From: Thermoleophilia bacterium SCSIO 60948
Lineage (GTDB): Bacteria; Actinomycetota; Thermoleophilia; Solirubrobacterales; 70-9
NCBI GenBank assembly: GCA_021496505.1
Contig: CP053031.1
Location: 1,790,001 to 1,854,000, forward strand
Direction of reading: 5' to 3'
Length of the DNA: 64,000 nucleotides
The notes under the pieces were generated by a model that saw only the letters and a list, made by a program, of their open reading frames with translations, ran no database searches and was not told the DNA's origin. Position 1 is the stretch's first letter; each line of letters opens with the position of its first letter. Made by a program: the position numbers and the translations under genes. Shown here in pieces: positions 1 to 64,000 of this stretch.

Positions 1-524
1 AGCCAGCGCACCGGCACCCGGTTGCGCGCCAGGAAGTCACGCAGGTCGTGCGAGTTCGGGGAGAAACGGTGCCCGATCACGCGCAAGCCGCCGGACTCGA
101 GCACCGCTCCGGCGTCCCACGTCGTGAGCAGGTCCTCGACGACCGGATAGAGCTGCTCCTCGGGCGGGTCCCAGGGCTTCAACAGGTAGTAGTCGAGGCC
201 GACCTCGTTGATCGCCTGGATCGCGGCCTCCGTGTCGGCGTAGGCGGTCAGCAGGATCCGCTTGGCGTCCGGGACGAGCTCGCGCGCCGCGAGCAGGAAA
301 TCGGTCCCGGGCATCCGTGGCATCCGCTGGTCGGCGATCAGCAGCGCCACCTGATCGCCTCGGGCGCGGACCTCGCGGATCAGCTCGAGCGCCCGCTCAC
401 CCGAACCGGCCCGCAGGATGCGGTACGACTCGCCGAAGCGGCGGCGCAGGTCGCGCGCCACCGCCGCGAGGACCGCGGGCTCGTCATCGACGGCGAGGAT
501 CGCCGGTTTTGCCTCTTTGCTCAC
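1..524 (-). CDS. Fused response regulator/thioredoxin reductase-like protein (N-terminal part)
   Basis: The gene reads leftward from a GTG at 524 and is cut by the window edge, leaving about 174 residues. The first ~130 residues are a receiver domain: an acidic pair in AVDDEPAVL, an Asp in LIADQRMPRMPG, a Thr in LLTAY and a Lys in LLKPWDPP. The sequence then runs into GHRFSPNSHDLRDFLARN. In known fusion proteins of this type that segment links the receiver to a pyridine-nucleotide disulfide reductase like TrxB. The reductase half lies outside the window, so the fusion is inferred from the linker. Such proteins are thought to couple redox state to signalling. It is divergent from the DNA ligase gene at 603. 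Confidence 0.82.
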   Translation of the reverse strand, partial: MSKEAKPAILAVDDEPAVLAAVARDLRRRFGESYRILRAGSGERALELIREVRARGDQVALLIADQRMPRMPGTDFLLAARELVPDAKRILLTAYADTEAAIQAINEVGLDYYLLKPWDPPEEQLYPVVEDLLTTWDAGAVLESGGLRVIGHRFSPNSHDLRDFLARNRVPVRW

Positions 525-590
525 CCGAGCGATCCTGACAAACCTGTCCAGCCCGACCTCCCCCGAGGGCTCTCGGCGCTCCGAGCGGGG

Positions 591-597
591 TAAGACT
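591..597 (+). promoter_or_regulatory. Candidate -10 element of a leaderless ligase transcript
   Basis: TAAGACT ends 5 nt before the GTG at 603, and no Shine-Dalgarno sequence lies between. The same heptamer precedes the hydrolase at 15403. The spacing suits transcription starting at or very near the start codon. It is a pattern match only. Confidence 0.4.
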
Positions 598-602
598 GGG
601 CT

Positions 603-1550
603 GTGGCCGACCGACTCGACCATCCCGGCGACGACCCCGCCCCGCAGAAGGCCGGCGCGATGAAGGCGGTGCTGACCGACGAGCGCTTCTCCGACCCCGA
701 CTGGATCTTCGAGCGCAAGCTCGACGGAGTCCGCTGCGTGGCGATCCGCGACGGCGGCCCGGTCCGCCTGCTGTCGCGAAACGACCTGCCGATGAACGAT
801 CGCTACCCGGAGATCGCCGCGGCGCTCGAGGCCGATCCGTGCCGGCGCTTCGCGATCGACGGCGAGGTCGTCGCCTTCGACGGCGCTCAGACCAGCTTCG
901 CGAAGCTCCACGACCCGGCGGCCGAGCGCTTCCTCTACGTCTTCGACATCACCTGGCTCGACGGCACGGACGTCCGCGAGCGACCGCTCCGCGAGCGCAA
1001 GCGCCTGCTAGGTGGCGCGCTCCGATTCGACGGGCCGATCCGTCTCTCGCGGCATCGCAACGAGGCCGGCGAGGCGATGTTCGACGAGGCCTGCCGCAAG
1101 GGCTGGGAGGGCGTCATCGCCAAACGGGCCGAAAGCCCCTACCGGACCACCCGCTCGCGCGACTGGCTCAAGTTCAAGTGCGAGCACGGCCAGGAGCTCG
1201 TCGTCGGCGGATGGACCGACCCGAAGGGCTCGCGCGAGCGCTTCGGCGCGCTGCTGATGGGCTACTTCGACGCGACGGGCGAGCTGCGTTTCGCCGGCAA
1301 GGTCGGGACCGGGTTCGACGCTGCCCTGCTGGCGGAGATCGGCGACAGGCTCGATGCGCTCGCGGCCGACGAGCCTCCGTTCGCCGACCACGACGCGATC
1401 CGCCCGCTCGGCGGCCGCCACTGGGTCCGGCCCGAGCTCGTCGGCGAGGTCGGCTTCACGGAATGGACCGCTGACGGGCGCCTGCGCCATCCGCGCTTCC
1501 TCGGGCTGCGCGACGACAAACCGGCGCGTAAGGTCGTGCGCGAGTCATGA
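603..1550 (+). CDS. ATP-dependent DNA ligase (LigD-ligase/LigC type)
   Basis: This 315-residue protein has the adenylation motif I ERKLDGVR with the candidate AMP-accepting lysine at residue 39. It also has the later ligase motifs IDGEVVAFD, GWEGVIAKR and DWLKFKC, and a C-terminal OB-fold with WVRPELVGEVGFTEWT. It joins DNA nicks with ATP. This family is the ligase module of bacterial non-homologous end joining (LigD) or its stand-alone relatives. It overlaps the LigD-type polymerase gene by 4 nt (ATGA), so the two modules are split but probably co-translated. The GTG start is the first in frame. A later ATG at codon 20 is possible. Confidence 0.9.
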   Translation: MADRLDHPGDDPAPQKAGAMKAVLTDERFSDPDWIFERKLDGVRCVAIRDGGPVRLLSRNDLPMNDRYPEIAAALEADPCRRFAIDGEVVAFDGAQTSFAKLHDPAAERFLYVFDITWLDGTDVRERPLRERKRLLGGALRFDGPIRLSRHRNEAGEAMFDEACRKGWEGVIAKRAESPYRTTRSRDWLKFKCEHGQELVVGGWTDPKGSRERFGALLMGYFDATGELRFAGKVGTGFDAALLAEIGDRLDALAADEPPFADHDAIRPLGGRHWVRPELVGEVGFTEWTADGRLRHPRFLGLRDDKPARKVVRES

Positions 1551-2443
1551 GCGACGGGTCGGAGACGCTCAGGGTAGGACGGCGCGAGGTCCGTGTCTCG
1601 AGCGCCTCGAAGCCGCTGTTCACCAAGCCCGAAGTCACGAAGCTCGACCTCGCCAGGTACTACGCGAGCGTCGGCGAGGCGATGCTCCCGCACGTCCGTG
1701 ACCGCCCGCTCGCGCTCGAGACGTTCCCCGACGGGATCGACGGCGAGCAGCGCTTCTACATGAAGCAGGCGCCGAAGCACTTCCCGGACTGGATCGAACG
1801 GGTCACGGTCGAGAAGCGCGGTGGGACGCTCACCCAGGCCGTCGCCTGCGAGCCGGCGACCCTCGTCTACCTCGCCGGGCAGAACGTCGTCACGCCACAT
1901 GTCTGGCTCTCGCGCGTCGATGAGCCGCGCCGTCCCGACCGGCTGACGATCGACCTCGACCCTTCCCCCGGCGGCCGCTTCGCCGACGTCCGCGCGATCG
2001 CGCGCGAGGCCGGCGCGCGGCTATCGGCGGCAGGCCTCGTGACGTTCGCCATGGTCACCGGATCGCGTGGGATCCACGTCGTCTGCCCACTGCGCCGCGA
2101 CCGCGAGTTCCCCGAGGTCCACGGCTACGCGCGCCGGGTCGCCGAGGCGATGGTCGCCGACTCGCCCGAGCGCGTGACGCTCGAGTGGAAGCGCGACGAC
2201 CGCGGAACGAAGATCTACCTCGACGTCAACCGGATCGCCTACGCCCAGCACGCGGTCGCGCCCTACGGGGTTCGCGCGCGTCGCGGCGCGCCCGTCGCGA
2301 TGCCGATCCACTGGGACGAGCTCTCCGACCCCAAGCTCAAGCCCGATCGCTGGACGACGCGAAACGCCGTGGCGCGGCTCGAATCCGAGGGTGATCCCTG
2401 GCGAGGAATGGGACGCAGGGCGCGCAAGCTCCCGATCGGCTGA
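1547..2443 (+). CDS. ligD: LigD-type DNA polymerase/primase domain protein (NHEJ)
   Basis: The 298 residues match the archaeo-eukaryotic primase-like polymerase module of LigD. Visible are SKPLFTKPEVTKLDLARYY at the N-terminus, the metal-binding TIDLDPSPG, the GSRGIHVV loop, and RGTKIYLDVNRIAYAQHAVAPY near the C-terminus. The enzyme fills gaps and adds nucleotides at broken DNA ends during end joining. The preceding gene supplies the ligase activity. No Ku gene and no LigD phosphoesterase module occur in the window. The ATG overlaps the ligase stop, so the start is well placed. Confidence 0.9.
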   Translation: MSDGSETLRVGRREVRVSSASKPLFTKPEVTKLDLARYYASVGEAMLPHVRDRPLALETFPDGIDGEQRFYMKQAPKHFPDWIERVTVEKRGGTLTQAVACEPATLVYLAGQNVVTPHVWLSRVDEPRRPDRLTIDLDPSPGGRFADVRAIAREAGARLSAAGLVTFAMVTGSRGIHVVCPLRRDREFPEVHGYARRVAEAMVADSPERVTLEWKRDDRGTKIYLDVNRIAYAQHAVAPYGVRARRGAPVAMPIHWDELSDPKLKPDRWTTRNAVARLESEGDPWRGMGRRARKLPIG

Positions 2444-2458
2444 GTGGCGCCTACTCAG
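2440..2458 (+). terminator. Hairpin at the end of the ligase/ligD unit
   Basis: CTGAGT and ACTCAG form a stem around GGCGCCT and overlap the ligD stop codon. The inner GGC/GCC could extend it. No T-run follows, so termination is a guess from position. Confidence 0.35.
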
Positions 2459-2572
2459 TCTCGGACGTCCTAGGACCAAGGTCCGATTGAAAGCCGGATC
2501 GGGCCTGTCGCACTCTGCCGCCACGGCGCGAGACCAGCGTCGCCAACGAGACCACCAGACCAGGAGGCAGAG

Positions 2573-2692
2573 ATGTTCAAGGCACTCAAGCCCGCGAGCC
2601 GCGGCGGACGCGGCGGACGCACCCGGACCAGGACCCGCGGACGCACCCGGACCCGGACGCGCGGCCGCACCCGCACCCGGACCCGCGGTTGA
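2573..2692 (+). CDS. Small Arg-Thr repeat protein (39 aa)
   Basis: This reading frame is too short for most gene callers. It is nonetheless well supported: AGGAGG at 2562-2567 lies 5 nt before the ATG, and its stop TGA overlaps the next gene's TTG start (TTGA). The protein starts MFKALKPASRGGRGG, then repeats an eight-residue unit GRTRTRTR three times (residues 15-38). It has 14 Arg, 2 Lys and no acidic residue, so it is extremely basic. The function is unknown. Binding to nucleic acid or a polyanion, or acting as the substrate or ligand of the adjoining ABC exporter, are both guesses. The arginine codons vary (CGC, CGG, AGG), which suggests selection on the protein rather than simple DNA repeat slippage. 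Confidence 0.72.
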   Translation: MFKALKPASRGGRGGRTRTRTRGRTRTRTRGRTRTRTRG

Positions 2693-4614
2693 ACCACCGC
2701 GACGTGTCGGACGCGCACCGCGACCCCGCCGGAGACGGCGGGGTCGCCGCGTCGCGCCCGCGAAGGCTCGCGCGGCTCGCCGAGTGGGTCCGCCGCCTGA
2801 TCCACAGCGATACGGCTCGCGACGGAGTCGTCCTCGCCGCGCCCGAGCTTCCGCTTCGCACGGTCTTCGGCCGCTTCTGGCCGATGACCCGTGGTTTTCG
2901 GGGCGCGATCGCACTCGCGACGCTGCTCGTCGTCTGCCTGCCGCTGCTCGCCGTCGCCGAGATCTGGCTGTTCAAGGTCGCCGTCGACGAGGTCCTCGTG
3001 CCCGCCGACCTCTCCGCCCTCGCCTGGGTCGCCGCCGCATTTCTCGGGCTCACGCTGATCGGGTGCCTGGCGAGCTTCGCCGAGGGCTACCTGAGCGACT
3101 GGGTCGCCGAGCGCTTCCTGCTCGACCTGCGCGGCCGCGTCTTCGCCCATCTCGAAACGCTGTCGCTCGACTTCTTCGACCGCCGTCGTCTCGGCGACAT
3201 CCTCTCGCGCCTGTCGGGCGACATCGGCGCGATCGAGCGGTTGATGCTCTCGGGGCTCGCCGACGGGCTCTCCTACATCCTGTCGATCGTCGTCTTCACG
3301 GTCGCGCTGTTTCTCATCGACCCGCTGCTCGCCGTCGCGTCGCTGGCCTGCGCACCGTTCATCTGGGCGGCGGGCCGGCACTTCTCGCGTGAGATCAAGC
3401 AGAGCTCACGCGAGGCTCGACGCCATTCGGGAGCGGTCGGCGCGATCGCCGAGGAGAGCCTCGCCAACATCTCGCTCGTCCAGGCCTACGGACGCGAGGG
3501 AGCCGAGGCCGAGCGCTTCGACCGCGCCAACCGTGATGCGTTCGACGCGCAGATGGCGAGCACGCGGCTCGGCGCGATATTCGCCCCGCTGGTCGAGCTG
3601 CTCCAGGGGATCGGCGGCGTCGCGATCATCGCCCTCGGCACGTTCGCGCTGTCACGCGGCGAGCTCACGGTCGGCGCGCTGCTGGCGTTCCTGGCGCTCC
3701 TGGCGCAGCTCTACGCGCCGATCCGCCGGCTCGGCCGGCTCGTCAACACGCTGCACTCGGCCTCGGCGGGCGCCGAGCGGGTGATCGAGCTGCTCGACGC
3801 CGAGCCGTCGATCCGGGAGCCCTCGCACCCGGCGAGCCTCGGCACTGTGCGCGGCGACGTCGAGTTCGACGCTGTCTCCTTCGCCTATCCGGGCTCCGAG
3901 CGCCTCGCGCTCGACGCCGTGTCGCTCTCGGTCGGCCGTGGCCAGACGCTCGCCGTCGTCGGGGCGAGCGGGGCCGGCAAGTCGACGATCTCGAAGCTGC
4001 TGTTGCGCTTCTACGACCCGCGGGCCGGAAGCGTCCGGCTCGACGGTCACGACCTCCGCGGCCTCGCGCTGGAGGACCTGCGCCGGACGGTCACGCTGCT
4101 GCTCCAGGAGACGCTCGTGATCCACGGGACGATCCGCGAGAACATCGCCTACGGCGATCGGACGGCGAGCGACGCCGAGGTCGAGAGCGCGGCCCGGGCC
4201 GCCGACGCGCACGCGTTCATCGTCGCGATGCCGGACGGCTACGACACGATCGTCGGCCAACGGGGCCGCACGCTCTCCGGCGGGCAGCGCCAGAGGCTCG
4301 CGATCGCGCGGGCGATGCTGCGAAGCACCCCCGTCCTCATCCTCGACGAGCCGACGACGAGTCTCGACGCCGCCGCGCGCGAGCGGGTGCTCGCTCCGCT
4401 GCGGCGGCTGATGGCCGACCGGACGACGATCGTGATCTCGCACGACCTGGCGACGACCGCCGACGCCGACGCGATCGTCGTCCTTGGCCACGGAAAGGTC
4501 ATCGAAACCGGCCGCCACGAGGAGCTGCTCACCCGCGACGGTGCGTATGCCGCGCTCTGGCGAACGCATCGGACGGTCGCGCCGCGCGAGGCCCGCGAGC
4601 CGGTGGCGGCGTGA
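2689..4614 (+). CDS. ABC exporter, fused permease and ATPase
   Basis: This is a half-transporter of 641 residues in the MsbA/LmrA-like class. A cytosolic N-terminal stretch of about 75 residues precedes a six-helix membrane domain (about residues 80-360) and an ATPase domain. Walker A GASGAGKST has Lys at residue 431. The Q-loop is LLLQETL, the signature LSGGQ is at 529-533, Walker B VLILDEP is near 549-555, and the switch His is at 585. The dimer would export a substrate across the inner membrane. The TTG at 2689 overlaps the repeat-peptide stop. A GTG at 2704 is an alternative. It overlaps the downstream kinase gene by 4 nt, placing it in a signalling operon. The substrate is unknown. Confidence 0.93.
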   Translation: MNHRDVSDAHRDPAGDGGVAASRPRRLARLAEWVRRLIHSDTARDGVVLAAPELPLRTVFGRFWPMTRGFRGAIALATLLVVCLPLLAVAEIWLFKVAVDEVLVPADLSALAWVAAAFLGLTLIGCLASFAEGYLSDWVAERFLLDLRGRVFAHLETLSLDFFDRRRLGDILSRLSGDIGAIERLMLSGLADGLSYILSIVVFTVALFLIDPLLAVASLACAPFIWAAGRHFSREIKQSSREARRHSGAVGAIAEESLANISLVQAYGREGAEAERFDRANRDAFDAQMASTRLGAIFAPLVELLQGIGGVAIIALGTFALSRGELTVGALLAFLALLAQLYAPIRRLGRLVNTLHSASAGAERVIELLDAEPSIREPSHPASLGTVRGDVEFDAVSFAYPGSERLALDAVSLSVGRGQTLAVVGASGAGKSTISKLLLRFYDPRAGSVRLDGHDLRGLALEDLRRTVTLLLQETLVIHGTIRENIAYGDRTASDAEVESAARAADAHAFIVAMPDGYDTIVGQRGRTLSGGQRQRLAIARAMLRSTPVLILDEPTTSLDAAARERVLAPLRRLMADRTTIVISHDLATTADADAIVVLGHGKVIETGRHEELLTRDGAYAALWRTHRTVAPREAREPVAA

Positions 4615-5456
4615 GCCCGGCGGCGCTCGAGACGGCGCCCGTTCGCGGCCCGCTCGAACCCGGCCGGCTGCTCGCCCCGGGCCTCGAGGTCACGGAGCAC
4701 CTCTCGCGGGGTGAGGCGCTCGACGTCTACGCAGCGTTCGACCACGGGCGCTGGTGCCCGGTCATCGCGAAGACGCCGACTCCCGAGCGCGCCCGCGACG
4801 ACGCGACGGCCGCCCGGCTTCGGACCGAGGGGCGTCTGCTCGCCACCCTCGCCCACCCGCATCTGGCGCGTGCCTACGAGACGCTCGACGCGCCGCGGCT
4901 CATCGTCGTCATGGAGACGCTGCCGGGACGGACGCTCTCGGCGCTGCTCGACGACGAGCCGGACGGGATCGGCGCCGAGGATCTCGCGCTACTCGGATCG
5001 CAGATCGGCTCTGCCGTCCGCTATCTGCACCGTCACGGCTACCTCCACCTCGACCTCAAGCCCTCGAACGTGATCGTCGAAGCGGGGATCGCACGTGTCT
5101 TCGACCTCTCGATCGCGCGACGCCCGGGTCCGGCCCGCCGCGGCCTCGGAAGCCTCGACTACATGTCGCCTGAGCAGGCGCGGGGCGGCGAGCTCGGGCC
5201 CGCCGCCGACGTCTGGGGGCTGGGCATCGTCCTCCACGAGGCCGCCACAGGCGCGCTGCCGTTCGGCGAGCGCGACGGAGACGAGGTCGGGCAGCTGGCG
5301 GAGCGGGCGCCATTGCTCAGCGAGACGACCTCGCTCCCGCCCGCGCCGGCGGCGATCATCGACGCCTGCTTGGAGCCCGATCCGGCGGCACGCCCGGCGC
5401 TCGATGAGGTCCTCACGTCGCTGCGGGCGTCGCGCGATGGAGGCCACCTAGCATGA
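4611..5456 (+). CDS. Serine/threonine protein kinase
   Basis: A compact soluble kinase of 281 residues with no membrane anchor and no sensor domain. The ATP-anchoring Lys is residue 54 in VIAKTP and the helix-C Glu is about residue 73. The catalytic loop HLDLKPSN carries Asp148, Lys150 and Asn153. The metal site is DLS (Asp165) instead of DFG, and an APE-like SPEQ follows. The glycine loop is degenerate (LSRGEALDVY). Catalytic residues are otherwise intact, so activity is likely. It overlaps both neighbours by 4 nt (GTGA, ATGA), between an ABC exporter and a two-component pair, which suggests it acts on one of them. Confidence 0.9.
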   Translation: MSPAALETAPVRGPLEPGRLLAPGLEVTEHLSRGEALDVYAAFDHGRWCPVIAKTPTPERARDDATAARLRTEGRLLATLAHPHLARAYETLDAPRLIVVMETLPGRTLSALLDDEPDGIGAEDLALLGSQIGSAVRYLHRHGYLHLDLKPSNVIVEAGIARVFDLSIARRPGPARRGLGSLDYMSPEQARGGELGPAADVWGLGIVLHEAATGALPFGERDGDEVGQLAERAPLLSETTSLPPAPAAIIDACLEPDPAARPALDEVLTSLRASRDGGHLA

Positions 5457-6775
5457 GCGTCGTGAGAGCCCTGGGTGCTTGGCTTCGGCGGATCAACCCG
5501 CTGCGGTCGCCCGTGTCGCAGTTCATGGCCGCCGCGCTCGTCGCGGTGCTGCTCGTCGGACTCGCCGCCGCGGCGTTGCTGCGAAGCGCGGCGATCGAGG
5601 AGGCGACCCGCGACGCGCGCCAGCTCTCGAGCCTCGTCGGTATCGGGATCGTCGAGCCGCATCTGGTCCAGGGCGTGATCGAGGGCCGGCAGGGAGCCGA
5701 GCGCAGTCTCGATCGCGTGGTCGACGAGCGCGTCCTCGAGGACGAGTCGATCGTCCGCGTGAAGATCTGGGACGAGAGCGGGCGGATCGTCTATTCCGAC
5801 GAGCCGCGGCTGACCGGCGAGCGCTTCGAGCTCGACGACGAGGAGCTCGAGATCCTCGGGACGAACGAGGTCAAAGCCGAGCCGACCGACCTCGACGAGC
5901 CGGAGAACCGCTTCGACCGCGGCGAGGGCGAGCTGGTCGAGGTCTATCGCTCGATCTCGGCGCCCGACGGATCACCGCTGCTCTTCGAGACCTACTTCAC
6001 GTCGGATGAGATCTCCGAATCGGGCAACAGGATCTGGCTCAACCTCGCACCGCTGCTGATCGGCGGCCTGCTGCTGCTCGCGGCGTTGCAGGTGCCGCTC
6101 GCCTTCTCGCTCGCTCGCCGCCTGCGCCGCGGACGCGACGAGCGCGAGGCGCTGCTGGCGCGGGCTCTCGACGCTTCGAACACCGAGCGCCGCCGGATCG
6201 CCCAGGACCTCCACGACGGTGTCGTCCAGGACCTGGCGGGAGTCTCCTACGGGCTGTCCGCGGCGGCCGACAGGGCGCGCAACGGCGGCGACCCCGAGTG
6301 CTCGGCGATGGACCGCGCCGCGCGCCAGACCCGGCAGAGCCTGCGCGAGCTGCGGACGCTGCTGGTCGACATCTACCCGCCCGACCTGCACCGGGCCGGC
6401 CTCGAGGCGGCGATGGCCGATCTCGCGGCGACGCTTCGCACGCGCTCGGTCGAGACCGAGCTGGTCGTCGACCCCGACCTCGAGCTCCCGGCGGAGATCG
6501 AGACCCTCTTCTACCGCTCGGCGCAGGAGGCCGCGCGCAACATCGTCAAGCACTCGGATGCGGCCCACGCGACCATCCGGGTCATCGGCCACGATGGCGA
6601 GGCCCAGCTCGAGGTGACCGATGACGGCGACGGATTCGACAGCGCGACCCCGGCGAACGGCCACTTCGGTCTGCGCATGCTCTCCGATCTGGCCCGGGAC
6701 GCCGGTGGCGAGCTACGCGTCGATTCGGTCCCGGGGCGCGGAACGCAGCTGTCGATGAGGGTCCCGGTGCGATGA
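5453..6775 (+). CDS. NarL-family sensor histidine kinase
   Basis: This 440-residue membrane kinase has a first helix at about residues 25-43 and an extracytoplasmic sensor of about 150 residues rich in acidic residues. A second helix at about 198-220 leads to a HisKA_3 dimerisation domain with the motif RRRIAQDLHDGVVQDLAG (phospho-acceptor His254). A HATPase domain follows with an N-box-like AAQEAARNIVKHS and a DDGDGF/GLRM lid. It should phosphorylate the response regulator encoded immediately downstream with a 4-nt ATGA overlap. The ligand is unknown. The co-operonic ABC exporter and repeat peptide are candidates for what it senses or controls. Confidence 0.93.
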   Translation: MSVVRALGAWLRRINPLRSPVSQFMAAALVAVLLVGLAAAALLRSAAIEEATRDARQLSSLVGIGIVEPHLVQGVIEGRQGAERSLDRVVDERVLEDESIVRVKIWDESGRIVYSDEPRLTGERFELDDEELEILGTNEVKAEPTDLDEPENRFDRGEGELVEVYRSISAPDGSPLLFETYFTSDEISESGNRIWLNLAPLLIGGLLLLAALQVPLAFSLARRLRRGRDEREALLARALDASNTERRRIAQDLHDGVVQDLAGVSYGLSAAADRARNGGDPECSAMDRAARQTRQSLRELRTLLVDIYPPDLHRAGLEAAMADLAATLRTRSVETELVVDPDLELPAEIETLFYRSAQEAARNIVKHSDAAHATIRVIGHDGEAQLEVTDDGDGFDSATPANGHFGLRMLSDLARDAGGELRVDSVPGRGTQLSMRVPVR

Positions 6776-7392
6776 CGCGCGTCCTGATCGCCGAGGACCA
6801 CGCCGTCGTCCGTGCGGGGCTCGAGGAGCTGTTCGCGGGCGCTGAGGGGATCGAGGTCGTCGCGACGGCCGCCGACGGCGCCGCGGCGGTCGATCTGGCA
6901 GCCGAGTACGCGCCGGACGTCGTGCTGATGGACCTGCAGATGCCGCGGATGGACGGAATCGAGGCGACGCGACGCATCACGGCCTCCGACCCCGAGGCCC
7001 GGATCGTCGTCCTGACCTCGTTCTCCGACCAGGCGCGGATCCTCGAGGCGATCGACGCCGGCGCGGTCGGCTACCTGCTCAAGGACGCCGAGCCGGACGA
7101 GCTCTTCCGGGGAGTCGCGGCCGCGGCACGAGGCGAGTCGCCGCTGGCCCCGAAGGCCGCGAACGCCGTTCTGCGGGCACGCAGCGCCCCGGCCGGAGCC
7201 GACAAGCTGACCGAGCGCGAGCGCGAGATCCTCAAGCTCGTGGCCTCCGGCCTGCAGAACAAGCAGATCGCGATGCGGCTCGGGATCTCGGAGAAGACCG
7301 TCAAGGCGCATCTCACCAACGTCTATGCGGCGATCGGAGTCATCGGGCGCACGCAGGCGACTCTGTGGGCCGCCGAGCGCGGGATCGTCTGA
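6772..7392 (+). CDS. NarL/FixJ-family response regulator
   Basis: A 206-residue regulator. The receiver domain has acidic pocket residues E8 and D9, the phosphorylated Asp54 in VLMDLQMP, and a Lys in YLLKDA. The C-terminal LuxR-type helix-turn-helix reads LTEREREILKLVASGLQNKQIAMRLGIS and continues with KTVKAHLTNVY. It is the partner of the upstream kinase (4-nt overlap) and the last gene of the 2573-7392 operon. It ends 16 nt from the convergent diguanylate cyclase gene. Confidence 0.95.
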   Translation: MTRVLIAEDHAVVRAGLEELFAGAEGIEVVATAADGAAAVDLAAEYAPDVVLMDLQMPRMDGIEATRRITASDPEARIVVLTSFSDQARILEAIDAGAVGYLLKDAEPDELFRGVAAAARGESPLAPKAANAVLRARSAPAGADKLTEREREILKLVASGLQNKQIAMRLGISEKTVKAHLTNVYAAIGVIGRTQATLWAAERGIV

Positions 7393-7408
7393 CCCCCCTC
7401 GGCGACGT

Positions 7409-8434
7409 TCAGGCGCCGGCCGGCGCGGGCGCCGCCCTTGGCCGCAGCCGCTCCTTCGCCGCGTAGAGGACGACGTCGGCGGCGCGCAGGAACTCATCCG
7501 GCGTCGTCTCCGAGTCCGCGCAGGCGGTGCCGGTCGAGATCCCGATGCGAGGCGCGAGCGTCTCGCGGATCCGGGCCGCGGCCGCGTCTGCGGCGGCGCC
7601 GTCGCGTCCCGGCAGGAGCAACGCGAACTCGTCGCCGCCGAGCCGGGCGACCGCGTCTCCCTCACGCACGCCGGCGCGAAGCTCGGCCGCCGCCCATCGC
7701 AAGAGGTCGTCGCCGGCTGCGTGGCCGAGAGTGTCGTTGACGGTCTTGAAGGCGTCGAAGTCGAGCAGGACGATGCTGAGCGTCTCGTCGCGCTCGCGCA
7801 CCCGCTCGAGACCGGCCTCGACGAGCAGCGCGAAGCCGCGCCGGTTCACGCACCCGGTCAAGGGATCGAGGCGGCTCAGCGCGACGAGCCGGTTGCGCTG
7901 GTCCTGCAGGATCCGTGCCTGCCAGACACACATGACGCCGACGAGCGCGATCGTCAGCGTCAGCGCGGCGACGTAGGTCGGGCCGAGGGTGATCGAGCCC
8001 TGCGCGCTCGGCGCCTGGGCCGCGGCGATGACCGTCGCGAGCGAGAGCACGCTGACGACCGCCACCGTGTTTCGCGGATAGGAGAGCGCCGCGAAGACCA
8101 TCGTCAAGAAGAGCAGCAGCAGGATCGGGCTGCGCACCCCGCCGTCGAGGGCCGCCGCGGCGCCGATGAAGATGATCAGCAGCACGCTCCAGCCGAGGAA
8201 CAACCGCTCGCGGTGAGGGCTTGCGACGATCCGCTCCGGCGAGAACGAGGCGACCACACAGGTCGCGGCGAGAGCAAGAGCGTCGAAGACGAGCAGTCCG
8301 ACGCGGTTCGGCTCGTCCCACGTCACCGCGATCCAGGCCCCGACCACCGCGACGAGCAGGAAACTCAGGAAGACCCCGGCGCGCACCATCTGCACACGCA
8401 GGTGGTCCTCGTCGTCGAGCGGCATCTCCGCCAT
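7409..8434 (-). CDS. Membrane diguanylate cyclase (GGDEF)
   Basis: Several hydrophobic helices (about residues 20-175) precede a GGDEF domain of about 165 residues. The active-site loop is RLGGDEFALLL, with an inhibitory RxxD site (REGD) five residues before GGDEF. A product-inhibited cyclase making cyclic di-GMP is therefore expected. The N-terminal membrane part resembles no sensor I can name. The ATG at 8434 (MAEMPLDDEDHL) was chosen. ATGs at 8425 and 8455 are alternatives. The frame stays open upstream only as a GC artefact. Confidence 0.9.
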   Translation of the reverse strand: MAEMPLDDEDHLRVQMVRAGVFLSFLLVAVVGAWIAVTWDEPNRVGLLVFDALALAATCVVASFSPERIVASPHRERLFLGWSVLLIIFIGAAAALDGGVRSPILLLLFLTMVFAALSYPRNTVAVVSVLSLATVIAAAQAPSAQGSITLGPTYVAALTLTIALVGVMCVWQARILQDQRNRLVALSRLDPLTGCVNRRGFALLVEAGLERVRERDETLSIVLLDFDAFKTVNDTLGHAAGDDLLRWAAAELRAGVREGDAVARLGGDEFALLLPGRDGAAADAAAARIRETLAPRIGISTGTACADSETTPDEFLRAADVVLYAAKERLRPRAAPAPAGA

Positions 8435-8730
8435 GACTTTGCCCGCCGACCCCATTGGGTGCCCATCGGGTCCGGCCGGAGATCGCTTGACCCATGCGCC
8501 CGCCCTCCCGGCCAGTGGGCTTGACAAAGGGCTTCCCCGCCGCCGAGCTCCAACGTTCGTCCAGGGCGGCCCCTCCGCGCCGGCGGGCACGCGGCGACCG
8601 TCGGGCCGCGGCCGGCGGCCGGCGGCCGAGGTGGGTCGAGAAGTTGATGCCGGGGCGCCCGGTTCTCGGCCGGCCCGCGTTCGGTCCGAAGCGGAGCGGC
8701 GGGCGGTGACTGCGATGATCGGCTCGGACC
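8435..8730. other. Intergenic region without a gene
   Basis: This stretch separates the divergent cyclase and DUF1295 genes. It contains GC-rich CCGGCGG repeats near 8590-8630 and a TTGACA at about 8522 with no matching -10 element. I see no coding frame with a ribosome binding site. Confidence 0.5.
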
Positions 8731-9525
8731 ATGGCCTCGCTCGGCACCACGATGGCGCTCGCCGCGGGCGGCCTCTTGGTCCTGTGGGTCGCGACATGGG
8801 CCCTCTCGCTGGCGCTCCGCGACGCGTCGATCGCCGACGTCGTCTGGGGCCTGGCCTTCGTGCTCACGGCCTGGATCGCGTACGCCGTCGGCGGCGGCGA
8901 GGACTCGCGGGGGCTCCTCGCCGCGGTGCTGACCAGTGTGTGGGGTCTGCGCCTCGCCGTCCACATCGGCGCTCGCAAGCGTCGCGAGGGCGAGGAGGAC
9001 CGGCGCTACCGGGAGATCCGCGAGCGGGTCGGCGACGGCTTCACCCTGTGGTCGCTGCCCCGGATCTTCCTGCTCCAGGGCGCGGTCGCCTGGATCGTCT
9101 CGCTCCCGCTGTTCGCGGCGGCGGCCGGAACCGGCTCTCTCGGAGCGCTGAGCGTCGCCGGCGCGGTCGTCTGGGTGGTGGGCTTCGGCTTCGAGGCGAT
9201 CGGTGACGCCCAGCTCGCCCGCTTCGGCCGCGACTCCGCGAATCGCGGCCGCGTCATGGACCGCGGCCTGTGGCGCTACACGCGCCACCCGAACTACTTC
9301 GGCGACGTCGTGGTCTGGTGCGGGATGTTCCTGATCGGGCTCGACGCGGGCGGCTGGTGGGCGGCCGTCTCCCCCGCGCTGATGGCCTACCTGCTCGTCC
9401 GCGTCACCGGCAAGGAGATGCTCGAGCGCCACCTGTCCAAGCGCGAGGGCTACGCCGACTACGTCGAGCGGACCAGCGGCTTCGTGCCGCTGCCGCCGCG
9501 CTCGAAAGCCGCGCGCAGGACCTGA
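8731..9525 (+). CDS. DUF1295 / steroid 5-alpha-reductase-like membrane protein
   Basis: A 264-residue integral membrane protein with six to seven hydrophobic segments. The C-terminal GLWRYTRHPNYFGD and the following WW..SPALMAYLLVRVTG are the hallmark of the DUF1295 (isoprenylcysteine methyltransferase/steroid reductase-like) superfamily. In that superfamily the RHPNYFG region binds NADPH or SAM. The substrate is unknown, possibly a lipid or isoprenoid. The N-terminal SIADVVWGLAF fits the bacterial subgroup. It ends 9 nt from the convergent gene at 9535. Confidence 0.85.
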   Translation: MASLGTTMALAAGGLLVLWVATWALSLALRDASIADVVWGLAFVLTAWIAYAVGGGEDSRGLLAAVLTSVWGLRLAVHIGARKRREGEEDRRYREIRERVGDGFTLWSLPRIFLLQGAVAWIVSLPLFAAAAGTGSLGALSVAGAVVWVVGFGFEAIGDAQLARFGRDSANRGRVMDRGLWRYTRHPNYFGDVVVWCGMFLIGLDAGGWWAAVSPALMAYLLVRVTGKEMLERHLSKREGYADYVERTSGFVPLPPRSKAARRT

Positions 9526-9534
9526 GCCGCCGGG

Positions 9535-10068
9535 TCAGACGCAGGCGCCGACGATCTGGAACCCGAAGAGCCCGTCGATGTCTTCGATGTCCGTCGCGAT
9601 GCCGGAGGCGTTCGAGATCGTGACCGTGATCTGATCGTCCTCGGCACCGCTGATCGCCGCCGTCGCCGGCGCGGTGCCGTCTCCGTCGCCTGTGAACGTC
9701 GTCGCGAAGTTGCATCCGACGTAGCCCTCGGTGAGCGTCAGCGCGTAGTTCCCCTCCGACGTCCGCTCGGCCGCTGTGATCCCGTCCGGGTTCACGACGT
9801 CGATCACTTCGCCCTGGGTGACGAGGATGAGCGCCCCGACGGTGGTGTCGTCAGAGCCGTCGAGCTCTCGCGCGCCGACCGCGTTGCGAGACAGCTCACC
9901 GCCCCCGAGCGAGCCGTTCTTGACGTCGACGCCCCGCAGCGACTCATTGCGCACGTCCTTCGAGCCGATCTTGGCGCCCGCGTAGGCAGTCCCTCCGACC
10001 GCGAGCAGCAGGGCCGCGAAGGCGACGAGATGAACGGGACGAATGCGGCGCAGGCGCTCGGCGATCAT
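9535..10068 (-). CDS. Secreted protein with DVxNxSL-type repeats
   Basis: A 177-residue exported protein. Residues 1-30 form a signal or anchor segment (RRIRPVHLVAFAALLLAVGGTAYA). A short repeat of degenerate five-residue steps follows (KDVRNESLRGVDVKNGSL, then GELSRNAVGARELDG). The C-terminal domain of about 110 residues is beta-rich by composition with two cysteines. Many Thermoleophilia and other actinobacterial exported proteins carry this N-terminal layout. The C-terminal function is unknown. Confidence 0.7.
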   Translation of the reverse strand: MIAERLRRIRPVHLVAFAALLLAVGGTAYAGAKIGSKDVRNESLRGVDVKNGSLGGGELSRNAVGARELDGSDDTTVGALILVTQGEVIDVVNPDGITAAERTSEGNYALTLTEGYVGCNFATTFTGDGDGTAPATAAISGAEDDQITVTISNASGIATDIEDIDGLFGFQIVGACV

Positions 10069-10125
10069 TCCCGGAGGGTGACAGGCCGGGCGGCGCCGTT
10101 ACGGCCAGATCGCCTCGCGCCGGGC

Positions 10126-10572
10126 TCAGCGCTCAACCTGCGCCGCGGCGCCGAGCGCGAGCCCGCCGGCAACCGCATCCTCCACGAGCGCGAGGGCGAA
10201 GTCCGATGCCCCGAGGCGCCGTGACAGCGCCGAGCGCAGACCCCCCGCCGCGACCGCCGAGACGGCCGCCCCCGCCCCGCCGACCAGCGAGCCCCGCGGG
10301 CCGCCCGCGACCCATCCGCACCCCGCCCCAGACATCACGCGCCCGAACAAGGGGCCGGGATCCGTCCGGCTCGGGACGAACGGCGTCTTGTCGGCCACGA
10401 CCTCACCGAGGGCGGCGATCACGAGCCCCGCCCGGATCGCCGCCGGGGTGCCCGGTGCGCGGAGCGCCAACACTGCCGCGGGCATCATCGAGCGCATGCC
10501 GCCGGACAGGCCGAGTCCCAGCGCGGCGTTTTGGGCGCTCATGCTCGCGGAGGTCGAAGACTTCTCGTCCAT
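10126..10572 (-). CDS. DUF4126-like membrane protein
   Basis: A 148-residue hydrophobic protein. The GLSGGMRSMMPAAVLAL motif, followed by EVVADKTPFVPSRTDPGPLFGR, resembles DUF4126-type small membrane proteins (GxRSxxP and ExxADKxP signatures). Gly/Ala-rich helices make up the rest. The function is unknown. It starts at an ATG with only a weak GGGGG upstream. A downstream ATG at codon 11 is possible. Confidence 0.65.
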   Translation of the reverse strand: MDEKSSTSASMSAQNAALGLGLSGGMRSMMPAAVLALRAPGTPAAIRAGLVIAALGEVVADKTPFVPSRTDPGPLFGRVMSGAGCGWVAGGPRGSLVGGAGAAVSAVAAGGLRSALSRRLGASDFALALVEDAVAGGLALGAAAQVER

Positions 10573-10626
10573 GAGCGGGCGGCTACCCCCGGCAGACCAG
10601 GGGGACTCGCGTCCGAGCGCGGCGCC

Positions 10627-11460
10627 TCAGAGGTCGATCGACCCGTCGACGTAGGTCCGGGTCGCTCCGCCGACCCAGATCCGCTCGCCCTCCGGATCGA
10701 TCCGGACCCGGCCAGAGCGCCCGAGGGCGGTCCCCTGTGAGGCGACGTAGGAGCCCGCGACGCGGCCCGAGTCGAGTAGCCAGCGACCGAGCGATGCGTT
10801 GAGGCTGCCGGTGACGGGGTCCTCGCGCATCGAGCCCGCGACCGGGAAGAACGCCCTGACCTCCACCGCCGGCGTGGCACCGCCCTCGTAGAGCCCGGCG
10901 ACGCCGATGTCGAGATCGCAGAACGACGGCGAGTCGATCGCCAGCACCCGCTCGGCCGAGTCGAGCAGCAGTGCCAGGCAACCGGGCCCGTTGTCGACCC
11001 AGTGCGCGTCGACGACGGCCGCGCGCTCGACGCCGAGGCTGTCGGCGGCGAACGCGAGCGTCTCGTCGTCCAGCGGGCCGTAGCGATCCATCGGCGGCGC
11101 CGCGAAGGCCAACCCGTCGCGACCGCGGCGGATGTCGACGATCCCCGCAGCACACTCCTGGCGCAGGAGCTTGCGCTCGCGGCAGTGTCCGTTGTGCTCG
11201 AGCCAGGCGTGACAGGTCCCGAGGGTCGGGTGCCCGGCGAACGGCAGCTCGACCGACGGCGTGAAGATCCGGACCGCGTAGTCGGCGCGCGACGGATCGC
11301 TCGGTGCCGTGACGAAGGTCGTCTCGGAGAGGTTCGTCCAGCGCGCGAGGCGCTGCATCTCCTCGCCGTCGAGCTCGTCGGCGTCGAGGATCACCGCCAC
11401 CGGATTGCCGCCGAGCCGCTCCGAGCCGAAGACGTCGATCTGCTTGAAGGCGTGAATCAC
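10627..11460 (-). CDS. PhzF-family isomerase/epimerase-like protein
   Basis: The 277 residues start IHAFKQIDVFGSERLGGNPVAVIL and show NLSETTFV, FTPSVELPFAGHPTLG and, near the C-terminus, EDPVTGSLNASLGRWL. These are signatures of the PhzF/diaminopimelate-epimerase fold, and the catalytic Glu of PhzF corresponds to the E in SETTF. No other phenazine genes are nearby, so a role in phenazine synthesis is unlikely. Most orphan members have no known substrate. The start is GTG. Confidence 0.88.
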   Translation of the reverse strand: MIHAFKQIDVFGSERLGGNPVAVILDADELDGEEMQRLARWTNLSETTFVTAPSDPSRADYAVRIFTPSVELPFAGHPTLGTCHAWLEHNGHCRERKLLRQECAAGIVDIRRGRDGLAFAAPPMDRYGPLDDETLAFAADSLGVERAAVVDAHWVDNGPGCLALLLDSAERVLAIDSPSFCDLDIGVAGLYEGGATPAVEVRAFFPVAGSMREDPVTGSLNASLGRWLLDSGRVAGSYVASQGTALGRSGRVRIDPEGERIWVGGATRTYVDGSIDL

Positions 11461-11531
11461 GCCGAACCCGCTCTCCCGTGACGCGCCGTTCCCCGCATCG
11501 ACCTTCGACGCTAGCGGCTGGGCGAGGACGT

Positions 11532-12329
11532 TCAGCGCCGTGCTCGGGTCTCCCGCGCCAGTGTGTCGGCGACCTCGGCGTAGACCTTGCGGTTGAAGAC
11601 GAGCCCGACGTGGCTTCCACCGACCTCGACGCAGCGCGCGTAGGGCACGACAGCCGCCCGCCAGCGGACAACCCCGTCGCCCTTCGAGTAGATCGAAGTC
11701 AGAGGGACGTCGTCCGGGAACTCGGCGCTGTAGTCATAGGTGAACGGGCAGTCGCACTCGGCCGAGAAGCAGCCGCGCTTGGCGATCCGGTCGCTCGTCC
11801 GCGCGTGGACCGCGCTGACGGCCTCGACCATCTTCAGCGTCGGGATCGAGATGTCGAACGGCGTATCGAGCCCGGCTCCGATCGAGATCGCGCTCGAGAC
11901 GAGCTCCGGTCGGCGATGCGAGAGCGCCTTGACGAAGTGACCGCCGCGACTGTGGCCGATCAGCGCTACCTTGCGGCCCGTCTTCTCGGCCAGGTGCTCG
12001 AGCCGCGCTTCGAGCTTGACCGTGGCGCGCTCGGAGCAGTCGATGTTCGACAGGATCCCGGCCGGCTCGGCGACGTAGCCGATCCGGCCGAGCCAACCGC
12101 GCATCACCGCCAGCGAGCCGTCGCCGGCCAGGAACCCCGGGATGAGGATCACGCCGGCGCCGTCGCCGTCGCGGACGCGCTCGCCGCGGTAGACGGGGTC
12201 GACGGTCAGCCGTGCCCACTCGAGCTGCCAGCGCAGCTCCTTGAAGTGATGACCCCACCACCCCTTCTCGGGCGGCTCGGGTGTCGGCTCGCCGGGCGGG
12301 CTTACCGGATCGAACGTCGTGCCGGCCAC
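11532..12329 (-). CDS. Alpha/beta hydrolase, lipase-like
   Basis: A 265-residue protein with an alpha/beta hydrolase core. ILIPGFLAGDGS provides the oxyanion-hole region, GHSRGG the nucleophile elbow, SKGDGVV the acid loop and GSHVGLV the His. The layout resembles esterases and lipases acting on acyl substrates. It lies 11 nt downstream of the PHA synthase gene on the same strand, so a role in PHA or fatty-acyl metabolism is possible but unproven. The cysteine-rich CFSAECDCPF segment is unusual and may form a disulfide. The start is GTG. Confidence 0.82.
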   Translation of the reverse strand: MAGTTFDPVSPPGEPTPEPPEKGWWGHHFKELRWQLEWARLTVDPVYRGERVRDGDGAGVILIPGFLAGDGSLAVMRGWLGRIGYVAEPAGILSNIDCSERATVKLEARLEHLAEKTGRKVALIGHSRGGHFVKALSHRRPELVSSAISIGAGLDTPFDISIPTLKMVEAVSAVHARTSDRIAKRGCFSAECDCPFTYDYSAEFPDDVPLTSIYSKGDGVVRWRAAVVPYARCVEVGGSHVGLVFNRKVYAEVADTLARETRARR

Positions 12330-12340
12330 GCCTCGGGAGA

Positions 12341-14035
12341 CTAGGCCTCCTCGAGGACGTAAGTCCCCGGTGCGTCGCAGATCGCCTCGTGCTTGGCGTT
12401 ACCGAGCTTGCGCGGCTTGTTTCGCTGCTCGCCCGAGCGCTCGGCGAGCCACTCGACCCAATCGGCCCACCACGAGCCCTTGTGCTTGCTCGCCTGCTCG
12501 AGGAACTCCTCCGCGGTCTCGGGATTGCCGGACCCGTTCGTCGTCTGGAAGCTCGCCTTCTCGTTGTCTGTCGGGTTGACGAGCGCCGCGATGTGGCCGC
12601 TCGTCGAGAGGATGAACCGCGGCTCGGAACCCAGCAGCCGCGTCGTCCCGTAGGCGTTCTGCCACGGCACGATGTGGTCTGCGATGCCCGCCACGACGTA
12701 GGAGTCGACCTCGACCTTCGACAGGTCGATCGGCGTCCCGTCGATCTCCAGCGCACCGGGGGTGACGAGGGCGTTCTCGACCGAGATGTCGATGAAGTCC
12801 TTGTGCAGCCCGGCCGGCATGTTGGTCGAGTCGGAGTTCCAGTAGAGGATGTCGAAGGCCGGCGGTTGCTTGCCGAGCAGGTAGTTGTTGACCCAGTAGT
12901 TCCAGACCAGATCGCTGGGCCGGAGCCACGCGAACGTGCCGGCCAGCGAGCGCCCGTCGAGATAACCGCGCTTGGCCGAGTCGGCGATCGCCAGGTTCGC
13001 GAGCCGGCGATCGGCGAACGAGCTCAGCGTTCCGGCGTGCTCGTTGTCGAGGATCGTCACGCCGAGCGTCAGCGCCGCGAGCTTGTCCTCGCCCCTCGCC
13101 GCCATGTGCGCCGCTGCGACCGACAGCGTGATCCCGCCGGCGCAGATCCCAAAACCGATCGCCTTGTCGGCCCGCGTGATGTCGAGCGCGATGTCGATCG
13201 CATCGTGCGTCGAGGCGATGTAGTCGGTCAGCCGCCAGTCGGCCTGGTCGGCGCCGGGGTTCTTCCACGACATCACGAAGACCTGGTGGCCGTTGGCGAC
13301 GAGATGCTCGACGAGGCTGCGCTCGGGCGCCAGATCGATGATGTAGTACTTGTTGATCTGCGGCGGCACGACCACGATCGGCCGCCTGTAGACCTTCTCG
13401 GTCTGCGGCTTGTACTGGATCAGCTCGAAGCGCTCGTCGCGATGGACGACCGCGCCCTCGGTCAGCGCGATGTTCTCGCCGACCTCGAACGCCGACGTGT
13501 CGACCATCTCCGGGATCCGCGGCTTCGACGACATGTCGCCGACGAACTTGACGAGTCCGTCGCGCAGGTTTCGCCCGCCGGTGTCGATCGTCTTCTTGAC
13601 GACCGCGGGGTTGGTCGCCGGGAAGTTCGTCGGCGCCAGCGCCTCGATGACGTTGTCGGCGGCGAACCTGACGCGACGCTCGTCGGAGGCCTCGAGCTCG
13701 GCGTCGGAGATCAGCCGGTCGCCGAGCCTGGCGTAGGTGAGGTAGGTCTGACCGATCCGCTTGAAGACGGGGTTGCCCTCCCAGGCCGGGTCCTTGAAGC
13801 GCCGGTCGCGCTTGTCGAACTCGATGTCCGAGCGCCCGATCGCGACCTTGCCGAGGTCCTTCGCGAGGTTGCCCGTCCGTGCCGCGAGTCGCCGCGGCCT
13901 CGTCAGAAGCTTCGCGGCGCCCTTGACTCCGGCCCATCCCGGGGTCCAGCGCTGCCACGGACCCTGTGAGTTCTCCGTCAGCAGGCTGTCGAGCCCACCG
14001 CCGACCGACCGCTCCGCGTTTCCGTTCTCCGACAA
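12341..14035 (-). CDS. phaC: Polyhydroxyalkanoate synthase
   Basis: The protein is 564 residues long, typical of class I/II PhaC. It polymerises hydroxyacyl-CoA into storage polyester. The lipase-like box GFGICAGG carries the nucleophile Cys298. PPQINKYYIIDLAPERSLVEHL precedes it, and the acid and base loops VAGIADHIVPWQ and STSGHIAALVNP follow. The start was set at the TTG at 14035 because GGAGGAGGG lies 7 nt upstream. No ATG fits. It is divergent from an acyl-CoA dehydrogenase across 131 bp. No phasin or phaAB genes are in the window. Confidence 0.93.
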   Translation of the reverse strand: MSENGNAERSVGGGLDSLLTENSQGPWQRWTPGWAGVKGAAKLLTRPRRLAARTGNLAKDLGKVAIGRSDIEFDKRDRRFKDPAWEGNPVFKRIGQTYLTYARLGDRLISDAELEASDERRVRFAADNVIEALAPTNFPATNPAVVKKTIDTGGRNLRDGLVKFVGDMSSKPRIPEMVDTSAFEVGENIALTEGAVVHRDERFELIQYKPQTEKVYRRPIVVVPPQINKYYIIDLAPERSLVEHLVANGHQVFVMSWKNPGADQADWRLTDYIASTHDAIDIALDITRADKAIGFGICAGGITLSVAAAHMAARGEDKLAALTLGVTILDNEHAGTLSSFADRRLANLAIADSAKRGYLDGRSLAGTFAWLRPSDLVWNYWVNNYLLGKQPPAFDILYWNSDSTNMPAGLHKDFIDISVENALVTPGALEIDGTPIDLSKVEVDSYVVAGIADHIVPWQNAYGTTRLLGSEPRFILSTSGHIAALVNPTDNEKASFQTTNGSGNPETAEEFLEQASKHKGSWWADWVEWLAERSGEQRNKPRKLGNAKHEAICDAPGTYVLEEA

Positions 14036-14166
14036 GCTCGTTCCCTCCTCCGCCTCTCCGTGCCCCCAATCACGAGGTTTCCGCCCGTCGCCCGGCGGAA
14101 ACAAACCGCAGGGGGAAGCAGCGCTCGCGCCGACTTGGCCGCGGGCCAATCGGGCGAGGAGTGGCG

Positions 14167-15360
14167 ATGACGGACACCGGCGAGATCGGCCGCGGCCTCG
14201 GGACCGACTACTTCCTGATCCGCGAGTCGCTGAGCGAGCGCGAGATCGATCTCCTCGATCGCACACGACGATTCGTCGACGAGGAGGTCCTCCCGGTGAT
14301 CGTCGATCACTGGGAGCGGGCTGAGTTCCCGCGCGATCTCGCCCGGCGACTCGGCGAGCTGGGCCTGATCGGCGACGGGATCGAGGATGACGACGTTCCA
14401 GAGATGAGCCCGCTGGCCGCCGGGCTGGTCAACATGGAGCTCAACCGTGGCGATGGCAGTCTCGGGACCTTCCTCGGCGTGCAGGCCGGACTCGCGATGC
14501 GATCGATCGCCGACCTCGGGTCCGCCGAGCAGCAGCGACGCTGGCTCGGCCCTTTGGCCCGAGCCGAGGCGATCGGCGCGTTCGCGCTGACCGAGCCCGA
14601 CCACGGGTCGGACTCCGTCGGTCTCGAGACCGCGGCGCGTCGCGAAGGCGAGGAGTGGGTGCTCGAAGGGCGAAAGCGCTGGATCGGCAACGCGACGGTC
14701 GCCGACGTCGTCGTCGTCTGGGCCCGTGACACCGACGACGGCGAGGTCAAGGGCTTCCTGGTCGAGCCCGCGAGCGCGGAGGGCTTCGAGGCGACGCGGA
14801 TCGAGGCGAAGGGCTCGGTCAGAGCCGTCTGGCAGGCCGACATCGAGCTCGACGGCGTCCGGGTCGCCGAGAGCTCGCGGCTGCCGGGGGCCGAGTCGTT
14901 CGCCGATACTTCCAAGGTCCTGGCCGCGACCCGGCTCACGTGCGCCTTCTCGGCCCTCGGTCACGCCGTCGGCGCCTACGAGGCCGCGCTCACCTACGCC
15001 TTGGAGCGCAAGCAGTTCGGCAAGCCGCTCGTGGCCTTCCAGACGGTGCAGCGGAAGCTCGTCGACATGCTCGCCGACGTCACCGGGATGCAGCTCTACT
15101 GCCTCCAGTGCGCGCGACTGAACAACGACGGCAAGCTGCGCGACACGTTCGCCGGTCTGGCGAAGATGAACAACACGACGAAGGCCCGGGGCGTGATCGC
15201 GCAGGCGCGTGAGGTGCTGGGTGGCAACGGGATCCTGCTCGACAACCACGTCATCCGCCACATGGTCGACATCGAGTCGATCCACACGTTCGAGGGGACC
15301 GCGGACATCCAGGCGCTGATCGTCGGCCGCGACGTGACCGGGGTGAGCGCGTTCGTCTGA
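14167..15360 (+). CDS. Acyl-CoA dehydrogenase, glutaryl-CoA-dehydrogenase-like
   Basis: A flavoprotein of 397 residues with FALTEPDHGSD in the substrate/FAD region and RKRWIGNATVADVVVVWAR. ERKQFGKPLVAFQTVQRKL follows in the C-terminal helical domain. The catalytic base is Glu376 in HTFEGTADIQALIVGRDVTG. That ending and the EPDHGSD motif fit the glutaryl-CoA dehydrogenase branch, so it may act on a dicarboxylic acyl-CoA. The exact substrate is not certain. The ATG at 14167 follows GAGGA at 14156-14160. Confidence 0.9.
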   Translation: MTDTGEIGRGLGTDYFLIRESLSEREIDLLDRTRRFVDEEVLPVIVDHWERAEFPRDLARRLGELGLIGDGIEDDDVPEMSPLAAGLVNMELNRGDGSLGTFLGVQAGLAMRSIADLGSAEQQRRWLGPLARAEAIGAFALTEPDHGSDSVGLETAARREGEEWVLEGRKRWIGNATVADVVVVWARDTDDGEVKGFLVEPASAEGFEATRIEAKGSVRAVWQADIELDGVRVAESSRLPGAESFADTSKVLAATRLTCAFSALGHAVGAYEAALTYALERKQFGKPLVAFQTVQRKLVDMLADVTGMQLYCLQCARLNNDGKLRDTFAGLAKMNNTTKARGVIAQAREVLGGNGILLDNHVIRHMVDIESIHTFEGTADIQALIVGRDVTGVSAFV

Positions 15361-15386
15361 GGCGCAAGGTCGCGCGGCCGCGCGCG

Positions 15387-15393
15387 TAAGACT
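15387..15393 (+). promoter_or_regulatory. Candidate -10 element TAAGACT
   Basis: This heptamer is identical to the one before the ligase gene and ends 9 nt before the ATG at 15403. No Shine-Dalgarno sequence lies between, which is compatible with a nearly leaderless transcript. Confidence 0.35.
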
Positions 15394-15402
15394 TCACGGG
15401 CG

Positions 15403-16341
15403 ATGGAACACGCGCGGACATCGAGCCGTCCGCGGCTCTATTACGAGGACACCGGCAACCGCGCCGGTGAGCCGTTCCTGTTCATCACCGGGTGGACGAT
15501 CTCCGCCGCGGTGTTCGAGCCGGTGGCGCCGCTCTACTCCGATCGCTTCCGCGTCCTCAGCTTCGACCTGCGCAGCACGGGGCGCTCGGAACGGCGCGCC
15601 GGGTTGGTCTCGATGGCGGATCTCGCCGCCGACGCGGTCCGCGTGCTCGACGACGCCGGGATCGTCAGCGCGCACGCGTTCGGGATCTCGATGGGCGGCA
15701 TGATCGCCCAAGAGCTGGCGATCCGCTTCCCCGACCGCGTCCGCGGCCTCGTTCTCGCCGGGACCTGGACCGGCGGCCCGCTGGCCGCCCGGCCGCGGCC
15801 GCTCGAGGTGCTCGGGACGGGGCGCCGGATCGCCGCGGGGTCGGTCGAGCGCCGCGACCTGTGGCTCGGTCCGTTGCTCTTCTCCGAGCGCTTCCTGCGC
15901 GAGCGGCCACACCGCGCCGCGGAGCTCGTCTCGTACTTCCGCGCTCACCGGGCCCCGCTCTGGGCGAGTGCCTCGCAGCTCCTCGGCTCCGTCTACCAGG
16001 ACACGACGCGGCGGCTGGGCGAGATCCGCTCACCGACGCTCGTGATGCACGGCGCGCTCGACGCGATGGTCCCGCTGCCGAACGCCCGCTTCCTCGCCAA
16101 CCGGATCCCCGACGCCGAGCTGGCCGTGCTCGACGGAGCCGGCCACGCGTTCCCGCTCGAGCAGCCCGAGCACTCGCGCGACCTGCTCTTCGACTGGCTC
16201 GACCGCCGCGAGCCAATCGGTCCCGGCGCGAGGTACGACCCCGCTCGCGCGCGTCGCGAGCGGATCGGGCGACCGTTCGCGCTGCCGGTCGGCGCCGCGC
16301 GGACGGGAAGAAGCCTGATCACCCGTGCGCTTCGCGGCTAG
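15403..16341 (+). CDS. Alpha/beta hydrolase
   Basis: A 312-residue soluble hydrolase. FLFITGWTISAAVFEPV covers the oxyanion region and SFDLRSTGRSER follows strand 4. The nucleophile elbow is GISMGG, LVMHGALDAMVPL has the acid, and LDGAGHAFPLEQPE has the His. The triad is complete. It belongs to the broad MhpC/RsbQ-like group and the substrate cannot be assigned. It ends 9 nt from the convergent M14 peptidase gene. A basic tail of about 45 residues after the fold is unusual. Confidence 0.85.
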   Translation: MEHARTSSRPRLYYEDTGNRAGEPFLFITGWTISAAVFEPVAPLYSDRFRVLSFDLRSTGRSERRAGLVSMADLAADAVRVLDDAGIVSAHAFGISMGGMIAQELAIRFPDRVRGLVLAGTWTGGPLAARPRPLEVLGTGRRIAAGSVERRDLWLGPLLFSERFLRERPHRAAELVSYFRAHRAPLWASASQLLGSVYQDTTRRLGEIRSPTLVMHGALDAMVPLPNARFLANRIPDAELAVLDGAGHAFPLEQPEHSRDLLFDWLDRREPIGPGARYDPARARRERIGRPFALPVGAARTGRSLITRALRG

Positions 16342-16349
16342 CCCGCGGC

Positions 16350-19166
16350 TCAGAGCACCGCCGAGATGACGGGCACGCCGGCGGCCTCGAGCGCCGGGAC
16401 GATCTGACGCGCGAATGGATGCTCGGCGGGATCGAGCCCCGACGGGTTCGGGATCGTGAGCGAGGCGGTGTCGCCGGCGAGGGCGGTCCTGATGCCGGAG
16501 GCGCCGAGCGATTCGAGAACGGCGCTCGCGCGGTCCGCGTCGTCCGCGGCGACCTCGACCCGCAGGGGGCGGCCGGGGCCGATCGCCTCGGGGAGCGACG
16601 CCGCCGCGGTCCGGCGCTCGGCCGCATAGCGGGCGGAGGCCGCATCGGGCGCGGCCGCCGGCGCTCCGCCGGGCCGCGCGATCGCGTTCAGCAGGAACAG
16701 CGACATCCCCTCCGTGTAGGCGCGGAAATTCGGCTCGCCCGAGAACAGGACGACCTCGCCCTCGCCGAAGCGCTCGTCGATCAGCGCCGAGGTCCCGCGC
16801 AGCACGGACTGACCCTCTGCGTAGCCCGATGTGAAGAAGTCCGAGCGCGACCGCGGGAAGCGCAGCGCGCTCGCGCTGGCAGACCCCGGTCGCAGGACGT
16901 CCTCGCCGAGGTTGAACTCGTAGGCGAAGCGAGGCGCTCCGAGCGTGAGCGCGGACTTCGGCGAGACGGCGACCCGGAACATCGAGCCTGGCACGACCAG
17001 CTCCTCGGGGCGCGAGGCACGCGCGGTCGTGAGGCGCTTGGCGATCGCGTAGGCCGTACCGCCGGCGGAGCCGGACCCACCCGTGCCGATGTAGCGCCCG
17101 CCCGCGTTCACCCAGTCGCGGATCTCATCGCCCGCCGTATCGAGCGTGCCGGTGCCGACGCCCGGCACGACGAAGACGTCGTAGTCGCCGTTGGCGAGTG
17201 CCCCGGCGTCGACCTGACCCCCCGTCAGGACGTCGAACGGGATCTCCCACGTGCCGCGCAGGCTGAAGCGCAGCTGCCGCGCCGATTCCTGGGTCGAGGC
17301 GTAGAGCGCGACCGAGGGCGTGCCGACCGGCTTGCCGGCGGGGGCCGGCCCGCTCGCGAACCGGATCTTCGTCCGGAAGTCGGTGGCGGCATCCTCGAGC
17401 TGGGTCGCGTCGACCCCGTCGAGGTCGATCGCGAAGTCACCGCGGCCGATGCCTCCGGACGACTTCCCGACCCGCTCGACGTCGGCCCCGTCTCGCGCCA
17501 GGCGCATCGCCGCCGCGACCTGACTCGGGCTGCGGCCGTCGATGACCGCGAAGTCCGAGGCCTCCGGATCGCCGGCGAGGCCACCCTGCGGCCCGGCGTC
17601 GACGGGCTCTGCCTCCGGATCGACGCGAGCCCCGGTGAACCACGCATCGAGGTTCATCAGCAGCGGGTTGGACCACGCGGTGACGTCGTAGAAGTAGGGG
17701 AACGGGACGTAGCTGTCCTGGCCGAGGATCGCCTGGACCCAGCGCTTCTGGACCTGGTTCATCGGCACCCAGTAGGTCCCCGCCGGCAGTCGGGTCGTGC
17801 GCGGCCCGCGGCCGTAGCGCCGCAGGCCCGGGACCTGGACCGGCGCGGTCAGGCGCCGCACCTCGACGTCGAAGTCGCGAAGCCGGTCGACGAGCTCGGA
17901 TGCCTCGGGGAAGTTCGAGGGCGAGAAGAAGTAGTTGCGGATCGTCAGGTCCGGCACCTGGCGCTCGACCTCGGCGTCCGGCTGATAGACGCGGTTGGGC
18001 TCGAGCTTCCCGGCCCTGCCCTCGGCGAGCGCGGTGCGGTGCTCGCGCCAGAGGCCCATGAGGATCGAGCGCTTGTTCTGGGCCGCCGTCCTGAGGGTCG
18101 TCCAGCCGGCCACCCTCTGCTCGAGCCAGCGCTGGCGATTCGTGTCGTCGCCGCCCTTCTCATAGGTCATCCCCGCCGCGCCGAACGCCGTCGTCGGGAC
18201 CGTGTCGCCGTAGCCCATGTAGAGCAGGTCGTAGATGTCGTAGTTGAAGAAGTCGAAGCTCTCGGAGCCCGGCTCCTGACGCGCCTCGAACGCCTCGCTG
18301 TTCGCGCCGCCGTACAGATCGTTGATCCACCCCACGGCCTGCGGGCTGATCTCGTGGTGGATCGGATCGGCGTTCGGAGGGAAGAAGAACTGCCTCCCGC
18401 CCATCTCGTGGGCGTCGACGAAGAGGACCGGCGGCAGCTCGCGCAGCAGATCGATCTTCGCCGCGGTCTCGGGCTGCGTGCGGGCGAACCAGTCGCGGTT
18501 GAGATCGAAGCCGTTGTCGTTCTCGCGTCGCTCGTCGTCGCGACCGTCGGGGTTCTGCGTCGGTATGACGCCGGTCAGCAGCTCGTCGCGGATCTCGATC
18601 GCCGCGCAGTCCTCGCGCGCCGCGATCTCGTACAGCAGCTGGATCGCGGCGTCGCCGCCGGAGGGTTCGTTGCCATGGACGTTGCCCGCGTACCAGGCGA
18701 TCGCCGGCGAGCTCTCGGCCAGCTCCGTCGCCTCGGCCTGATCGGTCGAGCCGGCCCCCAGGCGCAGACGCTGCTGGCGTTCGGCGACCGCCTCTGGGTC
18801 GGCGACGTCGGCGGGGTCACCGGCGAGCGCGTAGACGAGCGGCTGGCCCGCGACCGACTCGCCGTACGTCGCGGCGGAAACGCGGTCGGTCTCGGAGTCG
18901 AGCCGCTCGACGTATGCGAGCAGCTCGTCGGTCGAGGCGACCTGGTTCGGGTAGCCGGGGATGGCTTCCTCGGGCGACGTGATCGAGCTGTCGAATGTCG
19001 GCTGCGTCGGGCACTCGGCGCCCCGCTGCGACGAGCCGAGTCCGCCCTGCTCCGCCGGCGGGGCCGCGAAGCCGACGGCGATCGACCCGGTCGTCGCCAC
19101 GAGCCCGGCCGAGACCGCGAGCGCGAACCGGATCCGGCCCCCTCTGCGAAGCGCGACGACCTTCAA
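16350..19166 (-). CDS. Secreted M14-family zinc carboxypeptidase, large multidomain form
   Basis: This 938-residue exported protein has a signal peptide (residues 1-35, ending near GFAAPPA) and an M14 carboxypeptidase domain at about residues 70-420. Zinc ligands are seen in NVHGNEPSG (HxxE) and later in FVDAHEMGG. FDLNRDWFA and TYEKGGD also fit the active site. The remaining 500 residues contain a Rossmann-like, class I glutamine-amidotransferase-like region (DYDVFVVPGVG, INAGG-like WVNAGGRYIGTGG). Bacterial members of this size are thought to act on peptides outside the cell. The long frame on the opposite strand is a GC shadow. Confidence 0.9.
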   Translation of the reverse strand: MKVVALRRGGRIRFALAVSAGLVATTGSIAVGFAAPPAEQGGLGSSQRGAECPTQPTFDSSITSPEEAIPGYPNQVASTDELLAYVERLDSETDRVSAATYGESVAGQPLVYALAGDPADVADPEAVAERQQRLRLGAGSTDQAEATELAESSPAIAWYAGNVHGNEPSGGDAAIQLLYEIAAREDCAAIEIRDELLTGVIPTQNPDGRDDERRENDNGFDLNRDWFARTQPETAAKIDLLRELPPVLFVDAHEMGGRQFFFPPNADPIHHEISPQAVGWINDLYGGANSEAFEARQEPGSESFDFFNYDIYDLLYMGYGDTVPTTAFGAAGMTYEKGGDDTNRQRWLEQRVAGWTTLRTAAQNKRSILMGLWREHRTALAEGRAGKLEPNRVYQPDAEVERQVPDLTIRNYFFSPSNFPEASELVDRLRDFDVEVRRLTAPVQVPGLRRYGRGPRTTRLPAGTYWVPMNQVQKRWVQAILGQDSYVPFPYFYDVTAWSNPLLMNLDAWFTGARVDPEAEPVDAGPQGGLAGDPEASDFAVIDGRSPSQVAAAMRLARDGADVERVGKSSGGIGRGDFAIDLDGVDATQLEDAATDFRTKIRFASGPAPAGKPVGTPSVALYASTQESARQLRFSLRGTWEIPFDVLTGGQVDAGALANGDYDVFVVPGVGTGTLDTAGDEIRDWVNAGGRYIGTGGSGSAGGTAYAIAKRLTTARASRPEELVVPGSMFRVAVSPKSALTLGAPRFAYEFNLGEDVLRPGSASASALRFPRSRSDFFTSGYAEGQSVLRGTSALIDERFGEGEVVLFSGEPNFRAYTEGMSLFLLNAIARPGGAPAAAPDAASARYAAERRTAAASLPEAIGPGRPLRVEVAADDADRASAVLESLGASGIRTALAGDTASLTIPNPSGLDPAEHPFARQIVPALEAAGVPVISAVL

Positions 19167-19314
19167 GGCTCCTCAAAGTAGACCATCCCGAGCCCGCCGG
19201 AGAGTCCGCCTCGAGGCTGAGGCGAAGTCCTCCGCGCTGATTACGCGCGACTGGGATGGAGGGCGGATACTGCCCTCGCTCTTTGAAGGAAACAACGAAA
19301 CCGGGGGAAACGAA

Positions 19315-20667
19315 ATGACCGCCGAGCAATTCGCGGAGCTCGCCGAGCGAGTCCAGGGACCCGTCCTCACGCCGGACGACGCCGGCTACGAGAAGGAGGT
19401 CGCGGCCCACAACCTCGCGATCGTCAACACGCCGCCCGTCGTCGTCGGCGCGACCTCGACGCAGGATGTCGCCGCGACGGTGGCGTTCGCGGCCGAGCAG
19501 GGGTCGAAGGTGACCGTGCTGTCGACCGGACACGGCGCCTACGCCCCGGTCACCGAAGGCATCCTCCTGAACGTGCGGCGTCTCGATGGGGTCGACGTCG
19601 ACCCCGAGAACCGGGTCGCGCGGATCGGCGGTGGCGCGATCGCGGGCGACCTGATCGCCGCGGCGGCGCCACACGGGCTGGCCCCGATCCTCGGGTCCTC
19701 CGCCACCGTCGGTGTCGTCGGATACCTGATGGGCGGCGGCCTCGGACCGCTCGTCCGCAGTCACGGCTTCTCGTCCGATTACGTCAGGGCGGTCACCATC
19801 GTGGTCGCCTCGGGTGAGGTCGTCCGCGCCGATGCCGAGCAGAACACCGACCTCCTGTGGGCCGTTCGCGGCGGCAAGACCGGGCTCGGCGTCGTGACCG
19901 AGCTCGAGCTCGAGCTGGCAGAGATACCGAGCCTCTACGCGGGCGGCCTGTTCTTCGAGGCGGAGGACATCGAAACGGCGCTGAACGGATGGATCGACTG
20001 GGTCCCGAGCGCTGACGAGAACGTCACGTCGAGCGCGCTCGTGATCCACTTTCCACCGTTCGAGATGGTGCCGCCGCCGCTTCGCGGCAGGACGTTGCTC
20101 CACGTGCGATTCGCCTACCCCGGCGACGTCTCGCGCGGCGAGGAGCTCGCCGCACCATTGCGTGAGCTCGCGCCGGTCTACATGGACATGCTCGGCGAGA
20201 TGCCGCTCGGCGAGGTGGCCCGGATCCACAACGATCCGCCGGATGCCGGGCCGAGCTGGGTCAGCGGCATGCTGCTCGACCGGATCGACGCGGACTTCGC
20301 CGCGGCGTTGCTCGAGGTGGTGGGACCGCAGGTCGAGGAACCGACGTTCTTCGCCGGCGAGGTTCGCCACATCGCCGGGCGCTCGGGCTCCGACGTGCCC
20401 GAGGGCTCCGCTGTCGGCGGACGCGGCGCGGCGTTCACGATGAACTTCATCGCCGCCGACCCGAGCCGGTTCGCTGCCGCGCCCGCGACGTTCGACGAGA
20501 TCCTGGCCAAGCTCGGGCCGTGGATGTCCGAGCAGACCAACATCAACTTCGCCGGGCCGAAGCGCTCCGCGGAGCACTACGCGAGCGCCTGGCCCGAGGA
20601 AACGTTCGCGCGGCTCAACGAGATCCGCTCCGAGCGCGACCCGGGCGGCGTTTTCGCCGCGAGCTGA
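19315..20667 (+). CDS. FAD-binding (PCMH-type) oxidoreductase
   Basis: A 450-residue flavoprotein of the berberine-bridge/6-hydroxynicotine oxidase type. The PCMH FAD domain spans about residues 35-205, with LSTGHGAYAP as the His site and VGVVGYLMGGGLGPLVRSHG as the second loop. In double-covalent enzymes that second loop holds a Cys. Here Val occupies the place, so FAD is probably linked through His only or bound non-covalently. The C-terminus ends NEIRSERDPGGVF, a BBE-like tail without the usual NY(x)N. The ATG follows GGGGGAAACGAA. The substrate is unknown. Confidence 0.87.
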   Translation: MTAEQFAELAERVQGPVLTPDDAGYEKEVAAHNLAIVNTPPVVVGATSTQDVAATVAFAAEQGSKVTVLSTGHGAYAPVTEGILLNVRRLDGVDVDPENRVARIGGGAIAGDLIAAAAPHGLAPILGSSATVGVVGYLMGGGLGPLVRSHGFSSDYVRAVTIVVASGEVVRADAEQNTDLLWAVRGGKTGLGVVTELELELAEIPSLYAGGLFFEAEDIETALNGWIDWVPSADENVTSSALVIHFPPFEMVPPPLRGRTLLHVRFAYPGDVSRGEELAAPLRELAPVYMDMLGEMPLGEVARIHNDPPDAGPSWVSGMLLDRIDADFAAALLEVVGPQVEEPTFFAGEVRHIAGRSGSDVPEGSAVGGRGAAFTMNFIAADPSRFAAAPATFDEILAKLGPWMSEQTNINFAGPKRSAEHYASAWPEETFARLNEIRSERDPGGVFAAS

Positions 20668-20674
20668 GCGGCGC

Positions 20675-20703
20675 GGGCCCGGTGGCATCTCGCCACCGGG
20701 CCC
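20675..20703. terminator. Bidirectional hairpin terminator
   Basis: GGGCCCGGTGGC at 20675-20686 and its exact complement at 20692-20703 form a 12-bp stem with a 5-nt loop. It lies between the convergent FAD oxidoreductase and PhoD genes. There is no T-run, as is common in high-GC actinobacteria. Confidence 0.7.
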
Positions 20704-20725
20704 TGGCCGCCGCGCGAGCTCGCGC

Positions 20726-22420
20726 TCAGTCGGTGAGCTGGGCGCGCAGGCGGTCTGCCTCGACCTCGCTCGAGCGGCGCCGCGGCGCGGTGACGCGACC
20801 CTCGGCGACCTCTGAGATCCCGGGGCTCCCGGCCTCGGTCGTAAGCGTCGCGCGCGTCGCGACCTGGCCGCCGGGCTGGGTCACGTAGGGCACGACGCGA
20901 TAGTCGGAGGACCACTCGCCCGCCGTGAGCCGGCAGCGAACGTAGCCGCGCTGGTTGTTGAAGAACCTGATGTGGGGATTCTCGGCCAGCGTCTGGGCCG
21001 TGTCGGCGCGGACGTCCGAGCCGTCACCGCCGGAGGTGATCGAGGTTCCGACGAACTCGGTCGCGATCACCTCGGAACCCGGATCCTCGAAGTCGCGCAG
21101 GATGTCATTGCCCCAGTTGGCGTGGACGTCACCGGTGAGCACGACCGGGTTCGCCACGCCCTGCTCGGCGATGAACGAGCTGATCCGCTCGCGCGAGGCC
21201 GGATAGCCGTCCCAGGCGTCCATGCTGAACGTCTCGCCCGTGCCGAACGTCCGGTCCTGGCGGGCGTAGAAGACCTGCTGGGCTAGGACGTTCCAGGTCG
21301 CGTCGGACTCGGCGAGCCCGTTCAGCAGCCAGCGCTCCTGACGGTTGCCGGTCAGGGTCCGCGATGGATCGGTCGACTCCGGCGAAGGCGCCTTCGTCCC
21401 GTCGCCGTTGGCCTGATCGTCGCGATATTGGCGCGTGTCGAGAACCGAGAACTCGGCCAGCGTGCCGTAGCTCAGGCGCCGGTACAGCAGCATGTCCGGT
21501 CCGCGGGGCACGGACGATCGGCGCAGGGGCATGTTCTCGTAATAGGCCTGATAGGCGTTCGCGCGGCGCTTGAGGAAGCCGAGCGGCGAGTTTCCGTCCT
21601 CGGGGATCTCGTCGGCGTAGTTGTTGTCGACCTCGTGGTCGTCCCACGTGACGATGAACGGGAACGCGGCGTGTGCGGCCTGCAGATCGCGGTCGGTGCG
21701 GTACTGGGCGTGGCGCTGCCGGTAATCCGCCAGCGTCGTTATCTCACCGCCCTTGTGCTGGCGCACGTTCCCCGCGGGCGCGACGTAGTCGCCGGCCTCG
21801 TACTCGTAGATGTAGTCGCCGAGATGGATGACCAGGTCGAGGTCCTCCTTGGCCATCGCGCGATAGGCGTTGAAGTAACCGTGCTCGTACTGCTGGCACG
21901 AGGCGAAGGCGAAGTTCAGCTCGGAGACGGTCGAGCCGAAGGCCGGCGCCGTCTTCGTGCGGCCGACCGGGCTCACGTCCGAGCCGACGACGAAGCGGTA
22001 GTGGTACTCGCGAGCGGGCCTCAGACCCCCGACCTCGACGTGGACGGAGTGGCCGAGCTCGGGTCGCGCCACAGTGCGGCCCCTGCGGACGACGCGGCGG
22101 AAGCGTTCGTCCGACGCGACCTCCCAGCGGACCTCGACCTTGCGATCGGGCATCCCGCCCTTGCCGTCGTCGGCGAGCGGCCTCGGCGCCAGCCGGGTCC
22201 ACAGGACAATCCCGTCGGGAAGCGGATCGCCGGAGGCCACGCCGAGCGAGAACGGATCGTCGGAGAAACGCGGCGCCGCGAGCGCGCGCTCGGTGTAGGG
22301 CCCGGCGCCGAGAACCACGCCGGCCGCCGTGGTACCGCTGAGGCCGAGGAAGCGCCGACGGTCGATCGACCCCATGCGTGCCAGCCGTTGCTCGTCGGGT
22401 CGCTGGTCGTCAGGGCGCAT
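20726..22420 (-). CDS. phoD: PhoD-type alkaline phosphatase/phosphodiesterase, Tat-exported
   Basis: The 564-residue protein opens with a twin-arginine signal (SIDRRRFLGLSGTTAAG). A PhoD N-terminal domain follows with FSLGVASGDPLPDGIVLWTRL. The metallophosphatase core shows FASCQQYEHGYFNAYR, HLGDYIYEYE, TWDDHEVDNNYAD and LTGDVHANW, all metal-binding motifs. It releases phosphate from phosphoesters outside the membrane using Fe/Ca. The ATG at 22420 was chosen because GAGGAG lies 5 nt upstream and it places the RR motif near the N-terminus. A GTTCACC on the coding strand at 22519-22525 may be part of a PHO box. Confidence 0.93.
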   Translation of the reverse strand: MRPDDQRPDEQRLARMGSIDRRRFLGLSGTTAAGVVLGAGPYTERALAAPRFSDDPFSLGVASGDPLPDGIVLWTRLAPRPLADDGKGGMPDRKVEVRWEVASDERFRRVVRRGRTVARPELGHSVHVEVGGLRPAREYHYRFVVGSDVSPVGRTKTAPAFGSTVSELNFAFASCQQYEHGYFNAYRAMAKEDLDLVIHLGDYIYEYEAGDYVAPAGNVRQHKGGEITTLADYRQRHAQYRTDRDLQAAHAAFPFIVTWDDHEVDNNYADEIPEDGNSPLGFLKRRANAYQAYYENMPLRRSSVPRGPDMLLYRRLSYGTLAEFSVLDTRQYRDDQANGDGTKAPSPESTDPSRTLTGNRQERWLLNGLAESDATWNVLAQQVFYARQDRTFGTGETFSMDAWDGYPASRERISSFIAEQGVANPVVLTGDVHANWGNDILRDFEDPGSEVIATEFVGTSITSGGDGSDVRADTAQTLAENPHIRFFNNQRGYVRCRLTAGEWSSDYRVVPYVTQPGGQVATRATLTTEAGSPGISEVAEGRVTAPRRRSSEVEADRLRAQLTD

Positions 22421-22579
22421 CGGTACTCCTCGGATCGTGGACCCCCCGGTCGGCGAGAGACCATCGCGCGCGGCCGCACGCCGGTCGTTACCGACCCGTT
22501 GCACCGATGTCGAAGAGTGGTGAACGCTCTCGGCGCGGAGCCGCGGGCAGCCACGAGCCGGTGCCCGCCGGGCTCTATG

Positions 22580-22593
22580 CGAACATGTGTTCG
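22580..22593. promoter_or_regulatory. LexA-type SOS box at the dinB start
   Basis: CGAAC-ATGT-GTTCG has perfect 5-bp arms and matches the Gram-positive SOS consensus CGAACRNRYGTTYC at every position but the last. It covers the dinB start codon, so LexA binding would block transcription initiation or early elongation of dinB. Confidence 0.8.
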
Positions 22594-23777
22594 TGCGCCA
22601 GGAGCGAACCGACGCCTCGATCCTTCATGCGGACGCCGACGCGTTCTTCGCCGCCGTCGAGCAGCGCGACGACCGCTCGCTGCGCGGACGGCCCGTCGCC
22701 GTCGGCTCGGGAGTGGTCATGGCAGCCAGCTACGAGGCGCGGGCGTACGGGATCCGCGGCGGGATGGGCGGCGCCGAGGCGAAGCGACGCTGCCCCGAGA
22801 TCCGCTTCGCACCTCCCCGGTTCACCGCCTACATCGAGGCGAGCCGGGGGCTGTTCGACGTCTTCCGCGGCCTCTCCCCCGTCGTCGAGGGCCTGTCGCT
22901 CGAGGAGGCCTTCCTCGACGGCGCCGGACTCGACCACATCGGCGGCACGCCGCTCGAGATAGCGGATCGGTTGCGCCGCGAGTGCATGGAGCGGGTCGGG
23001 CTCGCCGTCACGGTCGGCCTCGGGCGCACGAAGCTCGTCGCGAAGATGGCGAGTCGCGCGGCCAAGCCCGACGGCCTCCTGCTCATCGAGCCCGGTCGCG
23101 AGCGTGATTTCCTCGATGCGCTGCCGGTCGAGTCGATCTGGGGGATCGGCCCGAAGACGGCCGAGCAACTCCACCGCAACGGCCTGCGCCGGGTCGGCGA
23201 CGTGACCCGGCTGCCCGAGGGCTCGCTCGTGGCGATCGTCGGAGGGCCGACCGGCTCTCATCTCCACGCCCTGTTGACGAACCGCCGCGGCACGCGCGTG
23301 CGGCCGTCGAGCGGCCGACGCTCTGTCGGCGCCCAGCACGCGATCGGCCGCGCCCGGCGCTCGCGATCGGAGCAGCGGGCGATCGTCGCCTCGCTCGTCG
23401 AGCGCGTCTCGCGGCGGATGCGGACGGGCGGGCGCAGCGGTCGCACGATCTCACTCCGCCTGCGCTTCGGCGACTACACCCGCGCGACCCGATCGCTGAC
23501 GCTCGCCGCCCCCACGGCGGCCGGCGGATTGATCGAGCTGGCGGCGCTGCGCCTTCTCGACGAAGCCGGTCCCGAGATATCCGCGCGCGGCCTGACGCTG
23601 CTGGGAGTGGCGGTGACGAATCTCTCGGCGCCCGGACTCGGCGTGCAGCTCGGGCTCGAGCTCGACTCGGCGGCGAGCCAGGGTCTCGACCTCGCGCTCG
23701 ACGAGATTCGCGGCCGCTACGGCGCCACCTCGGTGACCCGCGGCCCGGGGACGGACCGCTGGTTGTCGGAGGCCTGA
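22587..23777 (+). CDS. dinB: DNA polymerase IV (Y-family, DinB)
   Basis: The 396-residue translesion polymerase starts with SILHADADAFFAAVEQRDD (metal-binding Asp in HADADAFFA, steric gate Phe). It continues with MAASYEARAYGI, the catalytic SLEEAFLDGAG, the helix-hairpin-helix WGIGPKTAEQL, and a little-finger domain with TISLRLRFGDYTRATRS. The C-terminus lacks an obvious QLxLF clamp-binding motif. The GTG at 22587 lies inside a LexA box. A second in-frame GTG at 22593 is equally possible, and no Shine-Dalgarno sequence is seen. Induction by DNA damage is therefore predicted. Confidence 0.92.
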   Translation: MFVRQERTDASILHADADAFFAAVEQRDDRSLRGRPVAVGSGVVMAASYEARAYGIRGGMGGAEAKRRCPEIRFAPPRFTAYIEASRGLFDVFRGLSPVVEGLSLEEAFLDGAGLDHIGGTPLEIADRLRRECMERVGLAVTVGLGRTKLVAKMASRAAKPDGLLLIEPGRERDFLDALPVESIWGIGPKTAEQLHRNGLRRVGDVTRLPEGSLVAIVGGPTGSHLHALLTNRRGTRVRPSSGRRSVGAQHAIGRARRSRSEQRAIVASLVERVSRRMRTGGRSGRTISLRLRFGDYTRATRSLTLAAPTAAGGLIELAALRLLDEAGPEISARGLTLLGVAVTNLSAPGLGVQLGLELDSAASQGLDLALDEIRGRYGATSVTRGPGTDRWLSEA

Positions 23778-23806
23778 CGTGGGACCTCGGGGGTTGCGCG
23801 GTTGGG

Positions 23807-23812
23807 TAGCGT
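23807..23812 (+). promoter_or_regulatory. Candidate -10 element TAGCGT for a leaderless MFS transcript
   Basis: TAGCGT ends exactly 7 nt before the GTG at 23820. The same 7-nt spacing is found at 32588, 38867 and 51345, and it helps choose this start over the TTG at 23802. Confidence 0.4.
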
Positions 23813-23819
23813 CGCTGGG

Positions 23820-25397
23820 GTGAGCGCCGCCACCGATCCCGACGGCCTCCACGGCGCGGCCGCCCCGTCCGAACAGGTCAGCTTCGGGAGCGGGCCCGGC
23901 CGCTGGGTGCTAGCGGTCGCGGTGCTCGGCTCGGGGATGGCGTTCCTCGACGGCACCGTCGTGAACGTCGCGCTGCCCGCGATGGGCGAGGATCTCGGCG
24001 CCTCGACGAGCGCGCTGCAGTGGATCCTGAACGGCTACATGCTGACGCTGGCGGCGCTGATCCTGCTCGGTGGCTCGCTCGGCGACCGGCTCGGACGGCG
24101 GCGGATCTTCGTCCTCGGCGTCGGGCTGTTCACGATCGCCTCCGCGCTCTGCACGCTCGCGCCGAGCTCCGAGGTGCTCGTCGGGGCGCGGCTGCTCCAG
24201 GGCGTCGGCGGAGCGATGCTCACGCCCGGCAGCCTCGCGATGATCGAAGCGAGCTTCGTGCGCGCCGACCGCGCCCGTGCGATCGGCGCCTGGTCCGGGC
24301 TCGCCGGCGTCACCACCGCGCTGGGGCCGCTGCTCGGCGGCTGGCTGGTGGAGGCGATCTCCTGGCGGGCGATCTTCCTCATCAACGTGCCGCTCGGCAT
24401 CGCGGTCATCGCGCTCGCGGTGCGCCACGTGCCCGAGACACGCGACCCGACCGCGAGCGGGCGGCTCGACTTCCGCGGTGCGTGCCTCGCCGCGATCGGG
24501 CTCGGCGGAACGACCTACGCGTTGATCGAGGCCCCCGAGCGCGGGCTCGGCGGCATCGTCGCGATCGCGGGCGTGATCGGAGTCGCGGCGCTCGTCGGCT
24601 TCCTCCTCGCCGAGCGCTCGAGCCCGAACCCGATGATGCCGCTGACGATGTTCCGCTCACGTCAGTTCAGCGCCGCCAACGGAGTCACGTTCACCGTCTA
24701 CGCGGCGCTCAGCGGTGTCTTCTTCCTGCTCGTCGCGTTCCTGCAGGTCGCCGTCGGGTTCTCACCGCTCGCCGCGGGAGCCAGCACGGTGCCGGTGACG
24801 CTGCTGATGCTCCTGTTCAGCTCGCGCGCCGGCGCGCTGGCCGAGCGCGTCGGCCCCCGCATCCCGCTGACCCTGGGGCCGCTGATCGTCGCGGCGGGAA
24901 TGCTTCTGATGACCACGATCGAGCCGGGCGACGCCTACCTCACCGGGATCCTTCCGGCGGTGCTCGTCTTCGGCATCGGCCTGACGCTCGTGGTCGCGCC
25001 GGTCACCTCGACGGTCCTGGCGGCCGCCGACTCGCGTCACTCCGGGATCGCCTCGGGGATCAACAACGCGGTCTCGCGAGTCGCGGGGCTGATCTCCGTC
25101 GCCGTGCTTCCGGTGATCGCCGGGCTCACCGGGGAGGCGTTCTACGACCCGGCGGCGATGCGAGACGGGTTCCACACCGCGATGACCGTGACCGCGGTCG
25201 TCGCCGCGCTCGGCGGCGCGCTCGCCTGGCTGACGATCCGCTCCGACGTCCTCGAGGAATGCGACGGCGACCAGGTCAGCGAGGCGCGGGCGGCAACGGA
25301 CTTCTCGTGCGGCGTCAACGGCGGGCCGGTGCTGCCGCAGACCGATGAGCATCAGATCCCGGCCGCCCCCGCGGTCGCCGGCGTGCGCTCGCCCTGA
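23820..25397 (+). CDS. MFS drug:H+ antiporter, DHA2 (14-helix) family
   Basis: The 525-residue membrane protein has FLDGTVVNVALPAMGEDLG in helix 1 (the D(x)TVVNVALP motif of the EmrB/QacA group). Motif A is GGSLGDRLGRRR and the motif C region is GLAGVTTALGPLLGG in helix 5. It should expel drugs or other amphipathic molecules with proton influx. The C-terminal ~45 residues are hydrophilic with two Cys. Starts at TTG 23802 or GTG 23820 are possible. The GTG is preferred from the promoter spacing. Confidence 0.9.
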   Translation: MSAATDPDGLHGAAAPSEQVSFGSGPGRWVLAVAVLGSGMAFLDGTVVNVALPAMGEDLGASTSALQWILNGYMLTLAALILLGGSLGDRLGRRRIFVLGVGLFTIASALCTLAPSSEVLVGARLLQGVGGAMLTPGSLAMIEASFVRADRARAIGAWSGLAGVTTALGPLLGGWLVEAISWRAIFLINVPLGIAVIALAVRHVPETRDPTASGRLDFRGACLAAIGLGGTTYALIEAPERGLGGIVAIAGVIGVAALVGFLLAERSSPNPMMPLTMFRSRQFSAANGVTFTVYAALSGVFFLLVAFLQVAVGFSPLAAGASTVPVTLLMLLFSSRAGALAERVGPRIPLTLGPLIVAAGMLLMTTIEPGDAYLTGILPAVLVFGIGLTLVVAPVTSTVLAAADSRHSGIASGINNAVSRVAGLISVAVLPVIAGLTGEAFYDPAAMRDGFHTAMTVTAVVAALGGALAWLTIRSDVLEECDGDQVSEARAATDFSCGVNGGPVLPQTDEHQIPAAPAVAGVRSP

Positions 25398-25445
25398 GGG
25401 GTCGAGCGCACGCGGCCCGGCGACGTCGTGGCGTCCGTCGTGCGA

Positions 25446-25760
25446 TCAGAGCATCGGCGAGCGCGGGATCCTCGTCTGGCCGCGGACCTCAGGCAGCAGC
25501 ATCCCGAGCCTGTCGACGAAGCACCAGGCCCAGTCCTCGCCGGGCTCGAGTGAGCGCATGATCGGATGCGTGGTCTGCGTCGCGTGCGCCGTGGCGTGCC
25601 GGTTGGGCGAGTCGTCGCAGCAGCCGACGTGCCCGCACTCGAGGCAGATCCGCAGGTGGAGCCACGGCGAGCCGATCCGCAGGCAGTCCTCGCAACCCGC
25701 GACGGAGGCGGGGAGCTCGGTGACGTGGACGTGGTCGAGATGGGTGCAGCGCTGGGTCAT
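25446..25760 (-). CDS. UBP-type zinc-finger protein
   Basis: A 104-residue protein that is essentially one zf-UBP domain. The Cys and His ligands run CTHLDH, GCEDCLR, LRICLECGHVGCCDDSPNRHATAH and then THPIMRSLEPGEDWAWCFVD. In eukaryotes the domain binds the ubiquitin C-terminus. Stand-alone bacterial copies are common in actinobacteria and their partner is unknown. The size is that of a single domain, so nothing seems missing. Confidence 0.88.
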   Translation of the reverse strand: MTQRCTHLDHVHVTELPASVAGCEDCLRIGSPWLHLRICLECGHVGCCDDSPNRHATAHATQTTHPIMRSLEPGEDWAWCFVDRLGMLLPEVRGQTRIPRSPML

Positions 25761-25808
25761 GAGCCCAGGGTCGCACCTCGCGCAAGCCCGGGGGGCGGAC
25801 GCCGGGGC

Positions 25809-26897
25809 TCAGCCCCGTCGCTTGCCCGACGGCACGCGGACGATGACGTCGTTGCCGCCGCCGTTCGCGGTCGCGAGCCAGAGCGAGCCGTCGGGCGCGC
25901 GCTCGACGGTCCGGATCCGCCCGTAGCGGCCGTTGAAGCGCGCGACGGGCTTCTTCGTCTTCGTGCCACGCAGGCCGATCGTCCACAGCCGCTCGCCGCG
26001 CAGCGCCGCGACGTAGAGCTTTCGGCCCTTGATCGCCGCGCCGCTCGGGGAGGCCTCGGACGGGCGCCAGGTCACCTTCGGGTTCGTGAACCGGCCGTTG
26101 TCGGTGCCGCCCTTGCCCTCGCGCACGGGCCAGCCGTAGTTGTTGCCCCTGCGGATCAGATTGACCTCGTCGAACGTGTTCTGGCCGAGCTCGGACGCCC
26201 ACATCCGGCCCTTGCGATCCCAGGCGAAGCCCTGGACGTTGCGATGTCCATAGGACCAGACCTTCGATCGCTTGCCGAACGGGTTCGTCTTCGGGGTCGA
26301 GCCGTCCGGGTTGAAGCGCAGGATCTTGCCGTTGCGCGAGTTCTTCTGCTGGGCGAGCGACGGCTCGGCCGCGTCGCCGACGCCGGCGTAGAGCTTGCCG
26401 TCCGGTCCGAACGCGATCCGGCCCCCGTTGTGGATCGAGCTGCGCCGCATCCCCTTTGCGATCACCTTGATCGTGCCCGGGCGACCGAGCTTGAAGCGGA
26501 CGATCCGGTTGTCGGAGGTCGTGGTGAGATAGGCGTAGACGAAGCCGTTCTTGCGGTAGTTCGGCGACACGGCGAGGCCGAGCAGCCCGCCCTCCCCCGC
26601 GTTCTGATCGACGCCCGGGACACGCATCACGCGCCTCGCCTTGCCGCCCTTGCGCGCGACCTTGGAGATCGTCGCCCGCGAGCGCTGGGTCACGAGGGCG
26701 GTGCCGTTGGGCAGGAAGTCGAGGCCCCAGGGGATGTCGAGGTTGCGGGTGACGACCTTGCCCTTCGCGCGCTTGGCGGCGGCTTTCCCGTCATCGGCGG
26801 TCTCGGTCCCCGAGGCGGAGCTCGAGGCGAGCGCCACGAGACCGGCGCCGAGGACGATCAACAGGACGAGCGCGGGGAGTCGGAGCAGTGTCTTCAT
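25809..26897 (-). CDS. Secreted PQQ-dependent aldose sugar dehydrogenase-like protein
   Basis: A 362-residue protein with a signal peptide (MKTLLRLPALVLLIVLGAGL). A GSDH/SndH-type beta-propeller follows: NLDIPWGLDFLPNGTALVT, GGLLGLAVSPNY, IHNGGRIAFGPDGKLYAGVGD, YGHRNVQGFAWD and WASELGQNTFDEVNLI. The family oxidises aldose sugars outside the cell with PQQ. PQQ biosynthesis genes are not in the window, so the cofactor supply is not shown. Arg/Lys-rich linkers follow the signal peptide. Confidence 0.9.
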   Translation of the reverse strand: MKTLLRLPALVLLIVLGAGLVALASSSASGTETADDGKAAAKRAKGKVVTRNLDIPWGLDFLPNGTALVTQRSRATISKVARKGGKARRVMRVPGVDQNAGEGGLLGLAVSPNYRKNGFVYAYLTTTSDNRIVRFKLGRPGTIKVIAKGMRRSSIHNGGRIAFGPDGKLYAGVGDAAEPSLAQQKNSRNGKILRFNPDGSTPKTNPFGKRSKVWSYGHRNVQGFAWDRKGRMWASELGQNTFDEVNLIRRGNNYGWPVREGKGGTDNGRFTNPKVTWRPSEASPSGAAIKGRKLYVAALRGERLWTIGLRGTKTKKPVARFNGRYGRIRTVERAPDGSLWLATANGGGNDVIVRVPSGKRRG

Positions 26898-26957
26898 CTC
26901 GACCCTTTGTACCGAGCGCGGGTCACGGGCCCGGCCGCATCCACCGGGGCGCGGGCT

Positions 26958-27773
26958 TCAGTCGCCGAGCTCTGAGACCAGATCACCGAGCCGGTCGGCG
27001 ATCCGCGCCGGCCGGTACGGGAAGCGCCCGACCTGCTCGCGGCCGGTCGAGCCGGTCAGAACGAGCACGGTCTGGAGACCCGCCTCGAGCCCGGCGACGA
27101 CGTCGGTGTCCATCCGGTCGCCGACCATCGTCGTCGCCTCCGAATGGGCGCCGAGCCGGTTCAGCGCCGAGCGCATCATCAGCGGATTCGGCTTGCCGAC
27201 GAAGTAGGGCTCGACCCCCGTGGCCTTCGTGATCAGAGCCGCGACGGAGCCGGTCGCCGGCAGCGGCCCGGTCGGCGAGGGGCCGGTGATGTCGGGGTTG
27301 GTCGCGATGAACCGTGCCCCGCCGATGATCAGCTGGATCGCCTGGGTGATCCGCTCGAACGAGTACGTGCGGGTCTCGCCGAGGATGACGTAGTCGGGAT
27401 CGCGCTCGTTCGCGGTGTATCCGGCCCGGTAGAGCGCGGTCGTCAGACCCGACTCGCCGACGACGAAGGCCGAGCCGCCCGGACGCTGCTCGGCGAGGAA
27501 CCCGGCGGTCGCGAGCGCGGAGGTCCAGATCGACTCCTCGGGAACGTCGATCCCGGCGCGGTCGAGGCGCGCCGAGAGATCGCGGTTCGTCCAGATCGAG
27601 CTGTTCGTGAGGATCAGGAACGGAACGTCGAGCTCGCGAAGCCGGGCGACGAACTCGGGCGATCCGGGGATCGGGTGCTCCTCGTGGACGAGCACGCCGT
27701 CCATGTCGAGCAGCCAGAACTCGGTGTCTCGTCGTTCCTCGGCGATACGCCCGAGGCTAGTCCGGGTCCTCAG
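26958..27773 (-). CDS. HAD-IIA family phosphatase (NagD-like)
   Basis: HAD motif I is LLDMDGVLVHEE, motif II LILTNSS, the cap region runs through YVILGETRTYSFERI, and motifs III/IV are VGKPNPLMM and MVGDRMDTDVVAGLEAG. About 250 residues is normal for NagD/phosphoglycolate-phosphatase-like enzymes. The start is a problem: no ATG, GTG or TTG lies in frame before motif I. The end given uses a CTG that overlaps the upstream gene's TGA. The first ATG inside motif I would remove the nucleophile and is rejected. The 4-nt overlap suggests coupling to the GIY-YIG gene. Confidence 0.82.
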   Translation of the reverse strand: MRTRTSLGRIAEERRDTEFWLLDMDGVLVHEEHPIPGSPEFVARLRELDVPFLILTNSSIWTNRDLSARLDRAGIDVPEESIWTSALATAGFLAEQRPGGSAFVVGESGLTTALYRAGYTANERDPDYVILGETRTYSFERITQAIQLIIGGARFIATNPDITGPSPTGPLPATGSVAALITKATGVEPYFVGKPNPLMMRSALNRLGAHSEATTMVGDRMDTDVVAGLEAGLQTVLVLTGSTGREQVGRFPYRPARIADRLGDLVSELGD

Positions 27774-28345
27774 CGAGCCGCCGGCGAGCTCACCGGGCCG
27801 GCGAATCGCTCGATCGCCGCGAGCTCGGCGTGCGCGAAGCGGCCGTAGGCGGGCGGCGGATCGGATGGGTCGAGGTAGCGCTCGACCCAGAACCCGCGCT
27901 CGCCGTGCAGCAGGCGCGCGCACGTCACGGGGTCGAGCGTCTCGAACGCGGACTCGCGCAGCTCCGCGGCGGCCGCCTCGACGTGATCGCGGACCCTGCC
28001 GAGCCGGTCCGCGTCCCACTCTCGCCAGGCTCCGCCGCCGCGGCCGTGCGACATGCCGTCGGAGTGGGCGACGAACCCGGCCTCGGCGAGCTCGGCCGCC
28101 CGCGCCGCCTCGGCGCGCAGGGCGGCGCGCGAGCCACGCAACGGCCCCAGATCCTCGTAGAGGTCCGGCCGGAGCCGGACCGCGAAGCGCTTGACGATGC
28201 CCGATGAGCGATAGCCGCGCAGGTGCTGCGCGAAGCGCAGCGCCGGATCGCGCGCACTCGAGCCGACGTAGACCCACGGGATCCGCGGATCGCGGCGGCG
28301 CCCGGCCCGCGGGGAGAGCTCGACGACGTAGACACGGTGCGCCAC
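27770..28345 (-). CDS. GIY-YIG-like domain protein
   Basis: About 191 residues. The N-terminus HRVYVVELSPRAG...WVYVGSSARDPALRFAQHLRG is a GIY-YIG nuclease-like core with VYV and VYVGS strands and an Arg in the first helix. The C-terminal half is alanine/glutamate-rich helix without a known domain. Whether it cuts DNA is unknown. The GTG at 28345 was chosen because it begins just before the domain. A longer form from the GTG at 28393 adds 16 poorly conserved residues. Its stop overlaps the HAD-IIA gene. Confidence 0.72.
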   Translation of the reverse strand: MAHRVYVVELSPRAGRRRDPRIPWVYVGSSARDPALRFAQHLRGYRSSGIVKRFAVRLRPDLYEDLGPLRGSRAALRAEAARAAELAEAGFVAHSDGMSHGRGGGAWREWDADRLGRVRDHVEAAAAELRESAFETLDPVTCARLLHGERGFWVERYLDPSDPPPAYGRFAHAELAAIERFAGPVSSPAAR

Positions 28346-28467
28346 CCCCCGGACGTTCGACGCCGGCCGGATCGGGCCTGCGCAGCTCGTCACACGGGCG
28401 GATCGAATCAGTGCGCCGGGGTAATGGAAGGCGGCGACAGCGCACCTGGCTGAGAGGAGCCGCCTTG

Positions 28468-29412
28468 ATGAAGACCACCACCGATCCCGGAGCGAGCCCG
28501 GTCGGGACCGACGTCCCGTCGAAGTGGGACGTCGACGCGATCCCCGACCAGAGCGGCAGGACGTTCGTGATCACCGGTGCCAACAGCGGCCTCGGCCTCG
28601 AGACGGCGAAAGCGCTGGCGAGCTCGGGGGCCCGCGTGGTGATGGCCGTCCGCAACACGCGAAAGGGCGAGGAGGCGGCGTCGGGTCTCGATGGCCGGGT
28701 CGAGGTCTCGGAGCTCGACCTCGGCGACCTCGCCTCCGTGCGCGGTTTCGCCGAGCGCTTCGGCGACCCGATCGACGTCCTGATCAACAACGCCGGCCTG
28801 ATGGCGGTTCCGCAATCGCGGACGAAGGACGGCTTCGAGACGCAGTTCGGCGTCAACCACCTGGGCCACTTCGCGCTCACCGGCCTGCTGCTCGACCGGA
28901 TCGGCGATCGCGTCGTGACGCTGTCGAGCGCCGCCCACAAGATCGGCAAGATCCGTCTCGACGACCCCAACTGGGAGGGCTCCTACCAGCGTTGGCCCGC
29001 CTACGGGCAGTCGAAGCTCGCCAACCTGATGTTCGCCAAGGAGCTCCAGCGACGCCTGGTCGCGGCGGGATCGCCGCTGCGCTCGATGGCCGCCCACCCC
29101 GGCTACGCGGCGACGAACCTCCAGTCGCGGACCGAGTCGATCCAGGACAGGCTGATGGGGATCGGCAACCTGATCTTCGCCCAGTCGGCGCGAATGGGCG
29201 CGCTGCCGACGCTCTACGCCGCAGTCGCGCCCGACCTCCCCGGTGGCAGCTACGTCGGCCCGGGCGGCCTCGGCGAGCAACGCGGGCATCCGAAGGTCGT
29301 CGAGGGCAACTCGCGCTCCCAGGACACCGAGGTCGCGAGCCGGCTCTGGGAGCTCTCCGAGGAGCTGACCGGTGTCCGCTTCACGATGCCGGCGACGGGC
29401 GCGGCCGTCTAG
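28468..29412 (+). CDS. Short-chain dehydrogenase (retinol-dehydrogenase-like)
   Basis: A 314-residue SDR. The cofactor motif is TGANSGLG, the Asp after strand 3 is in ELDLGDLAS, NNAG reads INNAGLMA, the catalytic Ser lies in LSSAAHK, and the YxxxK site is YGQSK. The length and the QFGVNHLGHFALTGLLL segment fit the RDH11-14/WW-oxidoreductase-like bacterial branch, likely NADPH-dependent. The substrate is unknown. The ATG follows AGGAG at 9 nt. Its TAG stop shares the four bases CTAG with the convergent MMPL gene's stop. Confidence 0.9.
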   Translation: MKTTTDPGASPVGTDVPSKWDVDAIPDQSGRTFVITGANSGLGLETAKALASSGARVVMAVRNTRKGEEAASGLDGRVEVSELDLGDLASVRGFAERFGDPIDVLINNAGLMAVPQSRTKDGFETQFGVNHLGHFALTGLLLDRIGDRVVTLSSAAHKIGKIRLDDPNWEGSYQRWPAYGQSKLANLMFAKELQRRLVAAGSPLRSMAAHPGYAATNLQSRTESIQDRLMGIGNLIFAQSARMGALPTLYAAVAPDLPGGSYVGPGGLGEQRGHPKVVEGNSRSQDTEVASRLWELSEELTGVRFTMPATGAAV

Positions 29413-31499
29413 GCCGGGCCGGGGCGCTCGGGCTCGCGCTCGCGCGCGAGCTTCGACGGCCACCAGATCTTCGGGCCGATCTTCAGCACGAGCGCGGGCA
29501 CGAGGACCGAGCGCACCAGGAAGGTGTCGAGCAGGACGCCGAACGCGACGATGAAGCCGATCTCGGTCAGGAAGACGAGTGGCAGAACGGCGAGCACCGC
29601 GAACGTCCCCGCGAGCACGACCCCGGCGGCGGTGATCACGCTGCCGGTCACCGCAAGGCCTCGCAGTGTGCCCTCCCTGGACCCGTGCACGAGGGTCTCC
29701 TCACGGACCCGCGTCATCAGGAAGATGTTGTAGTCGACGCCCAGCGCGACGAGGAATATGAACCCGAACAACGGCAGCGACGGGTCCGCGCCGGGGAAGC
29801 CGAAGACGACGTCGAAGACGATCGTCGAAACGCCGATCGCCGCCGCGAAGCTCAGGACGACGGTCGCGATCAGGAGCAGCGGCGCGACGATCGAGCGCAG
29901 CAGCCCGATCAGGATCAGCAGCACGATCGCGAGGGCGATCGGTATCAGCAGTCGCGTGTCGCGGGCAGAGGCCTCGCGCAGGTCGTACTCCGTCGCGGTC
30001 GGTCCGCCGACCAGCGCCTCGGGCTCGACCGAGCGCACCGCGTCGCGCAACGGTCCGATCACGTCGTAGGCCTCCGTCGAATAGGGGTCGTCGGAGAGCG
30101 TCGCGTTGAGGACGACCTGACTCTCGTCACCGTCGACCGGCCGCGGAGACACCGCCTCGACGCCCGGGACCTCCGAGGCCGCAGCGGCGATCGCGCGCAG
30201 GTCGGCGTCGGCGGGCGCGACGATCTGCGTCGGAGCCGACTGCCCCGGCGGGAAGGCCGCCGCCGTCAGCTCCTGGGCCTCGACGGTCTCGACCTCGTCG
30301 CGGAACGACGAGCTCTGCGTGAGGCCGTTCGAGTAGTCGACCAGACCCGCCGCCATGATCAGGAGGACGATCGTCGAGACCGCGGCGACGGCCCCGGGGC
30401 GCCGCGCGATGCGGTCGCCGAGGCGACGGAAGACGCCCCGGCTCTCATCCGAGGCCGTGTCGCCGAAGTGCGGGATGAACGGCCAGAACGGTCGCCGGCC
30501 GACGACGAGCAGGATGGCCGGCAGGAAGGTCAGCATCGAGAGGATCGCGACGGCGATGCCGAGGGCGCCGACCGGCCCGAGCCCGGCGGTGCCGTTGACC
30601 TCTGCGAGCGTCAGGGACAGCAACGCCGCGGCCACCGTCAGGCCGGAGGCGAAGATCGCCGGCCCGGCGGTCCGCAGCGCCAGCGCCATCGCCTCGTGGC
30701 GATCCTCGTGGCGCCGCAGCTCCTCGCGGTAGCGCGAGACGAGCAGGAGCGCGTAGTCGGTTCCGGCGCCGATGACGAGAACCGACAGGATCGACGAGGA
30801 CTGTCCGTTGACGGTCACGCCGAGCTCGGTCAGCCCGTAGCCGAGACTCCGCGTCGCGAGCTCGGCGAAGCCGACCGCGAGGATCGGGAAGAACCAGAAG
30901 ATCGGGCTGCGGTAGATCAGGATCAGCAGCACGATCACCAGCCCGCCCGCGGCGGCGAGCAGGGTGCCGTTGATGCCCTCGAAGACCGTGATCGCGTCGG
31001 CCGAGAGGCCCGCGGGGCCGCCGACCGCGACCTCGAGCCCGTCCTCGCTCTCGGTGAGCGAGCGGTACTCCTCGATCGGGTCGAGGATCGCGTCGCCCTC
31101 CCCCGTTCCGCGGATCTCGTTGATCAGCAGCGCGGTCGTGCCGTCCTCGGAGACCTGCGGCTCTGAGAACGGCGTGGTGTTCTCGAACTGCCGCGTGGCA
31201 TCGCTCAACTCGGCGCGTGTCTGCTCGATTGTGCGCTGATCCGCCGTGGTCAGCCCATCGGCACGACGGAAGACGACGACGGTGGGCGCGACCTCTCCGC
31301 CCTCGAAGCGCGAGGTGACGTCGAGAACCTGGGTCGACTCCGCGTCGCCGGGAAGGAACGACGAGGAGTCGTTCTCCTCGGCGTCGGCGAACTTGCCCGG
31401 CAGATCGAACGCGAAGCCGGCGAAGATCACCGCGACCCAGACCGCGAGGACGACGAACTTGGAGCGCCGCCCGGCGGCAATGGTGAAGACGCGTGACAT
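29409..31499 (-). CDS. MMPL/RND-family transporter
   Basis: The 696-residue membrane protein has 12 predicted helices in two repeats. Each repeat has a long external loop and a family-typical segment: GAGTDYALLLVSRYREELRR and ALGVDYNIFLMTRVREE. It belongs to the MmpL/YdfJ-like group, which exports lipids or drugs with the proton gradient. No regulator or lipid biosynthesis gene adjoins it. The start ATG at 31499 has no strong Shine-Dalgarno sequence. About 115 nt of intergenic sequence upstream shows no gene. Confidence 0.92.
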   Translation of the reverse strand: MSRVFTIAAGRRSKFVVLAVWVAVIFAGFAFDLPGKFADAEENDSSSFLPGDAESTQVLDVTSRFEGGEVAPTVVVFRRADGLTTADQRTIEQTRAELSDATRQFENTTPFSEPQVSEDGTTALLINEIRGTGEGDAILDPIEEYRSLTESEDGLEVAVGGPAGLSADAITVFEGINGTLLAAAGGLVIVLLILIYRSPIFWFFPILAVGFAELATRSLGYGLTELGVTVNGQSSSILSVLVIGAGTDYALLLVSRYREELRRHEDRHEAMALALRTAGPAIFASGLTVAAALLSLTLAEVNGTAGLGPVGALGIAVAILSMLTFLPAILLVVGRRPFWPFIPHFGDTASDESRGVFRRLGDRIARRPGAVAAVSTIVLLIMAAGLVDYSNGLTQSSSFRDEVETVEAQELTAAAFPPGQSAPTQIVAPADADLRAIAAAASEVPGVEAVSPRPVDGDESQVVLNATLSDDPYSTEAYDVIGPLRDAVRSVEPEALVGGPTATEYDLREASARDTRLLIPIALAIVLLILIGLLRSIVAPLLLIATVVLSFAAAIGVSTIVFDVVFGFPGADPSLPLFGFIFLVALGVDYNIFLMTRVREETLVHGSREGTLRGLAVTGSVITAAGVVLAGTFAVLAVLPLVFLTEIGFIVAFGVLLDTFLVRSVLVPALVLKIGPKIWWPSKLAREREPERPGPA

Positions 31500-31614
31500 G
31501 TCCCGTGCGCTCTACCAGAAGCGGCGGTGACACCTGTTCTCGGTTTGTGACCGCGACTCGCTCAGGGACCCGTGATGGGTCGTGTTACGTGCGGATACTC
31601 ACACTCTCCGCGCG

Positions 31615-31947
31615 TTAGGCGGCGTCCCGCCACTCGACGATGCAATCGTCGGTGGCACCGAGCCCGATCTGGCGCAGCGGTTCGTCGCCGAGCGCCTCGA
31701 AACCGTGCCAGACCCCCGGCGGGACGATCACGAGCTCGCCGGCGCCGGCCTCGATCACCTCGTCGCCGACCGCATACCGGGCGCGTCCGCCCTGGACGAG
31801 CATCGCCTCCTCGTAGGGGTGGCGATGCAGCCCGGCGACCTGGCCGGGAGCGTGGTCGGACAGCTCCAAGCTGATCTCCGAGCACGGCTCGGCCGAGGCT
31901 CCAGCCGGCTCGTCCGCCGCTCCGAAGAAGCGCTCGTCCTCGGTCAT
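31615..31947 (-). CDS. Cupin-domain protein
   Basis: A single-domain cupin of 110 residues: HRHPYEEAMLVQGG holds the metal-binding His/Glu cluster (HxHxxxE-like), and PPGVWHGFEALGDEPLRQI gives the second His motif. It may bind a small ligand or catalyse a simple reaction, and the substrate is unknown. GGAGGGG lies 5 nt before the ATG. It overlaps the upstream MarR gene by 4 nt, so the two are co-expressed and the cupin may act on the compound the regulator senses. Confidence 0.85.
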   Translation of the reverse strand: MTEDERFFGAADEPAGASAEPCSEISLELSDHAPGQVAGLHRHPYEEAMLVQGGRARYAVGDEVIEAGAGELVIVPPGVWHGFEALGDEPLRQIGLGATDDCIVEWRDAA

Positions 31948-32516
31948 CGGTTCCCCTCCGCGTCGTCTTGGCTTTCGAACTGCGTCTCGAGACTCTCGAT
32001 CGGGCAACGGCCCTCGCCGCGGCCGCATGCGCCGGTGTCGCAGAGGCGGCAGACCCGGGTGAGGTCGGCGCGACGCTCCGGCATCGCCGCGAGCAACCGC
32101 TCGAGCAGATCGCCGAGGCGGTCGCGCTCGGCGGGCTCGAGCGGCGCGAGGATCGATGACAGGACCTCGCCGCGGCGCCTCGTGATCCGGCGCGCGAGGT
32201 CGCGGCCGCGGCGCGTCAACCGCACGCTGACCGTGCGCCCGTCGCGTGCCCGGGTCACGAGCTGCTCGGATTCGAGCCGGTCGACGAGCCGGACGGTCCC
32301 GGAGTGCCCGAGGCCGACGACCTCGCCGAGCTCGCCGATCGTGCTGTCGCGCGCCAGGCCGGCGAGCGCGACGAGCGCGCCCGGTGCGGATGCCGCGCTC
32401 GAGACGCCCTCCTCGACGGCGCCGCGAAGCGCGTCGCCTCCGGCGAGCAGCAGGGCGCCGAGCATGTTCGCGTCGCGCGCCGGGGCGGCGGTGCTCACGG
32501 CCGCGCTCGGCAACAT
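31944..32516 (-). CDS. MarR-family regulator with a C-terminal four-cysteine cluster
   Basis: A 190-residue winged-helix repressor: STIGELGEVVGLGHSGTVRLVDRLE is the recognition region and RDGRTVSVRLTRRGRDL the wing. The tail has VCRLCDTGACGRGEGRCPIE (C-x2-C-x4-C-x6-C), which could hold zinc, an iron-sulfur cluster or a redox switch. A perfect 17-bp palindrome begins one base upstream of the ATG at 32516, which suggests autoregulation. A GTG at 32498 is an alternative start. It is divergent from the siderophore-interacting protein gene and followed by a cupin gene. Confidence 0.85.
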   Translation of the reverse strand: MLPSAAVSTAAPARDANMLGALLLAGGDALRGAVEEGVSSAASAPGALVALAGLARDSTIGELGEVVGLGHSGTVRLVDRLESEQLVTRARDGRTVSVRLTRRGRDLARRITRRRGEVLSSILAPLEPAERDRLGDLLERLLAAMPERRADLTRVCRLCDTGACGRGEGRCPIESLETQFESQDDAEGNR

Positions 32517-32533
32517 ATGTGTGACTCACACAT
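32517..32533. promoter_or_regulatory. 17-bp palindromic operator, probable MarR site
   Basis: ATGTGTGA-C-TCACACAT is a perfect palindrome lying between the divergent marR and siderophore-interacting protein genes and touching the marR start. Its size and symmetry suit a MarR dimer. The assignment is from position only. Confidence 0.75.
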
Positions 32534-32574
32534 TGGTTGGAGACTACAGCAACCGCGGCCGATTGCAAGCCGCC

Positions 32575-32580
32575 TACGCT
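32575..32580 (+). promoter_or_regulatory. Candidate -10 element TACGCT
   Basis: TACGCT ends 7 nt before the GTG at 32588, the same hexamer and spacing as at 38867 and 51345. It suggests a leaderless transcript for the siderophore-interacting protein gene. Confidence 0.4.
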
Positions 32581-32587
32581 CTGGCGC

Positions 32588-33465
32588 GTGTCGAGGACCG
32601 AAGCCACCCCCCAGACGACCCCGCAGCCGAAGCCGGCGCGCCCGCCGCTGCTCACCGAGGTGATCTCGAAGCGCCGGCTGAGCCCGGAGATGATCCGGAT
32701 CGAGGTCGGGGCCCCGACCTCGCCGGGTTCCCGGTCGGCGAGTTCAGCGACGCCTACGTCAAGCTCCAGTTCCCGGCGCCGGGCGCCGACTACGGGCCGC
32801 CGTTCTCGATCGAGAAGCTGCGATCCGAGCTGCCGAGACAGCTCTGGCCGCGGGTCAGGACCTACACCGTCGCGGGCTGGGACGCCGACCGCGCCGAGCT
32901 CACGATCGACTTCGTCTGCCACGGATCGCAGGGCGTGGCGGGCCCGTGGGCCGAGGCGGCGCGACCCGGCGACAGGCTCCAGCTCGTCGGACCCGGTGGG
33001 GGCTACACGCCCGATCCGGACGCCGGGTCTCACCTGCTGATCGGTGACCTCTGCGTCGTCCCGGCGATCGAGGCGGCGCTGGCGCGGGTACCGGCCGGCG
33101 TCCCGGCGAAGGTCCTGATCGAGATCTACGACGAGGCCGAGCGCCGCGAGCTACGAAGCGACGCCGCGCTCGACGTGAGCTGGTTCGTCCGCGACCCCGA
33201 CGCCGCCGAGAGCCCGCTCCTCGAGGCCGTCCGCGGGCTTGGCGAGGCCGAGCTCCTCGCCCCCGTGCCACAGCTGTTCATCCACGGCGAGGCGGGCATG
33301 GTCCGCGCCGTGCGGCGCGAGCTCCTCGTCGAGCGCGGACTGCCCGGCGTCCACCCCTCGATCTCCGGCTATTGGAAGCGCACCCGTACCGAGGAGGGGT
33401 GGCGCGAGGACAAGCCGGAGTGGAAGCGGCTCGTCGCCGCCGACTCGGCCGCGACGCCCGCCTGA
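32588..33465 (+). pseudogene. Siderophore-interacting protein (FAD-binding, ViuB/SIP family), frameshifted
   Basis: The family reduces ferric siderophores with NAD(P)H and FAD to release iron in the cytoplasm. The N-terminus (LLTEVISKRRLSPEMIRIEV) lies in one frame and the remainder (PDLAGFPVGEFSDAYVKLQF to the end) in the next. The break falls at GGGGCCCC, 32708-32715. One extra G would restore EVGGPDLAGFP, as expected for the family. Downstream the gene is intact, with RTYTVAGWD for FAD binding, FVCHGSQGVAGPWA, and HGEAGMVRAVRR...SGYWKRTRTEEGW. So this is either a recent single-base loss or a sequence error in a G run. It sits beside the iron uptake genes. Confidence 0.85.
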
Positions 33466-33628
33466 CCCCACGCGGCCGGCCGACGGCCGCGACGCTCACC
33501 CGACCCAGTACGCCCGGCCCGGGGTCGCGGCGCTCATCGGTCCTGCGGTTCGGCCCGGCGGCCGCGGCGCTCGACCCACCCCACGCGGCCGAGCGACGAT
33601 CGCGCTGATACTCTCGCGGCCCACTCGG
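33466..33628. other. Intergenic region upstream of the iron boxes
   Basis: It contains only GC-rich, CCGGCC-type repeats and no convincing gene. It separates the frameshifted siderophore-interacting protein gene from the operators of the binding-protein gene. Confidence 0.4.
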
Positions 33629-33660
33629 ATTAGGGCACCCTAATTCGGGTTACCTAACCC
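33629..33660. promoter_or_regulatory. Two adjacent iron-box-like palindromes
   Basis: ATTAGGGCACCCTAAT (33629-33644) and GGGTTACCTAACCC (33647-33660) lie 39-70 nt before the siderophore-binding protein start. The TTAGG/CCTAA halves resemble DtxR/IdeR iron boxes. The first shares its core with the palindrome at 37828, the other end of the uptake cluster. An iron-loaded DtxR-family repressor is the likely binder. Confidence 0.72.
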
Positions 33661-33698
33661 CACCTTCAGACGCCGTCTCCGACCGAAAGGCCGCCGAC

Positions 33699-34769
33699 TT
33701 GATCCGCCCCCTCCCTGGCTCCGGGCACATCCCATCGCGCTCGCTTCGCCGCCCCGCCGCCGCACTCGCCGCCCTCTGCTCGGCCGCGGTCCTAGCCGCC
33801 TGCGGGCAGACGGAGAGCACCGGCGAGACACCCGAGGCCCTCAACGAGGGCGACCCCGACGCGTTCCCGGTCGAGATCGAGCACAAGTTCGGCACGACGA
33901 CGATCCCCGAGCTGCCCGAGCGCGTCGTCAGCGTCGGCTACGGCGAGGACGACTACGCGCTCTCGCTCGGCGTCATACCGATCGCCGCGCGTGAGTTCAT
34001 CGGCAAGTACGCGGGGCCGAAGCGCCCCTGGGCCCAGCAGGAGCTCGAGGGCCGGCAGCCGGAGGAGATCTCGGCCGAGCAGATCAACGTCGAGCAGATC
34101 GGGCGCCTCGACCCCGACGTCATCCTCGGCGTCTACTCGCTGATGACCGAGCGCGAGTACGAGCAGCTCTCCCAGATCGCACCGGTCGTGGCGCAGCCCG
34201 ACGAGTACGTCGACGGTGGGGTGCCATGGCAGGAGCAACTGCGGATCGACGCCGAGGCGCTCGGCCGGACCGAGCTCGCCGAGCGCAAGATCGAGGACGT
34301 CGAGGGGCAGTTCGAGCGGGTGCGCGAGGAACACCCCGAGTGGGAGGACATGGACGCGCTGCTCGGCGTGATCGACGGCGGCACCCTCTACGGCTACGCG
34401 CCCCAGGACCCGCGCCAGCGCTTCTTCGAGAACCTCGGGTTCCAGACGCCTGAGGAGATCGAAGAGCTCGCCGGCGATCAGTTCTACGCCGAGTTCTCCA
34501 AGGAGCGCATCGACCTGCTCGATCAGGACGTGCTGATCCTGCTCGAGTCGACCGACACCCAGGAGGAGATCGAGCAGGACCCGTTGTTCAAGCAGCTCGA
34601 CGTCGCGAAGGAAGGTCGTGTCGTGTTCGTCGACGCCGACGACCTGTTCGCCGGCGCGATCGGCTACGGCAGCCCCGAGTCGCTGCCCGTCGCGATCGAG
34701 GAGATCGTCCCCGAGCTCGAGCAGGCCGCCGACGGCGACCCCACGACCGAGGTCGACGACGTCAGGTGA
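33699..34769 (+). CDS. Iron-siderophore ABC transporter substrate-binding lipoprotein
   Basis: A 356-residue FecB/FepB-like lipoprotein. The signal peptide ends in the lipobox LAACGQ. IPELPERVVSVGYGEDDYALSLGVIPIA, the strand pattern PDVILGVYSLMTEREYEQLSQIAPVVA and GYGSPESLPVAIEEI are typical of the ferric-siderophore-binding fold. It delivers ferric siderophore to the permeases encoded on the opposite strand. The TTG start follows GAAAGG. The 3' end overlaps the convergent ATPase gene by 8 nt. Regulation by iron is predicted from the upstream palindromes. Confidence 0.92.
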   Translation: MIRPLPGSGHIPSRSLRRPAAALAALCSAAVLAACGQTESTGETPEALNEGDPDAFPVEIEHKFGTTTIPELPERVVSVGYGEDDYALSLGVIPIAAREFIGKYAGPKRPWAQQELEGRQPEEISAEQINVEQIGRLDPDVILGVYSLMTEREYEQLSQIAPVVAQPDEYVDGGVPWQEQLRIDAEALGRTELAERKIEDVEGQFERVREEHPEWEDMDALLGVIDGGTLYGYAPQDPRQRFFENLGFQTPEEIEELAGDQFYAEFSKERIDLLDQDVLILLESTDTQEEIEQDPLFKQLDVAKEGRVVFVDADDLFAGAIGYGSPESLPVAIEEIVPELEQAADGDPTTEVDDVR

Positions 34770-35583
34770 GCGGCTGCGCGGGCGGAGCCTTCGACCGCGC
34801 CCGGCCCCGCCGGCCCAGCGGCACACACAGCGGCGTGCCCTGGGTCGGATGGGCCACGACCTCGGCCTCGACGCCGTAGACCGCCATCACCATCTCGGCG
34901 TCGACGATGTCGTTCGGCTGGCCCTGCTCGTGGATCTGACCGGCGCGCATCGTGACGAGGTGGTGGGCGTAGCGGCAGGCCTGGTTGAGGTCGTGGAGCA
35001 CGAGCACGATCGTGCGACCGTCGCGCTCGTTGAGCTCCTCGAGAAGGTCGAGCATCTCGACCTGGTGGGCGAGGTCGAGATAGGTGGTCGGCTCGTCGAG
35101 CAACAACGTGTGGGTGTCCTGCGCGAGCGACATCGCGAGCCACGCGCGCTGTCGCTGTCCCCCGGAGAGCTCGTCCACCTGACGCTCGCGTAGGTCGTCG
35201 AGCCCGGTCGCCGCGAGCGCCCAATCGACGAGCGCCTCGTCCTCGCGCGACCACTGCCGCAGCAGCTTCTGGTGCGGATAGCGCCCGCGGCTGACCAGGT
35301 CGGCGATCGTCAGGCCGTCGGGGGCGACCGGGCCCTGGGGAAGCAGACCGAGCCTCCGAGCGACCTGCTTCGTCGGCATCGAGGCGACCTCCTGACCGTC
35401 GAGCAGCACCGCGCCCTCGCGCGGCTTGAGCAGCCGCGCGAGACCGCGCAGCAGGGTCGACTTGCCGCATGCGTTGGCGCCGACGATCGCGGTGACCTTG
35501 CCCTCGAGCAGCGTCAGATCGAGACCCTGCACGACGGGCTCACGATCGTATCCGAGCGTCAGGTCGCGGGCCTCGAGGCTCAT
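34762..35583 (-). CDS. Iron-siderophore ABC transporter ATPase (FecE/FepC-like)
   Basis: A 273-residue ATPase: Walker A GANACGKST, Q-loop LLPQGP, signature LSGGQRQR, Walker B HTLLLDEPTTYLD and switch HDLNQA. LDLAHQVEMLDLL and HDLNQACRYAHHLVTM are characteristic of the iron-siderophore branch. Walker A reads NACGKS, the usual variant in that branch. The ATG at 35583 overlaps the permease stop (ATGA). It is the last gene of the 37807-34762 operon and energises the two FecCD permeases. Confidence 0.94.
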   Translation of the reverse strand: MSLEARDLTLGYDREPVVQGLDLTLLEGKVTAIVGANACGKSTLLRGLARLLKPREGAVLLDGQEVASMPTKQVARRLGLLPQGPVAPDGLTIADLVSRGRYPHQKLLRQWSREDEALVDWALAATGLDDLRERQVDELSGGQRQRAWLAMSLAQDTHTLLLDEPTTYLDLAHQVEMLDLLEELNERDGRTIVLVLHDLNQACRYAHHLVTMRAGQIHEQGQPNDIVDAEMVMAVYGVEAEVVAHPTQGTPLCVPLGRRGRARSKAPPAQPLT

Positions 35584-36653
35584 CCCGACTCCGTCCGGAT
35601 CCGGTTCGCTCGGGCGAGCAGGACGAGGAAGAACGGCGCCCCCAGGATCGCCGTGACGATCCCCACCGGGAGTTGGTCGGGTGCGAAGATGATCCGCCCC
35701 GCGAAGTCGGCCGACAGCACGAGCGCGGCGCCGCACGCGGCGACCACCGGCAGCGAAGCCGCGCCGCCCTTGCCGGCGAGCAGCCGGCCGACGTTGGGGG
35801 CGATCAGGGCCACGAAGGCGATCGGGCCCGCGGCGGCCACCGCGATCGCCACGAGCGCGGCGCCGACGACGACGAGGCCCAGCCGGGTGCGCTCGGCGCT
35901 GACCCCGAGCGCGCGCGCGGAATCGTCGCCGAGCGCGAGCGCGTCCAGCGAGCGGCTCATCGCGACGACGAACGGAACGAGCACGATCAGGCCGATGGAG
36001 AGCGGCCAGACGTCGCCCCAGACCCGCAGATTGACGCTGCCGACGAGCCAGACCGTCGCCGCGGCGATGTCGACGATCCGGCCCTCGACGAGGACGTACG
36101 TCGTCCCCGCCAGCGTGATCGCGGCGATCCCGATCCCCACCAGGACGAAGCGAAACGGCGACAGGCCATCCCGCCAGGCGAGCGCGTAGAGCGCGAGCGC
36201 GGCGATGAGGGCGCCGGCGAAGGCGGCGACGGGGACGAACCCCGAGTCGTCGATGAAGACGAAGCTCGCGACGCCCGCGAAGGCGGCGCCGCCCGTCACG
36301 CCGATGATGTCCGGCGAGGCGAGCGGGTTGCGCGCGAGCGTCTGGAACACCGCGCCCGACAGCGCCAATGCGATCCCGGCCAGCGCCGCGACGAGCGCCC
36401 GTGGCAGGCGCAGGTCGAAGACGGTGGCGTTGTTCTCCGGCGTCCCGGCACCGAACAGGGAGAGCAGAGCATCGAACGGCGCGATCGGGAACTCGCCCCA
36501 GGCGATCTCGGCGATGAAGGCCGCGAAGGCGACGAGCGCAGCGAGCGCCGTTACGGCGAGCACGCGGGGGTGGATCCGCGTCGAGAACCCGAGCCGATCG
36601 ACCCGCACGACGATCGGGCGGCTCGAGCGCAGCCTGGCGACCGCGGCGCTCAT
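35580..36653 (-). CDS. FecCD-family iron-siderophore permease, second subunit
   Basis: 357 residues with about nine to ten membrane helices. FDLRLPRALVAALAGIALALSGAVFQTLARNPLASPDIIGVTGG is nearly the textbook FecCD signature, shown here as two adjoining motifs (RLPRALVAAL and RNPLASPDIIG). GPIAFVALIAPNVGRLL is the ATPase-coupling region. It pairs with the permease encoded just upstream. The start overlaps that gene by 4 nt and the end overlaps the ATPase gene, so all three are co-translated. Confidence 0.93.
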   Translation of the reverse strand: MSAAVARLRSSRPIVVRVDRLGFSTRIHPRVLAVTALAALVAFAAFIAEIAWGEFPIAPFDALLSLFGAGTPENNATVFDLRLPRALVAALAGIALALSGAVFQTLARNPLASPDIIGVTGGAAFAGVASFVFIDDSGFVPVAAFAGALIAALALYALAWRDGLSPFRFVLVGIGIAAITLAGTTYVLVEGRIVDIAAATVWLVGSVNLRVWGDVWPLSIGLIVLVPFVVAMSRSLDALALGDDSARALGVSAERTRLGLVVVGAALVAIAVAAAGPIAFVALIAPNVGRLLAGKGGAASLPVVAACGAALVLSADFAGRIIFAPDQLPVGIVTAILGAPFFLVLLARANRIRTESG

Positions 36654-37807
36654 ATCGCGGCCAGCCTCCGGCGGCGGACGAGGGCGATGAAGACCGGGGC
36701 CCCGACCACCGCCATCACGATCCCGACCTGGATCTCCTGCGGCGGGTCGATCAGGCGCCCGACGAGGTCGGCGACCAGGAGCAGCGTCGCCCCCAGCACC
36801 GCCGAGTACGGGATGATCCAGCGGTAGTCGGGGCCGATCAGCATCCGCGCGAGGTGCGGAACGGTGAGGCCGACGAACCCGATCGGCCCGGCCATCGCGA
36901 CCGCCGCTCCGGACAGCAGCACGACGCCGACGGCGACCGCGACCTGGGTCAGCGCGACCCTCTGGCCGAGTGCCCTGGCCACGTCGTGGCCGAGCGACAG
37001 GCCGTTCAGGGCCCGGCCGCTGACCAGCGCGACGACGGCGCCGGCGGCGAGGAACGGCAGCATGTCGACGAGCACCGAGAGCTCGCGGCCGGCGATCGAT
37101 CCCGCGATCCAGAATCGGTACTCGTCGAGCGTCTCGGCGTCGAAGACGACGATCGCCGACGTCAGCGCCGCCAGCAGCGCCGCGGTCGCCGCGCCGGCGA
37201 GGGTCAGGTTGAGCGGCGTCGCCTTGCCGCCACCGCTCGACCCGATCGCGTAGACGAACGCCCAGGTGATGCCGGCGCCCGCGAGCGCGTACCAGGCGAG
37301 CGCGCCGCCGTCGGCGCTGACGAGGAAGATCCCGACGACGACCGCCAGCGCCGCCCCGGCCTCGATGCCGAGGATCCACGGATCGGCGAGCGGGTTTCGC
37401 GTCAATCCCTGGATCAACGCGCCGGCCGCGCCGAGCCCCGCGCCGACCGCGATGCCGATCAGGGTCCTGGGCACGCGCTCGGTCTCGACGATCAGGCCGT
37501 CGCCGACGCCGCGGCCGAAGATCGCGTCGATCGTGTCACCGATCGGGATCGAGGCGGCGCCCAGCGCGAGCGAGAGCGCCCCGGCGAGCCCGAGCAGAAC
37601 GAGGGCGGCGACGAGCCCCGCCGAGCGCCCAGTCGCTCCGCGCAGCAGGCCGGCCGCGGTCGACTCACGGCTGCGGCGCCGCCTCGCGGCCTCGGCGGCG
37701 GGCTCCTCCGGGGCCGCGACGGGTCGCGGTGGCAGCGGGCGGCCGCTACGGACCCCCGCCGGCGCGACACGCTCGATGGTCGCGGAGCGCTGGCGCGATT
37801 CGGCCAC
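36650..37807 (-). CDS. FecCD-family iron-siderophore permease, first subunit
   Basis: The 385-residue permease has a charged N-terminal extension of about 60 residues (Pro/Arg-rich) ahead of the helices. RVPRTLIGIAVGAGLGAAGALIQGL and RNPLADPWILGIEAG are the substrate-path motifs, and GPIGFVGLTVPHLARMLIG is the coupling loop. The first gene of the uptake operon, it starts with GTG at 37807. A perfect TTAGGGC/GCCCTAA palindrome lies 20 nt upstream, so iron repression is likely. Confidence 0.92.
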   Translation of the reverse strand: MAESRQRSATIERVAPAGVRSGRPLPPRPVAAPEEPAAEAARRRRSRESTAAGLLRGATGRSAGLVAALVLLGLAGALSLALGAASIPIGDTIDAIFGRGVGDGLIVETERVPRTLIGIAVGAGLGAAGALIQGLTRNPLADPWILGIEAGAALAVVVGIFLVSADGGALAWYALAGAGITWAFVYAIGSSGGGKATPLNLTLAGAATAALLAALTSAIVVFDAETLDEYRFWIAGSIAGRELSVLVDMLPFLAAGAVVALVSGRALNGLSLGHDVARALGQRVALTQVAVAVGVVLLSGAAVAMAGPIGFVGLTVPHLARMLIGPDYRWIIPYSAVLGATLLLVADLVGRLIDPPQEIQVGIVMAVVGAPVFIALVRRRRLAAI

Positions 37808-37827
37808 GCGGCGAGGGTATCCGGTAA

Positions 37828-37841
37828 TTAGGGCGCCCTAA
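37828..37841. promoter_or_regulatory. Perfect iron-box-like palindrome before the permease operon
   Basis: TTAGGGC-GCCCTAA is a 14-bp perfect palindrome, 20 nt upstream of the permease GTG on the minus strand. It matches the site at 33630-33643 at 13 of 14 positions, so one regulator probably controls both outward ends of the uptake cluster. Confidence 0.75.
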
Positions 37842-37845
37842 CACC

Positions 37846-37877
37846 GCCCCTCGACATGCGCCCGCATGTCGAGGGGC
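37846..37877. repeat. 32-bp perfect inverted repeat
   Basis: Arms of 15 nt (GCCCCTCGACATGCG and its complement) are separated by only CC. It lies between two divergent genes, 4 nt beyond the iron box, so it is not a simple gene-end terminator. It could be an operator, a leader hairpin or a cruciform. Confidence 0.75.
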
Positions 37878-37942
37878 GGAGGGCTTGAATTTGTACACGC
37901 GGCCTATTGACGTATGGCCTGCTCAGGCCGCAAAATTCGGAT

Positions 37943-38812
37943 ATGAGCCAGGGGATCGGAACGTTCGCGGCCGCGTCGGCCCCCTTCGGGCCCCGGATGG
38001 GTGCCGACCTGCTTCGTGTCGCGTCGATCGTCGAGTCCGCGCGGGCTCAGGGCGCCGGGCTCGTCGTCCTGCCGGAGACGGCGCTCGGCGGCTACCTGCG
38101 AGCCGACGGCACGCCGGGCAAGCCGCTCGCCCTCGACTCGCCCGAGATCGCCCGTCTGTGTGAGATCGCGGGCGACACCGTCGTCTGCATCGGGTTCACC
38201 GAGATCGCGGATGGCGTCGGCGAGCGCCCGCACTCGAGCGCCGTCTGCGTCTGGGGCGACGGGATCCTCGGCCACCAGCGCAAGGTCCATCTGCCTCCGG
38301 CGGAGGTCGGCCAGTTCAGTCCCGGTGAGCGCTTCTCGGCCTTCGACACACCGGTCGGCCGGATGGGCATGCTCGTCTGCTACGACAAGATCTTCCCTGA
38401 GGCGGCACGCACCCTGGCCCTCGACGGAGCCGAGGCGATCGCCTCGCTGTCGGCCTGGGCGATGGACCGTTACGACCCCGCGCTGCGGCTCAACGCCGAC
38501 CGCCAGACGCGCCACTTCAACGTCCTCGACGAGGTCCGCGCGCTCGAGAACCAGGTCGTTTGGATCTCCTCGAACCTGACCGGCCGTATCGGGCCGCTGC
38601 GCTTCGTCGGCCAGTCGAAGATCGTCGACCCGGACGGCACCGTCGTCGCCAAGACCGGCAGCCGCGCCGGACTCGCGATCGGCGAGGTGGATCTCGCCGG
38701 CGCGCGGAACGCGTCGCTCGCGAAGATCGCGCACCTCGCCGACCGGATGGCAGGCAGCTACCGGCTCGAGCCGCCGCTCCCGGTCGCCCCGGCCCCCGCC
38801 GGCCTCGTCTGA
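37943..38812 (+). CDS. Carbon-nitrogen hydrolase (nitrilase superfamily)
   Basis: A 289-residue enzyme with the Glu-Lys-Cys triad: E in LVVLPETALGGY, K in HQRKVHLPP and C in GMLVCYDKIFPEAAR. It hydrolyses an amide or C-N bond. Similar proteins include N-carbamoyl-amino-acid and omega-amidases, and the substrate cannot be fixed. The ATG at 37943 begins the domain. An upstream in-frame TTG at 37907 would add 12 residues. A TTGTACA sequence lies about 50 nt upstream. Confidence 0.87.
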   Translation: MSQGIGTFAAASAPFGPRMGADLLRVASIVESARAQGAGLVVLPETALGGYLRADGTPGKPLALDSPEIARLCEIAGDTVVCIGFTEIADGVGERPHSSAVCVWGDGILGHQRKVHLPPAEVGQFSPGERFSAFDTPVGRMGMLVCYDKIFPEAARTLALDGAEAIASLSAWAMDRYDPALRLNADRQTRHFNVLDEVRALENQVVWISSNLTGRIGPLRFVGQSKIVDPDGTVVAKTGSRAGLAIGEVDLAGARNASLAKIAHLADRMAGSYRLEPPLPVAPAPAGLV

Positions 38813-38853
38813 TCGCGCCGCGCGCGGCGACACGCCTCCGCCCCGACCCGAAA

Positions 38854-38859
38854 TACGCT
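38854..38859 (+). promoter_or_regulatory. Candidate -10 element TACGCT
   Basis: TACGCT followed by 7 nt and the GTG at 38867 is identical in hexamer and spacing to the sites before 32588 and 51345. Confidence 0.4.
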
Positions 38860-38866
38860 GCGCGGC

Positions 38867-40180
38867 GTGCAGGGCGCGGGCAGGCGTGACGAGCTGAGCG
38901 GACTCGCGGCGGCGCTCGGCGCCGAGGTCGAGCCGGAGGGGTCTCCGAGGCGGGCGACGCCGGCGCTCAGCGCCCTCCCGCGCGGACCGCTCCCGGTCGT
39001 CCGCGGCGAGCTCGACGGGCGGCCGGCCGAGGCGATGTCGCTCGGCGACTCACTCGCGGTTCTCGCCTACGTCCCCGAGGTCCAGGCCTACACGTCGCAG
39101 ATCTGCTGCCACGACCGCGACGAGGTCGGGCGAACCCGTCCGGCGAGCTACCCGAACGAGGGCTGGGAGGAGATCCGGCTCGAGAGCGTCGCCTTCGAGC
39201 GCCGCTACCGCCTGATCGTGTTGCGCGGCCAGCACGGCGGCTGGATGCGCGAGCTCTTCTCCCCCAGCCTGATCGCGTGGCTCGCCGAGGACGCCCCGCG
39301 AGGCCTCTCGTTCGAGCTCAACGAGGGCTGGGTGAGCGTCGTCGTGCCAGCGGGCTCCGACCCAGGCGCGACATGGCGGGCGGCCGAGGAGCTGATCGCG
39401 CGGATCCGCCGTGAGGCGCTCGAGGAGGACGCCGCGCCGAACCTGTTCGACCGCGATGAGCGCGAGCGCTCGCTCGACCGGCCGCTCGCCCGGGTGCGCT
39501 GGGACTCGCCGCCCGCGAGCCCGGGCGCCGCCGCGGCCGCCTATCGGGCGCGGGCTCGAAACCGCCCCTCCGTCCTGCTCGCCGGCGCCGTGCTCGCGGT
39601 CGTCCTGCTGCCCGTCGGAGCTGGGCTCGGCTATCTCTTCGGCGGCATCTTCGGCGTCCTGGCCGGTGGAGCGGGAGCGCTCGCGATCGGTTGGGCGCTT
39701 GGACGCGAGCTCGGCTCCTACCGCGCCCGCTTCGACGGCTGGAACAGCGGCTCGCTCGGTGCGCACGCGTTCATGCGCGAGTACGCGCGCTCGCGCGGGC
39801 TCGAGCGAATCGACCCCGCCCGCTTCCACCACGACCACCGCGCCCTGCCGCTGCCCGGCCGCGCCGAATGCGCGCTCGCCGAGCCCGGCGGCCGGCGGAT
39901 CTTCGTGATGCTGAGCGACGCCCCCGAACTCCGCGCCTCGGGCGCCGGCTCGATCGATCCGTCCGATCGCCCGTTCGCGCGCGACGTGATGGTCGCACCG
40001 CTCGACTCGCCGGCCACCCGCACCGCGGACCTCGAGCTCCCCGACGGCTGGCGAGTCGACGCGTACGAGCCGGCGAACGTGGCGATCTCGCGTCCGCTCG
40101 CCGGCAACACGCTGCGCTCACTCGACGGCTGCGACGGCTTCAGAGCGAAGGCCGGCGAGCTGATCGACCGGCTCGCCTGA
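38867..40180 (+). CDS. Unrecognised protein with a central membrane segment
   Basis: The 437 residues do not match a family I can name. Residues 1-225 are soluble and contain a Cys-Cys pair (QICCHDRD). About 235-285 form two hydrophobic, glycine-rich helices (VLLAGAVLAVVLLPVGAGLGYLFGG and the next). The remaining 150 residues are soluble, with HHDHRALPLPGRAECALAEP. The hairpin of helices would place both soluble parts on one side of the membrane. It begins with GTG behind a leaderless-type promoter and ends about 120 nt before the MAA operon. The function is unknown. Confidence 0.65.
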   Translation: MQGAGRRDELSGLAAALGAEVEPEGSPRRATPALSALPRGPLPVVRGELDGRPAEAMSLGDSLAVLAYVPEVQAYTSQICCHDRDEVGRTRPASYPNEGWEEIRLESVAFERRYRLIVLRGQHGGWMRELFSPSLIAWLAEDAPRGLSFELNEGWVSVVVPAGSDPGATWRAAEELIARIRREALEEDAAPNLFDRDERERSLDRPLARVRWDSPPASPGAAAAAYRARARNRPSVLLAGAVLAVVLLPVGAGLGYLFGGIFGVLAGGAGALAIGWALGRELGSYRARFDGWNSGSLGAHAFMREYARSRGLERIDPARFHHDHRALPLPGRAECALAEPGGRRIFVMLSDAPELRASGAGSIDPSDRPFARDVMVAPLDSPATRTADLELPDGWRVDAYEPANVAISRPLAGNTLRSLDGCDGFRAKAGELIDRLA

Positions 40181-40302
40181 GCGGATCTCTCCGCCGCGCG
40201 ATTAGCCGCGCCTCGTCCCGGGCATCATGACCAACTAACTTGTACGACTTGTGCAGGCCGCGTGCCTGGACTCGACCCCACCCGACTGCGAGGCGCTTCC
40301 CA
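40181..40302 (+). promoter_or_regulatory. Leader and probable promoter region of the MAA operon
   Basis: This 122-nt gap precedes the HAD-like gene. It contains TAACTT and the near-repeat ACTTGTACGACTTGTGC at about 40236-40252. A similar TTGTACA lies upstream of 37943. A GAGGCG lies 7 nt before the ATG. No known operator can be named. Confidence 0.4.
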
Positions 40303-40953
40303 ATGGCCCCAATCCTCTTCGGCTCGATCGGCTCGATCGCAGAGACGTCAGAGCTCTCGCGAGAGGCCTTCAACGAGGCCTTCTCCGCCCACGACCTCGA
40401 CTGGAACTGGGATCGCGACACCTATCAGCGCCTGCTCGCCCGTAGCGGCGGCGCCGACCGCGTGGCCGAGTACGCACAGGCGCGCGGCGAGAGCGTGGAC
40501 GCCGATGCGGTCCACGCGACGAAGTCCGAGCTCTTCCAGGCGAAGGTCCGCGAAGGCGATCTCCGGCCGCGCGCGGGCGTGGTCGAGACCATCGAGGCGG
40601 CGCGAGGCAGGGGCGAGAAGCTCGGCCTCGTCACGACGACGGCGCGCGAGAACATCGACGCCGTCCTCGACGGCGTCGGCTCGCAGATCGACCGCGACAG
40701 CTTCGACGTGATCGTCGACGTATCGATGGTCGGGGAGCGCAAGCCCGCCCCGGCCTCGTATGAGCTGGCGCTCGGCGAGCTCGGCGTCGGTGCCGGCGAC
40801 TGCGTCGCGATCGAGGACAACTCCGACGGGGTCAGCGCCGCGGTCGCGGCCGGTGTGCCGACGGTGGCCTTCCCGGGCGCCAACACCACCGAGCACGAGT
40901 ACTCGCGAGCGCGCGAGGTCGTCAGCGAGCTCGACCCGTCGACCCTCGCCTGA
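40303..40953 (+). CDS. HAD-like protein lacking catalytic motif I, first gene of the MAA operon
   Basis: The 216-residue protein has the CbbY/phosphoglycolate-phosphatase-like fold. Motif I, normally DxDGT, reads FGSIGSIAET, so both catalytic aspartates are gone. The later motifs survive: VTTTARENI (II), ERKPAPASYELAL (III) and AIEDNSDGVSAAVAAG (IV). The cap segment AFNEAFSAHDLDWNWDRDTYQRLL is well preserved. As seen, it should not form the phospho-Asp intermediate. It could be a binding or scaffold protein, or use another mechanism. It precedes mysA by 15 nt and is almost certainly co-transcribed with the MAA genes. Confidence 0.83.
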   Translation: MAPILFGSIGSIAETSELSREAFNEAFSAHDLDWNWDRDTYQRLLARSGGADRVAEYAQARGESVDADAVHATKSELFQAKVREGDLRPRAGVVETIEAARGRGEKLGLVTTTARENIDAVLDGVGSQIDRDSFDVIVDVSMVGERKPAPASYELALGELGVGAGDCVAIEDNSDGVSAAVAAGVPTVAFPGANTTEHEYSRAREVVSELDPSTLA

Positions 40954-40968
40954 CCGAGGAGGCACGCG

Positions 40969-42189
40969 ATGTCCACCCCCAGCGCGAACTTCGAGGCCGG
41001 CGCGGGCGAGTTCCGCATCGAGGGCTATGAGCGGATCGACTTCGACCTGCTCTACGCGCACGGCGCCTTCGAGCCCGAGAACCGCCAGATCGCCGATTCG
41101 TTCCGGGACTTCGGCCGTTGTCTGACCATCGTCGACGAGACCGTCCACGAGCTCTACGGCGAGCAGATGGAGGCCTACTTCTCCCACCACGGGATCGAGC
41201 TGACCGCGTTCCCGGTCCGGATCCGCGAGCAGGACAAGACGCTTCGAAGCGTCGAGCGGATCGTCGACGCGATCGACGAGTTCGGTCTCGTGCGCAAGGA
41301 GCCGGTGCTGGTCGTCGGCGGCGGGCTCGTCACGGACGTCGCCGGCTTCGCCTGCTCGATGTACCGGCGCGCGACGAACTACATCCGCGTCCCGACGACC
41401 CTGATCGGGCTCGTCGACGCGAGCGTCGCGATCAAGGTCGCCGTCAACCACGGCAAGCTGAAGAACCGGCTCGGCGCCTACCACGCCTCGCGCCAGGTGA
41501 TCCTCGACTTCGCCTTCCTGGGCACGCTCCCCGAGGATCAGATCCGAAACGGCATGGCCGAGCTGATCAAGATCGCGGTCGTCGCCGACCGTGGGATCTT
41601 CGAGGCGCTCGAAGAGCACGGCGAGGCGCTGCTTCGCACGCGCTTCGGCGAGCTCGGCGACGACCCGGAGATGCGCGAGATCGCCCATCGCGTCACGTAC
41701 GAGGCGATCAGGCGGATGCTCGAGCTCGAGGCGCCGAACCTGCACGAGCTCGACCTCGACCGGGTCATCGCCTACGGCCACACCTGGAGCCCGACGCTCG
41801 AGCTCGCCCCCGACACGCCGATGTTCCACGGCCACGGGGTCAACATCGACATGGCGCTCTCGGCGACGCTCGCGGCGCGGCGCGGCTACATCTCCGACTC
41901 CGACCGCGACCGGATCCTCGGGTTGATGAGCCGCGTCGGCCTCGCGCTCGACAGCCCGTATCTGACGCCGGAGCTGCTCCGCGAGGCGACCGCCTCGATC
42001 GTCAAGACGCGCGACGGAGAACTGCGCGCTGCGGTACCGCGCCCGATCGGCGAGTGCCACTTCGTCAGCGACCTCTCCTCCGGGGAGCTCGAGGCGGCGC
42101 TCGCCGAGCACAGGCGACTCGCGGCGGGCTATCCGCGCGGGGGCGACGGCGAGGAGATGTTCATGGCGCCGGCACCCGTCGGCGTCTGA
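40969..42189 (+). CDS. mysA: Desmethyl-4-deoxygadusol synthase (sugar-phosphate cyclase)
   Basis: A 406-residue NAD- and metal-dependent cyclase of the dehydroquinate-synthase superfamily. It converts sedoheptulose 7-phosphate to desmethyl-4-deoxygadusol, the first step to mycosporines. Seen are [82 protein letters not shown] and [20 protein letters not shown], with metal ligands among the Glu and His residues. Wording and length follow cyanobacterial DDG synthases rather than valiolone synthases. The mysB-mysC-mysD context settles the choice. GAGGAGG precedes the ATG. Confidence 0.92.
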
Positions 42190-42203
42190 GGACGGAGAAC
42201 GTC

Positions 42204-43031
42204 GTGGCCGAAGGCCCCGAGCCGCGTCCGGTGACGCCGCTCGACCTGGTCTCGCACCACCTCGGCCGCGCGCTCGAGCTGCTCGGCGACGACGCCGACC
42301 CCGCGCTCAGGGCCGAGCTCGACCGCGCCGATGCGCTGGCGCGGGGCCTCGGCCCCTACGCCGAGCTGATGAGCTCGCCCGAGTCGCCGGCCCTCGGCGC
42401 GCTCGACCGCCTCACCCGCGTCGAGGACTGGGGCGCGCGCGATCGCGGCGTGGCGCTCGAGCAGGAGATGCTCTCCGGGCGCCTCGAGGGCCGGCTGCTG
42501 GCGTTCCTCGTCGCGGCCACGGGCGCGCGAAACGTGCTGGAGATCGGGATGTTCAGCGGCTACTCGGCGCTCGCGATGGCCGAGGCCCTGCCGCCCGACG
42601 GCTCGCTCGTCGCCTGCGAGATCGACGCCGGCGTCGCCGATTTCGCCCGCCGCCGCTTCGACGCCTCGCCGTCCGGCGAGCGCATCGACATCAGGATCGC
42701 TCCCGCCCTCGCGACCCTCGCATCGCTCGTCACCGACGAGGAGCGCTTCGATCTGGTCTTCATCGACGCGGACAAACCGAGCTACGAGGACTACCTCGAC
42801 GCGATCCTCGCCGGCGGGCTGCTCGCCCCGGACGGGATCGTCTGCGTCGACAACACACTGCTCCAGGGCGAGCCCTACCTCGGCGAGGACGTATCCGAGC
42901 GCTCGCGAAACGGAGCCGCGATCGCCGCGTTCAACGAGCGTGTCGCCGCCGATCCCGAGCTCGAACAGGTGCTGCTGCCGGTGCGCGACGGAGTGACCCT
43001 GATCCGCCGCACCGGCCCTCGCGATGGCTGA
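42204..43031 (+). CDS. mysB: O-methyltransferase (4-deoxygadusol-forming)
   Basis: A 275-residue class I SAM methyltransferase of the caffeoyl-CoA/COMT type. The N-terminal helices lead to EQEMLSGRLEGRLLAFLV, the SAM motif VLEIGMFSGYSALAMAEAL, ACEID, DLVFIDADKPSYEDYLD and the metal-site region IVCVDNTLLQG. In MAA synthesis it methylates desmethyl-4-deoxygadusol to 4-deoxygadusol. GTG at 42204 has GGAG 6 nt upstream. It is 14 nt after mysA and overlaps mysC by 8 nt. Confidence 0.9.
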   Translation: MAEGPEPRPVTPLDLVSHHLGRALELLGDDADPALRAELDRADALARGLGPYAELMSSPESPALGALDRLTRVEDWGARDRGVALEQEMLSGRLEGRLLAFLVAATGARNVLEIGMFSGYSALAMAEALPPDGSLVACEIDAGVADFARRRFDASPSGERIDIRIAPALATLASLVTDEERFDLVFIDADKPSYEDYLDAILAGGLLAPDGIVCVDNTLLQGEPYLGEDVSERSRNGAAIAAFNERVAADPELEQVLLPVRDGVTLIRRTGPRDG

Positions 43032-44349
43032 CCCGCGCCCGAGGCTGCGCACCACGGTGCGGAGCGCCGCGACGCTCGCCGGGCTCGGCGCCGTCGCGCC
43101 GCTCAACGCCGCGCTGACCTTCGCCGCCATCGTGCGGGGTGGCTCCGTGCGTCGCGGACGCGAACTGCCGCGCGCCGGCCGCACGGTCCTGATCACGGGC
43201 GGGAAGATGACGAAGGCCCTGGCGCTCGCGCGAGCCTTCGACCGCGCCGGGCACAGGGTCATCCTCGCCGAGGGGGCAAAGTACCGGCTGACCGGCCACC
43301 GGTTCTCACGCGCCGTCAGCCGCTTCCACGTGATCCCCGAACCGGGCGCCGACGACTACGCCGAGGCGATCGAGCGGATCGTCGACGCGGAGCGGGCCGA
43401 CGTCTTCGTGCCGGTGTCGAGCCCGCTGTCGAGCCGCTACGAGGCCGACGCCGGCGCACGGATCGCCGATCGCTGCGAGGTCGTCCACGGCGACCCCGAG
43501 ACCGTGCGAACCGTCGATGACAAGTACGAGTTCGCGACGGCCGCCGCGCGCCTCGGCCTCCCGGTGCCCGACACCCGCTTGATCACGGACCCGGCGCAGG
43601 TCGCGGACTTCGACTTCGCCGCCAACCCCGGCCCGTACATCCTCAAGAGCATCGCCTACGACCCGATCCGGCGCCTCGACCTGACGCCGCTGCCGCGCCC
43701 GACGGCGTCCGAGACGAGAGCGTTCGCCGAATCGCTGCCGATCTCCACCGAGCGCCCCTGGATCCTCCAGGAGCTCGTCGCCGGTCAGGAGTTCTGTACC
43801 CACAGCACCGTTCGCGACGGCGAGCTGACGCTCCACTGCTGCTGCCGGTCCTCGGCGTTCCAGCTCAACTACGAGATGGTCGACCACCCCGCCATCGAAG
43901 CCTGGGTGCGCCGCTTCGCGCGCGAGCTCCGGCTCACCGGGCAGTATTCGTTCGACTTCATCGAGACCGAGACGGGCGAGCTCAGGGCGATCGAGTGCAA
44001 CCCGCGGACGCACTCGGCGATCACGATGTTCTACGACCACCCCGGGGTCGCCGACGCCTACCTGGGCCGCCGAGCCGACACCGTCGTCCCGACCGCGACG
44101 AGCCGGCCGACACACTGGATCTACAACGAGCTGTGGCACGCGCTGCGCCGCCCGCGCGAGCTGCCCCGGCGGCTGCGGACGATCGCGCGCGGCAAGGACG
44201 CGATCTTCGACCGCTCCGACCCGCTGCCGTTCCTGCTCGTCCACCACCTCCAGATTCCATCGCTGCTCGCGCGCGCCGCGCGGCGCGGCGAGGACTGGAT
44301 CCGGATCGACTTCAACATCGGCAAGCTCGTCGAGCCCGGCGGCGACTGA
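43024..44349 (+). CDS. mysC: ATP-grasp mycosporine-glycine synthase
   Basis: The 441-residue ATP-grasp enzyme joins glycine to 4-deoxygadusol, giving mycosporine-glycine. Visible are LITGGKMTKALALARAF at the start of the pre-ATP-grasp domain and KYRLTGHRFSRAVSRFHVIP. ADVFVPVSSPLSSRYEAD and the ATP lysine in PYILKSIAYDPIRR follow. The metal-binding part is AIECNPRTHSAITMFY, and the C-terminus reads IRIDFNIGKLVEPGGD, much as in cyanobacterial MysC. An N-terminal hydrophobic stretch (residues 15-38) could associate with the membrane. It overlaps mysB by 8 nt. Confidence 0.92.
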   Translation: MADPRPRLRTTVRSAATLAGLGAVAPLNAALTFAAIVRGGSVRRGRELPRAGRTVLITGGKMTKALALARAFDRAGHRVILAEGAKYRLTGHRFSRAVSRFHVIPEPGADDYAEAIERIVDAERADVFVPVSSPLSSRYEADAGARIADRCEVVHGDPETVRTVDDKYEFATAAARLGLPVPDTRLITDPAQVADFDFAANPGPYILKSIAYDPIRRLDLTPLPRPTASETRAFAESLPISTERPWILQELVAGQEFCTHSTVRDGELTLHCCCRSSAFQLNYEMVDHPAIEAWVRRFARELRLTGQYSFDFIETETGELRAIECNPRTHSAITMFYDHPGVADAYLGRRADTVVPTATSRPTHWIYNELWHALRRPRELPRRLRTIARGKDAIFDRSDPLPFLLVHHLQIPSLLARAARRGEDWIRIDFNIGKLVEPGGD

Positions 44350-44356
44350 ACCGCCC

Positions 44357-45403
44357 ATGGCGCTGCGACTACTGCATCTGACCGGCTCGGCAGAAAGCGA
44401 GTTCTTCGCCGAGCTCTCGCGCCTCTACGCCGGCGACTGCCTGGCCGAGATCGACGATCCGGCGCGCTACGAGAGCCTCGTCGCTCACGTCGACCCCGGG
44501 GGCGAGTGGCGCTTCCCCGAGGACCTGTCCCCCGCCGCGCTCGAGCGCGCCGAGCCGCTGGGCGCCGGGGCGGCCGTCGCGAGGATCGGCGACGAGCGGC
44601 CGGACGTGATGGTCCCGCAGATGTTCTGCCTTCCGGGCATGACCGCTTACCGGTCGCTGTTCGAGGTCCTCGGGATCCCCTACCTCGGCAGTCGCGGCGA
44701 CGTGATGGCGATCGCCGCCGACAAGGCGCGGACGCGCTCGATCGTCGCCGCGGCGGGCGTCGCCGTTCCCGACGCCGAGGTCGTCCGGCCGGGCCAACGG
44801 CCCGGGCTCGATCCGCCCTACGTCGTCAAGCCGCTCGCCTCCGACAACTCGACAGGAGTCTCGCTCGTCCGCGACGCGCACGAGGTCGAGGACGCCCTCG
44901 AGCGCGCGCTGGCGGTAGGTCCCGCAGCGCTGGTCGAACGCTACGTCGAGCTCGGACGCGAGGTCAGGTGCGGCCTGCTCGCCCGTGGCGACGAGCTCGA
45001 CGAGTTGCCGCTCGAGGAGTACGCACTCGACCCCGAGGCGCACCCGATCCGCGGCGAGGCCGACAAGCTCGCGCGCGACGGCGAGCAGGGCGGGCTTCGG
45101 CTCGTCGCCAAGGACTCGCCCGGCGCCTGGATCATCCCGCGCTCCGATCCGGTCTGCGAGCCGGCCTGGGAGGCCTCGCGCCGCGCCCACCGAGCGCTCG
45201 GCTGCCGCGACTACAGCCTGTTCGACTTCCGGATCGACCCGGACGGGCGGCCCTGGTTCCTCGAGGCGGGCCCCTACTGCTCCTTCGCGCGGACCAGCGT
45301 GATCGCGACCATGGCGCGCGCCGAGGGGACCGGCGTCGCCGAGCTCTTCGCCGAGGCGGTCGCGCAGGCGATGTCGAGAACGAACCGAGGAGCAGCGACA
45401 TGA
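44357..45403 (+). CDS. mysD: D-Ala-D-Ala-ligase-like MAA synthase
   Basis: 348 residues. MysD attaches a second amino acid (Ser, Thr or others) to mycosporine-glycine, giving imino-MAAs such as shinorine or porphyra-334. The protein starts LRLLHLTGSAESEFFAELSR, a MysD-type opening. DVMVPQMFCLPGMTAYRSLFEVLGIPYLGS and ADKARTRSIVAAAGVAVPDAEV then lead into the ATP-grasp lysine PYVVKPLASDNSTGVSLV. LFDFRIDPDGRPWFLEAGPYCSF is the metal site. No NRPS-type MysE is present, so this is the amino-acid-adding enzyme. It follows mysC by 7 nt and overlaps the dioxygenase gene by 4 nt. Confidence 0.9.
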   Translation: MALRLLHLTGSAESEFFAELSRLYAGDCLAEIDDPARYESLVAHVDPGGEWRFPEDLSPAALERAEPLGAGAAVARIGDERPDVMVPQMFCLPGMTAYRSLFEVLGIPYLGSRGDVMAIAADKARTRSIVAAAGVAVPDAEVVRPGQRPGLDPPYVVKPLASDNSTGVSLVRDAHEVEDALERALAVGPAALVERYVELGREVRCGLLARGDELDELPLEEYALDPEAHPIRGEADKLARDGEQGGLRLVAKDSPGAWIIPRSDPVCEPAWEASRRAHRALGCRDYSLFDFRIDPDGRPWFLEAGPYCSFARTSVIATMARAEGTGVAELFAEAVAQAMSRTNRGAAT

Positions 45404-46188
45404 ACGTGACCGAACTCGAGCCCGTCGGCGCGCGCGTCGAGGGCCTGTCGATCGACGCAGCGGGGGCCGAGGACGTCACGCGCCTGCGCGGGCTGCTGGC
45501 CGAGCACGGGGTTCTCGTCCTGCCCGGCCAGAGCGCCGGCGACGAGGGCTTCGTCGCGTTCCTCGAGCGCTTCGGCGAACTGATGTTCACCGACGGCGAG
45601 ACGCCTGTCGACGGGTTCCCCGACCTCAACGTCGTCTCGAACGTCGGGCGGGACACGCCGCCGAAGAGCAACTTCCACGTCGATACGAGCTACGTCCGGG
45701 TCCCGCCCGCCCTGACCTCGCTGCGCGCGGTCGAGATCCCCGAGCGCGGCGGCGAGACGCTGTTCACCAACCAGTACCGCGCCTACGACACGCTCCCGGC
45801 CGAGCTCCGTGAGCGACTCGCCGGCAGGACGATCACGCACCGGGTCACCGGCGTCGACCCCGGTCCCGACTCCGAGACCGAGGCCGAGCACCCGGTCTTT
45901 CACACCCACCCGATCTCGGGACGGACCGCGATCTACATGTCGACGCCGGCGCGCTGCGTCGCGATCAGCGGGCTCCCCGACGACGAGGCGGGTGAGCTGA
46001 TCGGGCGGCTCTTCGAGCACTCGACCGCGGAGGAGAACACGATGCGCCACGCCTGGAGCCCCGGCGACGTCGCCATCTGGGACAACGGCTGCGTCCTGCA
46101 CCGAGCAGATCACTCCGGCGTCTCGGGCGACCGGGTGATGCACCGCGGGATGGTCGCGGGCGAGGGGCCACTCGAGCCCGCCGCCTGA
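45400..46188 (+). CDS. TauD/TfdA-family Fe(II)/2-oxoglutarate dioxygenase, last gene of the MAA operon
   Basis: The 262-residue enzyme has the facial triad His93 and Asp95 (FHVDTSYV) and His234 (VLHRADHSG). A 2-oxoglutarate-binding Arg is near 245-249 (RVMHRGMV). It should oxidise a small molecule with O2 and 2-oxoglutarate, releasing CO2 and succinate. The 4-nt overlap with mysD suggests tailoring of the MAA (hydroxylation, demethylation or decarboxylation). Known MAA dioxygenases (MysH) are PhyH-like, so a TauD-type enzyme here would be a different solution. Amino-acid supply is an alternative role. Confidence 0.87.
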   Translation: MNVTELEPVGARVEGLSIDAAGAEDVTRLRGLLAEHGVLVLPGQSAGDEGFVAFLERFGELMFTDGETPVDGFPDLNVVSNVGRDTPPKSNFHVDTSYVRVPPALTSLRAVEIPERGGETLFTNQYRAYDTLPAELRERLAGRTITHRVTGVDPGPDSETEAEHPVFHTHPISGRTAIYMSTPARCVAISGLPDDEAGELIGRLFEHSTAEENTMRHAWSPGDVAIWDNGCVLHRADHSGVSGDRVMHRGMVAGEGPLEPAA

Positions 46189-46651
46189 GAGGCCGCGGAG
46201 GTCAGCCTCCGGCGCTGCGGCCGTGTTCGTGTCGCACGCCGACCTCGCCCCGGCAGCGCCTTCGATCGAGCGACCCGCGGACGTCCGACCGACTCGCCGC
46301 CGCGCCGCGATCGGTCGGCCCGGTGACGACCCGTCGACCCCTCGTTCGCACACCCGCGCGGTCGGGCTCGCGCGCCCATCAACCGATTCCAAACCGCGGC
46401 TTCCTTGGCTCCGTGAAGCCCTGGCGCGACCGAGGAAGCCGCGAGGAAGCAACGCGTCCGCAAAGCCTCTCCACCAGCTCTACGAGAGTCGCCGCGGGCT
46501 GGCGGAGCGGCTCGTCCGATCGGCCCCCGAACACCATGCTAGACGCGGGTTAACGCGACGCGACAGGCGCTGCGCTCGGCTCGAGCGGGCTAAACCGGAT
46601 CGCGATCGCCGCATCACAGGGGTGCGGCGGCCGAATCAAGGAGGAAGGGAT
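46189..46651. other. 463-nt intergenic region after the MAA operon
   Basis: It begins with a small hairpin (CGGAGG-TCAG-CCTCCG). The rest has mixed codon-like sequence but no frame with a ribosome binding site and no database-type motif I recognise. A promoter for the gene at 46652 presumably lies in the last 100 nt. GGGTTAACGCG and TAAACC occur there without a clear -35/-10 pair. Confidence 0.5.
46196..46211 (+). terminator. Small hairpin after the MAA operon
   Basis: CGGAGG and CCTCCG pair around a TCAG loop 8 nt after the last stop, and flanking GCCGC/GCGGC may add pairs. No T-run follows, so confidence is low. Confidence 0.35.
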
Positions 46652-47080
46652 ATGCGAACGATTCGCATGCTGACCGCCGCGATGGTCGTGGCGCTGCTCG
46701 CGGCCGTGGCGGCAGCGCCCGCGACCGCCCAGACACAGCAGAACGGGCTCGTGAACGTGAACCTCGAGGAGATCGACGTCGGGCTGCCGATCTCCGTCGC
46801 GGCGAACGTCTGTGATCTCGACGTCGCGGTGCTCGCCGAGGTCCGCAGGCTCGGCGAGACGGCCTGCACGGCCGACGCCGAGTCGGGCGCGGTCTTCGGG
46901 CCGGGCGGGAACTCGGATGCCCGCCAGGAGGGGCTGGTCAACGTCAACGTCTCGGACGTCGTCGTCAAGGTGCCGGTCTCCGTCGCGGCGAACATCTGCG
47001 ACGTAGCCGTCAACGTCCTCGCGCAGCAGCGCAGAGGCGGGCCCGTGAGCTGCGACGCGGTCGCGGACTCGGACGCCTGA
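46652..47080 (+). CDS. Secreted protein with two 62-residue repeats
   Basis: The 142-residue precursor has a clear signal peptide cut near residues 26-27 (ATA-Q). The mature part is two copies of one unit: GLVNVNLEEIDVGLPISVAANVCD (32-55) recurs as GLVNVNVSDVVVKVPVSVAANICD (94-117). Cysteines at 54/72 and 116/134 keep an exact spacing of 62 residues, so each unit probably has one disulfide. Alternating hydrophobic residues suggest beta structure, somewhat like chaplins and related actinobacterial surface proteins. The function is not known. AAGGAGG lies upstream of the ATG. Confidence 0.75.
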   Translation: MRTIRMLTAAMVVALLAAVAAAPATAQTQQNGLVNVNLEEIDVGLPISVAANVCDLDVAVLAEVRRLGETACTADAESGAVFGPGGNSDARQEGLVNVNVSDVVVKVPVSVAANICDVAVNVLAQQRRGGPVSCDAVADSDA

Positions 47081-47096
47081 GGCCACCGGGGCCTCA
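47078..47096. terminator. First of two tandem hairpins
   Basis: TGAGGCC and GGCCTCA pair around a 5-nt loop. The stem includes the stop codon of the repeat-protein gene. Confidence 0.5.
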
Positions 47097-47107
47097 TGGG
47101 TCGGCCC

Positions 47108-47141
47108 ACGCGCGCCGAGGCACGGACGCCTCGGCGCGCGT
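47108..47141. terminator. Strong 14-bp hairpin terminator
   Basis: ACGCGCGCCGAGGC and its exact complement enclose a 6-nt loop, followed by TT. It sits between the repeat-protein gene and asnB and should stop transcription from the former. Confidence 0.7.
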
Positions 47142-47217
47142 TGGCGCCACCCCGCCCGGACCGACGTCACGCTTGCGATCCGGTAGAAGCGAAAACCCCT
47201 GGGTATCTGGTGTATCC

Positions 47218-48750
47218 GTGTGTGGAATAGCTGCTCAGCACGGCTCGCCTGACCCGATCGACGGCGAGCGGATGCTCGAGGCGATGATCAGCCGCGGCCC
47301 CGACGACCAGGGATCGGTCGGTCCCGATGACGGCCTCGAGGGCGCCTGGCTGGGCCACCGCCGGCTCTCGATCGTCGACGTCGAAGGCGGTCACCAGCCG
47401 CTCGTCGGCGCCGGTGGCGACGTCTTCATGGTCGGCAACGGCGAGATCTACAACCACGAGGCGATCCGCGAGCGACTCCCCGACCACGTCTTTCGCACGC
47501 GCTCGGACAATGAGGTCGCCCTGCACCTGATCGAGCGCGACGGCCCGAAGGCCCTCGCCGACCTCAACGGCATGTACGCCTTCTGCCTCGCCGGGCGCGA
47601 CGGGCGCTTCCTCGCCGCGCGCGACCCGATCGGGATCAAGCCGCTCTATTGGGCCACGAAGAACGGGCGCACCGTCCTCGGCTCCGAGATGGCGTCGTTC
47701 GCTCCCGAGCTTCGCGACGAGATCCACGCGTTCCCGCCCGGGCATTACTGGACCCCCGAGGAGGGCTTGGTCCGCTTCGCCGCCCCCGTCCCGCCCGACG
47801 CCGTCGCCGATTCCTCGCGCCGCGAGCCCGCCGAGCCGACCCGCGAGGACCTCGACGAGCTTCGTGAGGTCATCGTCGACGCGGTCGAGCGCCAGATGAT
47901 GGGTGACGTCCCCGTCGGCGTGTTCCTCTCCGGCGGCCTCGACTCGAGCCTCGTCGCGGCGATCGCGCAGAACTATCTGGAGCGCCGCGGGATGACGCTC
48001 CAGACGTTCGCCGTCGGCCTCGAGGGCTCGCCCGACGTCCTCGCGGCCCGCGCCTGCGCCGAGGCGCTCGGGACCGAGCACCGCGAGCATCTCTACACGG
48101 CCGAGGAGGCGACCGCGAGCATGCCCGAGGTGATCGCGAAGATCGAGGCCTACGACCCCGCCCTCGTTCGCAGCGCGGTCCCCAACCTCATGCTCGCCAA
48201 GTTCACCTCGCAGTACGTCAAGGTCGTGCTGACCGGCGAGGGCGCCGACGAGCTGTTCGCGGGCTACGAGTACATGGTCGAGTTCCCCGACCCCGAGCCG
48301 CTCCACGCCGAGCTCGTCCGCAACGTCGAGGGCCTCCACAACCTCAATCTCCAGCGCTGCGACCGCGTGACGATGGCCCACAGCCTCGAGGCGCGGGTGC
48401 CGTTCCTCGACGCCGAGGTCGTCGCCCACGTGATGCGGCTGCCGGCCAGCTGGAAGGTCTACGGCAAGGACGTCCCGGAGAAGCGGCTGCTGCGCGCCGC
48501 GTTCGAGGGCTGGCTGCCCGATGAGCTGCTGTGGCGCGACAAGTCACAGTTCGGCGACGGCAGCGGCGCTGCCTCCGTCCTCACCGATCCGTTCACCGAC
48601 TCGGTCACACAGGCCGACTTCGAGGCCGAATGCGCCTCGGTCGAGCCGCCGCTTCGCACGCGCGAGGAGGTCGCCTACTACCGGATCTTCCGCGAGCACC
48701 TCGGCGACGTTCAGCCGTCGCAGACCCTGGGCCGATTCGCGACCGCCTAG
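47218..48750 (+). CDS. asnB: Asparagine synthase (glutamine-hydrolysing), AsnB
   Basis: 510 residues. GTG at 47218 was chosen because the nucleophile Cys must be residue 2 after initiator removal (M-C-G-I-A). The N-terminal glutaminase domain has SRGPDDQGS, HRRLSIVDV, GNGEIYNH and SDNEV. The C-terminal synthetase domain has the ATP pyrophosphatase loop FLSGGLDSSLVAA, LTGEGADELFAGY and RVPFLDAEV. It makes asparagine from aspartate, ATP and glutamine. No Shine-Dalgarno sequence is seen, and a TATCTG lies 8 nt upstream, so the mRNA may be leaderless. A role linked to the nearby MAA genes is not shown. Confidence 0.92.
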   Translation: MCGIAAQHGSPDPIDGERMLEAMISRGPDDQGSVGPDDGLEGAWLGHRRLSIVDVEGGHQPLVGAGGDVFMVGNGEIYNHEAIRERLPDHVFRTRSDNEVALHLIERDGPKALADLNGMYAFCLAGRDGRFLAARDPIGIKPLYWATKNGRTVLGSEMASFAPELRDEIHAFPPGHYWTPEEGLVRFAAPVPPDAVADSSRREPAEPTREDLDELREVIVDAVERQMMGDVPVGVFLSGGLDSSLVAAIAQNYLERRGMTLQTFAVGLEGSPDVLAARACAEALGTEHREHLYTAEEATASMPEVIAKIEAYDPALVRSAVPNLMLAKFTSQYVKVVLTGEGADELFAGYEYMVEFPDPEPLHAELVRNVEGLHNLNLQRCDRVTMAHSLEARVPFLDAEVVAHVMRLPASWKVYGKDVPEKRLLRAAFEGWLPDELLWRDKSQFGDGSGAASVLTDPFTDSVTQADFEAECASVEPPLRTREEVAYYRIFREHLGDVQPSQTLGRFATA

Positions 48751-48771
48751 CGCGCGCGTGGATCGTCGCGG

Positions 48772-49215
48772 CTAGAGCAGGTCCTTCGCCCGCATCTCCT
48801 CGGTCGCGTCCTCGGATTTCTCGACCCCCTCGATCCCGAGCTTGCGCTTGACCGGGACGGTGCGCTCGAACTGGACGTCGCGATAGCCGACGACCTGCAC
48901 GCTGTTTCCCCACGGGTCGTGGAAGTCGCGCCCGTCACGACCCTCGAGATCGAGGCCCTCGCGCTCGGCGGCTGCGGCGAACGCATCGAGGTCATCGACG
49001 ACGAGACCGAAGTGACGGTGCTCATCCGGCGTGGTCGAGCCGCCCGCGGCGAGGGCGAGGAACTGATCGCCCATGTCGAGGAACGCCATCCGATCGCCGA
49101 CCCGGCCGCGAAGCTCGAACTCGAACAGGCGCCCGTAGAAGTCGATCGCCTCGTCGAGGTCGCCGACCTCGAGTGCGATGTGGTTCATCCCGACGAGCTT
49201 GGGTCTCGGCGTCAC
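48772..49215 (-). CDS. VOC (glyoxalase/dioxygenase-fold) family protein
   Basis: A single VOC module pair in 147 residues: MNHIALEVGDLDEAIDFYGRLFEFEL holds the first metal-binding His, EHRHFGLVVDD the second, and FHDPWGNSVQVV fits the closing strand with the metal-region acid. The C-terminus carries a charged tail of about 25 residues. Function may be lyase, dioxygenase or ligand binding. The GTG follows GGAGGG. It overlaps the GDSL gene by 4 nt. Confidence 0.85.
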   Translation of the reverse strand: MTPRPKLVGMNHIALEVGDLDEAIDFYGRLFEFELRGRVGDRMAFLDMGDQFLALAAGGSTTPDEHRHFGLVVDDLDAFAAAAEREGLDLEGRDGRDFHDPWGNSVQVVGYRDVQFERTVPVKRKLGIEGVEKSEDATEEMRAKDLL

Positions 49216-50024
49216 TGCGCCCTCCGTTCGGTCGTGCTCTCCGCCTCCGTTGCTCGCCCGAGCGGCGCGAGCTCGGGGCGCTTCGCCGAGCGCCCGTCGC
49301 CCGACGAGCGCCCGCGCACCCGTCGCAGCACCCACGGCGCGAGGTGGCGCGCCGTCCAGGCCGCGTCCTCGGCCGCCCGGGCCAGCCGTGGCTTCGTCTC
49401 GGCGGGGGGCAGCGGCTCCGTCCAGATCGCCGTCGCGCCCGGAAGCTCGAGCGCCTCGGCCGCCGCCGCGGCGATCCGCTCGTGCCCGAGCGAGTTCGCG
49501 TGCAGGCGGTCCGGTGACCACAGGGCCGGATGCGCAACCCCCTCGCGCTCGAGCTCGATCAGCCGCGCGCCGGTGGCCGCGACGATCCTGCGGATCTCGG
49601 AGTTGAGCCGGCCGACCCGCTCGCGAACCCGAGCGCCGGCGACGCTGATCACGGCCGTCGGGTCGGGGTAGCTCATCATCAGGACCTCGGCGCCGGACTC
49701 GCGGAGCGCGGAGGCCATCGCCTCGAGATCGCCCGCGACCGCGTCGACGTCGACGCTCGGTCGCAGGATGTCGTTGAGCCCGCCGGCGACGCTCGCGAGG
49801 TCCGGGTCCATCGCCAGCGCCGGTTCGAGCTGCTCGGCGCGTATCTGACCGACCTTGCGACCACGGATCGCGAGGTTCGCGTAGAGCAGCTCGGGCTCGA
49901 GAACGGCGAGCTGCTCGGCGAGGCGATCGGCCCAGCCGCGCGGCTCGTCGGCGGTGCCGGGATACGGGTCGTCGAGGCCCTCGGTCGTCGAGTCGCCGAG
50001 CGCGACGTAGCGCTTGCGGGTCAC
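49212..50024 (-). CDS. SGNH/GDSL-family hydrolase
   Basis: 270 residues with block I VALGDSTTEGLDDP (nucleophile Ser), block II NLAIRGRKVGQI, block III VAGGLNDIL and block V near SPDRLHANSLGH (Asp and His). It is therefore an esterase or lipase of the cytosolic SGNH type without a signal peptide. The C-terminal 70 residues are Arg/Pro-rich and extend past the usual domain. It is 4 nt downstream of the acyl-CoA dehydrogenase gene, so probably in one operon with it and the VOC gene. Confidence 0.87.
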   Translation of the reverse strand: MTRKRYVALGDSTTEGLDDPYPGTADEPRGWADRLAEQLAVLEPELLYANLAIRGRKVGQIRAEQLEPALAMDPDLASVAGGLNDILRPSVDVDAVAGDLEAMASALRESGAEVLMMSYPDPTAVISVAGARVRERVGRLNSEIRRIVAATGARLIELEREGVAHPALWSPDRLHANSLGHERIAAAAAEALELPGATAIWTEPLPPAETKPRLARAAEDAAWTARHLAPWVLRRVRGRSSGDGRSAKRPELAPLGRATEAESTTERRAQ

Positions 50025-50028
50025 CGTC

Positions 50029-51249
<1,221 letters not shown>

Positions 51250-51331
51250 CTCGGGTCCCTCTCCTCCGCCTTGTGCCTCGGCGATTATCCCGGCTGGCGC
51301 CGTCGAGCCGCGGCCCGGCCGCTGCGCCACC

Positions 51332-51337
51332 TACGCT
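51332..51337 (+). promoter_or_regulatory. Candidate -10 element TACGCT
   Basis: TACGCT, 7 nt before the GTG at 51345, is the same arrangement as at 32588 and 38867. Confidence 0.4.
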
Positions 51338-51344
51338 TCGACGC

Positions 51345-52553
51345 GTGACCGGCCGCGAGGATCGTCGCGCAGGGACCGCCGACGCCGCCGAGCGCGAGTG
51401 GGCGGCCGCGCGCGGGATCGAGGACGACCGCGATCCGCTGCGCAACGGCGACGGGCCGCATCGCTCGCTCCGCCACCCGCTCGCCGACCGTCCGTCCGGC
51501 ACCCGGCCGGCGGGAACTCTGACCGACGATTCGATCGTCCTGCCCGCCGACGACGGTGGGCCGCTGTCGAAGATCGCGGTGCGCCTCGGAGTCGCCCTGG
51601 GGCTCGTGGTCCTCGTCGCGATGGTCACCTGGTTCGGCCGCGACGGCTACGTGGACCCGGAGGGCGACGGCACGGTCAGCCTGCTCGACGCCTTCTACTA
51701 CTCGACGGTCTCGATCACCACGACCGGTTACGGCGACATCAGGCCGGTCACCGACACGGCGCGTCTCGTGACGACGCTGATCGTGACTCCGGCGCGGATC
51801 CTGTTCCTGATCATCCTCGTCGGGACGACCTTGGAGATACTTGCCGAACGCGGGCGCCAGGCGTACCGCCTTTCCCGCTGGAGGAAGAACTTGCAGGACC
51901 ACACCATCGTCTGCGGCTACGGCACGAAGGGCCGAAGCGCCGTCAAGACGCTGATCGACAAGGGCGTCGAGAAGTCGAAGATCGTCGTCATCGATCCAGA
52001 CCCGGGCGCGCGAGCGCGCGCGGGCGCCGACGACCTGACGATCGTCGAGGGCAACTCGGAGACGCAGGAGGCACTGCGGGCGGCCGGCATCGAGCGCGCG
52101 AAGGGAGTCACCATCGCCGTCGATCGCGACGACACCGCCGTGCTGACCACCCTGACAGCGCGGGAGCTCAACCCGAAGGCGAAGATCGTGGCGTCGGTCC
52201 GCGAGGACGAGAACGTCCATCTGCTCCACCAGTCGGGCGCCGACGCGGTCGTAACGTCCTCGGGCGCGACCGGCCGGATGCTCGGGATGTCGATGAAGAC
52301 CCCGGAGATCGTCAAGGTCGTCGAAGACATGCTCACCGTCGGCGGCGGCCTCGACATCACCGACCGCGAGGTGACCGAGAGCTCGGAGACCGCGGCGCCG
52401 CTTCCGACCCAGCGGGCGATCGCGCTCGCGGTGGTCCGCGACGGCGAGGTGATCGACTTCCACGACGACCGCTGTCGCAAGCTGCAACCGGGCGACCGCG
52501 TGATCGAGCTCTACGGGCACCGCAAGCGGCGCGAGAAGCCGGACGGGAGCTAG
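51345..52553 (+). CDS. Potassium channel with RCK (TrkA-N/TrkA-C) domains
   Basis: The 402-residue protein has a hydrophilic N-terminal tail of about 75 residues and two membrane helices (about 76-98 and 140-165). The pore filter between them is TTTGYGD (Gly128-Asp131). The cytosolic RCK domain follows, with the nucleotide-binding GYGTKG at 191-196, VVIDPDPGARARA and a C-terminal TrkA-C-like part ending with VIELYG. It is a K+ channel gated by a ligand such as NAD(H), ATP or Ca2+. The GTG at 51345 sits behind a leaderless-type promoter. Confidence 0.9.
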   Translation: MTGREDRRAGTADAAEREWAAARGIEDDRDPLRNGDGPHRSLRHPLADRPSGTRPAGTLTDDSIVLPADDGGPLSKIAVRLGVALGLVVLVAMVTWFGRDGYVDPEGDGTVSLLDAFYYSTVSITTTGYGDIRPVTDTARLVTTLIVTPARILFLIILVGTTLEILAERGRQAYRLSRWRKNLQDHTIVCGYGTKGRSAVKTLIDKGVEKSKIVVIDPDPGARARAGADDLTIVEGNSETQEALRAAGIERAKGVTIAVDRDDTAVLTTLTARELNPKAKIVASVREDENVHLLHQSGADAVVTSSGATGRMLGMSMKTPEIVKVVEDMLTVGGGLDITDREVTESSETAAPLPTQRAIALAVVRDGEVIDFHDDRCRKLQPGDRVIELYGHRKRREKPDGS

Positions 52554-52638
52554 GCGGCCGAGCCCCCGGGGCGGGGTCGCGCGGCGGGCCTCCGGCCGCG
52601 CCCGATCGGTTGCGGTGGGGAACCATCGAGGGTTCAGA

Positions 52639-52673
52639 TCGAGGTTGACGCTTGGCCGAAGCGTCAACCTCGA
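52639..52673. terminator. Bidirectional 15-bp hairpin terminator
   Basis: TCGAGGTTGACGCTT and its exact complement enclose the loop GGCCG. It lies between the convergent K+ channel and SDR genes, so it likely ends both transcripts. Confidence 0.75.
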
Positions 52674-52692
52674 GGGCTGCCCCCGCCGCGCG

Positions 52693-53481
52693 CTACGCGC
52701 CGGCGTCGGCGGCCGGGGCGCGCTCGCCGTCGGCGCGCCGCGGACCCGGGATGCCGCGGAACCCGAACGCCTCGGACTCGCGACCGGCCTGGACGAACCA
52801 GCACTCGCCGCTCATCTCGCCCTCGAACAGGCGCACCACGGCCGCCGCAACGTCGGCCGGGTCGATGATCGGCACACCCTGCTCGACGAGCGACTCGCGG
52901 AAGCCGCTGAGGATCGCGGTCTCGGCGAACCCCGGGCAGACCGCGTTGACGCGGATCCCCTCGGCGGCGAGCGCCGGACCGAGCGAGCGCACGAGCCCGA
53001 CGACCGCGTGCTTGTTCGCCGCGTAGAGCGGGTCGTAGGGGACAGCCGTCAGGCCCGCGAGCGAGGCGGTCGCGACGATCGCCCCTCCCCCGCGCTCGCG
53101 CAGTCGCGGGAGCGCGGAGTGGACACCGAACACGACCCCGTCGAGGTTGATGCCCATCACGCGGCGATAGCGCTCGACGTCGAACTCGGGGCCGATGCCC
53201 ATCCCGCTCGCGACCCCGGCGTTCAGCATCACGAGGTCGGCGCCGCCGAGCCGCTCCTCGGCCCAGTCGAACATGGCCTCGTTGGCCTCGGGGTCCGAGA
53301 CGTCGGCGTGGAAATACTCGCCGCCGAGCTCCGCGGCGATCCGCTCGCCGGCCTCGTCGTCGATGTCGACCAGCGCGATCCGCGCGCCGCGCTCGCGAAG
53401 CGCGCGTGCGCTCGCGGCGCCGAGCCCACCCGACCCGCCCGTGATCAGAGCGACGCGGCCGTCCAGCGACCCCTCGGACAT
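52693..53481 (-). CDS. Short-chain dehydrogenase/reductase
   Basis: 262 residues: cofactor loop TGGSGGLG, VDIDD after strand 2 (favouring NAD), NAGVASG, catalytic Ser in ATASLAG, YxxxK in YAANK, and VNAVCPGFAETAIL. It is a classical SDR with an extra C-terminal region of about 25 residues rich in Arg and Ala. The substrate is unknown. It overlaps the quinone oxidoreductase gene by one base (TGATG-type) in an operon with an enoyl-CoA hydratase, so it may oxidise a hydroxyacyl intermediate. Confidence 0.88.
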   Translation of the reverse strand: MSEGSLDGRVALITGGSGGLGAASARALRERGARIALVDIDDEAGERIAAELGGEYFHADVSDPEANEAMFDWAEERLGGADLVMLNAGVASGMGIGPEFDVERYRRVMGINLDGVVFGVHSALPRLRERGGGAIVATASLAGLTAVPYDPLYAANKHAVVGLVRSLGPALAAEGIRVNAVCPGFAETAILSGFRESLVEQGVPIIDPADVAAAVVRLFEGEMSGECWFVQAGRESEAFGFRGIPGPRRADGERAPAADAGA

Positions 53482-54470
53482 CAGCGAACCTCGAGCACGA
53501 TCTTGCCGAGCGCCTCACGGCGGTCGAGCGTGAGCAGGGCGTCGCGGGCCGAGTCGAGGCCGAACCGCGCGCCGACGACCGGACGCACGTGCCCGTCCGC
53601 GATCATCCGGTCGATCGCGTCGCCGGCCTCGCGCCAGAACCCCGGCTTCGCGAGCGCGTAGGCGCCCCAGCCCGCGCCGACGACCGACGTGTTGTTGAGC
53701 AACAGGCGGTTGACCTTGACCTCAGGGATCGAGCCCGCGGTGAAGCCGACCACGACCAGACGCCCACCCTCGCCGAGCGAGCGCAAGCTGTCGGTGAACC
53801 GATCGCCGCCGACCGGATCGATGACGACGTCGACGCCGCCGCCCGAGAGCTCCTTCGCCTCGTCCTTCCAGGCGCCGTCGGAGCGCACGACCTCGTCGGC
53901 GCCGGCCTCTCGGGCGACGCGCTCCTTCTCGTCGCTCGAGACGACCCCGATCACGCGCGCGCCGAGGCCCTTCGCCACCTGGATCGTCGCGGTGCCGACG
54001 CCGCCGGCCGCGCCGTGGACGAGCACGGTCTCGCCCTCGCTCAGCCCGCCGCGCGTCAGCAGTGAGAAGTAGGCGGTGTGGTAGTTGAGGACCAGTCCCG
54101 CGCCGTGCGCGGCGTCGAGCGCTTCGGGGAGCGCGAAGCACGCGAACGCCGGGGCGACCGCGACCTCCGCGAACCCGCCGAGGGCGCAGAACGCCGCGAC
54201 CCGGTCGCCGGCCGAGACCGGCGCCCCGTCGGGAGCCGAGCGCACGACCCCTGACACCTCGCTGCCCGGCACGAAGGGTGTCGGCGGCTTGAGCTGATAC
54301 TCCCCGCGCGTCTGCAGAAGCTCCGGAAACGAGACGCCCGCGGCCTCGACTTCGACGACGACGCCCTCGCCCGGCGTCAGCATGTGCGAGGCCTCGGGCT
54401 CGGCGAGATCCGTCGCGAGCTCGAGCGCCTCCTCGGGCCCGTCGGTGTTGACGATCTGGACCGCCCTCAC
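53481..54470 (-). CDS. Quinone oxidoreductase-type MDR (NADPH) dehydrogenase
   Basis: 329 residues of the zinc-less medium-chain reductase family: VEAAGVSFPELLQTRGEYQ, PFVPGSEVSGVV, HGAAGGVGTATIQVAKGLGARVIG for NADPH binding, VDVVIDPVGGDRF and the C-terminal REALGKIVLEV. It reduces quinones or enoyl groups. It overlaps the upstream hydratase by 4 nt and sits between hydratase and SDR genes, giving a possible enoyl-acyl-processing unit. The start is GTG. Confidence 0.9.
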   Translation of the reverse strand: MRAVQIVNTDGPEEALELATDLAEPEASHMLTPGEGVVVEVEAAGVSFPELLQTRGEYQLKPPTPFVPGSEVSGVVRSAPDGAPVSAGDRVAAFCALGGFAEVAVAPAFACFALPEALDAAHGAGLVLNYHTAYFSLLTRGGLSEGETVLVHGAAGGVGTATIQVAKGLGARVIGVVSSDEKERVAREAGADEVVRSDGAWKDEAKELSGGGVDVVIDPVGGDRFTDSLRSLGEGGRLVVVGFTAGSIPEVKVNRLLLNNTSVVGAGWGAYALAKPGFWREAGDAIDRMIADGHVRPVVGARFGLDSARDALLTLDRREALGKIVLEVR

Positions 54471-55144
54471 GTCGCCTGCTCCGCGAGCGGCAGCTCCAAC
54501 AGCCCGACCACGTCGGAATACATACCGCGCTTGATCGCCGCGAGTGTTCCGGGGCTGCGACCGGCGCTCGCCGCGGCGATCGCGACGGCTTCGGCGAGGA
54601 CGCGGTCCTCATCGGTCGCGCGCTCGACGATCCCCGCCTCGGCCGCGTCGGTCCCGCCGTAGCGCTTCGCGGTGAGCATCGCCTCGTGGGCGGTGCGATT
54701 GGTGAGGCGCGCAGTGATGAGGCGGGACATGCCGCTCGTGAACGGAATGTTGATGTCGGCCTCGGGCAGGCACCAGAAGCCGCGGTCGGCGCGCATCACG
54801 CGCGCGTCGCAGGCCAGCGAGAGCATCGCGCCCGCGGCGAAGCAGTGTCCGTTGATCGCCGCGACGACCGGCCGCGGGAAGATCAGGACGCGGGCGAGCA
54901 TCCGGCACACGCGCTCGGCGAGCTCCTGCGCGCCGCCCTCGGGCGCGGAGCCCATCCATTCGAGGTCGAGGCCGTTCGAGAAGAACTTCCCCTCGCCGGT
55001 GAGCACGAGGGCGGCCGCCCCCTCGGCGGCCTCGAGCTCGTCGAGCAGAGCCTCCAACTCGTCGAGCGTGTCCGGGTTGAAGCGGTTCTCCCCGCCTCGC
55101 ATCGTCGCCACGGTCACGTCGCCGTCGCGCGTCTTGTCGAGCAA
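54467..55144 (-). CDS. Enoyl-CoA hydratase/isomerase family protein
   Basis: 225 residues with the crotonase fold: GENRFNPDTLDELEALL, LTGEGKFFSNGLDLEWM (oxyanion loop), PVVAAINGHCFAAGAMLSLACD, and GFWCLPEADINIPF with the Glu in the catalytic region. This wording is close to the enoyl-CoA isomerase subgroup (ECI2-like), so isomerase activity is as likely as hydratase. The TTG at 55144 was chosen because GGAGG sits 5 nt upstream. A longer frame to 55261 has no ribosome binding site. It is first of a three-gene coupled set. Confidence 0.87.
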   Translation of the reverse strand: MLDKTRDGDVTVATMRGGENRFNPDTLDELEALLDELEAAEGAAALVLTGEGKFFSNGLDLEWMGSAPEGGAQELAERVCRMLARVLIFPRPVVAAINGHCFAAGAMLSLACDARVMRADRGFWCLPEADINIPFTSGMSRLITARLTNRTAHEAMLTAKRYGGTDAAEAGIVERATDEDRVLAEAVAIAAASAGRSPGTLAAIKRGMYSDVVGLLELPLAEQAT

Positions 55145-55246
55145 GCCGTCCTCCTGAGCCGTCGTGGGTCGCGAAACCCCTGGCTCCGCGTGCCGCCGGA
55201 GTATCTCGGAGCGACGCCCTCGTGGGCATTGCCCCTGACAACGTGG

Positions 55247-55283
55247 AAGCGGCGCCGCCACCCGGAGGGCAACGGCGCCGCTT
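55247..55283. terminator. Hairpin downstream of the basic small-protein gene
   Basis: AAGCGGCGCCG and its complement pair with a 15-nt loop. On the minus strand it follows the stop of the gene at 55321. It would insulate that gene from the enoyl-CoA hydratase operon. Confidence 0.55.
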
Positions 55284-55320
55284 TCAAAGCACTCGGCGCC
55301 CGGGGCGCCCTCCGATCGAC

Positions 55321-55503
55321 CTAGCGGCGCATGGCGCCGCGGACGGCTCCGATCGCCTTGCTGGCCATGCCCGCCTTCGTCGCCGGCTGGCGCCGGGTGG
55401 TCGGCCTGCCCTGCCGCGGACGGGTGCCCCGCGAAGCGGTCGCGCCTCCGCGCAGCATCGACGTCGCCTTCCCCACCAGTCCACTGGCTCTACCTACCGG
55501 CAT
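55321..55503 (-). CDS. Small basic protein (60 aa)
   Basis: A 60-residue frame supported by GGGAGG 6 nt before its ATG and a hairpin after its TAG. It has 11 Arg, 3 Lys and no Asp or Glu. Flexible Gly/Ala/Thr-rich stretches surround RPRQGRPTTRR. Segments near each end (LVGKATSML and SKAIGAVRGAM) look alike and could form short amphipathic helices. The function is unknown, and nucleic-acid binding is a guess from charge. It recalls the even more basic peptide at 2573. The overlapping frame on the opposite strand lacks a ribosome binding site. Confidence 0.65.
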   Translation of the reverse strand: MPVGRASGLVGKATSMLRGGATASRGTRPRQGRPTTRRQPATKAGMASKAIGAVRGAMRR

Positions 55504-55573
55504 ACCGGCCTCCCTCGATCTCGTGACTTGCGTCCTTGCCTAGGGCGCCTACCCCAAGGCTTGCCGGCGAAGC

Positions 55574-55591
55574 TATACTTGCGCTAGCAAC
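55574..55591 (+). promoter_or_regulatory. Candidate -10 and operator of the VOC gene
   Basis: TATACT is followed by TTGCGCTAGCAA, a 4-bp-arm palindrome with a GCTA centre. The -35 element is unclear. A repressor of the MarR type would fit. Confidence 0.35.
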
Positions 55592-55631
55592 TACTTCCCT
55601 CAACGCCGACTTAACACCGGACAGGTACGAG

Positions 55632-56525
55632 ATGCCAGATCGAGCCGACAGCACCACGCAGACGACCGCGTCGACGCTCCCCGCAGCGAGCGCGCTCGGC
55701 CCGGTCGAACTGCTCGTCTCCGACCTCGGGCGGACGGTCGACTTTTACACCAGGGTCCTGGGGCTCGACGTCCACGGGCGCGCCGGCGACGTCGCCGCCC
55801 TGGGCAGCGGCGAGGACGACGTCCTGATCCTCCGCGAGCTCCCCGAGGCTAAGCCGCAGGGCGCCCACGCCGGTCTCTTCCATGTCGCCCTGCTCTACCC
55901 CTCGAGGCTCGAGCTCGCCCGCGTCGCGACCCGTATCGCGGAGTCCGAGACGCCGGTCTCGGGCCTCTCCGACCACGGCACCCACGAGGCGATCTACCTG
56001 AGCGATCCCGACGGGATCGGGCTCGAGCTCGCCGCCGACCGCCCGCGCTCGGAGTGGCCGGACCCGTTCTTCAGCGCCGGTCCCGCCCCGCTCGACACGC
56101 GCGGCCTGCTCGCGATGACCCGTGGCGAGACTGTCCCGGCGCGCGCCGAAGGCGTCCTCGTCGGCCACGTCCACCTCCACGTCGCCGACGTCGCCGAGGC
56201 GATGCGCTTCTACCGCGACGTGATCGGGTTCGAGGAGACCGCCGACCTCGGTCAGGCTGGATTCGTCGCCTTCGGCGGCTACCACCACCACGTCGCGTTC
56301 AACGTCTGGCGCGGCGAGGGCGTCCCCCCCGCCCCCGATGACGCGGTCGGGATGCACCACTTCACGCTCGAGCTGCCGAACGCCGGTGAGCTCGAGGCTC
56401 TCGAGGCGCGGATCGCCGACGCCGGCATCGAGGTCGAAGACGACGTCCGCGGCCGACTCGTCCGCGACCCCTCCGGGAACGCGCTGCTGATCGAATCCGC
56501 CGACGGTCCGCCCGCCGACGCCTGA
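55632..56525 (+). CDS. Two-domain VOC protein, catechol-2,3-dioxygenase-like (CatE type)
   Basis: 297 residues with two VOC modules: VELLVSDLGRTVDFYTRVLGL and FHVALLYPSRLELAR in the first, VGHVHLHVADVAEAMRFYRDVIGF and MHHFTLELPNAGELEAL in the second. The Fe/metal ligands are His in HLHVADV and MHHF plus Glu near GNALLIES. Size and layout match the YfiE/CatE catechol-2,3-dioxygenases of Bacillus. The substrate is unproven. TATACT at 55574-55579 is a good -10 hexamer and TTGC-GCTA-GCAA just after it may be an operator. The ATG at 55632 has a weak AGG. Confidence 0.85.
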   Translation: MPDRADSTTQTTASTLPAASALGPVELLVSDLGRTVDFYTRVLGLDVHGRAGDVAALGSGEDDVLILRELPEAKPQGAHAGLFHVALLYPSRLELARVATRIAESETPVSGLSDHGTHEAIYLSDPDGIGLELAADRPRSEWPDPFFSAGPAPLDTRGLLAMTRGETVPARAEGVLVGHVHLHVADVAEAMRFYRDVIGFEETADLGQAGFVAFGGYHHHVAFNVWRGEGVPPAPDDAVGMHHFTLELPNAGELEALEARIADAGIEVEDDVRGRLVRDPSGNALLIESADGPPADA

Positions 56526-56558
56526 GCGCTGATCCGGCCGGCCGCCGGTCACCGAGCT

Positions 56559-56608
56559 TTCACACGCTCGCCCCAATTCGTTCACAAGGGGATCGCGAGG
56601 CGTTCCTA
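56559..56608 (+). promoter_or_regulatory. PHO-box-like array before phoX
   Basis: TTCACA occurs at 56559 and 56581, and TTCCTA at 56603, exactly 22 bp apart each time. That equals two 11-bp steps, the repeat length of actinobacterial PhoP boxes (GTTCACC-type direct repeats). The gene downstream is phoX, a typical PhoP target. Confidence 0.6.
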
Positions 56609-56658
56609 GCGTCGCGACCCGGTTGGGGATCTGCGATGCAAAGGACGTGAGAGCACAG

Positions 56659-58527
56659 ATGGAACCGAACGCGAGCGCCTCCGTCGGCCTCGAGGCCGAA
56701 CTCGACTCGGAGGCCCCGCAGCGCGGCAAGCTCTCCGGCCACACCCGCCGCAACTTCATCGCCGGGATCGCCGCCGCCGGCGTCAGCACCGCGGCCACGG
56801 CCGTCGCCAATCGCGGCAACAGCCTGTTCGGTGAGAACGCGCTCGCCGCCGGGGGCGGCCGGAACGGCTTCGCGAGCTTCGAGGCGATCGCTCCGTCGCC
56901 GGACGACAGGTTCAACGTCCCGAAGGGCTACCGCGCCGACATCCTGATCTCCTGGAACGACACGTTCCGCGACGGGAACGGACAGGCCCTGCGCTACGGC
57001 TTCAACAACGACTTCCTCGCCTACTTCCCGATCGACGGGTCGAAGGAGGGGCTGATCTTCGTCAACCACGAATACCCCGACCCGTTCTTCCTCCACGGCT
57101 ACAAGGGGTCGGGCGCCAAGACCGAGGCCCAGGTACAGGAGGAGAAGGACTCGGTAGGCAACGCGATCCTGCACGTCAAGCGGCGGCCCAACGGCGTCTA
57201 CCGGATCGTCCAGGGCTCCGACTACAACCGCCGCGTCTACGGCGACCGGCCCGGGCTCACGTTCACCGGCCCGCTCGCCGGCACGACCGGCGTCGGCGAC
57301 AGCGCCCGTGGTTCGCTCGGCAACTGCTCCGGCGGCATCACCCCGTGGGGCACGGCGCTGTCGTGCGAGGAGAACTACGAGGGCTACGGCCAGGACACGA
57401 GCGCGGGCGGCTACGGCTGGGACCAGTACGGCGGCCAGCCCGGCGACGAGGAGTACGACCCGGTCACCCATGCCAAGTACGGCTGGGTCTGCGAGCACGA
57501 TCCGTTCGACCCGGACTCGACGGGCCGAAAGCACACCGCGCTCGGGCGCTTCCGCCATGAGAACACGGCCTTCCGCCACGAACCCGGCAAGAAGTTCGTG
57601 CTCTACATGGGTGACGACAAGACGAACGAGGGCGTCTACAAGTTCGTCTCCTCGCGCCGGTTCAAGCGTGGCGACCGTGCCAACAACCGCCGCATCCTGA
57701 CCGAGGGCCAGCTCTACATCGCGCGCTGGGAGCCCGAGGGCCGGCGGCGCTTCGCGACGAAGGGCGACGTCGAGCCGATCACCGATACGGAGGGCACCGG
57801 CACCTGGGTCGAGGTCACCGACGAACAGCTGCGAGACACCGCAGCCCTGATTCGCGCGGCGGTCGGGACCGAGGAGTACAACACGCACTTCGCGACGAAC
57901 CGGCCCGAGGACGTCGAGGTCGGGCCCGACGGCTCCGTCTACATCGCGCTGACCAACAACTCGACGGTCAACGACTCGCACGGATCGGTCCGCCGACTGC
58001 GCGAGGCGGGCAACGACCCCGAGGCGACGAGCTTTCGCTGGTCGGACTTCGCCGCGGGCGGCCCTCAGGATCAGGGCGGCGCCGGGTTCTCGAGCCCGGA
58101 CAACCTGGTCTTCGACTCGGAGAACAACGTCTGGGTCGTCACCGACATCTCATCGTCGGCGCTCAACTCCGACAACGAGTACGGCTACCACGCCAACAAC
58201 GCGATCTTCATGGTCCCGACGCGGGGCGAGAATCGCGGCGTGGCGTTCCGGTTCGCCAACGGCCCGGTCGAGGCAGAGTGCACCGGGCCCTACTTCTCCC
58301 CGGACGAGCGCTCGCTTTTCGTCAACATCCAGCACCCCGGCGAGCTGACCGCGGGCGAGGAGGACTCGGTGTTCGGGATCGAGCGCACCTACACCTCGTG
58401 GTGGCCCGAGGGCAATCGCACGGCCGAGGAGAACCCCTCGCTCCCGCACCCCTCGACGGTCGTGATCACGAAGGATCCGCGCGGCGAGGGTGAGCGGTCG
58501 ATCCCGCCGGCCCGCCGGCGCGCCTAG
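56659..58527 (+). CDS. phoX: PhoX-family alkaline phosphatase (DUF839), Tat-exported
   Basis: A 622-residue protein with a twin-arginine signal (HTRRNFIAGIAAAGVSTA) within the first 50 residues. PhoX motifs follow: LIFVNHEYPDPF, GNCSGGITPWGTALSCEENYEGYG, KYGWVCEHDPFDP, ALGRFRHENTAF, VLYMGDDKTNEGVYKFV, RPEDVEVGPDGSVYIALTNN and FSSPDNLVFDSENNVWVVTDI. It uses Ca/Fe and releases phosphate from monoesters outside the membrane. The ATG at 56659 was chosen. A GTG at 56647 is close to AAAGGA. tatA follows about 110 nt downstream, an attractive pairing. Confidence 0.92.
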   Translation: MEPNASASVGLEAELDSEAPQRGKLSGHTRRNFIAGIAAAGVSTAATAVANRGNSLFGENALAAGGGRNGFASFEAIAPSPDDRFNVPKGYRADILISWNDTFRDGNGQALRYGFNNDFLAYFPIDGSKEGLIFVNHEYPDPFFLHGYKGSGAKTEAQVQEEKDSVGNAILHVKRRPNGVYRIVQGSDYNRRVYGDRPGLTFTGPLAGTTGVGDSARGSLGNCSGGITPWGTALSCEENYEGYGQDTSAGGYGWDQYGGQPGDEEYDPVTHAKYGWVCEHDPFDPDSTGRKHTALGRFRHENTAFRHEPGKKFVLYMGDDKTNEGVYKFVSSRRFKRGDRANNRRILTEGQLYIARWEPEGRRRFATKGDVEPITDTEGTGTWVEVTDEQLRDTAALIRAAVGTEEYNTHFATNRPEDVEVGPDGSVYIALTNNSTVNDSHGSVRRLREAGNDPEATSFRWSDFAAGGPQDQGGAGFSSPDNLVFDSENNVWVVTDISSSALNSDNEYGYHANNAIFMVPTRGENRGVAFRFANGPVEAECTGPYFSPDERSLFVNIQHPGELTAGEEDSVFGIERTYTSWWPEGNRTAEENPSLPHPSTVVITKDPRGEGERSIPPARRRA

Positions 58528-58641
58528 CCGGGACCGAGGGCCGAGCCTTCCGGGGAGCTCCGGCGATTCGTCGCCTAGAGTGACCTGAGACGGCTCGGCC
58601 CGCGTAGGAAGACCGCAGCCACCACCGAGAGGAATCACGGG

Positions 58642-58986
58642 ATGCCGAACATCGGACCGCTCGAGATCGCAATCGTCCTGATCATCGCGCTGATCGTCAT
58701 CGGCCCGAAGAAGCTCCCGAGCTTCGGCCGCTCCGCCGGCAAGGGCCTGCGCGAGTTCAAGGACTCGGTGTCGGGGACCTCGGACAGCGATTCCGGCGCT
58801 TCGAGCGCCGGCCGCTCGGTTCGCGAGCTGCGCGAGGCGATCGTCCGCGACGACGATGACGACAACGACGCGGAGGAGCGCGACGCGCGCGAGCCCTCGC
58901 CCAGCCGCGACGCGGCGACGACGTCGCGCGAGCGCGAGCCGGTCTCCGCCTCGCCGAGCGGCGGCTCGGCCCCGACCGGCTCCTAG
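58642..58986 (+). CDS. tatA: Twin-arginine translocase subunit TatA
   Basis: 114 residues: a short N-terminal helix (IGPLEIAIVLIIALIVIG) is followed by the TatA hinge PKKLPSFGRSAGKGLREFKDSV and an amphipathic helix. The tail is long and very acidic/serine-rich (DDDDDNDAEERD). TatA polymers form the channel of the Tat pathway. It sits next to phoX, a Tat substrate, but no tatC lies in the window. GAGAGGA precedes the ATG. Its stop shares CTAG with the convergent PAP2 gene. Confidence 0.9.
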   Translation: MPNIGPLEIAIVLIIALIVIGPKKLPSFGRSAGKGLREFKDSVSGTSDSDSGASSAGRSVRELREAIVRDDDDDNDAEERDAREPSPSRDAATTSREREPVSASPSGGSAPTGS

Positions 58987-59864
58987 CGATCTGCCGTTCC
59001 GCCGAGCGCTCGGTCGAGCGCCCAGAGCAAAACGGCGATCAGCAGCCCCGCGACGGCCAGCAGGCCGATCGCCGCGCCGGCGAACGCCGCGTCGATCAGC
59101 CGTAGCTCGAGCGCGTCGATCCGGCTCGTGACGGCGAGCACGACCGTGATCGCGAACGCCAGTCCGAGGACCGCGAGCGCGCCGAGCGCGACCCGGCGCT
59201 CGAAGCGCCACCCGGTCGGAGCGACCGCGCCGTCGGACCAGGAAAGGCCCGCACCCGTCGCGACCGCGGCGCAGAACGCCCCCCAGCCCGTGGCCACCAG
59301 ATAGGCGCCGGCGACGTCACTCGGGCGATGCCATCCGAGCGCGACCGTGGCGGCGCCGACGCCACCGGCGAACAGCGCCGCGGCGATCGCGAGCGGCCGC
59401 CGGGTCCCCGGTGCGGCGACGAGCAACGCGGCGACGCCCACCGCCATCGCGATCGTCGCGTGGCCGCTCGGGAAGCTGTTGTCGTAGAAGGCGGCCCCGA
59501 GCAGGTCGGGCCGTGGCAGGACGTAGCTCTTCAGCGCCTCGGTCGTGACGAGCGCGCCGATGAGAGCGGCCGCGGCGACCGCGCCGGCGGCGGGGCGGCG
59601 CCGGAGCGTCGCGACGGTCGCGATCGCGATCAGGGCGAGCGCGATCGAGGTGATGTCGATCGTGCCGAGCAACGCGTCGGCGGCCTGCTCGCCGCGGGCG
59701 CCCGCGAGACGGCGACCGTCGATCGCCGCGCCGTCGAGCCGCTGACCGGCCTCGGTGCGAACCAGCAGCCCGTAAAGGGCGGCGAGCATGACGACGCAGC
59801 CGGCCCAGAGACCCAGTAGGGGCCCGATGCTCGCCGCGCGCGGACCGCTCGCCGATCCGCTCAC
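58983..59864 (-). CDS. PAP2-family membrane phosphatase
   Basis: 293 residues with six to eight helices and the three phosphatase motifs KSYVLPRPD, NSFPSGHATIA and GWHRPSDVAGA. It removes phosphate from lipid phosphates such as undecaprenyl pyrophosphate or phosphatidic acid at the outer face. The N-terminal ~70 residues are an extra helix plus loop. GTG at 59864 overlaps the MFS gene stop by 4 nt (GTGA). A role in phosphate recovery with phoX is possible but not shown. Confidence 0.87.
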   Translation of the reverse strand: MSGSASGPRAASIGPLLGLWAGCVVMLAALYGLLVRTEAGQRLDGAAIDGRRLAGARGEQAADALLGTIDITSIALALIAIATVATLRRRPAAGAVAAAALIGALVTTEALKSYVLPRPDLLGAAFYDNSFPSGHATIAMAVGVAALLVAAPGTRRPLAIAAALFAGGVGAATVALGWHRPSDVAGAYLVATGWGAFCAAVATGAGLSWSDGAVAPTGWRFERRVALGALAVLGLAFAITVVLAVTSRIDALELRLIDAAFAGAAIGLLAVAGLLIAVLLWALDRALGGTADR

Positions 59865-61096
59865 GCCGAGGCCTCCTGCGGTCGCGACGAGAACGCCCGG
59901 ATCTGCGGCGAGAGAAGAACCAACGCGCTGCTCACGAGTGTGAACGTGCCGGAGGCGATGAGCAGCGCATCGCGCCCGATCAGATCGGTGACGGGTCCGG
60001 CGAGCGCGAGTCCGAGCGGCAGCAGTCCGAGCGAACCGAGGTAGTCGAGCGAGAAGACGCGACCGAGCAGCTCGTCGGGCACATCACGCTGGACCCCGGT
60101 GGTCCACAGCACCGTGAACACCTGCTCGCCGATCCCCGCGATGAAGAACACCGCCGCGATCGCCCACAGCGGCGCCGGACCGACGAGGAAGAACATCAGC
60201 ACGCCCAGCGGCATGATCCCGATCAGCGCCCAGACCCCAGGCGACGACGGGCGGATCCGCGCGCACAGCGCCGCACCGACGATCGCGCCCGCCCCGAAGA
60301 TGGCGAGCAGCACCCCGAAGCGCTCGATCCCGCCGAGCTCCTGCTCGCTGATCACCGGCAGCAGCACGTCGAGCGGTCCGATCAGGATCAACAGGTGACT
60401 CATCGCGAGCAGGATCACCGCTCCGATCCAGAAGCGCTCGCGAATCGCGCGCAGGCCGGCCAGTGCCTCGGTGATGGCGCCGGTGCGCTCCGCCGGACCG
60501 TCGGGCGCGCGCTCCTCGGCGACTCGACGCTCGCGGACGAACAACAGCGTCAGCAGGCTGAGCAGGAACGTCAGCGCGTCGAGGTACAGAGCGACGGACG
60601 GGCTGGCGGCGACGATCACCACTCCGGCGAGCGCGGGGCCGCCGAGCGCGGCGGCCTGGACCGAGAGCGCGCCGATCGAGTTGCCCGACTGGATCAGCTC
60701 GGCCGGCAGGATCCGAGGTACCAGGGAGAGGTAGGCCGGCCGGAAGAAGGCCTCGCCGCCACCGATCGCGAAGGTGAGCGCGGCGATCAGCGCGATCGGC
60801 GCCTCGCTCCCTGCGACCGCCACCCCGAGCGTGGCGATCGCCCGAACCGCGTCGGCGCCGATCATGACCCGGGTTCGCGGCAGCCGGTCGGCGAGGATCC
60901 CGCCGACGAGGACGAACAGGACAAGCGAGAGCGCCTTGCCGGCGAGGACGAGCCCGAGCTCGGCCGCTCCGCCCCCCGCCTCGACGATCAGCGCCGCGAT
61001 CGCGACCGTGAACAGACCGTCCCCGACCGCGCTGATCGTCTGGCCGGCCCACAGCCAGCGGAAGTCACGATTTGCGAGAGCCCCGGGAGCGCGCAC
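59861..61096 (-). CDS. MFS transporter
   Basis: 411 residues and about 12 helices. FRWLWAGQTISAVGDGLFTVAIAAL begins helix 1, LVLAGKALSLVLFVLVGGILADRLPRTRVMI carries the A motif, and FIAGIGEQVFTVLWTTGVQRDVPDELLGRVFS is a MFS_3/enterobactin-exporter-like segment. It exports an unknown small molecule. The GTG at 61096 is preferred. It lies only 21 nt from the divergent quinone reductase ATG at 61118, so promoters must overlap. The longer frame to 61165 would run through that gene. Confidence 0.85.
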   Translation of the reverse strand: MRAPGALANRDFRWLWAGQTISAVGDGLFTVAIAALIVEAGGGAAELGLVLAGKALSLVLFVLVGGILADRLPRTRVMIGADAVRAIATLGVAVAGSEAPIALIAALTFAIGGGEAFFRPAYLSLVPRILPAELIQSGNSIGALSVQAAALGGPALAGVVIVAASPSVALYLDALTFLLSLLTLLFVRERRVAEERAPDGPAERTGAITEALAGLRAIRERFWIGAVILLAMSHLLILIGPLDVLLPVISEQELGGIERFGVLLAIFGAGAIVGAALCARIRPSSPGVWALIGIMPLGVLMFFLVGPAPLWAIAAVFFIAGIGEQVFTVLWTTGVQRDVPDELLGRVFSLDYLGSLGLLPLGLALAGPVTDLIGRDALLIASGTFTLVSSALVLLSPQIRAFSSRPQEASA

Positions 61097-61117
61097 GGCG
61101 CATGATCTAATCGCCTC

Positions 61118-62059
61118 ATGCGCGCAGTCACAGTCGAGAACGAACAGATCGTCGTCAGCGAGCACCCGGACCCGGAGCCCGGCACCGGCGAGGTTCTGAT
61201 CCGCGTCGACTCGGCGGGCCTCAACGGCGCCGACATCATGCAGCGCGCCGGGCGCTACCCGGCGCCCCCGGGGTCACCGGCCGACATCCCCGGCCTCGAG
61301 CTGGCGGGTGAGGTCGTCGAATCCGGGCCCGAGCAGCGGCGCTTCGAGGTCGGCGATCGCGTGATGGGGATCGTCGGCGGCGGCGGTCAGGCCGAGCTCG
61401 CGGCCGTCCACGAGCGCCAGCTGATGCCGGTCCCCGCCGCGCTCGAGGGGCCGGCGGCGGGAGCCTTCCCGGAGGTCTTCACGACGGCCCACGACGCCGT
61501 CTTCACCCAGGGTGGCCTGAAGCCCGGCGAGCGCCTCTGCGTCCACGGCGCCGCCGGTGGCGTCGGCCTCGCCGCGATCCAGCTCGGCCGAGCAGCCGGC
61601 GCTTCGGTGACGGCGACCGTTCGAGACGAATCGCGTCGCGAGGCCGTGGCCGGGTTCGGCGCCGAGGTCCTGGCGCCCGAGGAGTTCGAGGACGCTGGTC
61701 CGTTCGACGTCATCCTCGAGCTCGTCGGCGCCCCGAACCTCGGCGCGAACCTCAAGGCGCTCGAGACCGGCGGGCGGATCTGCGTGATCGGCGTCGGCGG
61801 CGGCGCGAAGGGAGAGATCAACCTGCTCGCGCTGATGGGCAAGCGCGCGACGATCCGCGCCTCGACGCTGCGCGCCCGACCGCTCGAGGAGAAGGCGATG
61901 ACGGCGCGGCTCGTCGAGCGCCAGGTGTTGCCGCTCGTCGAGTCGGGTCAGGTCGGCGTGCCGATCGACTCGACCTTCCCGCTCGCCGAGGCCGCGGACG
62001 CCTACGAGCGCTTCACCGGGGGCGGCAAGCTGGGGAAGATCGTCCTCGAGATGGGCTGA
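61118..62059 (+). CDS. NAD(P)H:quinone oxidoreductase (PIG3/QorB-like MDR)
   Basis: 313 residues: SAGLNGADIMQRAGRYPAPPGSP (a PIG3-type motif), IPGLELAGEVVESG, CVHGAAGGVGLAAIQLGRAAGASVTATV for NADPH, DVILELVGAPN and GGKLGKIVLEMG at the end. It reduces quinones without zinc. It is divergent from a transporter at very short range, and a shared regulator would sit on both. No zinc-binding Cys cluster is present. Confidence 0.9.
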   Translation: MRAVTVENEQIVVSEHPDPEPGTGEVLIRVDSAGLNGADIMQRAGRYPAPPGSPADIPGLELAGEVVESGPEQRRFEVGDRVMGIVGGGGQAELAAVHERQLMPVPAALEGPAAGAFPEVFTTAHDAVFTQGGLKPGERLCVHGAAGGVGLAAIQLGRAAGASVTATVRDESRREAVAGFGAEVLAPEEFEDAGPFDVILELVGAPNLGANLKALETGGRICVIGVGGGAKGEINLLALMGKRATIRASTLRARPLEEKAMTARLVERQVLPLVESGQVGVPIDSTFPLAEAADAYERFTGGGKLGKIVLEMG

Positions 62060-62106
62060 GGCGCCGGCTACATCGGGCTTTCATCCGGCCGCGAGATGAT
62101 GTCCCG

Positions 62107-62784
62107 ATGCGGGTCCTGCTGGTCGAGGACGACTCGAAGCTGGCCGAGCTGCTCCGCGGCGGCATGCGCGAGGAGGCGATCGTCGTCGATGTCGCCGCGA
62201 GCGGCGAGGACGCGCTGTGGATGGCTTCCTCGGTCGGCTACGAAGCGATCGTCCTCGACCTCATGCTGCCGGGCATAGACGGCCTCGAGACCTGTCGCCG
62301 TCTGCGAGCGGATGGGGTTCGTACCCCGATCCTGATCCTGACCGCACGTGACGCCGTTCGCGATCGCGTGGCCGGGCTCGACGAGGGCGCGGACGACTAC
62401 CTGACGAAGCCATTCGCCTACGAGGAGCTTCTCGCTCGGGTCCGAGCTCTCGCGCGACGCGGTCCCGTCACCCGGGCAGTGCGCCTCACCGCCGGCGACC
62501 TCACGCTCGATCCAGCCTCCAGACGCGTGCTTCGCGGCGGCGAGGAGATCGAGCTCTCGGCGCGAGAGTTCACGGTCCTCGAGGCTCTGATCCGGCACCG
62601 GGGCCGGGTGCTGAGCCGGCAGGACCTCCTCGACAGCGCCTGGGACATGGCCTACGAGAACCGCTCGAACGTCGTCGACTCCTACATCCGCTTCCTACGC
62701 GCCAAGATCGACAAGCCGTTCGGGCGCAATGCGATCGAGACGGTCCGTGGCGCGGGTTACAGGCTGCGCGAGGACGGCGGTTGA
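62107..62784 (+). CDS. OmpR-family response regulator
   Basis: 225 residues: receiver domain with EDD at residues 7-9, phospho-Asp in IVLDLMLPGIDG, Thr in ILTARD and Lys in TKPFAYEEL. The winged-helix domain follows, with LSAREFTVLEALIRHRGRVLSRQDLLD and NVVDSYIRFLRAKID. It is the partner of the next gene, whose TTG overlaps its stop (TTGA). The output target is unknown. Confidence 0.95.
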   Translation: MRVLLVEDDSKLAELLRGGMREEAIVVDVAASGEDALWMASSVGYEAIVLDLMLPGIDGLETCRRLRADGVRTPILILTARDAVRDRVAGLDEGADDYLTKPFAYEELLARVRALARRGPVTRAVRLTAGDLTLDPASRRVLRGGEEIELSAREFTVLEALIRHRGRVLSRQDLLDSAWDMAYENRSNVVDSYIRFLRAKIDKPFGRNAIETVRGAGYRLREDGG

Positions 62785-64000
62785 GTCGCCTCCCGCTGCG
62801 CCTGCGAGTGACGCTCGGCTTCGCGGTCGCGATGGCACTCCTGCTCGGGGCGCTCGGGGCGTTCGTCCTGGTCCGATTCAGCGATCGCTTCGACGAGTCG
62901 ATCGACGAGGCGCTCGGCACCCGTCTTGTCGACCTGGCGAATGCGGTCCGGACCGACCCATCCCGTCTGCGAGAGACATCGGGTAGCGCCCTCGCCGAAC
63001 CGGAGGACGGCTACGCGCAGCTGCTGAACCGCCGCGGCGAGATCGTCGACTCGACCGCACAGCTCGGCGAGCAGGCCATCCTCTCTCCCGCGCAGGTCGA
63101 CGAGGTACTCGATGGCTCCGCGGAGGTGACCGGCTTCGAGCGTCAGTCGCTGCCCGGGATCGAAGGTCCGTCGAGGGGTCTGGCGCGTCGCGTCGATGTC
63201 GAGGGTCGGGAGAGGGCGCTCGTGGTCGGTGTCTCCCTCGGCGACCGCGACGAGGCGGCCTCGGCGCTCGCCTACACCCTCGCGATCGGAGGCTTGGCGG
63301 CGCTGGCGCTCGCGTCGCTGGCTGGATATCTCGCCGCGGGAGCGGCGCTCAAGCCCGTCGAGGACATCCGGCGCCGCGCCGAATCGATCTCAGCGGAAGA
63401 GCTCGACGAACGCCTGCCCCTTCCGGCGGCCGAAGACGAGATCCGAGACCTGGGCCGGACGCTCAACACGATGCTCGATCGCCTGGCCGCGGGAATCGAG
63501 CGCGAGCGCTCATTCGTCGACGATGCGAGCCACGAGCTCCGGACGCCGCTCGCATTGCAAAAGACCGAGCTGGAACTGGCGTTGCGCTACGCGCGCGAGC
63601 CCGAGGACCTGCGGCGCGCGATCCGCTCGGCCATCGCCGAGGTCGACAGGCTCAGCCGGCTGGCCGAGGACATGCTCGTCGCGGCGAGGACGCGAGGCGG
63701 AGAGCTCAGCGTCGAGAGCGAGCCCGTCGATCTGGCCGAGCTGCTCGAGCGAATCCGGCTGCGCTTCGCCGCGCGAGCAGTCGATGAGCGGCGCCGACTG
63801 ACCGTAGTCGCCCCCAACGACCTCGGCGTGCTGGCTGATCCCGTGAGACTCGGTCAAGCGCTGTCGAATCTCGTCGACAACGCGCTGCGCCACGGCTCGG
63901 GCGAGGTGGAGCTCAGTGCGGATCGTGAGATGACCGACGGAGCATCACGCGTCGTGATCAGAGTTCGTGATCGCGGCGAGGGGTTTCCGCATGGCTTCCG
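62781..64000 (+). CDS. OmpR-partner sensor histidine kinase, cut by the window end
   Basis: About 406 residues are seen. The first helix is LRVTLGFAVAMALLLGALGAFVLV, an extracytoplasmic sensor of about 130 residues follows, and a second helix is near LAIGGLAALALASLAGYLAAGA. A HAMP domain (LKPVEDIRRRAESISAEELDERL) leads to HisKA with ERSFVDDASHELRTPLALQKTEL (the phospho-His). HATPase follows with LGQALSNLVDNALRHG (N-box) and VRDRGEGF (G1) before the cut. The ATP lid is missing. TTG at 62781 overlaps the regulator stop. Confidence 0.93.
   Translation, partial: MSRLPLRLRVTLGFAVAMALLLGALGAFVLVRFSDRFDESIDEALGTRLVDLANAVRTDPSRLRETSGSALAEPEDGYAQLLNRRGEIVDSTAQLGEQAILSPAQVDEVLDGSAEVTGFERQSLPGIEGPSRGLARRVDVEGRERALVVGVSLGDRDEAASALAYTLAIGGLAALALASLAGYLAAGAALKPVEDIRRRAESISAEELDERLPLPAAEDEIRDLGRTLNTMLDRLAAGIERERSFVDDASHELRTPLALQKTELELALRYAREPEDLRRAIRSAIAEVDRLSRLAEDMLVAARTRGGELSVESEPVDLAELLERIRLRFAARAVDERRRLTVVAPNDLGVLADPVRLGQALSNLVDNALRHGSGEVELSADREMTDGASRVVIRVRDRGEGFPHGF

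What the first reader, a model, noticed from the sequence alone, without database searches (positions are those of the whole stretch)
40303..46188. Complete mycosporine-like amino acid operon in a probable Thermoleophilia genome
Six genes in a row have gaps of 15 nt or less or overlaps. mysA (DDG synthase), mysB (O-MT), mysC (ATP-grasp) and mysD (D-Ala-D-Ala-ligase-like) are in pathway order. The established pathway makes 4-deoxygadusol, then mycosporine-glycine, then an imino-MAA. The sequence of all four core enzymes follows the cyanobacterial wording, including the MysC ending DFNIGKLVEPGGD and the MysD opening LHLTGSAESEF. The host would be a high-GC actinobacterium outside the better-known MAA producers, so UV or desiccation protection is a likely role.
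Basis: partly seen in the sequence, partly recalled or inferred. Interest (0 to 1): 0.92.

Follow-up and report, generated by a model that had tools for sequence, protein, structure and literature searches.

The report
Six-gene bacterial sunscreen (MAA) operon
This is a complete six-gene operon for making mycosporine-like amino acids, the natural UV sunscreens; the layout has already been reported in other actinobacteria, but one of its genes turns out to encode a "phosphatase" that has lost its catalytic residue in every such operon examined, which I found described nowhere and which is testable.

Summary
At 40303-46188 six genes lie head to tail (gaps of 15, 14 and 7 nt; overlaps of 8 and 4 nt): HAD, mysA, mysB, mysC, mysD, TauD. 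MysA is a desmethyl-4-deoxygadusol (DDG) synthase: 66% identical to the solved enzyme 5tpr, 41% to the valiolone synthase ValA, inside the DDGS clade. MysB, MysC and MysD are 54, 53 and 49% identical to a Nostoc cluster.

The TauD-type dioxygenase most likely trims shinorine-type MAAs to palythines. The HAD+TauD layout is prior art (GATOR-GC, PMC11888242), which cites an unpublished Rhodococcus operon giving shinorine, palythine and palythine-serine.

Not found in the literature: the HAD has lost its catalytic nucleophile. Motif I is FGSI[SG][TS] instead of FD.DGT in 26 of 26 MAA-linked copies, against 0 of 23 relatives including CbbY. The fold and other active-site motifs are kept, and the subfamily occurs only with MAA clusters (7 of 7 against 0 of 389 genomes). 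It persists where TauD is absent, so it probably serves the core pathway. New member of a known kind, with one unexplained conserved pseudo-phosphatase.

The parts
40303..40953 (+). HAD-fold protein, 216 aa, CbbY-like; nucleophile-less pseudo-phosphatase (motif I FGSIGS)
   Evidence: CbbY best PDB match 1.4e-39; AlphaFold model pLDDT 94.6; Z 30.5 to CbbY 4uar; motif I comparison
40969..42189 (+). mysA, desmethyl-4-deoxygadusol (DDG) synthase, 406 aa
   Evidence: 5tpr 2e-179; 66% to DDGS against 41% to ValA EEVS, tree; DDGS-type motifs
42204..43031 (+). mysB, SAM-dependent O-methyltransferase, 275 aa, GTG start
   Evidence: 54% identical to the O-methyltransferase of the Nostoc HK-01 cluster; recurs beside mysA in the loci. 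The Pfam and NCBIfam scans used a start one base out of frame for this protein, so their blank result means nothing
43024..44349 (+). mysC, ATP-grasp ligase (mycosporine-glycine synthase), 441 aa
   Evidence: NCBIfam PRK06849, 421 bits, above cut-off; 53% to Nostoc HK-01 MysC
44357..45403 (+). mysD, D-Ala-D-Ala-ligase-like enzyme that adds the second amino acid, 348 aa
   Evidence: Pfam Dala_Dala_lig_C 9e-15; 49% to Nostoc HK-01 MysD
45400..46188 (+). TauD/TfdA-family Fe(II)/2-oxoglutarate dioxygenase, 262 aa; predicted palythine-forming enzyme
   Evidence: Pfam TauD 6.8e-58; HxD...H invariant in 19 MAA-linked copies; clade restricted to MAA genomes

Best explanation
A mycosporine-like amino acid operon. 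MysA cyclises sedoheptulose 7-phosphate to DDG, MysB methylates it to 4-deoxygadusol, MysC ligates glycine to give mycosporine-glycine (about 310 nm), and MysD adds a second amino acid to give an imino-MAA such as shinorine (about 334 nm). The terminal TauD-family dioxygenase then oxidises an amino-acid side chain, which breaks down and leaves a palythine-type MAA (about 320 nm). The first gene encodes a HAD-fold protein that kept the CbbY-type sugar-phosphate pocket but lost the nucleophile and the acid/base Asp; it most likely binds a phosphosugar or pathway intermediate without hydrolysing it and supports or regulates the core pathway. Shown here by sequence: enzyme identities, operon structure, HAD motif loss and its strict linkage to MAA clusters. 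Known from published family chemistry: the four core steps. Inferred: palythine as product, UV protection, and the HAD role.
For: PMC11888242 reports HAD+TauD in actinobacterial MAA clusters and cites an unpublished R. fascians D188 operon with both genes that gave shinorine, palythine and palythine-serine in Streptomyces.
Against: There is no chemistry from this organism. Other actinobacteria can carry silent clusters: Actinosynnema mirum made no MAA in culture (PMC10384724). TauD substrate specificity cannot be read from sequence, and a cyanobacterial TauD-type enzyme (MysI) was proposed to act on a different glycine (PMC10510106). Four A. mirum genes are listed as giving shinorine in yeast (PMC10384724), so the HAD is not needed for the core chemistry at least in that host.
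Confidence: 0.88

Rival explanations
1. The TauD enzyme is not a MysH-like palythine-former but makes another change, for example hydroxylation of the ring or of the second amino acid, or the MysI-type attack on the C3 glycine proposed in Nostoc, giving a different MAA.
For: The TauD family is distinct from the PhyH-type MysH; only TauD, not phytanoyl-CoA dioxygenase, was matched in Pfam. Cyanobacterial MysI is TauD-type with a different proposed site (PMC10510106). The best PDB matches are PlaO1 and aryloxyalkanoate dioxygenases with varied substrates.
Against: The unpublished R. fascians D188 expression cited in PMC11888242 gave palythine and palythine-serine from an operon with TauD; R. fascians A44A TauD (L010) is 61% identical to this one.
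Confidence: 0.2
2. The HAD is still an enzyme with altered chemistry (for example a lyase, isomerase, or hydrolase using the conserved Ser of GSIS, or Thr/Lys/Glu-Asp of motifs II-IV) that processes an MAA intermediate or a phosphorylated by-product.
For: Motifs II (TTT), III (KP) and IV (EDN) and cap residues shared with CbbY (R53, H71, K74, R90) are invariant in the copies aligned, and G7-S8-I9 are themselves invariant, which is stronger constraint than drift after loss of function would leave.
Against: All canonical HAD catalysis runs through the motif I Asp, which also ligates Mg2+ (established knowledge of the superfamily). Mutants of these Asp residues, such as CbbY D10N, hold their substrate unhydrolysed (4uat).
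Confidence: 0.3
3. The cluster is an EEVS/valiolone or DHQ-type cyclitol pathway rather than an MAA pathway.
For: Pfam and NCBIfam models place MysA in the DHQ synthase family.
Against: MysA is 66% identical to DDGS 5tpr and 41% to EEVS ValA, within the DDGS clade. The genome has a separate shikimate-kinase/AroB frame for DHQ. The full mysBCD set is present.
Confidence: 0.02
4. A decayed or silent operon.
For: No sigma-70-like promoter was found by consensus scan (that scan does not cover other promoter types). A. mirum's cluster is silent in culture (PMC10384724).
Against: All six frames are intact with overlapping or near-overlapping junctions, and metal ligands and motifs are conserved.
Confidence: 0.08

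Closest known systems
Actinobacterial HAD-mysABCD-TauD MAA clusters (GATOR-GC, PMC11888242; here also Rhodococcus, Pseudonocardia, Mycolicibacterium loci)
   Same: Same six gene families; same order as in Rhodococcus and Mycolicibacterium; proteins about 50-70% identical
   Different: Different class of Actinomycetota; tighter junctions. That paper, as read here, does not mention that the HAD lacks its nucleophile
Cyanobacterial mysABCD (Nostoc sp. HK-01 plasmid, AP018319)
   Same: DDGS, O-MT, ATP-grasp and D-Ala-D-Ala-ligase-like genes, 49-66% identical
   Different: No HAD or TauD gene annotated in the stretch read; an extra reverse-strand gene lies between mysC and mysD
MysH (phytanoyl-CoA-dioxygenase-type palythine former, Nostoc linckia) and MysI (TauD-type, Nostoc sp. 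UHCC 0926)
   Same: Fe/2OG dioxygenase in an MAA cluster; MysI is of the same TauD family
CbbY xylulose-1,5-bisphosphate phosphatase
   Same: Fold (Z 30.5, 2.0 A, 37% identity), cap and phosphate-side residues, motifs II-IV
   Different: Motif I nucleophile Asp replaced by Gly, second Asp by Ile, His20 by Gln or Ser; genetically tied to MAA genes

Membership tests
MAA biosynthesis operon (mysABCD) | MysA is DDG synthase, not EEVS or DHQS | tested here: met
   5tpr 2e-179; 66% against 41%; DDGS clade support 100/97 and 96/98 in two trees
MAA biosynthesis operon (mysABCD) | Adjacent mysB, mysC, mysD homologues | tested here: met
   54, 53 and 49% identity to Nostoc HK-01 MysB, MysC and MysD; no tree was built for these three
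MAA biosynthesis operon (mysABCD) | Produces cyclohexenone or cyclohexenimine UV absorbers | not testable with these tools
   Needs LC-MS
Actinobacterial HAD/TauD MAA operon | HAD and TauD of the MAA-linked clades in the same operon | tested here: met
   HAD 48-55% and TauD 52-68% to cluster copies, against about 41% or less (HAD) and 38% or less (TauD) elsewhere in the Actinomycetota genomes searched
MysH palythine synthase | Phytanoyl-CoA dioxygenase family | tested here: not met
   Pfam gives TauD only, 197 bits
MysI (TauD-type MAA dioxygenase) | TauD/TfdA family with HxD...H iron ligands | tested here: met
MysI (TauD-type MAA dioxygenase) | Orthology to cyanobacterial MysI | tested here: inconclusive
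HAD phosphatase (CbbY) | Motif I DxDxT nucleophile Asp | tested here: not met
   FGSIGS in the window; 26 of 26 MAA-linked copies lack it
HAD phosphatase (CbbY) | HAD fold with cap | tested here: met
   pLDDT 94.6; Z 30.5 to 4uar
Host class Thermoleophilia | Taxonomic placement by name | not testable with these tools
   Genomes held are unnamed. Same phylum as G652, which nests with Nocardiaceae in the MysA tree, but not the same class

The most novel reading that the evidence does not exclude
Actinobacterial MAA operons carry a dedicated, strictly conserved pseudo-phosphatase: a CbbY-derived HAD whose nucleophile was lost once at the base of the subfamily and which now works without hydrolysis, for example as a sedoheptulose-7-phosphate or intermediate-binding partner or regulator of the Mys enzymes, or with new chemistry. 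It would be a functional component of MAA synthesis that cyanobacteria lack.
Probability: 0.55. Interest if true: 0.62.

Novelty: new member of a known kind. Interest (0 to 1): 0.45.

Why it matters
It puts a full palythine-type MAA operon in a little-studied actinobacterial lineage and shows that the gene set is coherent there. It also narrows an open point of the recent literature (what the MAA-linked HAD does, PMC11888242). The HAD lacks the residue every HAD phosphatase needs, tracks the core genes rather than TauD, and is absent from sampled genomes without MAA genes, so experiments should look for binding, regulation or new chemistry, not phosphatase activity.

Tried and rejected
Rejected: EEVS or DHQS identity of MysA. 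Rejected: HAD as an ordinary phosphatase (motif I lost). Rejected: HAD as TauD's partner only, since it is present without an MAA-type TauD in four Actinomycetospora loci, G210 and G594. Led nowhere: near-identical DNA in plasmids (none); plasmid searches for MAA-type HAD or TauD (CbbY-like HADs of Pseudomonadota, and TauDs at or below about 36% among the rows listed); promoter, terminator and Rfam scans (nothing); literature search for nucleophile-less HAD pseudoenzymes (none held); Miyamoto 2014 and Chen 2021 full texts not held. A first translation of mysB (P0003) was one base out of frame, and that frame was also what searches scanned; the correct protein is P0007.
Full report
Observation. 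The six genes are there as described, on the + strand of a complete 3.42-Mb single-contig genome. Boundaries: HAD 40303-40953, mysA 40969-42189, mysB 42204-43031 (GTG start), mysC 43024-44349, mysD 44357-45403, TauD 45400-46188. Junctions are +15, +14, -8, +7 and -4 nt, which fits a single transcript. The quoted MysC C-terminus and MysD N-terminus are present and match those of Nostoc sp. HK-01.

Core enzymes. MysA matches the solved enzyme 5tpr over its full length at 2e-179 (the PDB title calls it 3-dehydroquinate synthase; that it is the Anabaena DDG synthase is my own knowledge) and the valiolone synthase ValA 4p53 at 5e-84. Identities are 66% and 41%. In two maximum-likelihood trees it lies in the clade that holds 5tpr and Nostoc HK-01 (support 100/97 and 96/98) and apart from ValA. 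It carries the DDGS wording [22 protein letters not shown] and [14 protein letters not shown] rather than the ValA wording IDAGIGAKTGVNF, GHSFSPSVE and HGEAVCIDMALSS. The genome's own DHQ synthase is in a separate open frame with a shikimate kinase domain. MysB, MysC and MysD are 54, 53 and 49% identical to the Nostoc HK-01 cluster proteins; MysC passes the NCBIfam PRK06849 cut-off; MysD is D-Ala-D-Ala-ligase-like. I did not build trees for MysB, MysC or MysD. In some searches MysB was scanned one base out of frame, so the absence of a hit there says nothing.

Relatives. TauD is there in most of them, with the order varying between HAD-A-B-C-D-T, HAD-A-B-T-C-D and T-HAD-A-B-C-D. In the window's own class sample 7 of 399 genomes have a MysA, and none of the other genomes listed from its family does.

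Prior art. GATOR-GC (PMC11888242) already reported that HAD and TauD/TfdA genes are conserved in MAA clusters of Actinomycetota, Pseudomonadota and Bacillota and absent from cyanobacterial ones. It cites an unpublished 2018 abstract in which a Rhodococcus fascians D188 operon with both genes gave shinorine, palythine and palythine-serine in Streptomyces. It calls the HAD role unvalidated. So the layout is known; this is a member in another class.

TauD. The last protein is a TauD-family dioxygenase (Pfam 6.8e-58) with the HxD...H ligands invariant in the MAA-linked copies. Its clade is restricted to MAA genomes: in 396 genomes of the phylum the six hits of 287 bits or more are six of the seven MAA genomes, and the next hit is 125 bits. 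It is not of the MysH (phytanoyl-CoA dioxygenase) family; a TauD-type enzyme, MysI, is described in Nostoc with a proposed attack on a different glycine (PMC10510106). Palythine formation is the best-supported role given the R. fascians result, but it is inferred here.

HAD. The first protein is closest to CbbY, the xylulose-1,5-bisphosphate phosphatase (1.4e-39), and its model (pLDDT 94.6) superposes on CbbY at Z 30.5 and 2.0 A over 216 residues. Yet motif I reads FGSIGS where CbbY has FDVNGT. All 26 MAA-linked copies seen have FGSI[SG][TS] (the L041 copy LGSISS), with G, S and I invariant, while all 23 comparison sequences that cover the motif, CbbY included, keep the nucleophile Asp. The CbbY His20 is Gln in 24 of 25 aligned copies and Ser in the window. 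Motifs II, III and IV and the cap residues R53, H71, K74 and R90 are invariant. The MAA-linked HADs form one clade (100/99), so a single loss is the simplest reading. The subfamily is tied to MAA genes: in 396 phylum genomes the hits of 195 bits or more are exactly the seven genomes with mysBCD, and the next is 103 bits (Fisher p 3e-15, without correction for shared ancestry). A copy is found on another contig of G093, where the operon is cut by a contig end. It is present in six genomes that lack the MAA-type TauD (four Actinomycetospora, G210, G594) and beside a quite different cyclase in L041 and L042. This points to the core pathway rather than to palythine formation or to DDGS itself. Four A. 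mirum genes are listed as giving shinorine in yeast (PMC10384724), so the HAD is supportive rather than essential, at least there. I infer non-hydrolytic binding of a phosphosugar or intermediate; new chemistry is the main rival. I did not find this motif loss described, but the library holds open-licence papers only, and supplementary tables were not readable.

Host. Thermoleophilia could not be tested by name. The genome is in the same phylum as, but another class than, G652, whose MysA nests with Nocardiaceae and Mycobacteriaceae. That fits Actinomycetota outside the main class.

Verdict. Novelty of the operon is low. The conserved nucleophile-less HAD is the part worth following.

Noticed in passing
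L041:8891-9988 and L042:8520-9656 (genomes G498 and G624): Two HAD-mysBCD-TauD clusters have a different cyclase in place of mysA: about 37% to DDGS and 38-39% to EEVS, own clade (100/100), with IDAGPSPRTCCDGFG where DDGS has [13 protein letters not shown]. Possibly a third route (for example an EVS-type enzyme) into MAAs.
   Followed up: partly
46652-47080: Small secreted-looking protein just downstream with two near-repeats (QNGLVNVNLEEIDVGLPISVAANVCDL... and QEGLVNVNVSDVVVKVPVSVAANICDV...); no Pfam or NCBIfam hit; looks chaplin- or rodlin-like from memory.
   Followed up: no
L040:8842-9951 (genome G594): A second cyclase in a genome that also has a mysA cluster, 52% identical to ValA, so a likely separate valiolone-type pathway.
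   Followed up: no
G000:C1:1714442-1714780 (L001): The genome's aroB domain lies in one 714-codon open frame with a shikimate kinase domain (aroK-aroB fusion).
   Followed up: no
L075 (Paenibacillus urinalis plasmid NZ_CP118102): A MysC-like ATP-grasp gene (37%) in an operon with KASIII, oxidoreductases and an F390-synthetase-like gene, without other mys genes annotated.
   Followed up: no
G385 contigs C95 and C451 (L084, L099): Two TauD copies of about 60% identity to the window's in one fragmented genome; the match to one runs over a TAG. Duplication or strain mixture.
   Followed up: no
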